A stretch of DNA of 64,000 nucleotides from Patagioenas fasciata (Eukaryota; Chordata; Aves; Columbiformes; Columbidae), in NCBI RefSeq assembly GCF_037038585.1, contig NC_092521.1, positions 53,328,398-53,392,397 of the forward strand. Reading direction: 5' to 3'. Below are positions 1 to 64,000 of the stretch, piece after piece. Position 1 is the first letter of the stretch. The number at the start of each line of letters is the position of its first letter. The notes beneath the pieces were generated by a model that did no database searches, was not told the origin of the DNA, and was given only the letters and a program-made list of their open reading frames with translations. The translations under genes and the position numbers were made by a program.

Positions 1-267
1 TACCCTCAATGGATTTCTTCTCCATGCCTATTCTCACCCTTAACTCCATTAAGTCCTGCAGGCCAAAGAAACTTTTAGTGTTCAGTAGGAGTTCAGCTCA
101 CACCAAGACATCTCACATAGTGAGGTTATCACAAAGGTTTCTTTTCCAGTCTTCTGCCTATTGTAATGTGTGCATTTTTCCAAGGACAATCTCTTATTTC
201 TTTAATACTTTATTTTGTTTATATCTCATATGGATAAGGAGAGTCCAAATAAATCAAATTTCACAGG

Positions 268-470
268 TTCACAAAATGGCAGGGATTGGAAGCAACTTCT
301 GGAGGCCCTCTGCTCCCACCTCCCTGCTGACACAGGGCCACCTAGAGCAGGATACCCAGGACCATGTCAAGACAGCTTTTGAATATCCCCAGGGATGGAG
401 GCACCACAACCCCTCCGGTCAACCGGTGCCAGTGCTTAGTCACCCTCACAGTATAATGTGCACAACAACA
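268..470 (-). mobile_element. CR1 LINE 3'-end fragment
   Basis: Read on the minus strand, this stretch has the usual CR1 3'-terminal wording: a block about lines tested by a leading dimension, the GGTCTGACATGGTCCTGG-like segment, and then the GGGATTGGAAGC tail region. It is short and diverged. A weak open frame running across it on the plus strand is not a gene. Boundaries are approximate. Confidence 0.6.
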
Positions 471-2413
471 GTAAACAATCACAGAACCATTAAAAAAAAA
501 ATCCGAAAGGTTTCTGGGAAGGTTTCTAGATCATTCATGATCTTAGGACAGGAGCAGTGACAACTGCGTTTTCTTGAGACGTCTTCCCCATTATTTTCCC
601 ATGATGCACCACTCCCATGCAGGGAAGGAATGTCACATCCCGAGAGCCTTCCATCAGGTTTTGTTGTATGGGCAAACATGCAAAAGCTGTCAGGAGGTAC
701 AAACACAGATGGCTAATCTGAGCACATAAGCCTCACTTTCTTAGGAAGTCAGGCAAAGAAAACTCCACCACTGACCTCAGACATTCACCTAAATGGGTAA
801 CTCGAGTTCAGCTGAGCTCATTGTACATTGTTGCATGTGGTTTGTTGCCAAGATATGGACTGTGATTTGTACAATGTGTAAGCACAAGCAGCTTCGAAGC
901 CAGTGTTAGAAGTGTAATTGGGTGAAATCCAGGCTCCTTTCAAGATGGTGAGAATCCTGCCAGGCATTTTTAGGAGACCAGATTCATTAACTGCAACCAG
1001 GTTCAGAAATAAAGGCAAATGTGACTAAGATTTTCTAAGCTCCTAGGAAAAAATGTCTATATCTAATTTAAAGTATTGGTAACTCTTCCAAAATAATAAC
1101 TAAAAAATAAATATATATGGGAGATTTCTTAATGGGGATGAGCCAGAGCCAGTGCTCTGCCAAGTGCTGTTCTTACAGAAACATCACGTGCCTTTGACAC
1201 AGTTAAAACATAAGCACAGACAATTTCCAAACCTCAGATGGGGTCTGTGGCTTTTTTTCTTGATTTGACATGATGGGTATACAGTGTTGGATAATGGATA
1301 ACTTGGCAGGCTGCCTTTTGCAGAGGGACAGGTAGAGCTAGTCTGTGAAAAGAGATAACTTGTAACAATCTCTTCTCCCACTTGCTAGAAGATAATGGCT
1401 CCTTATAATTGATTTATATCTAAAAGGTGCAATTGAGAATATATGTAAAACAAGAAGTTGCCCACATGAGGTCTTAGGATGAGTGTGGATGACAGCAAAA
1501 TCATAAGAAGTTCATTTATAAGTACACAGGAAAGGTGTTTGTTGAAAGTAAAGCCTACTATTCATTAGCTGCTCCCGCTCTAACAAGCTCCAGGAAACAC
1601 CCTTGGAAATCTTTGTTTTCTGAAGTTACAAGTGATTTCTGAACCTATCAATGTACAAAACATGGACACAAAGTGCAGCTGCCCCCTCATCCCTCGATTT
1701 CCTTCAGCTGCAGCCAGAACAAGTTTTGTTTGTTTCCAGGTAAGTTAGTGGTTTTCCATTAACAGCAAAAGAAAGACTTTTTAAAAAGACAAAGTGTGGT
1801 ATCAACCTGTCTCCCTCCTCCACATATACGTGCAAAAGCCTAATCAGCAAACCAGAGACAACCAGGAGTGATGTGCAAGGCTTTTGTTATGGAGTTTTTC
1901 TGGACTTTGAAAACAGTACTGACAGCCTGACACATATGCTCAGTTATGGGTTTCATGTCACGTAGTATCACAGGCTTTCTGCTATCATGCACCAGCACTA
2001 GTTTTCACCTATCACAGAGTATTCACCCCAAAATCACTCTGCTGTTTGGGTTTGTTAGTTTGTTTTTCATGCATAAAGCAAACGTAAAGCAGACAAGAAA
2101 GGCCAAACAGTGAGGATCTGCTCTGGGGTGGGAAAGTTTCAGTTGGAAAGTAATTTATTTCCCCAAAGAGACTGCTGATTCATTTCACCCATAAGAATGT
2201 GCTCTGCAAAACCATACCATAAGTGATTTTTATTACAAGGGATAAAGGTCTACAGGAAAAATCTGCAGGATATTTTTTTCCTCAGACCAGCCCTGTAGCT
2301 CTAGTATCATCATTTCAGAGCGGGGACTGATGTTTTCCAGGACCTTCAGACTTCTGACCTTCTTTCCTATTCATTTCTGCATTGGTTGCCTGGTGGGGTC
2401 CTCCTATACTTTA
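471..2413. other. Intergenic DNA, no gene recognised
   Basis: Unique-looking AT-rich sequence between two CR1 fragments, downstream of AKAIN1. The open frames here are short, show no recognisable domain, and have no splice-site or promoter context that I can support. Confidence 0.5.
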
Positions 2414-3935
2414 GAATCATAGAATCATTTTGGTTGGAAGACACCCTCAGGACCATTGAGTCCAACCATTAACCTAACTCTGGCACTAAACCATGTCTCA
2501 TGACTCAACCACTTCCCTGGGCAGCCTGTTCCAGTGCTTGACAGCCCTTTCTGTGAATAAATTGTTCCTAATATGCAATCTGAACCTCCCCTGGTGCAAC
2601 TGGAGGCCATTTCCTCTCATCCTATCACTTGCTATTTGGGAGAAGAGACCAACACCCTCCATGCTACAACCTCCTTTCAGGTAGTTGTACAGAGCAGTAA
2701 CATCTCCCTTCAGCCTCCTTTTCTCAAGACTAAACAGCCCCAGTTCCCTGAGCCACTCCTCATCAGACTTGTGCTCCAGACCCTTCACCAGCTTTGTCAC
2801 CCTTCTCTGCACTCTTTCCAGCATCTCAATGTCTTTCCTATAGTGGGAGGCCCAAAACTGAACACAGGATTCAAGGTGTGGCCTCAACAGCACCAAGTAC
2901 ATTGGCACAATCACTTCCCTAGTCCTGCTGGCCACACTATTCCTGATACAAACCAGGATGCTGTTGGCCTTTTTAACCACATGGGCACACTGCTGGCTTA
3001 TGTTCAGCTGAATGCCAATTAATACCCCCAGGTCCTTTTCCACCAGGCAGCTTCCCAGCCACTCTTCTCCGAGTCTGTAGTGTTACCCGGGGTTGTTGTG
3101 ACCCAAGTGCAGGATCCAACACTTGGTCTTGTTGAACCTCATTCAGTTGGCCTCAGCCCATTGATCCAGCCAGTCCAGATCCCTACAGTAGATCAACACT
3201 CTCACCCAACTTGGCATAGTCTGCAAACTTACTGAGGATGCACTCTATCCCCTTTTCCAGATGGTTGATAAAGATATTAAACAGAACTGGCCCCAATACT
3301 GACCCCTGAGGAGCACGCCTTGTGACCAGCCACCGACTGGATTTGCCTCCATTCACCACAACTATTTGGGCCTAGCCATCCAACCAGTTCTTTACTCAGT
3401 GTGGAGTACACCCATCCAAGCCATGAGTTGCCAGCTTCTCCAGGAGAATGCTGTGGGATATGGTGTCAAAGGCTTCACTGAAGTCTAAGTACACAACATC
3501 CACAGCCTTTCCCTCATCCACTAAGTGGGTCACTTTGTCATAGGAGGACATCAGGTTGGTGAAGCAGGACCTGCCTTTCATAAAACCATGATGATTGGGC
3601 CTGGTTGCTTGGTTGTCTTGTATGTGCTGCATGATGGCACTCAGGATGATCAGTTTGATGACCTTCCCTAGCATTGAGGTCAGACTGACAGACCTGAAAT
3701 TCCCCAGATCCTCCTCCCGGCCCTTCTTATAGGTGGGTGTCACATTTGTCAACTTCCACTCAACTGGGACTTCCCCGGTGAGCCAAGACTGCTGGTAAAT
3801 AATTGAAAGTGGTTTGGTGAGCATCTCTGCCAGCTCTCCCTTAGAACCCTTGAGTGGATCCCATCTGGCCCCATAGACACGTGTGTGCCTGATCAGGATG
3901 GTTACGTAACAGAAGAGACTAAGGTCCCCAGAACC
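2414..3935 (-). mobile_element. CR1 LINE, 5'-truncated, ORF2 remnants
   Basis: The element begins on the plus strand with an inverted ATTCTATGA-type tail (TAGAATCATAGAATCATT near 2413) and continues for about 1.5 kb on the minus strand. Two open stretches encode pieces of CR1 ORF2. The one at 3396-3938 carries the reverse-transcriptase segments VVYLDFSEAFDT and HGFMKGRSC. The one at 2498-3043 carries the C-terminal part, with [16 protein letters not shown] and [10 protein letters not shown]. The two are separated by frameshifts and stops, so the copy is dead. Truncation at the 5' end is normal for CR1. Loss of the catalytic FADD block between the two open stretches confirms decay. Confidence 0.92.
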
Positions 3936-6900
3936 CACCAGTTCAGCCGTTGCTCCATTACTGCATGCCAGAAAGACTGAGGAGGAGCAGGGTTTTCAGC
4001 TGTGCTCTTGTACTGCTAGGGCAAAATTGTGTCTTTTTGGTGTCCCTTTATACCATCTGTTGTTCTCCTTGTGTCTGCTCTATTGGAGTTGCAGTCAAAG
4101 GTGGAGGCAAAATGATAGCGGGAGAGACATAGCACAATCTAATACCCAAAGTGACAGTCACAAAACAAAGAGGAGTTGTCTGTCTCCTGTAGGTGTCTGC
4201 ACTCACACACTGAATCCTTAGGCTGATGCATTGTTCCTCTAGGGAGACATGCCAAAAGAAACTGGGTTTCTTTGTCCTTCTGCAGAGCATTTGACACATC
4301 CCTGAGTGATGACACATTAGTTGCCACCAACATGAAAATTCATATGTGTAAGCATTTTTTTTCCACTTCTGTAGGCATGGGCATTTGGGTTAAATGAGTG
4401 GATCACAAAATAGTAACGAATCAGGCAATTACCAGCAGAACACATTTGTTATCTGCTGTCAAGCCTCAGCAACAGAGGGAACACAGTCATCTGTGCACCC
4501 TAACGAAATGTGACAGGCATTTAGAGACTGAAGCCTGACATTTCCTGACAGCATCACCATCTGCACACTGAAAGCTGCTAGTATCCGGACATCATAATCT
4601 GTTAAGGGCTGTTTATTATTGTACCTCCAAATCATAGGTCATGCAGATCCTTGAGTTATATGTCACCAGTTTTATATGCAGTCCCCTTATCTTAGCTAGG
4701 ATCCAAATTCTCGGTCTCTCACTGTGCTAGTTGGATGTTTAACTTTCCAAATAAGCAAGCCAATAGCCTAAGATGTAGATATTTGAAAGCGAGGGGGGAG
4801 GGGGGAAATCCTTCTAGCCTGCCAGCAGACAAAATAGATGTTAACCTAATTCTTACTAGGGCAGATGGAGTTATATAATCTGATTTCTAGGAGTATGGGA
4901 TTTTTCAAGGAAGTAAGGATTTACAACATATGATATACAGCATATTTTTGCAGCTTCAGAATCCTAATGTGGCAGTAGTTTCTACAATCCTGCTTCTATG
5001 CTCACTGCAGGTACAGGCAAAACAGTTTAAAGAATGAAAGATGCAATAATAATAGGAGTTTTTACCTAAATCAAGGAGAAACATTGCCTCAGATATGCTG
5101 GAACACAGAGACTCACACAGGGACTACAGGACTGATCCAATATTTTTTTCTCAAGCATATTTTCAGAGCAAGGAAAAAGGTGACCTTGAGAGACAACAGT
5201 ACAGGTTTACAGGAGTAAAAAAGAGCAGACCAATAAAAAACCCCAAAAAACAGTAGAGGTAAATTATATTGCAGACTTCAGTGTTTCTTTGTATTATAAG
5301 GAAGAGGAGAAAAGGCCGTAGGCAAAAAGGCATAAGTCAAGTTACAGAAGCAGATGTGCCAATTTGGCCTTGAAGAAGAGGTCTGGCACCCTGAAGAGTG
5401 GTCTTGAATTGCAAATGTATTTGCTAGAGTACTGTATGTATGCTTTACTGCCTGGTAGTGAACATGGAGCAGCCTCTCACTAAGAGAGGGCAAGGAAGCA
5501 CTGCCACATGGAACTGCGGGAATGGGTCAATATCCCACCAATGAGGCAAAGAAGATTTACTATATTCACTCTCCCTCGTCTGGAAGCAGATGGCTTTCAT
5601 AGTTCGTCTTGTAGCTGAGGATTTTCAGAATGAGCTGTCTCATGTGAAAGAAATGAGGGAAAACAGCATTAGCAGGAGGTATGTTTACTAAGCAAATATG
5701 TGGCAAACACATCTACTATAGCAACTGGAGACAAGGGCTTAGCTGTCTGGGACGCATATGCACATGTGAATGCAAGTGTGCAAAGAATAGCAGCTATTAT
5801 CTCCTCAGAGCAGTACCAAACGTGTTCCCCTGCCGAAGGACATAATTCCAAGTCTTCTGTAGACACAAGGAGGTAGCATTTAAGTTTTCAGAAGAACACA
5901 GTAATGTTCATCTTCCATCTCATATCACAAAGCAAACAATTACAGTCTTCACTAGCTGGTGTTTCTAAATGAGTTTCAACTCTGAAAGCACACACACAAT
6001 ATTTTCCTAAAGTTACCAGGAGTGTCTTACTTCGATGTTTTAGAATCAGCTCAGGTGGATTCAGTTTCCAACTTGCATAAGGGTTAATTTTCCCTCTTTC
6101 TATACAAGTTCTACTCCCAGCTACTGTCACAACGTATGTGGATGATTCATGATGATCTGACCTGTGTGGCTTCCTACTATAGGCAACTGAGGGGAAAAAA
6201 AACTGCAAAACACCACAACAACCAAACCCCACAGTTCCTTTTCTTTAGGTCATTATTTATTATTACTTTTCACCTTTAGTGAAAGAAAAGACAAAAGCCA
6301 CACCACAATGGAACATGTAATTCCACAGGGGTACTAATCAAACCCAAACTAAACATGAACTATTGTTGTTTTAGTGTAAAACAAGCAAGCTCATATAAAA
6401 AAATCCAAGTAGCAAGTCACTGGAGGAAAAGTTATTAGAAAAGAAAAGCTGCTTATGTTAATAAACAAAATACGCCTGGCAGACAAGAACAGCTTAGAAG
6501 CAAATGCATTTTAAATATGTATCTATTTCTTGGTGTTCCCCAGAGCACTCAAATTTAGCCAGTGTGTGTGCTCGTCCATTCAGTCTTAAGGATTAAAGAA
6601 ATTGTTGGTCATGTTGGCTAAATCCAGTCAAGATACAGTAGTCTTTTTTTTGGAAACAAAAGCCTGTGAGTGTCCACCAGGTTTTTTGAACAAAACAATG
6701 GAAGCAGAGAAAAGAAACCTTACTTCTGCTCCCTTTGAAAGGCAAGATACAAATTCAAAACCTACTAGGCGGCAGAGATTCCTTTTTTTCTGGAAAACCC
6801 AAAATATGCAAAAGGATTCTGTCAGAGTTTATTGCATGAGACACCAGAAGCCAAGTATGAGAAAACTCATCCATTAGAAACCAGGTTCCATCAGTACTTG

Positions 6901-7154
6901 CTGCGCAGTCCTGACTGAGTGTCAGGTTGGGAAAACATCTACAGCTTGGTTTCCCCTCCTCACTGCCACAAACTGTTTTAACAAGTTGATCTCTTTGTTG
7001 CAGGGACCAGTTGACAGAAATTAGGCTCTATATCCATGTTTTCATTAATTTTTGTTTTTCTCAGACCTGAGTGGGTAACGAAGTGACTCAGAGTGAATCC
7101 CACATCCTTTCAGGGATTTATTCTACTTTCTCTCATATTTTTTCTTTTCATAGG
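3936..7154. other. Intergenic DNA, no gene recognised
   Basis: About 3.2 kb of unique-looking sequence downstream of AKAIN1. None of the open frames exceeds about 114 codons and none shows a recognisable domain or repeat family. Confidence 0.5.
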
Positions 7155-7830
7155 GCAAAGGGACCTGGGGGTCCTGGTGGACAACAAGATGACCATGAGC
7201 CAGCACTGTGCCCTTGTGGCCAGGAAGGCCAATGACATCCTGGGGCGTATTAGAACGGGGGTGTTTAGTAGGTCGGAAGAGGTTCTCCTTCCCCTCTACT
7301 CTGCCCTGGTGAGACCACACCTGGAATATTGTGTCCAATTCTGGGCCTCTCAGTTCAAGAAGGACAGGGAACTGGTGGAGAGAGTCCAGCGCAGGGCAGC
7401 AAAGATGATTAAGGGAGTGGAGCATCTCCCTTGTGAGGAAAGGTTGAGGGAGCTGAGTCTCTTTAGCTTGTAGGAGACTGAGGGGTGACCTTGTTAATGT
7501 TTACAGATGTATAAAGGGTGAGCGTCACGAGGATGAAGCCAGGCTCTTCTCAGTGACAACCAACGGTAGGACAAGGGGTGATGGGTTCAAACTGGAACAC
7601 AAGAGGTTCCACTTAAATTTGAGAAGAAACCTCTTCTCAGTGAGGGTAACAGAACACTGGAACAGGGTGCCCAGGGGAGTTGTGAAGTCTCCTTCTCTGG
7701 AGACATTCAAGACCCGCCTGGACACCTTCCTGTGTGACCTCATCTAAGTGTTCCTGCTCCGGCAGGGAGATTGGACTTGATGATCTCTTGAGGTCCCTTC
7801 CAATCCCTGACATTCTGTGATTCTATGATT
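7155..7830 (+). mobile_element. CR1 LINE 3' end
   Basis: Plus-strand CR1 3' portion. An open stretch at 7153-7473 encodes the ORF2 C-terminus (QRDLGVLVDNKMTMSQHC and [16 protein letters not shown]). The frame is then broken by a stop near 7471 and resumes at 7553-7747 with [10 protein letters not shown]. The copy ends with ATTCTGTGATTCTATGATT at 7811-7830, the diagnostic CR1 3' tail. It is 5'-truncated and non-functional. It closely resembles the larger copy at 20608-22047, so both probably belong to the same CR1 subfamily. Confidence 0.95.
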
Positions 7831-10351
7831 CCCCTAGTTTAAACTCTTTAGCAAAGCCTTAAATAATGACACATTAACCTCTGCATTTAACATTAGCACA
7901 CATTAAAAGAACAACCACAGCATATTTTTAGTAGTCATATTGAGAATAGCTGCAGAGATATTTTTATATGCTTACCATTGTAGACATACTACATTCTGAA
8001 ATATGTAAAAAGCATCACCAAAAAAATAAAATAATCAGACACATGAGACTGTAATTTAGATTTTTAAATGCATTGTATGCTGTTGAGTAAATATTCAAAA
8101 ATTTCCAACTCAACTATAACATTATATTACCACAGATTTTTTTTTTTTATTTTTCTGAAATGATAAAGTGTAGATTTGGGTTTTGTTTGGTTGTTTGTTT
8201 GTTGGTTTGTTTGTTTGGGGTTTTTTCGCATTTTAGAACAGCGACTTCCAGTGTAATCACACAGAACCAACAACTTTATGAACAGTGGTATATGGTAATC
8301 TCTTACAACATCCTTCTGTGGCCATGTGAATTTCATTTTAGGTGCTGTTGTTTGCTTACACTACAAATAGTAGTACAAGTATGGTAATAAAATTGCAATA
8401 ATCAACCTGAATAAAAACATAACAAACATAGTGCAGGATAGCCACAGACACCTGATTCTTCTTTGTGGAAAGACTTGTGATAAGTCTACTTTCACATGTT
8501 CGTGCATCCTTCCACTTACTGTAAGTGCTAAAAATTAGTGAGTTTGTTTTAAATACATATAGACACCACTTTGTCTTGGACTTTTAAGATATGAATTATT
8601 GTGTTGAATAATGCATTTCCTACTGCAAACCTCACGAGGACATTTCTTGTCTCATACAACCGTCCAGTGAATCTGAAAATTGCTTCCCTTCTTTTGACAA
8701 GAGAAAACAGAGACATGTAAGGTATTAAGAGTGTATTTATTTATTTGTAGTCAGACCTGCATCACATCTGTAATGATTTCTATAGTCTGTATTTTCTCCA
8801 GAAAATATAATCTGTCAGTGAAGATACCAAAAATACCCGCTTTCACCATGTAATAAGCATTCAACAAGCCAAGGGTAAAGTTTTCTTTTGTGCAGTTCTC
8901 TCACATGCAGTAAAGATCTCTACATATCCTGGATGCAAGTGGTGTGCAGAACACTCTTTGTCAATAGAAGATACTAAATGCATGCCTTAATTCAGGGTTA
9001 TATGCTATAGATAGGAGAGACATTATTTGGCTCTCAGGGATAACAACACTATTTACTCTAGAGTATTTGTTTTTCCTTAATAGGTGACTATAGAGAACTT
9101 CCTCAAGGCTCTGTGAGGCTTCCTATTATTTTTCTCTCTCCAAGATACTAGATGTCTGACAGGACTGAAAAGGATGTGCATGACAGAATGGTTGAGTGGT
9201 GGTGTGTCTAAAAAGGCTAGGGCAGTAAAGCGATATTGTAGAAGAGCATAATGGGAGGAGGGCTGGAATAGGCTCATATGAAGTGGTGGCAAAAACCTGA
9301 ATTTACTGGCTTTTGAAATCCCTCTTTTTCTAATCTGATGATTAAAAAGAAAAAGAAAAGTAAAGAAGTTTCTAGACTACATGAAGGTTGTTAACATCAT
9401 TACCAGGAACATAAAAGACAACATCTTGCAAATTTCTGTGGAGAAAAAGCATTAGAAGTAGCAGACTAATCCCGAAGAAAAAGGATGTAGCTATCTGTCC
9501 TACAGCACTCTAAGCAAGTCTATGACGAACACCATTTTGCACCACAGAGTCTCTCCAATAGTCTTGCTTACCCTCATCTACTGCTCTTGCCTGCCCATCA
9601 GCCTTGGAAATGAACCTTGACTCATGATCTGTTTTCTAGGCTCTCAGAAAGCAAAGGTGCAAAGAGGGCTTAGAAATGAGCTATCTCCCAACAAAAGGTC
9701 AACTGATGAAAAAGCTAATGGTAAAAAATTACTATTACTACAAACATACACATATCTCAAGATTGAACTACTTCTACCTTTGAAAGTTTGCTTGGCTGGG
9801 AAAATTCACCCAATGTCTATAGAAGTGAACCAACTGTGTACTTGCAATCCAATTTAGTTTTCATTATTAGAGGATTTAGAACAACTTTAATCATGTTGAA
9901 TTCTTATTTGCATTTTTAAGTGAAAGAAGATCGAGCTAAATCATTGTCTGGTATGAGTCAGTGCTGTTAAATCAGAAAAAAAAATCGAACCAAGCAGATT
10001 TCAAAGGCTTAATAATACAGTATGTGGCTATTCATGACTAAGCCTCCAGCCATGAGAAAGAATCCTGAATTGTTTAACACAAACAGTAGGACACAGTAAG
10101 TAATAACCAATTACTTAAACCAGAAAGTCTCTTTGAGAATCATCTGACTAGAAAAGCAATTATGAAAGTTTGTCTCCTTCTTTGCAAATCCTGTGCATCT
10201 GATTCTCTGTATTTCTAGGCATATTACTACAAGAATTCAGATCAATCAGAGCTAAAAGCCATTTCTAGAATCAAATATATTGTTATTCATTTCAGTAATA
10301 GTAACAGTGCATTTGTTATTACAGTAAGGGAGCACAAAAGTGAAACCTACA
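7831..10351. other. Intergenic DNA, no gene recognised
   Basis: AT-rich unique-looking sequence just beyond the likely 3' end of AKAIN1. It holds only short open frames and a small GTTT-rich tract near 8175-8225. Confidence 0.45.
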
Positions 10352-11418
10352 TTTATTTAGTTTGTATTTTCAGAAACACCATGGATTCCTTCAGCTATAT
10401 AGAGTGGTTAAAGAGTAAGTTCTGCATTACTCAAAGCAATGCTATTTAAGGTGAATCTATGTAACAATTCCAAATGTCTAAAGTCACTTTATGCCCAGCA
10501 GGTGAGAGATATCTACCATGACAGCATTCAGACAATATATTTCCATCCTTCGAGACATTAATAAATTCAAACACTTGTTTTTTTAAGCCACTCCAGTCTT
10601 CACTTTCTGTAAATCAGTTCCCAGCAAACTTACAAAACTGAAGGAAAAGCTGGCAAACTCTGTGCTAGCACATCAGTTCCTCTTATTCAGTATCAAAAAA
10701 ATTAAAAGGAATAATTGAGGCACAAGTGATTTTTTTAATGCAGAAGTATAGAAGTATTTCAAATAAGTAGACTGAAACTTCAGTACTTCTTTTAACTTCT
10801 TTTAAAAAAAAGACATAGATAAGAGGTCTATAATCACAGTTATAGATCATAGTCACTGCAGTCTTACTGGATTGCTTTTTTTTTCCCCAAGATGGAAAAA
10901 GTAACTGGTTCATGGAACTTACCAAATCCACTTTATACTGACATTTCATAGAGTCCAGGTTAAAGCAAAATACAAACACATGCTTCAAGGCAGCCTGAAA
11001 GCATTCTGCTACACGCAACAGTAAACTATTTTTTCAGTGAAGACATCTTCAGTGAAGCCAGTAACTCAGAGAAGAGTCTGTCCAGCTGAACTGGCATAAA
11101 CATTGCACACAAAATTTACATGAAAGTGCACTCACAAGATTTTGAGAATTAACCCATACCTTAAGAGCTTGTGCTTGAAACTACTTTTATAGCTATGGTT
11201 ATTGTTTCTGTTAAGAGGCACTGCATAAATATGGAGTTAGTCATCTAATGCACTTAATATTTCTCAGCTGAGGACTATTGCAGCTTTACCCTATGTCCAG
11301 GTGTGGTTATACTTTGGTTTGCTTTACAAGAGTAACATTGCCCTAGCAATACAGCTGATACTAAAGAGAAGGCTGAAAGCACTGCAGCCTGGAGGATTGA
11401 AGAAAACAATCTGCTCCT
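10352..11418 (-). other. AKAIN1: Possible AKAIN1 3' untranslated region
   Basis: This is the minus-strand sequence directly after the AKAIN1 stop codon. Two candidate polyadenylation signals are visible on the minus strand: ATTAAA at 10734-10739 and AATAAA at 10352-10357. No LINE or LTR interrupts the stretch. The true cleavage site is not determinable from sequence alone. The assignment is inference from position and from the signals. Confidence 0.35.
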
Positions 11419-11609
11419 TTACTTCTTTTCATGCTTCTTGGTTAATTTTCCCCTTTCTAGCTGGAGGCTTGTACTGCTGCTTGTTCTCTTCTCCTTTCGC
11501 TGGCTCTCCTGAGAAACTTGCTGCACTGCTCGGAGGATAGCAGTCTGCACAATCTGCTTGCTGGCGTTCTGCAGCTTCACTTCATCTTGCTCCGGCCCTG
11601 GCTTCTCAC
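11419..11609 (-). CDS. AKAIN1: AKAIN1 coding exon 2 (A-kinase anchor inhibitor 1)
   Basis: Encodes residues 6-68 of a 68-residue protein; the human protein is known to be about 69 residues. The conserved amphipathic helix [18 protein letters not shown] is present, and the C-terminus is LTKKHEKK followed by TAA (11419-11421). In mammals AKAIN1 binds type II regulatory subunits of protein kinase A and competes with A-kinase anchoring proteins, which keeps the kinase diffuse in the cytoplasm; it is mainly neuronal. The exon starts at a good acceptor (TTTGGTTCTGGCAG then GTGAGAAG, boundary 11610/11609) in phase with the 16-nt first exon at 27670-27685, whose last base completes the Gly codon. A frame that runs 13 nt upstream into the intron looks like an N-terminus but lacks an ATG. 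Identification rests on recognising the family sequence and on synteny with ZBTB14. Confidence 0.93.
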
Positions 11610-11689
11610 CTGCCAGAACCAAACAACAAAGAGAGTGAACTAAGCATTTGTGGCTACTCTATGAACACCTGAAGGATAGAAAAGAGTGA

Positions 11690-11966
11690 CAAATGGCAGA
11701 ACCCAAGGGAATGGCAGGAAGATGTGCCAGGGGAGGTCTAAGTTAGGCATTAGGAGTAGGTTCTTCACCCAGAGGGTGGTGAAGCACTGGGACAGGCTCC
11801 CCAGGGAGGTGTCACTGCCCCAAGCCTGACAGTGTTCAAGAAGAGACTGGTCAATGTCCTCAGACACATGGTGTGAACTGTGGCGTTGTCATATGCAGGC
11901 ACAGGAGTTGGACTTGATGATCCTTGTGAGTACCTTCCAACTCGGGACATTCTATGATTATATGAA
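11690..11966 (+). mobile_element. CR1 LINE 3' fragment
   Basis: A short plus-strand CR1 3' end containing the typical stretch about an element with AGGGTGGTGAAGCACTGG and CTCCCCAGGGAGGTG, followed by the tail GGGACATTCTATGATTATAT at 11945-11965. It lies only about 80 bp upstream (in gene sense) of AKAIN1 exon 2, inside the intron and antisense to the gene. Confidence 0.85.
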
Positions 11967-13139
11967 AAAAAACGCTGAAGAATTCTTGGGAACAATTTAT
12001 TACGTACAAAACCTGCTATTACAGAATATGATGTATTAGAGTGGAAAGTGTTTCCATGTGCTCAGTGTGACAGGACTGAATAAAGGGAGAGACTTTGAGT
12101 CACACAACTCGGTGATCCACTTCCCAGCCCCAGGGGCAGCTGTGCCTTCACAGCTCAAACAAGCACAGCTGCATTTTCCAGCAAGATAGGGGAGGAGGTT
12201 TTTCTTGTCCAGCTGTGAATCACATCCTTTTTTGACTTGAGCTGTGCCTCTGGATGTGGAATTTAACTTCATTTTGTAAGCCTGACACATGCTGCCTCAC
12301 CACCATACAGAGAAAAAGCTGTTTCATTAACATTTCTATTTACTTTTACTCTGGATTAAAAGCCCTCATCCATCAAATTGACTTCAAGGTACAAAATTTT
12401 TGTTTAGTGTCAGTTTATTAATCCTTAGCTACATTTGCAAAAATATTAAAAACTGCTTAGATTTGGTAGAACATAAACCACCATAAACCACAAAAACAAA
12501 CAAACATCATATACAGCAACCTGACAAATACGTATTTCTTATGTGATACTTCCATGTTTTGCTGAAGTGCTAAAATCTGGAGAAGAACAAATTAATGTAG
12601 TGTGACTGCTGACACTAGGTAATGCAGAAGCGTGCCTTGTTTTAAGAGGTTTATCTTTAGGAAATATTTTGTTTCCTAACAGAGATAACAATTTTGTAGG
12701 AGAATAAAGAATGTTGCATAATGGTCAAAGTTGATCTTGATATTAAAAAAGTAGTTCTGAATTAAGGTGATCCACACCTATTGGAATTTAGGAAAACGCA
12801 GACTTGGTTGCTAATTGAAATACTTTGGCTAGGTGCTTATTTGCATCACTAGATTTGGTTTTAAAGTTTTTTAAGATACTAATCAGTTCTTTCTTAATTA
12901 ACACTGTTGTGCTCAAGTATTTCATTAAATAGGATTCTTATTTTACTGTCTCTTTGGAATTCATATATTAAGAATTATGTCTTGAGAGAAGTAAATAGTG
13001 AATGAAAGGTCACCTGCTTTTATGAGAGGTCCACATCTGGAGTTATAGAAATTCCCATGTTCTATTTGCAATAAAATTCAAGGTACAGACAAAAAGTAGA
13101 ATCACCTGTTTACTTTAAGGAAGACACTACAAAGATGTG

Positions 13140-13993
13140 ATGGACTTGAGGAAAGGAATGTAATCCAGAGGAACCTTGACAGGCTTGAGGAGTAGGCCCA
13201 TGTGAACCTCATGAAGTTCAACAAAGCCAAGTACAAGGTGCTGCACCTGGGTCAAAGCAATTCCCAGTATCAATACTGACTGAGAGATGTTAGGATTGAG
13301 AGCAGCCCTGTGGAGAAGGACTTGAGGGTACTGGTGGGTGAAAAGCTGGACATGAGCCAGGAATGTGCATTTGCAGCCCAAAAGGCAAATCATATCCTGG
13401 GCTGCATCAGAAGCAGCGTGGCCAGCAGGTTGAGGGACGTGATTCTACCCCTCTGCTTTGCTCTGCTGAGACCCCACCTGGAGTTCTGTGTCCAGCTCTG
13501 GAGCCCCCAAAATAAGAGGGACATGTACCTGTTGGAGAAGGTCCAGAGGAGCCCACCAAGATGATCAGACGGCTGGAACAGCTCTCTTATCAGGACAGGT
13601 TGAGAGAGCTGGGGTTGTTCAGCCTGGAGAAAAGAAGGCTCTGGGGAGACCTTATTGTGGCTTTTCAAAATACAAAGGGGTCTTATAAGAAAGATAGAAA
13701 GAGACTTTTTACCAAGGTCTGTAGTGACAGGACAAGGGGCAATGGTTTTAAACTGAGAGTAGCTTTAAACTGGATATAAAGAATACATTTTTTACTATGA
13801 GGGTGGTGAGGCACTGGAACAGGCTGCCCAGAGAAGTTATGGATGTCCCACCCCTGAAGGTGTTCAAGGCCAGGGTGGATGAGCTTTGAGCAACCTGGTC
13901 TAATGGAAGGTGTTCCTGTCCATGGCAGAGAGCTTGGAACTGGTTGATCTTTAAAAGTCCCCTCGGGTTCTAAAATTCTGTCATTCTATGATC
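13140..13993 (+). mobile_element. CR1 LINE 3' portion with broken ORF2 remnant
   Basis: Plus-strand CR1 copy in the AKAIN1 intron. Open pieces at 13310-13564 ([18 protein letters not shown], then [17 protein letters not shown]) and 13561-13779 ([16 protein letters not shown]) are the ORF2 C-terminus split by a frameshift. The tail TTCTGTCATTCTATGATC ends the copy near 13993. It belongs to a different CR1 subfamily from the 7155 and 20608 copies, judged by its wording. Confidence 0.92.
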
Positions 13994-15214
13994 TGAGTCC
14001 AAACCAATCACCAGCAAAATGACCAAACCTTACTCTGTGAGAAATACATAATTAATTATCTCCAATTCTTATTTGAAAGGACTTCAGAAATATACTTAAT
14101 TCCATCAAAAACAGACTTATTCATGTAAAAAAAATATACTTATATTCATGCCATACATGTTGTGCCTAAAAGTAAGATACAAACGTCATTTAATTCTATT
14201 GAAATCGAATAGTGTAACAAATACCCCTGCAACTGTACTGAGATGACAAAGTTTGTCTACAATTAAGAGGGTAAAACTATGAAAACTCAGAAACCATGTT
14301 TTAAGACGGAAAAGCTGACGGAATGGAATCGCTTGAATTCCTGGCACAGCTTCCATGATTCAGTTTGTTCCACTCCTCAGCACTTGAAACAGTGGGTTTT
14401 TTGGATAAAATTCAATGTTTCTTAACAGTAAAGTACAGATATTTCTCTATTACTCAAATATGAACTTGCTTTGTATTACACGATGAATTAGTCTTCTGGC
14501 TGGGCTGAAAAAGATCAGCCAATTCAGCTGGTGTTCAGAAGATAATATGTTCACAAAAGTACGGATAAACATGCAAATGTAAATACAAATTAGCATGTTG
14601 GAACAGGCTATGAGGTTATATGAAATGTGAAAAATTTGCCAGCTCCTATAGCTATAAAAAATGCAACTCATAATTTATTGTTAAAAACATACTGTCATTA
14701 AGCACCATGCTGTTGAAAATTACTCCGTTTTCTTTCCTTAGAGACACTTGATTATTTAGTTGGCTCTTGCCCCTTAATCCACAAAATATGACCTTTAAAT
14801 GTTTTTACATTAGGAAGGTCATCCACAGTAACACCCAGTTGAAAAAAATGGCAGTTTTCCAGTGAATTTCTACCTGAGCTTTTTAGTTGTTTGTAACGGA
14901 GCAATGCTTGCCTGAAAGCACCACTCAGGTGAGACCGACACTAGATGATTCTTATATTTGCTGGGAAAACAAACGAAGAACAGAGAACTCAAAACCTCTG
15001 GACTACTTCTGTCATGTCTCTGATGGTCTAGGTATGCACAGAAAATTAATGAAGCAGCACAAACAAACTTTTAACAATTTTACAACCGTATAACATAGTT
15101 GGGGTGATAGTAACTCAGGTAACAACAGCTAATTGGCTTTGGACATAGAGAGATTCAAAGTCATTGACCTGGAGTGATATCACAAATAAGACCATTGATA
15201 GTTTATGGTGACAA

Positions 15215-15505
15215 TCTAAACTGGAAAGAAACAGTGAAAATAATAGACCTCTTTGAGTGGGACATCTGACATTGTGTAGAGGTCTGAGCCTGCACTGGGA
15301 CCACTGCACGCAGGAGCTGGACTGCCAGCCAGGATCCAGACATGTTGAGCAGTCAGACACAAGTGTCCAGCTTCCCTGGGTGTGTCCATCTGGATATGAT
15401 CCTGAGAAAATGGTTCTACATGACCCTGCTTGAGCAGGCAACTGGACAAGATGACCTCCAGAGGTTCCTTCCAATGTCAAGCCTTCTGTGATCCTGTGAT
15501 TCTAG
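15215..15505 (+). mobile_element. CR1 LINE 3' tail, diverged
   Basis: The last 115 bases (GCTTGAGCAGGCAACTGGAC, GATGACCTCCAGAGGTTCC, then TTCTGTGATCCTGTGATTCTA) are a recognisable CR1 3' end on the plus strand. The preceding 180 bases, with a cysteine-poor broken frame, probably belong to the same copy but are less certain. It lies in the AKAIN1 intron. Confidence 0.7.
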
Positions 15506-17195
15506 CTGGTGAGGCTGACATAAATCACAGCTTTTCCACTTCCTGAAGGATAAAGAGCAGTGTCTAGAAGAGTATCCCCCAATCTTCCAATTATTCATTT
15601 CAGGTAAAGCAGTTAGCACAAAGCTGTTTTCTGAGAAGCTCATTTATCGATATGCTGGACTTACTCTGAGCAAGGAGAGAGGGATTGACTAAGGAAAGCG
15701 GAGATGACTCATTCAAGGATCCCAAAGGGGCTGAGCTGGAACATATCTATCAAACTACTCCGCCTTGCTGAAATACAGACTGCTGTGGACATAAACAAAG
15801 GCAGGAAACTGAGTGCCTGTAGAATTAATCAGGCATTTTTAGAACTGCATATTTTCAATTAGGTAAAAGAGAGATGCTGCCCTTGTCTAAGAATTTGGTG
15901 TTTAGCTAATCAAAATAAGAGTTACTAGGGTGATAAGATACAATTAATTTTTATATATATTTTTAAGATTCGAAGAATTACTGGTTCAATAAAAATTCCA
16001 TGACAAATGGTCACATGAAGTACTTGCTGGGAAAAACTTGCAAGATAGTACAAACAGCATTCTGCTTACTAGTTATCCTTGTCTAATGGCTAGTTTTTTC
16101 CTCTTGATATCAGAAAATAATTTCTACTTATTCTCTGTTGTTAAACACACACTTGATTTATACAGGAACCCAGCACCCTAATTCTGTAAACAGAAAACTG
16201 AAAAATCTAGGATAAGTGATGTTAAATACAAGGTAGCAATTTTATCATTAAAACATGACAAAGTCTCTTTAGCATGTTTTTATTACCTTGTCTTTCACTT
16301 GGTAAGTTTTATGCCAACTATCATAGCAGATGAAAAGTAATTTGCAAACTTCAGCCTGGTTCTGAAATCTAAAGTACAGTCTGAGAGATTAAAAAAACAA
16401 CTCAAAATCTTGGACTCACTGCAGGAATCAGTCACATTTTCCACTCTCAGCTAAAACTATAGCCATATATCAGTACTTCAAAATTCCCTTGCCTTACTTG
16501 AAGACATTCCCCATGAAGGAAGATATGCTAGCAGTTTGGAAAAAGAACAAAAGCATTTGAAGTAGATCCCAAGTATTCATTTGAATTACTAGAACTAATA
16601 GTTTATAGCCAACAACATCTTGGATGGGAGACTTTACATTCTCTGTGATATTTCCAGACTACGCAATATACCTAGAAATGTATACATAGAAAATGGTAGT
16701 TACAGGGAAGGAGCATTTAGCACAGATTAAATCTGCAAGAACTTCACTCTGGTTGCACATGGACCTTTTCTCATTTACACACAGCACATTCTTCAAAGCA
16801 TCCTGAGTCACTTCCTTTCCAGCCTGCAATCAAAGCAGTCTCCTGCAATTTCTGTTCCTATCCCCTGTGACTTTGCGCTTTCATCCTGCTACAAGGTAAA
16901 CTTAACATGCCTTATAAACACTCCTACTAAGTGACACTCAGCAACAGGTCATTTGTTTGAATCAGCAGTTAAGTTCTTTACCACATCTTTTTGTCAGAAT
17001 GTTGAGAATACTATAATGGAGTTAAACTACTACAGGCATGACCTTGCTCTTGCAGAGATGCAAGTCCATCCCAGATCCACTAATGCTGGAAATGAACTAT
17101 GACGGAATGAGACACGTTTCAGTGGGTGCAGAATCAGTGTTTTAAAAGGAAATAGAAGCAACATTTCTGACATAGAAAGAGAGCAGAAGCTAAGT

Positions 17196-17483
17196 GGGGA
17201 AGGGAGGAAGGGAGGAAGGGAGGAAGGGAGGAAGGGAGGAAGGGAGGGAGGAAGGAAGGGAGGGAGGAAGGGAGGGAGGGAGGGAGGGAGGGAGGGAGGG
17301 AGGAAGGAAGGAAGGAAGGAAGGAAGGAAGGAAGGAAGGAAGGAAGGAAGGAAGGAAGGAAGGAAGGAAGGAAGGAAGGAAGGAAGGAAGGAAGGAAGGA
17401 AGGAAGGAAGGAAGGAAGGAAGGAAGGAAGGAAGGAAGGAAGGAAGGAAGGAAGGAAGGAAGGAAGGAAGGAAGGGAGGGAGG
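17196..17483. repeat. (GGAA/GGGA)n microsatellite, 288 bp
   Basis: An uninterrupted purine tract. A mixed GGAAG/GGGAG section (17196-17300) is followed by a nearly pure AAGG tetranucleotide run (about 17301-17476) and a short GGGAGGGA end. The transcribed strand of AKAIN1 reads it as a polypyrimidine TTCC tract. Long open frames of KEGR or PSFL repeats across it are low-complexity artefacts. Confidence 0.97.
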
Positions 17484-20400
17484 CCCTTTGGAGAACATGA
17501 ACTTATCCCATACTTTTTGAGAAGACATTGGTCATTCACGATCATGCAGGACCATGAACGTACATCCAGTCTCAGGAAACTTATACTGTCTATCCCTTTT
17601 GTTTCTTCACCTGTATGAGGTTATTTCTTTTTTTCCAGGGGAAAAGTAATGCCTTTAATTTAAATTCAGCTTTCCTTAAAGCATGTGACATTTATGCAGC
17701 CTGTCATGTGTTCCTGCAGGTCAGGTCTCATTCTCTCTTGAGACACAACACAAACATTGCATTTGAAGAGAACAGCTTAGCTTATAGGACCAGTTCCACA
17801 AATCCCAAGGGCCATTCATCAGAGGCTGAAAGCTTATGTTCTGCTTCACAGGAATAACGAATGCAGTTTAATTCCAGCAAATTAATACCATCAAAGATGT
17901 TCTTCTGAAAAAAAAAGAAAATCTTGTTTGTGTAAACTGCTTTGAGCTTAACCATATCTAAAACTAACAAAAATCACATTCCTCTAAGCAAATTTCTGAG
18001 CAATTTAGAACTGACAGTTACCCAAAATGTATTCACCTGTTAGCTAGCATTTTAATTAATGCAAATTTTCTAAAGCTGGAAGAGCCATGAAGCAAATATT
18101 CTTTCTTCTTTTTTTTTAAGAGATTATGCAGCTATATCCTTTAATAAGAAAATACACTATCAATATATTGCTTTGGATTGCAATAGTTAACCATTTTATT
18201 ATTTTCTGCAGCATTGCAACACTAGAATTATTTTTGTTTCCATTATTAACAAAAAGTAACAATAACCCAATGAAAATACTGCTCTCTGTTAAATCTATTT
18301 CAATTCTCTTTAAAATTACTACTTTAAGATTTATAATCCAACTGACATTTTAAAATGAAATTTAAGTATAAGTGAGCAAGACTGTGACAATTAAGACCAC
18401 CATAAGATCAAGTGTGGATGCATGTGAGCTGTATTTATGGAAAAAAGTTGCAGGATGTTACCCAAATCATGTTTATAAACTGTAGATCTTTTGAAAAACT
18501 TAAAAAACCTGGCAAGTTTGCAATGACATAATGTACATGTATATGTTGTAGTAACTAACAGTAACATTCTTTCCATTAGTATTGATATTCTTCTACAAGA
18601 AACATCAGTTCTTTAACCTTCCATTGGCATTAGGCAGTTACATATCTCTCCATCTTTCCAGCCACAGCATGAAAATTCCAGATGAGCCTCTTCCGGTAAA
18701 TATTTTGCAACCTGTGAATTGAAATGGTAAAAAAATCTCCTTCCTTGATTTGCTTTATAAGTTGATGTTAGGATTTCATCAGCAGAAGTTTAATTTGAAG
18801 AAGAGGTGTAAAATATGAAGCTGCACAGCATCCATAATCATGAAATGTTGATGAGTCATGTTAATTACATCCAGAATGCATTAACATGGCAGGCAGCCAG
18901 GGCTGAAGGCTCTCCAATGTGTGCACAAAACCCAACTTTATATATGAGTGTCATTAAGCTATTTATGGGATTACAGAACCAATTTGTCTCAATGTCAGTA
19001 ATGATGCCAGTTCAGACACCTCACAAAATGGTCCTACAATGAAGTTGTAAATTGAATCTTTAAAAAAAGAAATAAGAAATGTATTCTTAACTGTATTAGC
19101 ATTAATTCTGCCCAGTAATGTTTCTCACGCTCTCAAATGGTGTCTTGTGAGGTCCTGATGACAGCTGTCGAGAATCAGAGAGCAATACTCACTTGCCCTG
19201 ATTCCTTGAGGAAGAAGTGAGGACACCAAACATATCAGAACTGCTAAAAGTACTTTCATGTAGGACTGCTGTGTTTTTCCAATTCCCTAATCTGTGGCAT
19301 GCAGGGGATTTTAACATTCACTTTCCCTAGGAAAGTCACAGCTCAGTTGTGTTATATTCTCTGCCTTAACCTCACTCTGTAACTCCTGTCATGCAACCAG
19401 CATGGAAGAAGAACTGTTTTTGGGAAGGGGGCAAGCATAGACTGCTTTGCTTTTCAAAGAATTTTTAAGTATGAAGCAGGAAAAAACCCTGTTTTGAACA
19501 CAAATCCAGGAGGAATGGAAGGGTGAAAGAAGAGTAGAAATGCAGATAAACTGTCTCAAAGGACATAATAACATATCCAGAGTAATATTTCATTCTATCT
19601 TTTCTAAACTAAGCTTTTGTAATTTTGTTTTTCCACTAAGTTTTATATTTTCTTAAGAGAAAATAATATCTAGAAGTCTCTTTGGTTTGTTTGCTATGTA
19701 AAAGTTATATTTTTAAAGACTCCAGTGAGTTATTTCACAGCTGTGATGCTGACAGAATCCTTGTTTGCAACAGGATGCCATGACATGCAGTTTTCCCCTC
19801 TGAAAGCTAATTCGTTAAATTCCCAGAGAAATATTAATATTTTCTGCTCTGTTAAGAAAACATACTTCAAGAAAAAATATGTCAATCTGTGAGTATTTAA
19901 TAGAAGTAGTAAGGCATATGCACCCCCTCCATACTGACAAGTGGTAAGTGGATTCACTGATCAAAGTAAGAAAATATGGTGTGATTTTATCAAATATGCA
20001 TACTACAAAGTAAAGCAAATGTAACTAATTCACAGGAGATTATATTTGCCTTACCATTAGAATAATATCAGAGTAGAATATGGCTCAATTTACTTCTTCA
20101 GGGAGAAAATTTCAGGCTCTCTTGAAGAAGGAAGACAGCATCTTCTGATAGCACAACTACAAGCATTTGCTGGGTCAGTCAACTGCAGCACAGATCTCAC
20201 CTGTCTTGACTTCCCTGGCAATGCATTCTAAAGGAACCTGAAGCATTTTATGGCTATTCAGGTCAGCTTTCCATTTCTGCTAACGTCAATAAAGTTTCTG
20301 TTCTAATTGCAATCCCTTAAAATATAATAAATCTTGTTCTGTAGGATCTTGTGAATTATTAGGGAAAGAACACACTACAAGTAGGTAAGCAGTACTCAGG

Positions 20401-20607
20401 TAGTTTTAGAAAGCATATAAAGAAATTACTAATACATTGCTTGCAAAGAATTTTGGATTAACTTAGTATTTGTAAGCTTAATACAGCAGATTGTGTCCTT
20501 AATAAAATCCTTAAGAGACAAGATTGATGGTATAGGAATAAATCTACCTTTCACTGTATTTTACAGTAAGCGCATTTAATCTCCTTTATCTCCATCATCT
20601 TTGCCAG

Positions 20608-22047
20608 GTCTTGAGAGACGGGAGAGGTGCCTGAGGACTGGAGGAAAGCTAATGTCACCCCAATCTGCAAAAAGGAAGACCTGGGTAATTATAGACCGGT
20701 CAGCCTCACCTCCATCCCTGGGAAAGTAATGGAATGACTTATCCTTGGTGCCATCTCAAGGCATATCAAGGATAAGAGGGTCATTAGGGGCAGTCAACCT
20801 GGCTTCACCAAGGGGAAGTCATGCTTGACCAACCTCATAGCTTTTTATGAAGATATAACGAGGTGGACAGATGATGGCAGGGCGGTGGAAGTGGTCTACC
20901 TTGACTTCAGTAAAGCATTTGACAGAGTCTCCCACAGCATTCTCATAGCTAAACTGAGGAAGTGTGGTCTGGACGATCAGATAGTGAGGTGGACTGCGAA
21001 CTGGCTGAAGGAAAGAAGGCAGAGAGTTGTGGTCAATGCGGCAGAGTCCGGTTGGAGGCCTGTATCTAGTGGAGTGCCTCAAGGGTCAGTGCTGGGGCCA
21101 GTACTGTTCAACATATACATCAATGATTTAGATGAGGATCTAGAGTGTACTATCAGCAAGTTTGCTGATGACACCAAACTGGGAGGAGTGGCTGACACGC
21201 CAGAAGGCTGTGCTGCCATCCAGCATGACCTGGACAGGGTAGAGAGCTGGGCGGGGAAAAATTTAATGAAATATAACAAGGGTAAATGTAAAGTATTGCA
21301 TCTGGGCAGGAACAGCCCCAGGTTCCAGTATAAGTTGGGGAATGATCCATTAGAGAGCAGTGTAGGGGAGAGGGACCTGGGGATCCTGGTGGACAGCAGC
21401 ATGACCATGAGCCAGAACTGTGCCCTTGTGGCCAAGAGGGCCAATGGCATCCTGAGGTGTATTAGAAGGGGGGTGGTTAGGAGGTGAAGAGAGAGGTTCT
21501 CCTACCTCTCTACTCTGCCCTGGTGAGACCACACCTGGAATATTGTGTCCAGTTCTGGGCTCCTCAGTTCCAGAAGGACAGGGAACTGCTGGAGAGAGTC
21601 CAGCGCAGGGCAACCAAGATGATTAAGGGAGTGGAGCATCTCCTTATGAGGAAAGGCTGAGGGAGCTGGGTCTCTTTAGTTTGGAGAAGAGGAGACTGAG
21701 TGGTGACCTTATTAATGTTTACAAATATGTAAAGGGTGAGTGTCACGAGGATGGAGCCAGGCTCTTCCCAGTGACAAACAATGGTAGGACAAGGGGTTAA
21801 GCTGGAACATAAGAGGTTCCACTTAAACTTGAGAAGAAACTTCTTCTCAGTGAGGGTGACAGAGCACTGGAACAGGCTGCCCAGGGAGGTTGTGGAGTCT
21901 CCTGCTCTGGAGACATTCAAAACCCGCCTGGACACGTTCCTGTGTAGCCTCATCTAGGTGTTCCTGCTCCGACAGGGGCATTGGACTAGACGATCTTTCG
22001 AGGTCCCTTCCAATCCCTAGCATTCTATGATTCTATGATTCTATGAT
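20608..22047 (+). mobile_element. CR1 LINE, 1.4 kb, with reverse-transcriptase ORF remnant
   Basis: The best-preserved CR1 in the window, in the AKAIN1 intron and antisense to it. The open frame 20825-21487 (220 residues) covers the RT palm: VVYLDFSKAFDRVSH, then [20 protein letters not shown], then the catalytic KFADDTKLGG, and continues to ERDLGILVDSS. A frameshift at about 21487 breaks the rest, which continues as [17 protein letters not shown]-like sequence up to the tail. The 3' end carries three consecutive ATTCTATG units (22021-22047). It lacks the 5' end of ORF2 and all of ORF1, so it cannot move by itself. Confidence 0.96.
20825..21487 (+). pseudogene. CR1 ORF2 reverse-transcriptase fragment
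   Basis: An open run of 220 codons within the CR1 copy. Visible RT blocks are the first catalytic Asp in YLDFSKAF (about residue 27), the PQGSVLGP block (about residues 89-96) and the FADD motif (about residues 113-116). Upstream, the fingers region and endonuclease domain are absent; downstream, the frame ends early after GVVRR. Full CR1 ORF2 proteins are roughly 900-1000 residues, so this is about a quarter. No promoter or start context supports expression as a protein. Confidence 0.9.
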
Positions 22048-25000
22048 AAAGCATATAAGGTTGGAATCATATTATGTATGTCTGTAACAAGTACATCAGA
22101 GCAATTCATCTAGAAGAATAATTATTTGGAGGGACAAACTTCAGAGGTCAGTGTAACTCATTCCTTTTGTACATTCACCATATGATTTTCCTGCTCAACA
22201 CATGGAGCCCACACACAATGCCATTAAGGATACTCATAATGACTGTATCACTTATTACCACCATCCCCCAACTATGAAAAACTCCTTCGATATAGGCCAG
22301 TACACAGTCACTGTGAAGACAGAATTCTTTTCACTGCTAACCTAAATAGGATTCAACCCAGTGATATGCAAGTGAAAGGTACAAGTGTCACCTGTTTAAG
22401 CCTTTTGTTCTGGTAAAAATAATTTGAAAAAGTAATTTCTGTGCCAGTTTTTAACACGTTTTAACATGTTCATTCATACTTCAAATAAATTTTGCACTTA
22501 GGACTGTTGGCTGCTTTTTAAGCTTGCTAATTTAATCACATTTCTGAATAACTATGAACCAACTAACTTTCACCTCACTAATGAGATCTATTAGTGGAGT
22601 TTCATGGCATGGGAAAGATTAATGCATCATTGGTGAGAGGTCAGCACAAGAAACAATTTTTCCTCAGAAAGCAAGAAGTTTTCTTGTATCTGATTTCTTC
22701 CTACCAGGTGGCACTTTGAAGTACTGTTGAGAGCTTTTAGCTGCAAATACATTTTGAGGGACACCTGGCCTGCATACTCAGACCAGCCATCACAAATTCT
22801 GGACAAGAAAACCATTAGATCAGACTGCAGGAGGTCTGCAAAACAGTCTTGCCTGTAGCCTTTGAATTATGTCTATGACATGGTATTTGTCAACACTAAG
22901 CTCATGAGAAAGAATCCTGCATATACTACATTTTATATTGGAGGAGGTGGTTTGGTACTGCAGAAGTTAGAGCATGAGCAGAACGCAGCACAACAGTTAA
23001 CAGGGACAAGAACTATGCCCTGACTTACTACAATTGTTCTCACAGGCGACGGGCACTTCATAGCTGAGAGTCCCAGCACAAACACTGCAGATATCCCACA
23101 ACAGGTTATCTTCAGAAAAGTAAAGTTAAAGGTAGCAATTTTTCCATTCATTAATGGGTCCATCCAAAGTGTCTTGATCTGTGCATTACAGACAGGGTTC
23201 TCCACAGTACCTGTAACTCTATAATCAAAAAAAATAAAAGTTCTCAAGAAATCTCATGTCTTCACATCCCATGGCACAAAAGGTTTGATGCTTTCCCAGC
23301 TTTTCCACAAGATAACATCAGGACTATCCAGACAAGTAAGTACATCTGCTTCAGTGTGCAGCTGCTATGTCTTCAATTGCAGTTTAATGAGATTCCTAAA
23401 ATGTTTGGTACAGGATGTGCTTCTGATCTTCGGTGTCATTATGCAAGTCTGCTACACTGCTCCTAGCAGTGTTAAAAACAGCTGTGCTGCTGAAAAGCTA
23501 GTTGAAAAGCTATTGGCATTGCTATTGTAAGAAAGAGGTGCTGAGCAGACAATTTTCTGACTTCTCTAATGTCTGTCTTTAAACTTTGAGTGTGTTTGAA
23601 CATCTTTTTGTACATAAAAATATTGACACAAAAATGAGTTCTTCCTCCTCCTTTTGGGATTGAAGGGTCATGAGTGTGTTCCTAGTTACAGAGAAAATGC
23701 CAGGTAAGAAGGAATTCTTCAAATTCCACTGAAAAATAACAAGATTCACCTGAAAGATGAAATCACACAATTCATAGCAGATCCATGCTTAAAGGACGGG
23801 AGTGTTCAGACACTAAAACAAGCAGTCAGTGTAAGCGTTGCAATCTTTCTTGATGTATTCAGATAAAAACTGATGCCTTTCTAAAATATATTATTTAGTC
23901 AAAAAAACAAATTCCTATTCAAGCAAACACAGGTCTGTACAGTACTGACTGGGTGAGACAGGGATCACCAGCAATGATGAGACTTGGTAATTTGGTAATT
24001 TTTTACTGTCTTGAATTATAGATCAAAAAACTCGAAATATATTAAAATAATCATGAAATTATAACCTAGCAAGAATTGCTTAGAAAACCCAATAGGTAGC
24101 TCAAATATCCTTAACAGGTTTCTAACTTTTATTCCCAAACTAGTTTTAGAAATGCAGGCCATCTCTGTGCTATATTGGTACATACACTTAAGTGCAAAGG
24201 TCTAAGACATAAGTGCTTGAGTGACTCATGTGCAAAGCAGCATCAGAAAAAAAAAATCCTTGGAGCATGAAAAACACCTTTATATGCTGCTTGTTCAGGC
24301 AAATCGGAAGTAAACGGAATTATTTTAAATTGTATTTTACCTTTCCACTTGAAAAAGTTTTAGGTCTGAAAACAGGCATGGAATATAGTGCAGTCATTTT
24401 CGGGAGAAGTACCTGAAAGCAATTTGCGAAGAGCTAGCATGATATTGATTAGCAACATTTAAAATTATCGTTAAATCTTACAAGTCCATTTAAGAACAAA
24501 AATAAGATTATTATTGATCAGGTAGCCTCATATTGGAAGTGATCACTCCTTTGTAAACTCACGATGTGCTAACAGAAGAAAGCTCGCTGCAGTTTTTGCT
24601 GGTGCTTTAGAACAAATAAATGTTTTAATAACTCTTCATTCCTTACCTTACAAAAGGACAGATAATTAATCTGTGGAATTTTTTTATAGTTATCAACCTT
24701 TTATAAGCTAATTTGGCAGAGATTTTTTTTTTTTTAAATTCTGCAATATGCTATCTTCTGAAGTCTCCTAAGAAAATCTGCCAGTTCAAGAATGATGACT
24801 TCTCGTTGCTTTTTGACCTAATCCAAAACCTTGACATTTCATACTGCAGTATGACATTTCATACATGCTGCAGTCCCATGCATATCTCCATCCTTATATC
24901 TAACAACCAGTAACACGTTTTTGTTTACTTCTCAGGCTTCCTATAGCAGTTCAATTCAGGAAAAGTAAAGAAGTTAAACTTTTAAATGTGCACTTTGGCA

Positions 25001-27600
25001 TTTCCATTACATGGATCATCCCCTGTTGTAAGGGTAGCCTGCCATGTAGGAATCCTCCGGGTACAATGAACTCCTGGACACCTCACAGAGTTTGCATTGC
25101 ATTTTGTATGCACCAGCCTACCATCAGTCAATCAGCACAACAAAGTGCTATGAAGCCCCAGTCAGGTTAAACCAAGTAAGGAAAACTGTACTTTTCTCAG
25201 TTCCTTTTTCTGGAACAGACTCAAAGTTGATAAAAACTGTGTAGGAAAAAAAGATCATATATGAGCAGTAGCTTTTTACATAGCTGTAAATAGCAACATA
25301 CTGTCTAGAATGACTCAGAAAGTCCAATTCTGAACTAAAAAATACTAGCCTTTTTGTAACAATTCTGACCTACCTAGATCAGTAATATCCAGGTCTGGGC
25401 AGGGGGGAGGCAGGTGGGCACAGGGCATTGCTTTGTTTGTTTGTTTGTTTTGTGAGGCTCTGGTGGGAGGTGTGGTGTGGCATTTTTTGTTTGTTGGTTT
25501 TTTTGTTTTTTACATAGTAGCTCATCAGATTTGCAAAATTTAGAGAAAAGAGCTGAAGATTAACAGGAAAGTATCTATTCAGTCAATAGTCAGTTGGCTT
25601 CACCTTTTAAAAAGTGCATGTAAACCTGATAAGTTGCTTCTACTTAACAGTTTATAAACATAACATGTTAAATCAGTGTTCTGCAATAATGTGTCTACTA
25701 TCTTAAGGAAGAAAGTATAACCTTATTTGTATGCAAAAATCTTATGTTTGTCTTCACATAAACAAGTTCCATAGTTTTTTCTGGAAGTGAGTTTCCTTTT
25801 GGTTGTTGTTTTCTTTTTTCCTCCCCCATCCTGGAAGGACGTTTATCATTCTGACCTTAACAATTTATAGTTAGACAAATCTTTTTCTTTCCCCCACTCT
25901 CCCAACAAATAAATGAAACAGAAAACAAAGTCATTCATCACAGAAAGATAATCAGAAAGTTGACTCAAGAAAAGAAACTCAATTTATTTGTAAACTTATA
26001 GTATTCCTATATCATATGACCTTAAGTACTTTGACGATGCTATACATAAGCAAAATCCCAATTTATTTATTTATTTGTTTCAATATCTGGATAAGAGATA
26101 ATGCCAAGGCAGGGCTGATTTAGAGTGAAGAAAAGCAAAAAATAGACGAACAATCTACTCAAGCTTGCTCTGTCTGAATACAAGTGATTGTCAAGACCCT
26201 CTGATTGCTTTATAATCTGTTTTGCAAATTCCTACTTAAGTTACCCTACGTATATTACGGCAATATTCACAAGGAAATCATGGGTATTTATTTGATTAAG
26301 AGCAGACTGAACAAGAATGACTATACAAGACAGATTTAAACAGATTTTTTTTTTTTCCTTTATGGATTAGAGTTGTGAAAAGAATAATTCATGTAGTTAT
26401 TAATGAGATTTGGGGTTTGTTCTTTGTCAGCCTTCAGGGAAAATAAGTATGTTTTCATTATTTTGGAGGTAATCTCTTCCTGCAGTATTCCAGTCCCGTG
26501 GTGCATTTCAAAAATGAGTACAGTTAATAGTGAAAGTCTGACAGATAAAAGTTCAGAAAAGAGCTACTAATACCGAAAGGTGTCCTAAAAAAACAAAACA
26601 CAGTGGCTGTTTCTATGAAGATAAATAACTTGGTCTCAATTTCAGAACACAATGTACAGGAAAGTATCAAATTACACAGCAACTGGGCAGTTAAAGAGAA
26701 AAAATGAACTTCTAATTCTTTAAAAGTGACATTAATTTCTCAAAATAATCGGTTTTGTTGAGTTAGCAAAGTCAACCCCAAGATCATTTTTTTTAAATGA
26801 AGGAATAAAGCTTTTGGATACTTATCCCTTCACAGACTGCATATAGAATTTCAAAGATAGACAAAACTTCTGTTAGTATTGCAAAGCAAACGTATTAATA
26901 GTTACTCACTGTCTAGTTACAGCTTTTACCCTCCCTTTTCTATTGACCCATTATTTTTACTGACAATTATACATATTTAAAGAAGTTAATTTCAAGTCAT
27001 TTCACTACAGAAGATATTATGCATGACTTTGATTTACATCCTAGTGCTACTGGGTCTCTCATCCCCTTTCTGAATAAAAAAATGCATATTTCCAAGAAGA
27101 ATATACTGAGTTCAACGTAGACTCTCTGTAGCCTCCCTTCTTCTATGGTGTAAGCACATATATACTACACAGCAGCACCCTTATAGAATGAGGTCCCACA
27201 TCAGACGAACTTCTGCTGAAATCTTCAGTAAAAACTGGACTGAACAAACTTTCTGTCCTCTTCTATTAAAATGCTTGGGGGACAAGAAAGGAGATTTGCA
27301 AAATATCACCGTAAGTTTCAGAGATTGTCTTATTGTCAACCACTGGTGTGGGTGCTGGAGTGGACTCACTCTCCAGTCACTGCAGGGCCATGTCCCGCTT
27401 CCTGACCCTTTCATGCAGTCTGACAAGCACAGTCCCCTGCACACTGGTATAGGAGGCTTCTGTCCCTAACCACGAGAGTGACTCTCACAACCTCCAGCTC
27501 TACAGCTGAACACATCCTAAGCTAAGGCACCTTCTTTGAAACCATCTGTCCCTGCTCGGTGGCAGCTCTGGTTCCCCCCTCCCCCGCAGCCCCCAAAGTA
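22048..27600. other. AKAIN1 5' intron stretch, no element recognised
   Basis: 5.5 kb of AT-rich unique-looking intronic sequence. It includes a small G-rich then GTTT-rich patch near 25390-25515 and a few A or T homopolymers. I see no gene, no LTR and no CR1 tail. Confidence 0.5.
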
Positions 27601-27669
27601 GCTCTCTGGCACAGTCGGGGCCTTCCCGCTGGGTTCCCACGTCTGGGCACGGGAGCAGGCTGCCCTTAC

Positions 27670-27685
27670 CTGGAGCGAACACCAT
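27670..27685 (-). CDS. AKAIN1: AKAIN1 coding exon 1 (16 nt: start codon to splice donor)
   Basis: The minus strand reads ATG GTG TTC GCT CCA G and then GTAAGGGC, a near-consensus splice donor. This gives MVFAP plus the first base of a glycine codon, which the exon at 11419-11609 completes (G|GT). The resulting N-terminus MVFAPGEKPG fits the mammalian AKAIN1 start as I recall it. The exon is too short to be found by open-frame searching. The bases before ATG (GGCATC) form an acceptable initiation context. Joined to exon 2 the gene encodes 68 residues, and both phases match. Confidence 0.88.
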
Positions 27686-27746
27686 GATGCCGCCCGGGTG
27701 AGGAGCGACTCGGTCTCTCGGACAGCGCCCAGCCCCGCACGGCTCA

Positions 27747-27842
27747 GCACCTCGGACAGCGCCCGGCCCCGCACCTCGGACAGCGCCCGGCCCCGCACCT
27801 CGGACAGCGCCCGGCCCCGCACCTCGGACAGCGCCCGGCCCC
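27747..27842. repeat. Four perfect 24-bp GC-rich tandem repeats upstream of AKAIN1
   Basis: The unit GCACCTCGGACAGCGCCCGG plus CCCC occurs four times without a mismatch at 27747, 27771, 27795 and 27819. Partial degenerate units flank it at 27721-27746 and after 27842. In gene sense it starts about 60 bp upstream of the AKAIN1 ATG, so it is in the 5' UTR or the core promoter. Confidence 0.97.
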
Positions 27843-30800
27843 GCACAGCGGCGGAGGCGGCCGCGGCCGCGGTCCCTCCCTCCACAATGCGGCGGGGCGG
27901 GGAGGGGGCCGCGGCGCAGCGCGGTCCGCGCCTCCACCGCCCGCACGGACACACACACTTCCACACACTCTCAGGGAATCGTCGCCGCCGCGACTCGCTG
28001 CCCTGCAGCGGCTGGAGAGGGAAGGGCAAAAAGGAGAAAGGTAATAGCGATCTGCTCAGCAGGGAGACCGGCTAATTGCTCCTAATTACGTCTCGGCAAC
28101 AGCCCCGCGGACTGACATTTCGGGGTGCGCTGCTTTCACAACAAGCCAACAGCCCTGCTAATTGGCTCTAGCGACACAGGACTTTGTCACAGTATTTTAG
28201 TTTTCAAAGGTTCATATGCTGAGGAATTTATTCTCTGATTCCACAGGCCTGTTAACCCAGCTCTACTGAACAGAAGCACTTTAAGTGGGAACACAAATGT
28301 TTCAGCATATAAAAGATGACATCAGGGCCAAAACCTAAGCAAATTAATGAATAAGTAATAAAATAAAGAAGAGGAGGGCAAGCAGTGGAAGAAGACAAAA
28401 CTTAAAATTTTCCACCAACTTTTATATTTCACATTTAGTTTGTTTTTATTTGTAAAATCCATTCTCACATTTCCTGTGGACCCTGAAATTCTACAACAGA
28501 ATTGAGAAGCACAACAGTCAGATGGGACAAAATTTACAAAAACTAACTGTCCTGGTTAAGCCTAACCTGCAAAAGGTATTTTGAAAAGTATTAATTAATC
28601 AGTGAAAATTAGAAAAAGCAAATAAAAATAAACAAGCAACAGCCAACCACAACAAAACATTTTTAGCATGAATATTTGCATGTAATTTTTTGCAATACGC
28701 AATATATTTTTCAAATGCACATTCATAACCTACAGAGATTCCTGCAAGTCTAGTTAATTCTCTTCCTAGTCAAGCAGTTTATACACACAGAATTCTCCAA
28801 TTAAATCTGGAATATTTTATGTCTCCAAATAAAGCCTTATTCTTAAAATACAGATACAGAAAAGCACTGACCTGCTTAAATAATTCTGCCTATAAACTTC
28901 GGTAAGAACACAAGAATGGCACCACTGTCAAAGTCAAACTAATCATCTGGTGACAGGTTTTTTTTCTTTTTTTTTGGAACACTATATAAAGTAATTTCTC
29001 CTTGGGAATGCCTTCCAAATTCATCATCACACACCATTTCTACCATCTGATTTCTGGATATTCCTTTTGTCACAAGATCTTCCCCTTAGCAATTTCAACT
29101 TCTTTATTGTCATTTGTTTGTCTCCTCTCTTATATTTCAAAGATTCAATGTCACTTCTCTCTATGGCAAACAAATTAATTTACCTAAATATTTTACCTCT
29201 GAATGATTAGAAGTAGTGTTCCCTCTAAGAATTTTACTTCAAAAACCTTTAATCTGTGCTCTTTTAATTTTTCTCATCCACCTAATGTCTGAGACCTAAC
29301 AGAATACCGAAAACCTGAATTAGAATAATTTCTAGTAGAAGTATCCCACGTAAAACACAGAAAATATTGCAGTAAGTAATATTCAGCATTCTTAAGAGAT
29401 AGATCAAGGACGCCTTATAATTTTTAGAAAATCAGGACTGATCTATATTTTGGAAAGACTGTAGGAAAATTTGCATGGGTATTTTTTTTATGATTCATGC
29501 ATTATGTGACCCCTGCATACTTGACTCATGTGTTCAATGGAGATTCAGCCATCATGAAAAAAAAAGTTCTTAACCCACTTTCCTCCTCCAAAAACCCCCA
29601 AACAAACTATTGGATATATTTCTACTACATACATCCTCAAAATAAATTGGATATACACTTTAAAGTGAGTGGGTCTCGAGATTGTGGAACAGCTTTTTAA
29701 AAGATTCTCAAAACAGTAAATACAATTCAGTGATTTGAAGGTCTGTAAGTAAACTGTAAAATTCTAGGTGGGTATCTTCAATTTGCTAACAGAACCTACA
29801 CCATTCTTGTGAAAGAATACAGGTCATTAATTATCATGTTCTACACACATTTTTCTTCAACTGCTACTGTATTTAATCTAATGAATTACCCAAAAAGAGG
29901 CAAATTTTATTTTAGAATCTTCAGGGTTTTTTTCTCAAATTTCTGACAGAGGAAAAAATATCAAAAAGCATCTTGGGCTTCTTTTTTCATTTAATTCATT
30001 TTTGAATTTAAGATTTGGTCTCAAGTTCAAAATCACAAAAATCACTGAAATAATTGCATAGGACAGAGTTCTGTAGTGAACTGTCACCTCACAAAAATGT
30101 GCAGTTAATGCAGTACAGCAACCAAAACAAACACTGCACTAATTAATTATTCTCATTCAACTTCAGATCAGTTGAAAAAACCATCAGTTATGCCCCATCA
30201 TTTTAAAAAAAGCCTTTGAGAATGAAACACAGTGGTAAAAATAAGGTTATAACATTAAAATACAATACATGGACTTGTTCATTTAAAGATGTACCATCAA
30301 CTTGTATGGAACAGCAAATATGAAAGCACTTAAAAAACATCTTTATATATTTTTGTCAGTAATTATACAGTCCTCACCTTGTGTAACAATTAAATTCTTA
30401 CTGTTTGAATGAGGAATTACTAGTCTCTGTATAACATCAGGACACTTAAAAATTCTCAAGTATGTATCTCCAAAGGTTTTTTTTGAAGAAACCTTAACTT
30501 GGTTAGAGGGTACTTTTTAAGAACTTTAACATTTTTAACAGTTAACTTCAACATTTTTAGACAGTTACAAAAATCAAGTTGACTGATGTCACTTTAAATC
30601 ACCCATTGCTATTTGTAATTCTGTGAGTTTACATCTGAAGTAAACCCTTTATTCTAATGGAGCTGAAAACAATTATTTGGTCACATAGATTCAGAAGCTC
30701 AGTGAACATGTTTTAAGGAAGAAGTCATTTTTACCTGAAGATGTTCAGTGTTTCAATGTTTTGTTAACAAGAATGCACAGCTAACATTTTACAGGCAGGC

Positions 30801-33434
30801 ATCTAACTGTTTCCGAAAGAATCATTTGGAAGTAATCACCTAAAGATAAATGAAAACATTTTATAATAAAATAATATAAAAATAAAAAGAGATAATCAGG
30901 AAGATTTTGTTATAACTATATAAAATTCTAATTTTGTAGTTTATAAAGCTTTCTCCCCAACTTTCAGAATAAACTAGTTCTGATTCATTTTTTTATTTCC
31001 TCACACACATCAACATTAATAATTATACCTAGCCCTTTGGGAGGGAAGATTAATAAGATCAGTAAATCACCTGAACTACTTGCTGCCTTTTGCTAAATTC
31101 AGTACTATCATAATGGTTTTCTAAAAGCAATGACAGTCACTGACTATCTTACGGTTAAGCTTAACAATAAAAATCTTTATTAGCCAAGCTGCAATACATT
31201 TCATCTGACTGTCAGTAAGAAATATCTAAAATTATTTCGATGTATATTGGAAGTGTCAAATGGCAATGTGTATAGCAAGGATCATAATATTCAGTGTCCT
31301 AGATTTAGATTAGAATAATTATGTCTCTGTGATTAATATACCTCTGATGACAAATGTAGGGAATAAACAGAGAAAGGAGAAAAATCAAAGCTGGCAGAAG
31401 TACCATTCTCCTGAAAAAGGAAGTAAATGAAAAGCCAGTTACCTTTCCATGAGTACTCCAGAAGAACAGCAATGCACACACTTTCAGTAGCCAAAGATAC
31501 AAGACCTTGGAAGCCAGGAGCAAGAACATGCAATGTTCCCAGTGACAAGAAAAAGTGAATACCATTAGATTAATGTGGCCATTAGAGTTTCAATACATTA
31601 GTCTATTCATTTTTCTCAATTAATCTGATAAACTGCACAGTAATCAAGGGCTGAGATTTACAAACATGGACAAAGTTTAGATAGAGTCTAGGAGAAACAT
31701 CTGTACAGTTTTGAGTTTGTTTTCATTTGTTTTTGTTAAATACCACAAAGATGAGTCCACCCAAGGACTTCTCACAGGATGTATAAAGACCCCAAAAGCC
31801 CCACTTTCATCCTGAGAATTCTCTAGCTGACTACATTGCCACCCTCACAATCTCTGAATGCCTCACACCCATTAATTATTATCTTCCAACAGTACCACAA
31901 GAAGTAAATTGGTATATTTGTGTTATAGATGGAGTCAAACTTACAGAGAAACTGAAACCAAAGCAAAACCCAACTGATACAAAACAAGGACCTAGATAAA
32001 TTTAGGAGGTCTAAATACGAGACTGAATGACTCACTCAGAACACTACTACATATACAAAACTGCACAAAAACAGTGGAGCCAAAGTAATTGCTGCTACCA
32101 CCTGACAAACCTGTGTAGACAGCAAGTCTCTTCACTGAGACAGATGAATGAGTCACAGTCCAAAATTCAGAGCCTTTAGATTACACAGGAATTCTTTTAT
32201 ACAGCAAGGAATTGAGTCTGGTCAAGTTCTTGGCTAATGACTCTGAATCTACAACGACTGACATGGACAAAGCCATACCATTCTGCACCATGGTAAAGAT
32301 TCATAGGATAGGTTGGGACCCTGCCAGAAGTAAAATCCTCATCTTCAAACCTTTTCTGTTCTACCAGCATGACAACACATTTGTTGGACTGAAAATTACT
32401 ATTTTTGCATGTGTCTTCCTCTTTTCTATGACAAGTGTTTTAAGACCCTGATCATACCACAGCTTATTGGTGTGTGTCACATGGGATAAGTCTTAAAATT
32501 GGGCACATGCTCTAGTCTTCAAATAACTTAAAAGGAACAAGGCAAAAAAGCATTTATAACCATGGCAAAACTGTTAACCAGTGTACTAAGGAGAAGAAAA
32601 GTCAGCTTTAAAATAGATGGAAAAATTTCAAACTTGCAAGATAATTCTGTTTCATTAAAGTCCTCAATAAATTCAAATATAAAATTTTGATAAATGTGAA
32701 CAATGTAAATATTAAACTGCATGCTTAAATTAATGTTCAAAGAATCAAACAAAGGTATGTAAAATGTAAACATCAAAATCACCTTTATAGCATACTACTA
32801 AACATGTTCTTGCTTAAGAAATGAGAATGAGAAACTACTAAATTACACAAATAAATAATACAAACAATAAACACACAATGCAGTTTCCTGACTGGTTCTA
32901 TAGGGTCAAAAGGATGGGGATTTCACCATGCATAGCTAAAAATTATACAATTTGACCAAATAAGATAAACATATATATTTAAAATTATGTTTGAAAACAT
33001 CAACCTTGTTACAAAGGAAGGATTTAAAACAATGAAGTATCAAAACTTCAAATTAGGTTATCAAGATTCACAGAGCGTAATCCATGTGCAATTACAAAGT
33101 ATCTAAATAGGACATCCTTACTGTAGCAGAATTTATCACATCCATCAAATCAGAGCTCCCCTCTGACTGCATTTAATCCATCCTTGGAACAATGGAAGAT
33201 CTACAAGAAAGTCATACAACTGGATAAAAGAAAAGTTAGTTACTGAAGTGGAAAATTAAACCTATGTTTCATTTTGAAAACATTTACTAATGCTCTTAAA
33301 ATGGGTCATTGTTGACTTCAACAAGAACACTTATGTCTAACATGCCTCTATTTATGACGGGATTCATGACATTTTTAAGTCAGAATTTCTGATGTATTTA
33401 ATTTTTTTTGCAGACCTAATGCCGAACTCTAGCA

Positions 33435-33478
33435 TAAGCATATATATAGATGTACATAAGCATGTATATAGATGTACA
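33435..33478. repeat. 22-bp tandem duplication
   Basis: Two adjacent 22-bp units (TAAGCATATATATAGATGTA plus CA, and the same with one A to G change) lie in the AT-rich intergenic region. Confidence 0.9.
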
Positions 33479-36400
33479 TAACTGTTACTGCTGTAAACAA
33501 GGACAGCTATCTTCAGACCTCTAACTCATCTGATACAGAAAAGGGTGTAGTTGCTCCTTCCATCTTGCCAAGTAAACAGTTAAACTCTTTTCCCTCATTT
33601 GATTTAAGACTAAGAATTCCATAAAGAAAGTTAGAATACATTTATTTTCTTAAAAAAAAATCAAGTCTCTCCAACAGAAGCATTCCATGAGATCTAACTG
33701 CTTTTCAGAGGTATGAGGTTTCACATACAGTGCTGAAAAGTTAAAGATTGAAATCTTACAGCAGCATTACAAAGTTTATGTCTCAAAATCCTGGTTTAAG
33801 CTCTATTTTACACTTCAAGAGCAAGAATATAGTGGCCATTATTGTTGTAAATCTTACCGGAAAATCTGAATGAATTAGTAAAATATTACTGGGTAAAATA
33901 ACAATATAAATAATAGCTGTAATATAAAATCTTGTAAGAAGAAAATATTCAAATGTTACTTCAGATGTGGAGAAAAAGACTTGTTAAAAGTAAAGCACAG
34001 AAAACTATGAAAAATATCAAAGAACAGAACTAATTTCCAGGAAATAACTTTTCATTCAAAGAAGTCAACTCTCAACAAAGAATGCCTTCTGTAGCCTCAG
34101 CTACACAATCAAAGAATTACATTTAAAACTCCTCAATCTGAAGTACCAAATGAAAATGTAAAAAACAACTACAACTTTTATATTCAGGCTTCCAAATGGA
34201 TTCATACTTCTTATACCTGGAAAGAAATTGAAGCAAATCATTCTAAAAACTTTGAGTTTACCACAGAAGCCTAAACTAGAAAGACAGAAAAAAACCACAA
34301 AAACCTTAATGTGAAATCAGTCCAGCTGACATCACCTAGGAAATACAGAATCTATGCCTATAATCTGGATTTAGATTATTTGCAATAACTAAAAAGATTG
34401 TTGATGATTTTTACACAGTAAGTGATCTAAAATAGACCCAAATAAGTATGAAGTGAATTATTTTCTACTTCTAACACTTGCAAACAGTAACCTAAGTTGC
34501 AAAAATATAATTTTTCATCCTTTTGGGATCCCAGTTCTGTATTTCAGTGAATTGAATGCCTATTGTTTTTTATAACTATTATTTTCTCCTTAACCTCAGC
34601 AATTCGTCACAATTCAAGGCTTTGTAGGATTGTTCAAGGAGAGGCAAACAGGGTCAGATTAATTTAAATAATAAAAAAGAAAGAAAGCAAAACCCCCACA
34701 ACTTCAAACACCAAATCCTGTTCTCCTGAAAAAGCAGAAATGAAACATGCATATGTCCCTCTTCAAAATCCTGCAAGTCTACCACCAGCAGTTGTTACAA
34801 AGGAGTTATGTCTGGTCCTTTCTCTTGCCTGGCTGGTTCTCACACTTTACAAGTGCTGTTTCATCACCTTGTATTTATTTTGATACCAAAGCTGGGCAAA
34901 TCCTGCTTCATTCATTCTCCTAAATATAGCTACAAGCTCCTGTCACTTACCTTGGATCAAGTCTAATGATTTGGTTCAACAAGGAAGTCAACCCCAAACT
35001 AACTCACTGAAGCGCTGACTTACTTTGTTTTAGAAACTCACTTGTCTGTCTTATCCTAAAGCCACAAAAGCCATTAAATCTGAGGTAAACAAGCCAAAAG
35101 AAATAGATGCAAAAGGTACAGTAAGATAGGAGAGAATGAGATTATCCCTTTCAGCAACAATTTGCAGTTTCACTGTGGCAGGTGAAACAGAAAGCTGTTG
35201 TCTTAGGAGGCAGCTCCACAATAGCCAAAGTTGATCTAAACCGGAGCTGCTCTTCCACTGAACCTAGCAGTCAGGCAATCATGTCGGGCTGCTTAGGAGG
35301 TTAATTAAAAAAAATACACCTCAAAATGGTTACTAGTTTTCAGGTGCTTTGGCTCTCTGTGAAGTAGTTCGTTGAGATACTGCATGAGTGCTACTGCAGG
35401 CAAAAGAAGGACATTAAACTACAGCAACCACAGCTTTGATTGTTTTAAATCACCACAGATCTGATCCCTTGACCTTGTTTAGCTTTTTCCTTAACTTGCA
35501 AATGAGAACATCTCATAATTTAGCTGTGACTTGGATATGAAGCCTACTGCCTTGGTGCATTACGTGTCTCTGTTATCACCTAGGACAGACAAATAGGTTT
35601 AAGTTAAGAAGAGTGCTAAACCTGTTCCTGTGCTCTAAAAACACTGAAAATAGATCATCTTTGGATCAAAGCCGACAGACTTTAGTTTGTTAACAAAACA
35701 GTACATAGTATACAGCATATTAATGAGTAATCAGAATATTAACTCTACCATAGTTTGATGAATAGTAAATTCTACCTAGAGAAATAGGTTAAATTCTTTT
35801 TCAACATCACTTGAACCTCTCCACTCTGAAAAGTCTTCAAAAATAAAGATTTCGGCAAAAATAAAATAACATAATTTGGGTATGAGATTCGTCCAGACAT
35901 GACAAACTTCAAGTTTATGACTACATAAAACAGAGGGAGCTGCTACTGATTTCACTACAGTTGAAATGAGAAGGTCCTGCTCCTTCCTCTTCCCTGTTTA
36001 CCCTCATTCCTGCTCCTGCTTGAATACCTCCATCATTTACCTTGCATTGACACAGAAGTTCACCAGACACCTTTGTAAGCAGGCGAGAAGAAACAAGACT
36101 CACACTTTTGGCAGAATTAAGGTTTATCATAGAAAGCCCTCTTTTTAATGCCTTTAGAAGACTGTGTTCTCAAAAAAAAAAAAAAGGAAGATGCTTTATA
36201 CCAAATAAAAATAGTGCTTAAGGTTTGAAATACAGAGAAACATTCCATTGTGAACTATTTTTCCATACAGAGGAAACCACTTTCTAGTCGCTTTACGGTT
36301 TTGCGAAGTAATTAGATGAAATCCTATTGTCATCTGAGAAAATGTTCCTTAATGTCCTAAGCACATCATATGAAAACTTCAGTTATTTTGTGACAGGACA

Positions 36401-37743
36401 TGGAGGGAATGATAATGGGCTTATGTGGGATACAAAGAACATGGATCCTCTAGTGTAAAAAAAGAAAAGATTAAATGCTGCTTAGATATAAACAGTCAGT
36501 TTAACTAGGTATTTCTAGTGTAACAGAGCTGTAGGAACAGATAATTCATGGCCCTCATAGTCAGGAAAAATAAATCTATACACTGATTCTAAATGTTGGA
36601 GCTTAAGGTAGTGAACACAAATCAACAAATTATCATCTGCGGCCAGTGACTTCTTAAGCATGTGAAAACATGTTCTTAAATATAACTTTCCCTCAATGCA
36701 TTAAATAAAAATCTGCATGTAATTTGTATTAAGTTTAATATAGATGCAATGTTTAGATCATTTTTCACAGTATATTCTTCTTTTATTCTCTACTCTGTTT
36801 GCCCATGCAACATTAAATCCAACATGTAAACAAGGCTTAACAGTATGCAAAAATTGAACCAACTAATATCTTTCAAGACATAGTCCTGAAAACTCTACTC
36901 TGTAAACCCTAAGTATACTGATAACGAGTACAAAACAGACAGAAATCATCTGCAGGTAACTGCTAACTTCCCTTGAAGAGAAACTCCTGCCTGGAGTTAC
37001 ACAGGACCTTGTATTGGTTCTGTTTCTAATTCCTAGAGTAGAAAAAAGTGGGGTTTTGGTCTCATACCATACTACCATACTACATCCTCTTGTCTAAGCC
37101 ATCTGCAACGCCACTACAGAGGTTTGTTCCTGCAAGCACTGCCTGTGCTACCCTTGATCCTGAAAAACAGAATTAAAACTTAAAAGTATTTTTTTGTCTT
37201 TTAAAATATTCCAGAGATTGAGCTTCTGCGCATCTAAGTTGCTTCCATGTGCAGGTTACTCAAATAAATAAATAGGCTACTGGGAGGAGGTCAGAAAACT
37301 ATAATACTATAAACTATAAGCACTGTAGGGTTTGGGGTTTTTTGGTTATTGTTTTTAACAGAATGACTTTGCAACAGAAATTATGAGGGGTTTTGTTTGT
37401 TTGTTTGTTTTGTTCTTCTGAAACAAAAAAGTGCTTTAGCTTTGGTGGAAAAAGTCGAAATGATCAATTTTAATAACTCTTATGATTTTATGATTTCAGG
37501 AAGATGATCTATTTTCAATGTATTACACCCATTAATTTCTTTTACTTCTGCCTTAAAATACAGCTTTACATCTATTTATATGCATAATATGTAATATGTA
37601 GTTACTGTCTTATATAGGTATTCAAAACAGCTCAGTATTATTAAAAAGACAACACATTTGGAATTGCCATTCAGTAAGAATTTCAGATTCTTGCCAGTAC
37701 CACTTGTTTTACAAACTTGTGTTCTTTCAAGAACTACAGACTT

Positions 37744-37744
37744 A

Positions 37745-37795
<51 letters not shown>

Positions 37796-37796
37796 A
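37744..37796. repeat. Poly-A followed by (TA)n microsatellite
   Basis: A run of about 19 A residues is followed by TA/CATATA repeats. It may be a decayed retroposon tail, but no retroposon body is recognisable next to it. Confidence 0.9.
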
Positions 37797-40544
37797 AAAA
37801 TATAAAAAACTATATCTTCGAAGGAATGTGGAATAAAGGTATCCAGAAGTTCTGCTTTGGCCATACTTTTTGATATCCATATATTGAACAGGTCAGATGT
37901 GGTACAACTTTATTCATATGGTCCTACATGTTTTTTTCAAGTTCATGTAAAAAAGATTAGATGCTTAGGTACAGAGTATTAAAAAACCAGTAAGACTTCA
38001 AAAGCCTATTTCTATTTTACAGACCTCTAATGCTGTTCATACTAGAACCACTGAAGTTCATAAAGTTTCAGAGTTCTATAAATATCTAACGGAGCAGGGT
38101 CTGCAAATAAAAAAAGTAAAAAGAACATTTAAAACATATAAATATTGTATAAATCACTATTTTTAGCTATTCTATTATTTCAGATTTCTTGTACTACATT
38201 TTAAAATCATTCCTGAGATGTCTCAACTCTTATGACACATATTTAACAAAATCTATTCATGGAAATCCTCCATCTGTTCTGAAATTAATAAGAATGTTAT
38301 TATAATTGGTTTAGATCTATATAGAGACAAATGACAGACCAACTGCTGTAATGGAATTTTTAATGAAAACTTGCACATTTCTGACTGATTGGTTATACTA
38401 GTGCAATCTGCGAACTATCTGAAAAAGATGAAAATTCCTTAGATCTATCTTTTTCTTCTAGCTAGAATTATCCTAATCTGTAATGATCTGTAAATGTTTA
38501 CATTCAGGAAAGTCATATGCTGTTAGTGGTAGATGCACTTTGTTTCAGAAATGCTTTGCCTCTTCTCTAACACGGACATGTGTCTAAATTGATAAGAGAC
38601 TGCATAATAGATAATCTGTCCCTATGATCTGCTATTTTATTCTATAACTCACACAACTCTATTAATTTAAATACCCTTACTCACTGAAATCATAAAGACG
38701 ATCTCTAGATTAAAAAACTGGGCCCCAATCCTCAAAAGAACTCCAGTTTGGGTACCTAAATGGCAAGATTTTGAGGTGTATATAGTATTCCGTACCTTAC
38801 ATGAATAAAGAGAAGCTGAACTCCTCAAACTTTTGCTACTGAAGCCAGCATGTGGCATTTTCTTTCACACAACAATCTTTAAAACTCTCATATCTGGGTC
38901 TAAACCTATCTAAAAGATTAAAGCAGAAAAACGAAAACACATGTACTCAACTGTGAATTGCTTCATTTTCTAATGTTTGCTTAAATATTGATCAGAAGGG
39001 TGTGTAGAAGAAGGAATGGGGAGAGGAAAAGGGCTGTATTTTGTTTGAACTTCTAGTTTCCAAACTGAATTGTGCCTAATAATCAGCCACATACCCATAG
39101 CTAACACAATCTGGATCAAAAATTAATCAGATACCACAGTTCAAAATGTGTTCTCTTTGTTCCTTTTGGTCTTTAAAACAAAAAAAAAAAAAAAAAAAAC
39201 CAACAAAAAAACCCACCCTATTTTTAAGAACACACAGTTAAGAGCACAGTTAAGTTGTTATTTCAAACATTTCTTTCCACTCCTAGTCTTCTGAGCACAA
39301 AGCCTTTTAACTAAATGGTTATACTTCCTTAGTATTTACTTGCAACTGAGAAGACTCTGGTTTAGCATCTCAGCTGGTGTTGACCTTATAGACCCATTTG
39401 AGTCACCAGAAGGCCAAGGCCCCTTTCAAAACCTTTGACATGGGAGCAATTCCATTGGTTTCACAGAATTTGTTCCTATGACAGACTGTTAAGACTGAGA
39501 CTCATGTAAGTCTGATGTAAGGTGTTTATGCTTCTCCAAGGAACATGCAAAGTTCTTCCCTCTGCACGTTTGTATTAAGAGTGTGCAATATCAATCCATC
39601 CCAAGCTACAAATATCATGCAACCCTCACAGCCATAATCTCCTCTTACAGCTGTAAGCTTTAACAACAGCAGAATTTACTCTGATGTAGAACACAATGTT
39701 ATCACACTTCCAGTTGTGTGTCTTTCAATGCAAGCCTGCTTTTCTATAACAATTTCAAATTCAGAGTGTGATTGCTCGTGCTCCAATGTCAGAGGGCAAC
39801 TTTCCTTAACTGTAAGTCTTGAGCTCTTTCTGCTCAAGCGTCTGCTGTCCCAGTGAGTTTCATGTTCACTTATTACTTTCAAAAAAAACCCAAGTCAGAG
39901 ATGCTCTTCTTGAGAGGTTATTTAACTTACCCCTCAGCTTCAAGGCAGAATTAACTATATTTAAACCATTCCTACCAGATGTTTGTCTAACCCATTGCTG
40001 AATATCACCACCAGTGGAAACTGCAGTACCTCCTCAGGCATTCTGTTCTAACGATTCATTATTCAACTCCCTACAAGTTTTTCTTAATGTCTAATGCAAA
40101 TGTTCACTGTTGTAATTTAAGTTCATTACTTCTTACACTCAGCATAGGAGACCTAGGGAAAATTTACTTCATCTTTTACTCTTTTGAACGCTTATCATAA
40201 CAGATCTGTTTTATACAACCTTATCAACCACAACTTCATAATCGAAGAAAAAGGGAACACAATTTTAAATAACAAAACATAGCAAGACTAGTATATTTAG
40301 GAAAAAAAAAGTAGATCCCATATGGGACCTACTATCTTTATATCTATGATCATATACAGTAAAACATTTTAACAATGGTCATTTATCATGTTCCTCAAGA
40401 GAACCAATAAAATGTAATGAATACACATCCTCTGATGTTGCACCGATACAAAACGTATAGTTTGTTTACAAACTAATATTACTGAATGTAAAATGAAGTA
40501 ACATTTTAAAAAAATATATTGGTAAAGGTCCAAAGTTTACATTT

Positions 40545-42245
40545 TCTAAAATATTAAGTTTATGTTTTATTTACAGACCAGTTTTCAAATAATTATTGGC
40601 ATTTCAAGATAACTTCTGAACATGATGAGTACATGAATAAAATGTAGCTGCAAAAAAAACCCCAACCAAACAAAAAAACAATAATCAAATTTCCATACAA
40701 CAGTTCCAAAAACGCTATTTTCAGTTTCTGTTTTGAAAAGCAAGACATGATCTACCACACAGTAACTTACCAGAAACTGGTCTAACACTTTCATATGCTA
40801 TAGGTATCGCAAGTGACCAATGTTATCCATCCACGTACCCAAAAGCATGTTCTCTTTTTCCCATTCCAACTTCAAAAGAAGTTTTGACAACAGTTGTAGT
40901 CTTTACAAATTCAAAATAAATGCTCCATATTCTTTTGGATTACATTACCACTGTTATTGTGTCTTCTCTTGTTGATTACACATAGCAGACCGCAATCCAA
41001 AGACCAGGTATTTTGTTGAGACTCTGAGTTAACAGTTAAATTGGGAGCATCTACCCCAGCTTGTCTGAAAAAAAAATAGGCAACTCTAAGTAACAGACTA
41101 TTAGCAAACACTGATTCTGGATGAATTATGACTGAAATCACTCACTGAAATCTCCCTTTTGCTGAGAGGTGGTGTGTCAGAAGGTGGAAGTTTTTAAACA
41201 TGAACAGGCAGGTACGACCCACCGTGACAAAACCCAGCATGAACACTGTGCGTAGGTGTGCGACAGCCCATGGCCGTGATGCCCAACACTCACCAGTGCA
41301 GCTAATCCTCCCATGCTGCCAGAAACACTCCTTTGTCTCAAGTCTGCTACGCTGGGTGAACTGAAAGCTGCATAATAAAAACTAGAGCCTCGGGCTATAT
41401 TAGCTTTAACTAACTTCTGCTGGGTCCAAGGAAGAAAAATATCTCCTCCTCCATGCTGCACCTTTTTCCTTTGTATCTCTGTCCCATCTCCATGGGACTG
41501 TATAAGGGTGAACACAGTAACAAATGAGGCAGACTCTTTTGCCCACAGAAAGGATTGGTGCATGCCACAATCCTTCTGCTTTGCCAGCCACAACCACTGT
41601 GAATAATGCCACTTTTCAAAAACCAAGTAGTTCATTAAACCTGCTACCTTGATTAAAATAAGAGGATATCTGAGGGAATGGAACAAGAAGCAATTCCATT
41701 TTGATCACCATCTCCCCTCAGTCTGTTGAACCAACCTCCAGCACCAACAATATGTGAAAAAGAGGAATTAAAAAGCTTAGGGAATCAACATCTGTTTCTC
41801 AAAAATTGTAGGTATACCACTTTTTAAAATTATGAAAAACTAGTATTTCCTTTCTGTGGTTATTTTCCGAGATCTCAGCACTTTTTAAACAAAACTCACT
41901 GATCTAGTTGTCTGCATTGTATGCAGTTCTCCATACTGGAAACAAAACATCAGACAGTGATGATTCCTGTTTTATAGAGAACTTGATCATATTCTCAAAT
42001 TAAATTGGGTGTTAGTACATTATAGTGCTAATGACGACAAAACTATTTCGTATTCTAAGAATTCCCATCTCTGAAATGTTTTAAAATACCTAACCAAGCA
42101 ATGCTATGTGTTGCTATGTAGCATTCAAATCCTCTAAAAATATGTTTTCTTGAAAAGATAATTCTCAGTCAAAATGTATGCCAACAATAGATTTTGTTCA
42201 TTTTAATTTCTTATATTATTTCTGATAAAGTTTATGCTTTAGTTT
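40545..42245 (-). other. ZBTB14: Probable ZBTB14 3' untranslated region
   Basis: On the minus strand the first AATAAA after the ZBTB14 stop codon is at 40571-40566, about 1.7 kb downstream. A closer ATTAAA is at 42208-42203, only about 40 nt after the stop. The stretch is free of recognisable transposons, which fits a conserved untranslated region. The extent is inferred from the signals only. Confidence 0.4.
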
Positions 42246-44067
42246 TTAACTACAAGCTATCGTTTCTAATTGCTGCTCTGCTTCAGCAGCCATAGCTGCT
42301 GCCTGTAACTGTTCTGTTTCACTCTGGATGGAATTGGCTGAAGTAACTTGTTTTCTTTCACTGTGCATATTGTTCTCATGCCTTTTTAGATCAGATGCTT
42401 TAGCAAATGCTTTAGTGCAGGAACTGCAGACAAAAGGTTTCTCTCCTCGGTGTCTTCTTTCGTGGTCTTTGAGGTGGGACTTGTGCTTGAAAGCTTTATC
42501 ACACATATGGCATGCAAATGGCCTCTCATTACTGTGAACTCTTTCATGCTTTTTTAGGTCCGGTGCACGAATGAAAGATTTTCCACATACCTCGCAACTG
42601 TAAGGCTTGTAACCTGTGTGTATTTTCAGGTGTTCTTTCAAATGAGCTTGCGTGGTAAAGCCCTTTGTACACATTTCACAAACAAATGGTCTATCAGCAG
42701 TGTGTAGCTTTTCATGTTTCCTCAGTCGTGCTTCATCAGAAAAGGTCTTACCACAAGCCTGACACACAATGTGTTCCCTGTGACCATAAAGCAAATACTC
42801 AAATTTCATATCCCCAGCTGCTGTGGTCCAACCTGGTGTCTGTTCATCTTTCACTTCACTTATGCCATCATTAAATGTCAAAGGCTGAGGGGTCTGAGAT
42901 CCTAAGTCTTTTGATTCAGTTGTCTCCATAGGCTCTACTTCCTGGCCATAGCAGTTTACTTTTCGAACCTCTTCGCTTCCCAACTCTTTCAGAATTGCCT
43001 CTTGCACTCTCAGGGTAGTGGTAGGTGATTTTCCATCTTCCTGACTTGGAGGAGTTCCTTCAACTGTCACATCTGATGGACTGTCATCATGATCTCCAAT
43101 TTCTTCCACCTCATCATCTTGGGTATCATTAGGCTCACCCACAGGACGGTTTATTTTTAGACAGTACTTGCTCTTGGACTGTGTGTTTTCTTCAGGACTA
43201 GATACATCACGTTTTTGAGAGCAGAGTTTATCCAGAAATCGAATACCAAGGATCTGGCCTGAAGACATCATCAAATTTACATCTTCTTTCTTAACAGAAA
43301 TCTTCGCAGTATACATGTAATTCAGAACTTCCTCAAAAATATCAGAACGAAGAAAATCTATTTCTATTACTGATGAACTATCAACTTCCAGTTTTTTGAA
43401 AAGCTTTTTGAAGTAGGTACTGCAGGCAGCAAGCACGCACCTATGTGCTCTGAATTTAACATCTTCAACCACAATAGCTATATCACAAAATTCCCCTTCC
43501 AAACGTTGTTCATTTAATGTTTTCAGGAACACAGTTTTGTGATCATCATCATTATACTTAATGGTTTCAGACATACTGATGAAAAACTCCTGTAAAATAA
43601 CAAGGGAAAGTTTTGTAATTTTTATTAAGTAGTCTAAGTCATAAAATCCCAACAGTTGATGCCACACATTAAAACAATTGCCAAATAAAATTCTTCCTTA
43701 ATATCACCAGAAAAATCCTTTCTGAATATGAAAGTATTAGTCTGAAAGTTCTTTTAAAATTGTGAATACATAAAGGCCTTTCCATAGGTTATACACTTTA
43801 CAGGACACATAGTGATTCATAGATGATTTTTTTTGTATCAATATATTAATTTACTAAAATATTTATTGATTCAATCATCCAAAATTGGAAACTTCCCTGT
43901 GAAGTTACAATTCCCAGTAAGTGTAAGGTCCAACTTCAGTAGAAGTCATTCTTATAGTTAAAGGAAATGTTCATGTATTCTGATTAATACTAAAAATATA
44001 TAAGAAATATTCTAAATGTGTCAGCATAACAAACTAAGTGTGAAATATCAAATATAAGCCTTACCAT
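42246..44067 (-). CDS. ZBTB14: ZBTB14 (ZF5) BTB/C2H2 zinc-finger transcription factor, coding exons 44065-44067 and 42246-43589
   Basis: A nuclear transcription factor that binds GC-rich promoter sites; in mammals it represses MYC and thymidine-kinase promoters. The spliced product is 448 residues (human 449). The BTB/POZ domain spans about residues 20-125 (CDIAIVVEDVKFRAHRCVLA). An acidic linker follows (158-170), and then five C2H2 fingers at 275-297, 303-325, 331-353, 359-381 and 387-410. The last finger has four residues between its histidines (HENNMH). The tail is rich in Gln, Ala and Glu. The large exon begins at an acceptor (TTATTTTACAG|GAGTTTTTC, boundary 43590/43589). The ATG is the last three bases of the upstream exon (44067-44065), directly before the donor GTAAGG, giving MEFFISMSET as in the human protein. 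The open frame extends 25 codons into the intron, and that part should not be annotated. Internal Met7 is the only alternative start nearby. Confidence 0.97.
43590..44064 (-). other. ZBTB14: ZBTB14 intron 2 (475 bp)
   Basis: The donor ATG|GTAAGGC lies at 44065/44064 and the acceptor TTTTACAG|GAG at 43590/43589. The intron is short, AT-rich and free of recognisable repeats. Confidence 0.85.
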
Positions 44068-44148
44068 GAACAATGCAGGAAATTTCCTAAACAAATGATT
44101 ATTAAATATGTGACAGATGATTAACCCTTACAATGGGCCACCTTCAGC
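44065..44148 (-). other. ZBTB14: ZBTB14 exon 2: 5' UTR ending in the start codon
   Basis: An 84-bp exon defined by a strong acceptor (TTATCTTCCTGTCTTTCAG before GCTGAAGG, boundary 44149/44148) and a strong donor directly after ATG (44065/44064). The exon has no other ATG in a position to compete. It supplies 81 nt of 5' UTR and the initiator codon only. Confidence 0.82.
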
Positions 44149-44456
44149 CTGAAAGACAGGAAGATAACATTTTAAGAAATTATAAAATGTATTCCAAAAC
44201 CTGGTTTAAATTATTGAGCTAAAATAGAGCATTTTCAATTATTTTAAAAGATACAAAATCCACTGCTAAAATGCCCAGTTATTTAGACTGATTCTACAGA
44301 TGACAGCATAAATTGATCTGATAGCACTGTTGTCATAAACTGTGTGTTTACTTTTCTCATGCCCCTTCATTTCTCTGACTCCTTCATGTCCTTGACTCTA
44401 CTTTCCTGCTACTTACTTGGCACTAGATTTAAAACTCTCTTCAAGAAACTCTATGG

Positions 44457-44648
44457 CAGGGGTGTCAAACTCATTTTCACCAGGGGCCACGTCAGCCTCA
44501 TGGTTGCCTTCACAGGGCTGAATGTAATGTCATGACTGTATAAATATAACTACTCCTACATTTACACAGTCCTAAAGTGGCATTTGGCTCCTTAAAGGCA
44601 ACCACGAGGTCAATGTGGCCCCTCGTGAAAATGCGTTTGACATCCCTG
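44457..44648. mobile_element. Non-autonomous DNA transposon with long terminal inverted repeats (probably hAT)
   Basis: A 192-bp element begins CAGGGGTGTCAAACTCATTT and ends with the near-perfect inverse ending GACATCCCTG. The outer 34 bp of the two ends match with about four mismatches, and weaker pairing continues to about 60 bp, covering the GGGGCCAC and GGTTGCCTT blocks. The CAGGGG..CCCTG termini suggest the hAT superfamily, but I see no clear 8-bp target duplication, so the superfamily is tentative. There is no coding capacity. Confidence 0.8.
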
Positions 44649-45268
44649 AAATCAACAGAGTCAATCCAGTAACCAATCTATCAGAAAGGTGATTAGTCTT
44701 AGGCTAAATTAGTGAGCTCAGCAAGCCCAGCAGAGCGTCTGGCAAGCAGAGTAAAGGACAGCGCACCGGGCTCTGGATGGGTTCGCACTCGGGACCAGGG
44801 AAAGAGACATCAAGGATACCAGACCTTCAAACAGTGGAGATACTTGAACAGATAATGCAAAACATGTAATTTAAATTATTCAATTCCCATCTCCCACAGG
44901 GATCTAATTGTGAAGCAGGAAATGCAGCAGAGGAGGGAGATTTAATATTTGGTTCAGACACTTCTCTCCATTACCTAGCATAGAGATATTGGGAATGACT
45001 TTCCTAAATTAAAATATATGCATATATGCATATATGAAATGAAAGCATCTGACAGGTATATAACTTCCACTCTTGTCGCTGAGTGTTTAACATGGCATGG
45101 AAACACTTGGCTCCCTACAAATACCTTTACAGGTTTGACATGTCAGCATATAATGCTACTGACTAAAAAAAAAAAAATCTAAGGAAAGCCAAAATTATTT
45201 TCTTAGTCCTACATAACCAGGTGTTAATAGAGCCAGACAGGAAGTGCATAGATATTTGGAATACAGTA

Positions 45269-45393
45269 AAGAAAAACAAACAAACAAAACAAAAACACCC
45301 CCCCCCCCAAAATGAAACAACGAAAAACAAACAAACAAAACAAACAAACAAAAAACAACAACAACAAAAAACCCCACCAACCACAAAAAACAC
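45269..45393. repeat. CAAA-rich simple repeat with a C10-11 run
   Basis: AAAC/CAAA units, interrupted by a run of about 11 C residues near 45298-45308, continue to about 45393. Frames across it are low-complexity and not genes. Confidence 0.9.
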
Positions 45394-45638
45394 ACTGTAT
45401 TTTTGTGGCCTGTGTGGATCTACCATCCCAGGATAATGTATCAGTGCAACACCAAAGAAGGACGAACAACTACTTCAAAAGGACCCGTTTAGAGATCTTT
45501 ACAAGCTAAGGAAAAAGCTGCTTGCTTTTCAAGCAAACAGCAAAGCATCACTGCTAATAACCTAGCAGCAATCCCGCCCTGTTTTGTTAAACAATAAGCA
45601 ATTTTACTGCAATTCTGTGGAGATTCACTAAGCGAGAA

Positions 45639-45699
45639 CCAATTATAGAAGTAATTGGCTGAAAACATTGTTGCTGAATGAACAGGGCTGTGTAATTGG
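45639..45699. promoter_or_regulatory. Cluster of CCAAT / AATTGG motifs upstream of the ZBTB14 CpG island edge
   Basis: A perfect inverted pair CCAATTA-TAGAAG-TAATTGG occupies 45639-45658, and a third TAATTGG is at 45693-45699. These could be NF-Y (CCAAT) or homeodomain (TAATTG) sites. Function is inferred only from motif spacing near the promoter. Confidence 0.3.
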
Positions 45700-46775
45700 T
45701 GAAAGAAACAGAGTTATCACTCTGAGAGTGTAGCACGGTAGGCACTTGACCTAAGTACCTCCAGCACTGAGGCAAGGCAGGGAAAAAGTCCATTGCCGTT
45801 GGGTTACTTACTCGGTGGGGTAATGCTAATCATTCCCACACACACACACACTTTTCACAGTGCCGTTACCATCATGGGAACGGGGCGGAAATATGTCTGG
45901 GGTTGTAACTGTTCGTGCAGCTCCTGCCGCCGCCGCCCGCGGTAGGCTCGGTGCCCGCCACGTTCTCTCTCTCGGCTCTGGAGGCGCACCGCCGCGGCGC
46001 TGGCTGCCGTGCTCGTCACCGCAGAGGCAGACGGGCGCACGCCTGCTCCATGCACCCGCCGGCGAGGACGCGGCGCAGGCAGGTTCCCGCCGGGGCTCAG
46101 CCCTGCCGGGCCGCCGCGGCCCGCTCGCCGCCGCCGCCACGGGAACCCGCGCCGCCGCCGCCTGGGGCCCGCGGCTGCCAGCGCGGCCCTGCAGCAGGAG
46201 ACGCCGCCCGCGCTCCCGGTCCGTCGTCGGGGGCGCCCGCGAGCAGCAGGCGGCCTCTCTCCGGAGCGAGCCCGGGCTGCGCGGGGAGGCTCCCCCCTCC
46301 TTTCCCCTCGCCCCAACGGTTCTCGCGCGGCGCCCGCCCCACCAGCGGCGGCTGCGCCGGCCGAGACGCCGCCAGGCCGCGGCCGCGCGCCCCTTTGTTG
46401 CGGCCACCGCCGCGTGGGGCCCGCGCGCCCCAACGTGCGCATCCGTCGCTGGACGTGTCGTCCTCCTCCTCCTCCTCGCCCTCCCCCCGCCCGCTCGCCC
46501 GCCGCGCGCGCGGGAGGCAGGCGCGCGACAGCTCCGAGCTGCTGACGGCGGCGGCGGGCGCGCCCGTGGCGCCTCCATCTCACCCAGCGCGAGCTGCCGG
46601 GGCTTTAAGGGCTGCGGCCGTCAGCAGCCGGGGCTGCGGGAGGCGGCGGCAGAGAGCGGGGCGGAGGAGGAAGAGTCAGAGGCAGGGGGGCGCGCGAGGG
46701 ACAGCGCGCGCGCGCAGCGCAACAGCGGCCCTGCAGTCGGGGTGGGGGGGGGATGGGGAAAGGGCTCGCGCTTAC

Positions 46776-47000
46776 CTGCCGCCCGCGCGCGCGCGCGGAA
46801 CCGCACTTCCCGGGGAGCGCGGGGGCTGCTGCTGCCGCCGCTGTCGGCGCGCGGTAGGGGGGTGGGGAGGGGGGAAAGGGAGGGAGAAGGGGGGAAATTT
46901 GGGGAGGGGGGTTGGGGGGGGTCTGCGCGCGTCTCTCCGGCCGTCGCCGCCGCCTCCTGCACGAGCACTCAGTGCGCGCGCGCGCGTCGGGGGCGGGGGT
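46776..47000 (-). other. ZBTB14: Probable ZBTB14 exon 1 (untranslated)
   Basis: The minus strand shows GGCGGCAG|GTAAGCG with the boundary at 46776/46775, the best donor in the CpG island. It would splice to the acceptor at 44148. The 5' end is not visible. A weaker alternative donor, GCTGG|GTGAGA, is at 46584/46583. There is no ATG-led frame of note, as expected for a leader exon. Confidence 0.45.
46853..46921 (+). repeat. G-rich polypurine tract with G-quadruplex potential
   Basis: The plus strand has at least seven runs of three to eight G separated by one to five bases over about 69 bp. The ZBTB14 coding strand is correspondingly C-rich. Confidence 0.85.
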
Positions 47001-47640
47001 ACGTGCATGCGCGGTGCGAGCAGGGCGCGCCTCTGCCGGGGAGCGTGGAGGAGGTGGGGAGGCGAGCGGACGGAGCGCGCCAGCACCATCTCCGATTTTG
47101 GGGAGCCCCCTCAGCGTCAGCGGTGGCCGGGCGGGGGAGGGGAGCGGCGGCACTCGCCGAAGGGGCGCCGGGGAGCCGCTCCCAGCGCGCCGCCGGCACC
47201 CGCGAGCCCGAGCTCAGCGGCGCCCCTCCCGTTACGCCTGGCGGCGCACGGGGGCGAGCCCTGCGCGGGCTCGGACGCGGGCCGGGTGCCGTGCGGGGAC
47301 GGGAGCACTGGGATGCGCCGTGGCCGTTGAGCGGCGCTCGGAGGGGCGAGGCCGCGCGCTGCGACGGGCGGGAAGGGACGCTCGCGCCCGGCGGTGGCAA
47401 CACGGGAGCGCGAGGCGGGCGCGGCGGGGTGCTGCGCGCGGGTCCCGCGCCCGCGAGGCCGGTGTCACGGCGCTCCGGAAGGAGCCGGGAGCCCGCGCGG
47501 CTGGCGGCTCCTCGCGGCCCCGCGGGTAATTTAGGCGGGATTTTTCAAAACGGGTTGTAGCTGTTGGGGCAGCTGCCGCGCTCTTACGCGGGGCTGTGCT
47601 TAAAGGGCAGGGACGCGACTCTGCCCCTCCGGCTCTGCCG

Positions 47641-48646
47641 TGGCCTCTGTGTGTCACAGGGAGGCAAACGCAGGTGCCCATCAAAATCCGCTGTACGCCA
47701 CCACTTATCTTCCGTTGCTTAAACATCTAGGGGTTTGAATTTTAGAGAAATCACACTATCTCTAGCAGGAAATAAATGCTATTGTTGCGCTACTCATCTT
47801 CAGCCTCCTATTTTTCTCTTCAAAACGAGTTCATGAGATGCTAGCTTGATGGCACAGTGAAATAACCTGTGGATAAATAAAATTTTAAAATGTTGCTGTT
47901 AGTGAAAAATGCAGCGGTTCTGCTAGAAAAAGATAAAATGAAGTCTCAGTATAGTACTTGCTTGTGTTGAAAACTACAGCAGTATAAACAAGTTACTGGA
48001 ATAGTGGAATTGTCCTCTGGGAGAAACATAGTGACTTTTTTCATCAGGTGCATAACTCCTGCCCCTTCCTGAGTCACTGATGTTTTTGTAGAATGCACTG
48101 ATACAGGAAGTGAATTGCTGCCCAGTGCATCACTCCTTTCTTAAAAATTATTAATTTTAAAATATTTTTTCTACCCACTTTTAGATATAGTAAAATGACA
48201 TCCATATTTTGCCTGGGTACTCAAAACTGCCAGGCTTATTTTTGTAGTAAATAGGTTATTTCCTTTCAAAAGGTGGAACTGTCTTAAATCTTTAAGTATT
48301 TGTGAATGCTAGACAATTCCCTCCAGTGTGGAAGGAGCTTCCCTTTTACAATTTCATTATGTGCTGTTTCTTTCTTTGACAGTGCCTCAGATGCTCCTGT
48401 GATAACCTTATTAGTCTTGAGAAACATGTCACACTCTGACCTGCAAATGACACTTCTTCCTTTTGTTATGCTCTCTGTTTGTGCTCCATCTGCACAGTGC
48501 CTGGCACAGTATGGATACACTTAATATCTAGAGTCAGCTTTTCCTGTAATGCAAGTAATCATCTGGTGGAGAAAAGCATGGAACCATAGGAAAGGTATGG
48601 CTGGCTGGCTGTTTTTTCTCTCTGCTTTTCTGTGTTTTCTGAATGC
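47641..48646. other. Intergenic DNA upstream of ZBTB14, no gene recognised
   Basis: About 1 kb between the CpG island and the duplicated segment next to the retrovirus. It contains only short open frames and no recognisable repeat. Confidence 0.5.
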
Positions 48647-48944
48647 GTGCTGTGTATTTCAAATTGTATCATCACTGAGACACTAAAATAGAGGAAGGGT
48701 ATGTTCACTATCCAGTCATGTTAACTATGAATTGTGGAGAATGAAAAATAAAGCATTGTTACTAACTGTGTCACATTTTTTATTACATATGGTGTCCCAG
48801 GTATTTGCCATGTGGTCTGAAGTTATCTGTCAGGTGAGCCTGCAAGCTGGGAGATGGACTTCCTCGCTTCTGTGTGGAAGTGCTGGAATGCTACCGGATT
48901 GTTAATGCTATAGATAACCGTATAAAGTGTGTACAGCGAGCAGC
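48647..48944. repeat. 298-bp direct repeat, left copy, abutting the provirus
   Basis: The sequence starts GTGCTGTGTATTTC and ends GCGAGCAGC directly before the LTR's TGTC. The copy at 55873-56170 is identical over all 298 bases. The unit is unique-looking host DNA, not LTR sequence, and shows no gene. Confidence 0.98.
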
Positions 48945-49608
48945 TGTCGAGGGTTAAGATTGCGGGGTGACAATCAAACCCTGGCAGATGTATTGTTAAC
49001 CTTCTCTCCCCCCCACTTCCCCCTTTTGCCCCTCCCTCTCCCCCCTTCCCACTCAGGACAGGCGATCGGGAGGGAAAGAAGGACAGAGAGAAGAGAGTTG
49101 GAAAAGTTAAAGATGTTTTACTAACGCTACTAATAAGAATAGAGAAAATAATACAAAATATACAAAACCAATCTTGTAAGTCTCAGCAACTGCAGAGCCA
49201 GCACCCGAAGTCCTGGATTAGACTCTGTAGCCAACCGGAGCTGGATTCAGTCTCTCACTAGGCCTCAGTTCGCAGGGACGACCAGCAAGGTCCTCTCCTA
49301 ATGTCAGCCATGAGGAAAAAGGGAAAAGGCAAAGGGAAAAAGGGACGAGATCCTCGTGATCTCCCACTTTTATATGAAGTATTCACGTGAATGGAATGTT
49401 ATACACCGTTGGTCAGTCTCTCGATCACCAGTTTCTCGTTGCCCCTCTCGCGAGATGTCCATCCGTGCTTATCAATAAGTTTGCATTCCATTGCTAGGTT
49501 TAACCAAAACATGTGTCGGGTTCTCCAGGAAAATGCAGCTAATATGAAGGCTTTAGCTGACAGGCAAATTCACTAAAAGAGAAACTTGTTTTTAACAAAA
49601 CCAGGACA
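48945..49608 (-). mobile_element. 3' LTR of the endogenous retrovirus (664 bp)
   Basis: The ends are perfect: TGTC at one side and GACA at the other. On the element's strand (minus) a TATA box (TATAAAA, 49374-49368) is preceded by a CACGTG E-box about 12-20 nt upstream. A variant polyadenylation signal AGTAAA lies at 49122-49117, and the terminal U5 region is G-rich. It differs from the other LTR by about three substitutions and one single-base gap. Confidence 0.96.
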
Positions 49609-49623
49609 TTCCACCCCTTATAA
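49609..49623 (-). other. Polypurine tract next to the 3' LTR
   Basis: On the minus strand AAGGGGTGGAA directly precedes the LTR's TGTCC. This is the position and composition expected of the plus-strand primer for retroviral DNA synthesis. Confidence 0.8.
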
Positions 49624-49973
49624 TATGACATTCACTGAATACTTAAACCTTATCAGTACAATCTATCAATATAATCTAATTAATCACTACTACTATATAT
49701 ATATATATACATATGTACATATATACACAGGAGTAATTAATCAGTGGACCATCCTTTGAAAAGTTCATTAAGTTCATTTTGTCACAACAGTCTCCCAGGG
49801 CAGGAAAAATGATACAAGTGCATCTCACGACCACTGTTTGTGGGTTAAGGACACCAACTTCGAAGAAGGTGTCGGGCGCCACTCGAGGAAGCTAGCTCTA
49901 GTTTCATCACCATTGTCTTGATCTGAAAGACACTTATTAAACATTGTTAGTGCAGCAATTCACATCATACAGT
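49624..49973 (-). other. Non-coding tail of the provirus, no env
   Basis: About 350 bp between the integrase stop and the polypurine tract. It holds a TA microsatellite (49691-49711) and a Lys-primer-like decamer (49872-49881), but no open frame worth annotating. Confidence 0.75.
49872..49881 (-). other. Primer-binding-site-like decamer inside the proviral tail
   Basis: The minus strand reads TGGCGCCCGA, identical to the first ten bases of a tRNA-Lys3-type retroviral primer site. The bases after it diverge from the standard 18-mer. It has the same polarity as the true primer site at 55184-55201. It could be chance or a relic. Confidence 0.4.
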
Positions 49974-50729
49974 TCAGCATTGCATATTTTCACCTAAAAT
50001 CAAATCCCCTTGAGGTACACACCGAACTTCTCCATCCTTAAGCATCACCCACCAGGTGCTGCCAGGTCCCTGGGCAAAAACAATCCCACGAATAGGTTTG
50101 CCTTTGCCTGAGGCAGGAGTAACCCAGACTGCCTTTCCTAATATATTTTTCATGTGTACTACAGGGACTTTATCTCCTTCTACAGTCCGTAGAATTTCTG
50201 ATTGGGCAGGCCCGGCTCGATTGGTTGATCCCCTAGTGTTGACCAACCAAGTGGCTTTTGCTAAATGTGAATCCCAGTTTTTAAAGGTTCCACCACCAAG
50301 TGCCTTTAGTGTAGTTTTTAACAAACCATTGTACCTTTCAATTTTCCCAGAGGCTGGTGCATGATATGGGATATGATATACCCACTCAATACCATGTTCT
50401 TTGGCCCAATTGTCTATAATACTGTTTTTGAAATGAGTACCATTGTCTGATTCAATTCTTTCTGGCGTACCGTGCCGCCAGAGGACTTGCTTTTCAAGGC
50501 CCAAGATAGTATTTCGGGCTGTAGCATGAGGTACGGCATATGTTTCCAACCATCCAGTGGTTGCTTCCACCATTGTAAGTACATAGCGCTTACCTTGACG
50601 TGTTTGTGGAAGTGTAATATAATCAATCTGCCAAGCTTCTCCATACTTATACTTTAACCATCGCCCCCCATACCATACAGGTTTTAACCGTTTTGCTTGT
50701 TTGATTTTCGGCGCAAGTTTCACATTCAT
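49974..50729 (-). pseudogene. pol: Retroviral integrase catalytic core and C-terminal domain (pol, shifted frame)
   Basis: A frame of 251 codons encodes the integrase core that joins viral DNA to the chromosome. The catalytic triad is visible: Asp36 (WQIDYITLPQ), Asp95 (ESDNGTHF) and Glu131 (SGKIERYNG). Exactly 35 residues separate the last two, the DD35E pattern. The C-terminal domain follows (GIVFAQGPGSTWWVMLKDGEVRC), where a DNA-binding SH3-like fold is expected. It is not a separate gene. The N-terminal zinc-binding part lies in the preceding pro-pol frame, and a one-base shift in a four-base homopolymer (plus strand T-run 50705-50708) separates the two. The listed ATG at 50729 is incidental. 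Integrase from this copy would be incomplete unless ribosomes shift frame. Confidence 0.9.
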
Positions 50730-53166
50730 GAATAACCTGTGAAATAGTGTCCATAGTTAAATCCACCCCTCGATCACGAGCCCATTTGTATGTTGCATCT
50801 CTACCTTGATGCCCTGAAGCATCATGGGCCCACCGAGCTAGGAAAAGTTCACCTTTATGTTGCCAATCCAAGTCCACCTCAGCTACTTTGATCTTAGCAG
50901 CTTGATCCGCTTGTTGGTTGTTTAGATGTTCCTCGGTGGCTCGACTTTTAGGCACATGAGCATCTACATGACGAACTTTCACAGGCAGGCTCTCTAGCCG
51001 AGCAGCAATGTCTTGCCACAGTGTGGCAGCCCAAATGGGTTTACCTCTGCGCTGCCAGTTGCTTTTCTTCCATTGCTGTAGCCACCCCCACAAGGCATTT
51101 GCTACCATCCATGAGTCAGTATAGAGATAAAGTATTGGCCACTTCTCTCGTTCAGCAATGTCCAAAGCCAGCTGGATGGCTTTCACTTCTGCAAACTGAC
51201 TGGATTCACCTTGTCCTTCAGTGGCTTCTGTAACTTGTCGTGTGGGACTCCACACAGCAGCTTTCCACCTTCGATGTTTTCCTACAAGACGACAGGATCC
51301 ATCTGTGAACAGTGCATACTGCTTATCAGTCTCTGAAAGCGTATTATATGGTGGTGCTTCTTCAGCACGTTTTACTTCCTCCTCATCTGGAGACATCCCA
51401 AAGTCTTTGCTTTCTGGCCAGTCTGTAATAACTTCTAATATCCCTGGACGGTTGGGACTTCCAATTCGAGCTCGTTGCGTGATCAGTGCAATCCATTTAC
51501 TCCATGTAACTTCGGTTGCATGATGTGGAGAGGGAACCGTCCCTTTGAACATCCAGTTCAGCACCGGCAGTCGAGGTGCCAGGAGGAGCTGTGCTTCAGT
51601 GCCGATCACTTCTGAAGCAGCTCGAACTCCTTCATATGCTGCTAGTATCTCCTTTTCAGTTGGAGTATAGTTGGCCTCAGATCCTTTGTATCCTCGACTC
51701 CAAAAACCTAAGGGTCGACCTCGGGTTTCTCCTGGTGCTTTCTGCCAGAGGCTCCAGGAAAGTCCATTATCTCCGGCTGCGGTGTAGAGCACATTTTTAA
51801 CACCTAGTCCAGTTCGGACTGGTCCAAGGGCCACCGCATGAGTTATCTCACGCTTAATTTGTTCAAAGGCTTGTCGTTGTTCAGGGCCCCACTCAAATTG
51901 GTTCTTTTTACGAGTCACTCGATAGAGAGGGCTCACAATGTGGCTGTAGTCAGGAATATGCATTCTCCAAAAACCTACAACGCCCAAGAAAGTCTGTGTC
52001 TCCTTCTTATTAGTAGGTGGAGACATTGCTGCAATTTTGTTGATCACATCCATTGGGATCTGACGACGGCCATCTTGCCATTTTATTCCTAAAAACTGGA
52101 TCTCTCGTGCAGGTCCCTTGACCTTGCTTCGTTTTATGGCAAAACCAGCATCCAAAAGAATATGAATTATTCTCTCACCTTTCTCAAAGACTTCTTTCGC
52201 TGTGTCGCCCCATACGATGATGTCATCAATATATTGCAAGTGTTCTGGAGCTTCACCTTGCTCCAGAGTGGTCTGGATCAGTCCATGGCAGATGGTAGGA
52301 CTGTGTTTCCACCCCTGGGGCAAGCGATTCCATGTATACTGGATGCCCCTCCAGGTGAAAGCAAACTGCGGCCTGCACTCTGCTGCTACAGGAATAGAGA
52401 AAAATGCATTAGCAATGTCAATTGTAGCATACCACTTGGCTGCCTTCGACTCCAGTTCAAATTGCAGCTCTAGCATGTCAGGCACAGCAGCACTCAGTGG
52501 TGGTGTAACTTCATTCAGGCCACGATAGTCTACAGTTAGTCTCCACTCATCACTAGACTTACGCACTGGCCAGATTGGGCTGTTAAAAGGTGAGCGGGTC
52601 TTACTGATCACACCCTGGCTTTCCAATTGACGGATCAGCTTCTGGATAGGAATCAAAGAGTCTCGATTGGTGCGATATTGCCGGCGATGCACCGTCGTGG
52701 TAGCAGTTGGCACCTGCTGATCGTCAACCCTCAGCAGTCCTACAACAGAAGGGTCATCTGAAAGACCAGGCAAATCAGACAGCTGTTCAATTTTCTCAGT
52801 GTCCACAGCTGCTATACCAAATGCCCACCTATACCCTTTTGGGTCCTTAAAATACCCTCTCCTGAGGTAGTCTATACCAAGGATGCACGGAGCATCTGGA
52901 CCAGTCACAATGGGATGCTTTTGCCAGTTTTGTCCAGTTAGGCTCATTTCAGCCTCTACAACAGTCAGTTCCTGGGATCCCCCAGTCACTCCAACAATAT
53001 TGATGGATTGCGTTCCTTTATAATTAGAAGGAATTATTGTGCACTGAGCACCAGTGTCCACTAAAGCTTTGTACTCCTGGGGTTGTGTTGTACCAGGCCA
53101 TAGTATTTGTACAGTCCAATAAACTCTGTTATCCCTTTCCTCCACCTGGTTGGAGGCAGGGCACCT
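50647..53166 (-). CDS. pol: Pro-pol: protease, reverse transcriptase, RNase H and integrase N-terminus
   Basis: Same frame as gag, opening directly after the amber codon at 53169-53167. There is no ATG near its start, so it is expected to be made as a Gag-Pol fusion by readthrough. Numbering from the first GTG (53145): retropepsin with VDTGAQC (Asp30) and CILGIDYL (87-94); reverse transcriptase with the first catalytic Asp in TIDIANAF (243), LPQG (275-278) and YIDD (305-308); a tether region with PLGFWSRGY (478-486); RNase H with Asp615, Glu653, Asp677 and Asp747; integrase HHCC zinc motif His774, His779, Cys808 and Cys811. After about residue 812 the wording loses sense and stops at TAA (50649-50647), because of a one-base shift at 50705-50708. 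All enzyme motifs seen are uninterrupted up to that point. Confidence 0.93.
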   Translation of the reverse strand, partial: RCPASNQVEERDNRVYWTVQILWPGTTQPQEYKALVDTGAQCTIIPSNYKGTQSINIVGVTGGSQELTVVEAEMSLTGQNWQKHPIVTGPDAPCILGIDYLRRGYFKDPKGYRWAFGIAAVDTEKIEQLSDLPGLSDDPSVVGLLRVDDQQVPTATTTVHRRQYRTNRDSLIPIQKLIRQLESQGVISKTRSPFNSPIWPVRKSSDEWRLTVDYRGLNEVTPPLSAAVPDMLELQFELESKAAKWYATIDIANAFFSIPVAAECRPQFAFTWRGIQYTWNRLPQGWKHSPTICHGLIQTTLEQGEAPEHLQYIDDIIVWGDTAKEVFEKGERIIHILLDAGFAIKRSKVKGPAREIQFLGIKWQDGRRQIPMDVINKIAAMSPPTNKKETQTFLGVVGFWRMHIPDYSHIVSPLYRVTRKKNQFEWGPEQRQAFEQIKREITHAVALGPVRTGLGVKNVLYTAAGDNGLSWSLWQKAPGETRGRPLGFWSRGYKGSEANYTPTEKEILAAYEGVRAASEVIGTEAQLLLAPRLPVLNWMFKGTVPSPHHATEVTWSKWIALITQRARIGSPNRPGILEVITDWPESKDFGMSPDEEEVKRAEEAPPYNTLSETDKQYALFTDGSCRLVGKHRRWKAAVWSPTRQVTEATEGQGESSQFAEVKAIQLALDIAEREKWPILYLYTDSWMVANALWGWLQQWKKSNWQRRGKPIWAATLWQDIAARLESLPVKVRHVDAHVPKSRATEEHLNNQQADQAAKIKVAEVDLDWQHKGELFLARWAHDASGHQGRDATYKWARDRGVDLTMDTISQVIHECETCAENQTSKTVKTCMVWGAMVKV

Positions 53167-53169
53167 CTA
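53139..53169 (-). promoter_or_regulatory. Gag amber stop with downstream hairpin (possible readthrough signal)
   Basis: Gag ends in TAG (53169-53167) and the same frame continues into protease. Ten bases downstream, CCTCC (53156-53152) can pair with GGAGG (53143-53139) across an eight-base loop. Gammaretroviruses use an amber codon plus a downstream RNA structure for readthrough. Whether this one works that way is inferred. Confidence 0.5.
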
Positions 53170-55017
53170 ATTCCTGTTTTGCACAGTCTCTGGGTGTGAA
53201 TTAGAGGTTCCTTCAAGAGCATCAGAATCTCTTCTGCTCCTTTTGTAAACTGGAGCAGCCACCTTCCTAGGAGTTTTTCCTTTTATCTCACGTACTCGTT
53301 CTTGAAGTTCTGAGGTAGGCCTTCCATGCCACTTATTCATGTTTTCTCCCTGCTCATGTAGGAAGAACCACAGTGAACCTCTTTTTGTGGGCTGTCTCTG
53401 CCTTCTCTCTCGAGATTGGAAACGCCTTCTCCTAACAGCTGAAACATAGGTTTGTGCAGGTCGTGAACGGTACGAGTCTTCTCTGAGCTCTTTGATTTCT
53501 TGCAACAGCTTTTCAAACCGGTCATCAGATTTTTCACACAGTTTCTCCACAGCGGAGACACAAGCCCGTAGAGAACCAGCAAGGCTGTCCTCAAAGTACC
53601 GGAGCTGCTCAATCACTTCATTAATTTCTTGTATACCTCTAGCCGACCAGACCATTCCTGCCAATGACTTAGCATATGCAGGTGGTGCACTTTGTACAAA
53701 TCTGCGCCACATAGATTTTGTACAATTGATTCTATCTGGGTCTGTCCCCTCTTGGCTGTTTGGTCCTAGATAGATGATCTCTCGCACAGCTAATTCTCTC
53801 AGGAACTGGATACCTCTCTCCATAGTATTCCATTTCCCTAACTTGGATATACAATCTTCCTTGTAGGGAAATCTAACTTTCATAGCTGCCAGGAGTCGGG
53901 TCCAGAGAGTAGCGGCATTAGACTCTCTTGAAATTGCCCTATCAATGGTGGAATCTTTTGACAGAGATCCCAGCTGCCTGGCTTCACCACCTTCTAATTC
54001 AATTGTTTCTGCCCCATTGTCCCAGCATCGCAGCAGCCAGGTTAAAATATTCTCGCCTTCACGACGACTAAAGTCTTTTCGCAGATCTCTCAGCTCACCT
54101 GGAGAAAAGGACCGAGTGGTGGTCACTTCATCTCCACCCTGTCCTGATGATGATGCCTCTTGGGTTGATGTTGGCCCTGTGCCATCACCTGCTGCACGGG
54201 TAGTCTTTCTAGTGACTTTCTTACAACCAGCAACTGATGCTGATATGGGTTCACCATCATTTGATTCATTTTCAGAGTCTGAATGACTGTCACAGTGATT
54301 GCTGTGGTTACAGCAGCAACAGTGCCCAGTGTGTGAAGACGGGGGGGCTGCCTTGTTAGCCTTTGAGGCTGGAGAAGTAACGTTATCTGCAGCGACCTTG
54401 GCAGAGGAGCTCTGCAGAGGAGCTGTAGCTTCAGCCTGTGAAGCCGCGGTTGGGGGGGCAGTGGCTGCAGCAGCAGCTTTGGCTGTTTTGCCTCTTCTCG
54501 AGCGGCTAGGAGTGCTTTTTGCTAAAGCTTCCGAAGGCGCACCACAAATCTCAGGACTAAAAAGAGACGCAAACCTCCTATTGAACCTCATTTCTCTTAG
54601 CAGTAACACAAACTGACACACATTCAGCAAACCAAATAACACCATCACAGTTCTATCAAAGCTCCAAGGGTATTCAAAGTTCTCTAAAACATTTGCAAAC
54701 TGTCCCAGCGAAAACACAAAAGTATTGTTAGTCAGCCTTTCTAAATATTCGCTTGACCAATTAGCAAATATAGAGCCATTCTGCTCTTTAATCTCTCCTG
54801 GAGGTTTTTCAAGGTAAAGCAGAAGCGAGTAGAAATTCATTAGCGGCTGCAGTATAATGAAATAAACCAGTGCCAAACCACACAGAATCATCATGACCGC
54901 TGTCCAGTTTCTTGTTGTTATATAATGAATACTTCGATTCAGAAAGAAACACCAACACAGATATGGGATCAGTGAGCACAATGTAGAAAATAACTGATAC
55001 AACTTATGCCACAACAT
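53167..55017 (-). CDS. gag: Gag with N-terminal membrane segments
   Basis: 616 residues from the first ATG after the primer site (55017; A at -3, no upstream ATG in the leader). An open frame reaches a GTG seven codons earlier, but that is not a plausible start. Numbering from ATG: hydrophobic segments at about 8-26, 39-69 and 124-141. Two N-glycosylation sequons lie between the second and third (Asn86, Asn97). An Ala/Ser/Lys-rich linker runs from about 158 to 300 and contains a His/Cys cluster (229-248). A helical capsid-like region follows (about 301-458), with FSPGELRDLRKDF and WNTMERGIQFLREL. A probable coiled coil spans about 461-515, and an Arg/Lys-rich C-terminus lacks the CCHC knuckle of most retroviral nucleocapsids. 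It should assemble particles and package RNA. The membrane part suggests assembly at an intracellular membrane, by analogy with IAP Gag. The frame is intact. I do not recognise the N-terminal region from a named family. Confidence 0.85.
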   Translation of the reverse strand: MLWHKLYQLFSTLCSLIPYLCWCFFLNRSIHYITTRNWTAVMMILCGLALVYFIILQPLMNFYSLLLYLEKPPGEIKEQNGSIFANWSSEYLERLTNNTFVFSLGQFANVLENFEYPWSFDRTVMVLFGLLNVCQFVLLLREMRFNRRFASLFSPEICGAPSEALAKSTPSRSRRGKTAKAAAAATAPPTAASQAEATAPLQSSSAKVAADNVTSPASKANKAAPPSSHTGHCCCCNHSNHCDSHSDSENESNDGEPISASVAGCKKVTRKTTRAAGDGTGPTSTQEASSSGQGGDEVTTTRSFSPGELRDLRKDFSRREGENILTWLLRCWDNGAETIELEGGEARQLGSLSKDSTIDRAISRESNAATLWTRLLAAMKVRFPYKEDCISKLGKWNTMERGIQFLRELAVREIIYLGPNSQEGTDPDRINCTKSMWRRFVQSAPPAYAKSLAGMVWSARGIQEINEVIEQLRYFEDSLAGSLRACVSAVEKLCEKSDDRFEKLLQEIKELREDSYRSRPAQTYVSAVRRRRFQSRERRQRQPTKRGSLWFFLHEQGENMNKWHGRPTSELQERVREIKGKTPRKVAAPVYKRSRRDSDALEGTSNSHPETVQNRN

Positions 55018-55183
55018 CTTTAAGTCAATGTAATTCACTTTGCCTTAATACCACTAAATAATATCCGAAGCAAACAGACGCGCGAGTATCACAACTCTAT
55101 GAGTTGGCACTGTGCCAAGAAAATTGAAAGGTACGTCAGAGCAGCAGAAAAGCCGAAAATCTCCAAATTTACCCCTTTCTCTG
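55018..55183 (-). other. Proviral leader between primer site and gag
   Basis: 166 nt with no ATG on the element's strand, so the gag ATG is the first one downstream of the primer site. Packaging signals would be expected here, but none can be recognised from sequence. Confidence 0.6.
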
Positions 55184-55201
55184 GCCCCACGTTGGGCGCC
55201 A
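55184..55201 (-). other. tRNA-Lys(1,2)-type primer-binding site
   Basis: The minus strand reads TGGCGCCCAACGTGGGGC, the 18-base complement of the 3' end of tRNA-Lys(1,2), six bases after the LTR end. This primer is known from several betaretroviruses, some lentiviruses and foamy viruses. Confidence 0.93.
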
Positions 55202-55207
55202 ATTATC

Positions 55208-55872
55208 TGTCGAGGGTTAGGATTGCGAAGGTGACAATCAAACCCTGGCAGATGTATTGTTAACCTTCTCTCCCCCCCACTTCCCCCTTTTGCCCCTCCC
55301 TCTCCCCCCTTCCCACTCAGGACAGGCGATCGGGAGGGAAAGAAGGACAGAGAGAAGAGAGTTGGAAAAGTTAAAGATGTTTTACTAACGCTACTAATAA
55401 GAATAGAGAAAATAATACAAAATATACAAAACCAATCTTGTAAGTCTCAGCAACTGCAGAGCCAGCACCCGAAGTCCTGGATTAGACTCTGCAGCCAACC
55501 GGAGCTGGATTCAGTCTCTCACTAGGCCTCAGTTCGCAGGGACGACCAGCAAGGTCCTCTCCTAATGTCAGCCATGAGGAAAAAGGGAAAAGGCAAAGGG
55601 AAAAAGGGACGAGATCCTCGTGATCTCCCACTTTTATATGAAGTATTCACGTGAATGGAATGTTATACACCGTTGGTCAGTCTCTCGATCACCAGTTTCT
55701 CGTTGCCCCTCTCGCGAGATGTCCATCCGTGCTTATCAATAAGTTTGCATTCCATTGCTAGGTTTAACCAAAACATGTGTCGGGTTCTCCAGGAAAATGC
55801 AGCTAATATGAAGGCTTTAGCTGACAGGCAAATTCACTAAAAGAGAAACTTGTTTTTAACAAAACCAGGACA
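55208..55872 (-). mobile_element. 5' LTR of the endogenous retrovirus (665 bp)
   Basis: Same structure as the 3' LTR: TGTC..GACA termini, TATA box at 55638-55632, and an upstream CACGTG. It should drive the proviral transcript on the minus strand, toward ZBTB14. The few differences from the other LTR include a cluster within about 20 bp of the U5 end. Confidence 0.96.
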
Positions 55873-56170
55873 GTGCTGTGTATTTCAAATTGTATCATCA
55901 CTGAGACACTAAAATAGAGGAAGGGTATGTTCACTATCCAGTCATGTTAACTATGAATTGTGGAGAATGAAAAATAAAGCATTGTTACTAACTGTGTCAC
56001 ATTTTTTATTACATATGGTGTCCCAGGTATTTGCCATGTGGTCTGAAGTTATCTGTCAGGTGAGCCTGCAAGCTGGGAGATGGACTTCCTCGCTTCTGTG
56101 TGGAAGTGCTGGAATGCTACCGGATTGTTAATGCTATAGATAACCGTATAAAGTGTGTACAGCGAGCAGC
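55873..56170. repeat. 298-bp direct repeat, right copy, abutting the provirus
   Basis: Identical to 48647-48944. It starts directly after the LTR's GACA and runs without interruption into unique flank (AGGAACAAAG). It shows no gene. Confidence 0.98.
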
Positions 56171-59100
56171 AGGAACAAAGATTGTTAAAATTTAGAAGTA
56201 CCAGGTAGTAATAATAATAATAAAAATAATAATTAAAAATCAATAATAATAAATTGCAGGTGCAGTTCAAGCAGTTGCTAATAAGTTGCTTATTTGAACT
56301 AATGCCTATGAGGCAATTACGCATTTCCCCATGATTAATTTGTCTGAGTAACTGAAGTGGGCAAGAAATAGAAACCAGCATCACATGAGAATCCAGGTCT
56401 CTGGTGAAACCTGCTGGTCTATAGTGCAATTGTGAACACGAGCCCTATACGTCCCATGAACACCCTATGCTGAAAGGTGTCAGAGGAGCCTACAACTCAT
56501 CTTGGATGCTGCTGTGTGGAAAGCATATCTACAATAGCTGCATATATAAAACTGAAGCATGAGAACGGGTCTGAATCTGGGTGTGTTACTCTAGGTTTTG
56601 CCAATGAAAGTGAAGGTAAAGGACACAGAAATTTCTGCTGAAAAGACCTTGGATTGAAAAGATGTATTATTGAAGGTGAAGCATTAGAATAAGAAAACAC
56701 ATTTCCTCTAACATGTCTGTGGGATAATGTAGGTAGCCATGGCAGTTGCAAAAGCAAGTATCAAAAAAGCAGCTTTCCAGTCTACTTTCCAGCAGTATAC
56801 CCTTCTGTAGAAAAAGCGTACTCAGGAGGAAAAAATGTCCTGATCATGGATCTGACTGAAACACTCTTCCTATGAAGTAATTCTCTATGAAATTACACTG
56901 TATCATGCTAATACAGAATAATATCTGAGGTTTGAAGTAGTTTTGCTATTTTCTTATCTGATGACCCAGACAGTAGGTACTGTGGAATGCTGAACCAACA
57001 GGCTGTTTCCAGACTGTTTGGATTGCAGGGATATCTGTGGGGGAAAAGAGCCCTTTGTAGGATGCACTTGTTTGTTTAGAAAATTGTGTGATGGGCGTGA
57101 GGAATGACAACTGCCACTTTCTACAACCACGTGTGAGGCGTGGAAGATGGCACACAGGAAAGGCTGAAGGTTTGCATCTAATGTGTTCTAAGTGGCAATT
57201 GGTTTTAAAATGTATATTGAAGGTCAGTGGTTTCTTCTGTATGTCTATATGAGTTACGAACAGTTATATGAACATTGCAATGTTATGGCCAGCTTTCTTC
57301 TATTCTAATTGTATCTTGGTCTTGCAGACATAGTCATTGCACAAGAACATAGATTTTTCTGTGTTCACTTTTCGTGGGTCAGATTTCTTGTCAGACTGAG
57401 CAGGCAAAAGAAAATGGAGATACAAAATGCCCTGTATTTGTGAATGGGAGTTGCAGAGTCTGTTCGCTTATTCCCATGTGTCAGCAAGGATGGTCTGTGT
57501 CAGCCTCCAGAGAGTGTAAGTGAACGCGCTAGGACAGAGGAGGACAGCCAGGGAGCAGACGCTCCTTGCAGTGTGTGGGTTTCCCATAGCAACCTGGCAA
57601 ATTTCCCAGCAGAAATTTGCGTGCGAGTTAGTAATGTTTTTGCATCACTTACTTCTGTATTTTCAAGCATCTCTACAAATGAGGGACTAGTAGAGACAAA
57701 GGAGGAGAAGCAGGGAATAGATGGTGAAGGTTGTCGGCTCGACCTTCAGCTAAGCTGTACGAACAGCAGGAGATGGTGAGAGGCCATCACCCCACCTGAA
57801 TGACTGAACAGCACTCACAATTTGCACCTGAACCAGAAGAAACACAAGTCCTCTCTGGAAACCCTGATCTCTAAAATCTTATTTAATAGTATTGTATTCT
57901 AAGTAGAAAAGCATCTTAATTACATACTTTTATTTCCAATTAATTCAAGTACACCTTGTAACATGTATCTAGTCATGTTTAGTAACACATGATGATAGAT
58001 GTTTGTCAAAAGTTGTGGTAGGTCAGAGATGTGGTCACATGAACACAGCAGTTCATGCTCTGTGCATGCACAAGGCTGTCCACATTCTCTTTGTTTCTAA
58101 GCAAAATAGTCAGGTCTGGCTGTAAGTTGCATAACTTTGCACACCTTATTACTGTCTCTGTTGGACTGTCTCTCTGCCTCTCTGTTCCTCCTCCTACCTC
58201 TTTTTTGGTATATTTCTTCATGGTTTTGGGTTTGCATTTCTTTATTCCTTGTCCCTGTTTCTTCCCTATATCCCCACTGTCCTCTCATTTTTCCTTTTCT
58301 TTCTTCTGTCGCAGTCAGTTACCATTCTCTAGGACCATTTCTTGACTCTGCTTGACATCTTCGATTGAAACCATATAGACAGTGAGTGAAGATGGATACC
58401 ACTTTTTGGCATCAAGTTTCAGAGGAATATGATGAAACTTTACTTTCTTTTCCTCTCCCACAGTGTTCTCTCTGTGTTTCCTTACTCTTGTGCCATTATT
58501 TTCTTGCCTTATTCACCTGTGATCCTGTACTCTGGTGCTGAAGCTAAGAAGTGCCACAGGTAGAGGCTTTAGGGAGCAGCAGTGAGTACTGTCAGCCTCA
58601 ACACCCAATGGAAAGAGAACACTGAGCAGATGTGAGAACTCCTAGAGAAGAAAGAAAGAGCACTACATCTGTTTGGATCCTTCCACCTAGGTAAAGATAG
58701 ATGGTACCAAGTGAACAAAAGCTTAAAATTATACATTCAATCTTAACATGGGTATTTCCAGACTTTGAAGTGTGTAACATGCATTATAAGAGGAATAGAA
58801 GGCATTGTGGTGAATTAGCTAATACGCACTAGGCAAGAGCTGTTCCCGTGCTTGATTTCTCTTTGTATTGCAGACCTGCTGATGTTATGAACATGCTCCT
58901 AAGGAGCAACTGGTCCACAGGGGTATAACAGCTTCCTCATGCCTGATCTATCAAAAAGAACATATTTCTCATTCACAGGTCAGGTGTAGTTTTGATTTAC
59001 AGACCACTTATGCCATCTGGTTCTGTAAGACTAGAATGGTGATTTCATTTTCAGCCATGTTTCATGTTCAAAGTGGAGTCTTTCAGTATGGAGCTAACAG

Positions 59101-59254
59101 AAGAGACTGCTATTCTGTGAATTATTTACGTGATGTCCAGTTTGTTTGTGTAAGTAGGGCAGGCAATTTTTTTTGGATTAACAGTCTTCTGGTGTGATAA
59201 TGGGCAGAGGGGAACAATTTAACTCTTCTTTGAGGTGGAGTTGTAATTACCAAG
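56171..59254. other. Intergenic DNA, no gene recognised
   Basis: Unique-looking sequence with an AAT microsatellite at about 56199-56255. A 111-codon frame at 57444-57779 has no domain. A GTTTCCCATAGCAAC element at about 57577-57591 resembles an RFX X-box, without further support. Confidence 0.45.
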
Positions 59255-60138
59255 TGTATCAGGTTTGTGTGGCAAGGTCTTTTTAGCAGTGAGGCTACAG
59301 GGGTGGCTTCTGTGAGAAGCTGCTAGAAGCTTCCCCCATGTCTGATAGAGCCAATGGCAACCAGCTCCAAGATGGAGCTGCTGCTGGCCAAGGTCGAGAC
59401 CATCAGTGACAGTGGTAATACCTCTGGGATAGCATATTTAAGAAATTGAAAAAAATTACGGTGGAGCAGCAGCTGCAGAGAGGAGTGAGAATATGTGAGA
59501 GAAAGAGCCCTGCAAATACCAGGGTCAGTGAAGGAGGGGAGAAGGTGCTCAAGCCCCATCATGCAGACCATGGTGAGGCCAGCTGTCCCAGTGCAGCCCA
59601 TGGAGGTCCACAGTGCAGCAGATCTCCCATCTGCAGCCAATGGAGGACCCCACACTAGAGCAGGTGGATGCCAGAAGGAGGCTGTGATCCCATGCAAATG
59701 CTAGTGCTGGAGCAGGGTCCTGATGGGACCTGTGATCTCATGGAGAGAGGAGCCCCTACTGGAGCAGGTTTGCTGACAGGACTTGTGACCCCATGGGGGA
59801 CCCAGGCTGGAGCGGTTCATGTAGAGCTGCAGCCTGTGGGAAGGACTCATTTTGGAGAAGTTCATTGAGGACTGTCTCCCATGGGAGGGACCTCATACTG
59901 CAGCACTAGAAGAATGTAAGAAGTCCTCCCCCTGAGGAGGAAGGAGCCACATAGACAACTGGCGATGAACTGACCACAACCCCTTTTCCCTATCCCCCTG
60001 TGCTGCTAGATGGGGAGGGAGTAGAGAAAATCTGGAGTCAAGTTGAGCCTGGGAAGAAAGAAGGGGTAGTGGAAGGTACTTTAAGATTTGGTTATATTTC
60101 TCATTATCCTGCTCTGATTTGATTTGTAATAATGGGGT
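59255..60138 (+). mobile_element. Solo LTR of an avian ERVL-like element, 3'-truncated
   Basis: It begins with TGTATCAGGTTTGTGTGGC and runs through a region of imperfect internal repeats about 40-50 bp long (CATGGAGGTCCACAGTG, CTGGAGCAGG, CCCATGGGAGGGACC). A TATA-like CATATTTAAG is at 59433-59442. The 3' part TTAAGATTTGGTTATATTTC, CTGCTCTGATTTGATTTG, GTAATAA matches what I recall of a common chicken/songbird ERVL LTR. It stops before the LTR's usual end, so it is truncated. No internal retroviral sequence adjoins it. Several short frames within it are artefacts. Confidence 0.75.
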
Positions 60139-63100
60139 TTTCTGCACATTTACTAATAACCATGAACTCATGCTTTTTAAAAAGTGCAGATTTTAGAATG
60201 TAAAGCACTTTCTCTGACTGTTCAAGTTTGCACATTTCAAGTCTTCATCAGCACTTTCCCCCAAGGAGGTCAGAAAGATTTTAGCCTGTCAACACCTGCA
60301 TTTTTGATGTCACTATAGAATACAAATATTTGTAGAAAGCATAGAAATGATTTTATGATAATGGAAGTGGAAATCAGAACTGATCTCATCTAATAGTGAA
60401 GTCATTAAAGATCACTGGAAAATGCATCACCAATAACACATCACTAGAGGAAAACATTTCAACCAAGCTGCATTCAGGCTAGAGGCAAAGACGTTCAGTG
60501 CTCTGTCAGAATTGTTAAATATCATTGATTGTAACCTGTTCAAGAATAAGAAAGATTTAGATAATGGGAGAAGTGTTTGATTCATTTTGAGGGAATAAAT
60601 GGGCCTAGAAAGCTAAAAGAGTTATCTTGATGTCATAAAACATTAAGGAGTTAAGATCTGGCTTTACAACTTTCTCAGTCCCATGGACAAACATACAACC
60701 TGCATTACCAGTCATTAAAAGTAGAGAAAAAGAAGGAGCAACTTCAGTATCCACTTCTCTTCCCTGAACTGACAGTCTCTCCAGTTGTATTAAAGGTGGC
60801 ATTAGCTGTCCTGGAGAAAGAATTCATTCTAATGGTCTGTAGCATCAGTTATTCAAACCAGCTTCCTTCTAATTACCTTCTAATGACAGGCACGCATAAA
60901 ATAATATCAAACATAGAAATAGAAAATGAAGTTTCTCTGGTGCTTCCTCATGCTTACAACTTTTCAGTTTTGGAAGAACAAGTCTGACACATTGCATTCA
61001 GGCAACTCTGAGATGAAACTAATTGGCACTAGCCCTACAGGTGTTTAAGATATCACATTTGGCTGATGGTTTTGGCTGCACAGTTACAAGAACACTGCAG
61101 AAGAGGGAGTCTTATCTGGTAGCTTCAAATACTTCTCACACAGAGGAGAAACAGGAAGAGAAATGAAAGGGGAAAGCTATGGTATGAAAAGAAAATAACA
61201 CAGAAGTATGAAGGTCAAATCTAAGGCTGGACTGGCACAGATCTGTTAAAGGCAGCAGTATCAGGAGGGTCTACTCAGCTTAGACTGCTAAGAGCATCCT
61301 TGGGTCAAGGACCAGTGTTTCCACAATGGACCCTGGGCTTGGAGTCATGGCAGGTCCCATGGTAGAGCCATTCCTCTTACTAACTGCTTGTACTTTTACT
61401 ATTGGTGGCAGTGGGCCTTGTTGTTTGGTGTATTTGTTTTTCTGTATTTCATGTTTTACAAAAGGGGAGGTAAAAGATATCATAATATAAAATGAATGTC
61501 CTTCATGTGACAGATCTGTACTTGTCCCAAAGAGGCTGTGTAATTTTTGCACAAGAATACATATAAATATATATGTGTATATATATGTATGGGTAAGCTG
61601 AGATAAGGAGGTGATCTGCATAGTTTTGGTTGGTGGAGTCATGACTGATATCAGTCTCTCATTTGCTGTTGAACACAGTCCTGGTTCCCATGTTCTGAAA
61701 AAAATGCAGGGAAAAATATTAGGAACAGAAAAGACGTTTAAAATTATTTGGAGGGCTGCAGGAAGTGTTTTGCAGTTGAAGACTTTAAAAGCACAAGCTG
61801 TTTAGCTTCCTCAACAAGAATGCATTAGGATGATTTGATTACAACAGCTAAGACACTTACTTAACTTAATGGGCAGAAAATAGCGAGTGAATAAAGGGAT
61901 CTTTAGTCCGAAGACAAAAGACCTGAATTGCCCATAGCTGGAAGCTGAGACCATGAAACCATTCAGATAGGCAATGAAGCATACATTATTATTTTTTTTT
62001 TTTTTTAAACAGAGGGAGTGATTAACTGTTGGAACAAACCAGCAAGAAAACTAATGGATTCTCCATCTTTTGAAATCCTCAAGTGAAAAAATGAATGCCT
62101 TGAAAGTCATGCTTAGTCACACACCAATTAATTGGCTCAAAGTAAAAGCAGCAAGTGACATAATGTCCTGTTTTATATAGGAGGTCAAATTAGATTATTA
62201 TAATAGTTCTCTTTGGCTTGCCAGTCAATGAAATACTGCAACTGCCAAAGGCCTGCATTAAAAGAAAAATAGTGCTTTGAAGTTAAGCACTCCAAGGGTA
62301 AAGAAGGCAGAATTAAGGTTATTCTAATAATCTTCACTGTGCTCCTCTGTGCATTTGCATTGTGATGCACTCTCAGCTGCTTAGTCACTCAGATTTTCCT
62401 CTCAACATGGACCATTACCAAAGTTATAATCCCAAATCCTTAGAAATCAGACTCTTCTATTGCTTGATGTAAAGAAACAGCTCCTATCTCCTTTATGTGG
62501 GTTAGCACTTAGTGAGGGGTGTAATGAACAAGTAACTGTATAAAGGTCTGGGAGAACGAAAGGCATTTTGTATCAATGTCATGTTAATGAAAGTATGGGA
62601 ACTCTGTATCTTCAAGGAAAGAGGGTAGCCCGTTAAGCCATCAAGTTTGTCCTATCTACTCTGAAAGGCAGAGCTGGTCTGGAGAGAGCATGATCCTGTC
62701 ATATTAAGAACCAACCTTCTGTTCATAAGTCCAGATACAGGAGATTGGTCACAGCCCAGTTGTAGAATACAATGTATTTTGCGGGGAAGATTTTCTTTCT
62801 CCTTTTTTCTCTCATTTTCTCTCTGCGGTTGTTTCTTGGCTGTCTAGCACCTTTCAGAGGCTTGTTAAAGAGGCCTCAATATTTGTTGGACTGAAAAAAA
62901 AAAAGTAGTTATGAGCAAATAATGTGTAGCTGTCAACAAAATACTTTCCTCTACTGTCAGTATAGACCATAGTGACAGGTGGCCACAAGTGATTTCAAGG
63001 GATCACTATTCAATAGCTTAAATTCTCCTCACTTTGTAGAGACCTATTCATGTGTTTTGTTTTGGTTTTTAATATATATGACTGCATCATTGGTGTCAAT

Positions 63101-63223
63101 TCACTCAAGGAATTACCAGAGTAGAATACTTCTAGCAAAGGGACTAAAGTTTGGTATGTTTTTTTATTTGTTTGGGGGTTTTTGTTTGGTTTTGTTGTTG
63201 GTTTTTTGTTTGTTTGGCTTTAA

Positions 63224-63295
<72 letters not shown>

Positions 63296-64000
63296 TTTAC
63301 CTTGTCTTACCAGAGCTAGATTCAGAGCACATACCACCAATTTCTTTTTTCAGCTAGTTTCCTGTGAAGTCCAACATAAAGAAACCCTAATACTGAGGCT
63401 TTCTGAAGCTCTGGTCTGACTGTGTTTTGCTGTTGACTTTAAACACAGCACTCTTCAACAGTGTTTCAAGGCACCCTAATAGGTGTTGGTTGGCTTTGCT
63501 ACCACTGGAAAGCTTGAAAATGTGCCATTACATTGTAGCTGGTAATGTTTAACCTATGGCAAAACAGTCTGACTATGACCTCCTGAGAGGTGTTTAGATG
63601 CATTCAACTGATGAACAAGAATTCCCAGGGATAATATACATTCTTATGTATACTGGTAAATAGTTACCAAAATTAGAAATGCAATGACTATAGCATAAAA
63701 AAGGTATAGTCTAGCAGGTATGGCAAATAATTCAGTTTGCAATCATTCTGCTGCAGCAAGAAATTATAACACTGAGTGCTTCTTGCTGAGGCAGGAAAAC
63801 TGAATTTTCCAGAGCTGAAGAGCTTGCATAAAACGGAAGACTGGAAAAGATCCATGGGATGTAGATCCAGCACACTAGAATGATAATTGGCTGTGGTGTG
63901 CCACTTCTTCTAGTGTAATGGTATTGAACAGCTGGACTTGGTCTGAGAATAGTGTTGGTTGTTCAGCCACAGGACTGTCAAAATTTCTGCCAAAACAGAC
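60139..64000. other. Intergenic DNA, no gene recognised
   Basis: 3.9 kb without a convincing gene or transposon. Small features are an AT/TATG patch at 61560-61592, a T-run near 61987-62007 and the (TA)n tract at 63234-63291. By synteny with human chromosome 18, EPB41L3 would be expected further along, but no exon of it is visible here. Confidence 0.45.
63225..63291. repeat. Poly-A followed by (TA)n microsatellite
   Basis: Ten A residues are followed by about 29 perfect TA dinucleotides, preceded by a GTTT-rich patch (63165-63218). Confidence 0.97.

Follow-up and report, generated by a model that had tools for sequence, protein, structure and literature searches.

An env-less, spuma-like endogenous retrovirus family of birds with a predicted polytopic membrane module at the N-terminus of Gag

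The window analysed here, a stretch of 64,000 nucleotides from Patagioenas fasciata, holds on its minus strand a provirus whose features are listed in Table 1. The two LTRs are 99.4% identical in a self-BLAST comparison (3 mismatches and one gap), by which this copy is young, and yet its pol frame is broken near 50650-50730, because the integrase core sits in another frame. The primer-binding site is of a type that we take to be tRNA-Lys. Stop-codon readthrough would fit the course of the gag frame, which stays open past its TAG, through the protease and as far as the integrase zinc domain, to 50647. In the interval of 193 bases between the LTR and gag, the sole ATG is that of gag itself. Of the five ATGs within the 5' LTR, one (LTR position 298) follows a TATA-like site at 235, and the transcript may therefore contain a short upstream ORF. 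On the strand of the element, neither AATAAA nor ATTAAA occurs in the LTR (55208-55872), and the polyadenylation signal is therefore not obvious. Rfam had no match within 48000-57000.

Abutting the outer ends of both LTRs is a perfect direct duplication of 298 bp (48647-48944 and 55873-56170). A retroviral target-site duplication at this place is expected to measure 4-6 bp. The longer duplication could come from one aberrant integration, or from two insertions 298 bp apart that were joined by recombination or by an assembly of two haplotypes.

Table 1. Features of the provirus and of its Gag protein, with positions in the window.
Feature	Positions	Strand	Basis or remark
5' LTR (TGTCCTGG...CCTCGACA)	55208..55872	-	self-BLAST
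3' LTR	48945..49608	-	self-BLAST
Primer-binding site TGGCGCCCAACGTGGGGC	55184..55201	-	read from sequence
gag ORF, 616 aa	53167..55017	-	ATG at 55017, TAG stop at 53169-53167
pro-pol: protease, RT, RNase H, integrase zinc domain	50647..53166	-	gag frame, past TAG
Integrase core	49974..50729	-	different frame
Polypurine tract AAGGGGTGGAA	49609..49619	-	read from sequence
Gag N-terminal membrane module (predicted), residues 1-159	54541..55017	-	profile common to relatives
Hydrophobic segment 1, residues 8-26	54940..54996	-	weakest of the three
Hydrophobic segment 2, residues 38-69	54811..54906	-	
Loop, residues 70-119, predicted luminal	54661..54810	-	sequons N80, N86, N97; family motif ENFEYPW
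Hydrophobic segment 3, residues 120-142	54592..54660	-	followed by basic REMRFNRRF
Capsid (CA) fold, residues 294-499	53521..54138	-	
Conserved C-terminal helical pair, residues 545-581 (LWFFLHEQGENMNKW...)	53275..53385	-	block pLDDT 78-90

The best solved-structure matches of pol are two Pr125Pol chains, 7o24 (1.1e-51) and 7o0g (1.1e-50), which we take to be from foamy virus, followed by two PR-RT-RNase H chains and then by p80 RTs, presumably of MLV type. Pr125Pol and p80 RT chains rank far above lentiviral RTs, the only class II RTs recognised among the best 60 structure matches listed, so that this is not a class II pol like that of IAP. By this ranking of structure matches, without a tree, the RT is nearest to those of foamy viruses, as in class III elements. 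Two further class III traits are found in the pigeon copy, namely a Gag without zinc knuckle or Gly-2 and, as in most class III elements, the lack of env, for which there is no room because only 365 bases separate the integrase ORF from the 3' LTR, with no minus-strand ORF of at least 80 aa between them. The env and accessory genes of foamy viruses have here neither space nor ORF. Both strict marks of ERV-L, a dUTPase near the end of pol and a major homology region, are also missing: the two pol ORFs gave no dUTPase match at E up to 1, and the pattern QX3EX4(hydrophobic)X2R was found in the CA of none of the 13 representatives introduced below. Owing to the lack of dUTPase in its pol ORFs, the element is named spuma-like class III and not ERV-L in the strict sense. 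Judged by its sequence, then, the pigeon element is an env-less, spuma-like (class III) ERV.

The first-pass annotation of this locus had pointed to three hydrophobic stretches and glycosylation sequons fused in one open frame to a capsid-like region, and this layout of Gag is confirmed (Table 1). In the N-terminus of Gag, Pfam has no match above cut-off, no significant solved relative was found by sequence, and Foldseek returned no match with E <= 0.001; the rows aligned to residues 1-72 of the relative P0004 are assorted helical proteins, and no fold is claimed. Structure prediction, which had been proposed as a check, yielded helical models; the AlphaFold2 confidence for Gag is low to modest (mean pLDDT 53.6). 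The structural match list for the pigeon Gag's own CA model contains other retroviral capsids, rather than foamy-type ones. The strongly conserved C-terminal helical pair (residues 545-581; consensus LWFYLRDHGEDMRKWDGKPTS), for which Pfam has no match above cut-off, lies near the C-terminus of a Gag without zinc knuckle. The linker of gag also holds a Cys/His-rich run, HTGHCCCCNHSNHCDSHSD (54277-54333, residues 229-247), which does not fit CX2CX4HX4C and is common to P0001 and P0002 but absent from the other aligned relatives.

One protein search, at E up to 1, returned 78 matches, and another, at E up to 0.01, returned 527 (best 120 listed); a comparison set of 164 sequences, pigeon Gag included, was drawn from the 78 and from the best 120 of the 527. 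The nearest database proteins are P0001 (94%) and P0002 of Columba livia (90% over residues 1-269). No mammal names appear among the best 120 of the 527 matches listed, and no DNA relatives of the element were found in collections of viral contigs, genome contigs or plasmids. Two bird-type gag proteins, P0007 and P0014, are filed as Klebsiella pneumoniae (FK518/FK519, on contigs of ~2 kb), probably through contamination of a bacterial assembly.

A profile seeded with 12 N-termini matches 46 of the 164 sequences (domain E < 0.01) and is nearly completely covered in 28, among which are the 12 seeds; the remaining 16 do not match by construction. A complete or partial module occurs, among others, in Columba livia, Buteo, Morphnus, Accipiter, Theristicus, Mycteria, Anas, Anser, Manacus and Chamaea, that is, in a pigeon, hawks, an ibis, a stork, a duck, a goose and two passerines. 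The recurrence of this N-terminus in related bird gags, another check proposed at the outset, is thus borne out, with the pattern mostly kept despite low identity. By the same profile, the module is absent from 118 sequences. In 83 of these, the gag part begins within the first 60 residues of the protein (in six, at the start of the matrix-like domain discussed below), and 35 are joined to more than 60 residues of other sequence, which in some of them looks like pol, like a LINE-type RT or like exons of host genes (USP4, AMFR). Given the many shortened or fused gene models, relatives that naturally lack the module may exist. One doubtful case is P0063 (Alca torda), whose short N-terminus has one hydrophobic stretch after an NDS sequon and was missed by the profile.

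That the N-terminus is the captured exon of a host membrane protein, or flanking sequence fused to a single copy, had been considered in the first-pass annotation, and both origins are very improbable. Bird gene models do include fusions of Gag to host genes, namely USP4 and AMFR, with the junction behind the module or within the linker. The module, however, lies inside the element, between the primer-binding site and the capsid, and relatives in several bird orders carry it at the same place, so that a read-in from the flank of one copy is rejected. A search with residues 1-175, run at E up to 10 on 563 candidates that had words in common with the query and 0.55-1.75 times its length, found P0001 and P0002 and no host protein, which lends weak support to the absence of a host source, because relatives such as P0004 were also missed.

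As for these host gene models, DUSP/ubiquitin-like exons are joined to gag in the USP4 models P0086 (Buteo, a 56-member cluster), P0094 (Accipiter) and P0018 (Tyto). The junction falls just after the membrane module, and on the host side it is identical in hawks and barn owl (LAKSCLGLQK). USP4-Gag is possibly an old, co-opted fusion; against common descent, the gag parts of Tyto and Buteo are 76% identical, the same value as between Tyto and an unrelated copy, P0024 (76%). AMFR models that end in the gag linker and capsid are present in owls (P0038, P0042/P0043, P0048) and in parrots (P0044, P0045). In owls and parrots alike, the host part ends in IQVPFPTQ, followed in P0042 by an extra stretch before gag, and the gag parts are only 57-60% identical between owls and parrots, about as unlike as other copies.

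In eight of the 35 fused models, three of USP4 and five from Mycteria, gag sets in directly behind segment 3, and a Gag without the module might therefore arise by splicing. These models bear on the reading of the module as a leader that is cut by signal peptidase or by the protease of the element, whereby a soluble Gag is freed and the membrane part times or places translation. This reading, which we regard as unlikely, accounts for a hydrophobic N-terminus and finds a parallel in the Gag of Ty1, described as being translated at the ER and passing through its lumen without a recognisable signal (PMC3945221). On the other hand, the fused models are gene predictions, and the similarity among relatives reaches through segment 3 and the basic tail, which is more than a cleavable signal requires.

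Many relatives hold, after segment 3, a matrix-like domain of 80 residues (W.G.W ... TPEQ ... CWALA), and a profile of it, built from 19 relatives, matches 95 of the 164 sequences. The domain is absent from the pigeon Gag, P0001 and P0002, and in the passerine P0035 segment 3 runs straight into the linker without it. The persistence of the membrane module where the matrix-like domain is missing suggests that, of the two, the module is the more needed.

An 85% BLASTP rule left 13 representatives, pigeon Gag included. The pairwise identity of their modules ranges from 10 to 87% with a median of 29%, and it is 10-31% to the pigeon copy. Hydrophobic peaks of ~1.7-2.5 are found in most representatives. 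In 11 of the 13, segment 2 reaches at least 1.6 and segment 3 at least 1.37, the latter threshold having been chosen after the values were seen; P0057 (segment 2, 1.16) and P0111 (segment 3, 1.11) fall below. A sequon is present in the loop of 12 of the 13 (P0131 has none), compared to a mean of 6.1 for shuffled loops, where 12 was reached in 2 of 2000 shuffles, although these counts are not independent because the representatives share ancestry. Just before segment 3, [EQ][ND][FI]E[YF] can be aligned by eye in 8 of the 13, among them the pigeon Gag with ENFEYPW. In a stop-free neutral simulation, both segments were kept in 299 of 500 runs at 70% identity, in 119 at 50%, in 84 at 40% and in 63 at 35%, the last including 22 runs that also kept a loop sequon. 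A simulation that allowed stops was set aside, since it mixes loss of the ORF with loss of the module. The retention of the pattern despite low identity is an indication that the module is under constraint.

Pooled over the representatives, the density of K+R falls from 0.11 in the 14 residues ahead of segment 2 to 0.05 within the loop and rises to 0.18 over the 25 residues that follow segment 3; the bias is not seen in P0020 and P0082 (with 6 K+R and 6 D+E in the loop, and 3 of each after segment 3). Under the positive-inside rule, the pooled pattern points to a luminal loop and a cytosolic capsid. Hydropathy, sequon and pooled charge patterns agree with one another and would fit two or more spanning helices with a glycosylated loop. 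A rougher measure is less clear, as segment 3 of the pigeon Gag scores 1.74 on a home-made, approximate insertion-energy scale, which is not clearly favourable, and the same holds for several other segments. The hydrophobic helices might instead pack on one another or against neighbouring Gag molecules and stay out of membranes altogether, as the low confidence of the helical models and the weakness of segment 1 would allow. We hold this to be decidedly unlikely, given that the hydrophobic peaks of most representatives, the sequons in the loop and the pooled positive-charge bias fit a membrane protein.

Gly-2 and the zinc knuckle CX2CX4HX4C are absent from the 13 representatives as far as their sequences reach (P0020 lacks the initial Met). 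None of the late motifs P[TS]AP, PPXY and YPX(1-2)L occurs outside CA in these proteins, of which P0024, P0064 and P0057 end early; the only two matches, PPAY in the pigeon Gag and PPTY in P0024, are both inside the capsid. The lack of Gly-2 and of late motifs outside CA agrees with a Gag that does not leave via the plasma membrane.

Taken together, we consider it fairly probable that the N-terminus of Gag is a polytopic membrane module of ~160 residues that is directed to the ER and conserved in a family of env-less, spuma-like bird ERVs. The membrane-integral Gag that the first-pass annotation had suggested for an env-less element gains support from the recurrence of the module, its segments, its sequons and the pooled charge. 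In the mechanism that we propose, the hydrophobic N-terminus would be recognised co-translationally and inserted in the ER, where segments 2 and 3 would span the membrane. The loop between them would face the lumen and be glycosylated, whereas the entire capsid, like the basic stretch that follows segment 3, would remain cytosolic. Segment 1 could be a further span, with the N-terminus in the lumen, or lie along or in the membrane. Gag would then assemble on the cytosolic face and either bud into the ER or stay docked there, and the cycle would be completed without Env inside one cell lineage, as in IAP. For this Gag, the choice of the ER over another membrane, the topology, the glycosylation and the budding are all inferred. 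The findings suggest that these env-less elements stay within the cell, with an internal membrane as their place of assembly.

Alternatively, the module could place Gag at the cell surface or where cells touch, and there help capsids to pass directly from cell to cell without Env. In favour of this, the element is env-less and has a conserved, sequon-bearing membrane part, and sORF2, a transmembrane protein found likewise in env-less LTR retrotransposons (the MDG1 group of Drosophila), is described as transferring capsids from cell to cell (PMC11952523). However, sORF2 is a separate short protein with an ORF of its own, whereas the bird module is fused to Gag, and none of the three late-motif patterns occurs outside CA. 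We judge this reading to be about as unlikely as that of a cleaved leader, if not slightly more so. A bolder reading, which we think rather unlikely, is that in an entire avian retroelement lineage a polytopic glycosylated domain within Gag itself has taken the place of Env, myristate and late domain. If this were true, spanning helices and luminal glycans would be densely arrayed on every particle, the capsid protein serving at the same time as a kind of envelope protein. With no Env at all, such particles would assemble and perhaps move from cell to cell or from one germ-line compartment to another.

Several retroelements share part of this picture. Foamy viruses have an Env, the leader of which helps Gag to bud, whereas the bird element has no env and holds its membrane part within Gag. 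The glycoGag of MLV is a membrane-inserted, N-glycosylated Gag that starts upstream of the ordinary Gag. The bird Gag is predicted to resemble it in both membrane insertion and N-glycosylation; unlike in glycoGag, the module belongs to the single gag ORF found.

Class III elements offer parallels too. The cited accounts describe the Gag of ERV-L as having neither zinc knuckle nor myristoylation signal (PMC8278194, PMC2717909), and particles of MuERV-L, an env-less class III element, as accumulating in the ER (PMC5930517). MuERV-L and mammalian ERV-L share with the bird element their class, the lack of env and a Gag without zinc knuckle (PMC8278194, PMC2717909). They differ from it in that MuERV-L has a dUTPase (PMC2717909), of which there is none in the pol ORFs of the bird element, and in that the ERV-L major homology pattern is unmatched in the bird Gag; foamy viruses also appear without this region (Table 2 of PMC8278194). 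For XtERV-S, the portions of the source cited here report a Gag with basic regions (PMC8278194), and for Ovex1 a Gag with a polybasic and coiled-coil N-terminus (PMC2717909), with no such module mentioned in those portions for either. Searches of open-licence papers, with hits judged mostly by their listings, brought up none recognised as an account of a multi-span Gag N-terminus in bird ERVs.

IAP is a class II element, and its N-terminal targeting signal is a signal peptide. Its pol sets it apart from the bird element, whose pol is spuma-like. Loss of env together with the gain of an ER-targeting signal was apparently enough to turn the infectious progenitor of IAP into a retrotransposon (PMC4643047), a change located at the N-terminus of gag (PMC2791754), and IAP Gag is reported to contact SRP (PMC3945221). 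The mouse IAP would share with the bird element the lack of env, an ER-directing Gag N-terminus and an intracellular cycle, the last two being predictions on the bird side (PMC4643047, PMC2791754). The first-pass annotation had proposed an undescribed system; since an ER-directed Gag combined with env loss is the known IAP route, the claim narrows to the multi-span, sequon-bearing form, which is apparently a new variant. The assembly site of bird elements, and a Gag that takes over membrane functions after env loss, would become open to test. If our reading is true, the bird family would be a further, apparently independent case of the IAP route, reached by a spuma-like element in birds, and it would embody a different solution: where IAP relies on a short N-terminal targeting signal, the bird Gag would use a module in which two or three hydrophobic spans are combined with conserved sequons.
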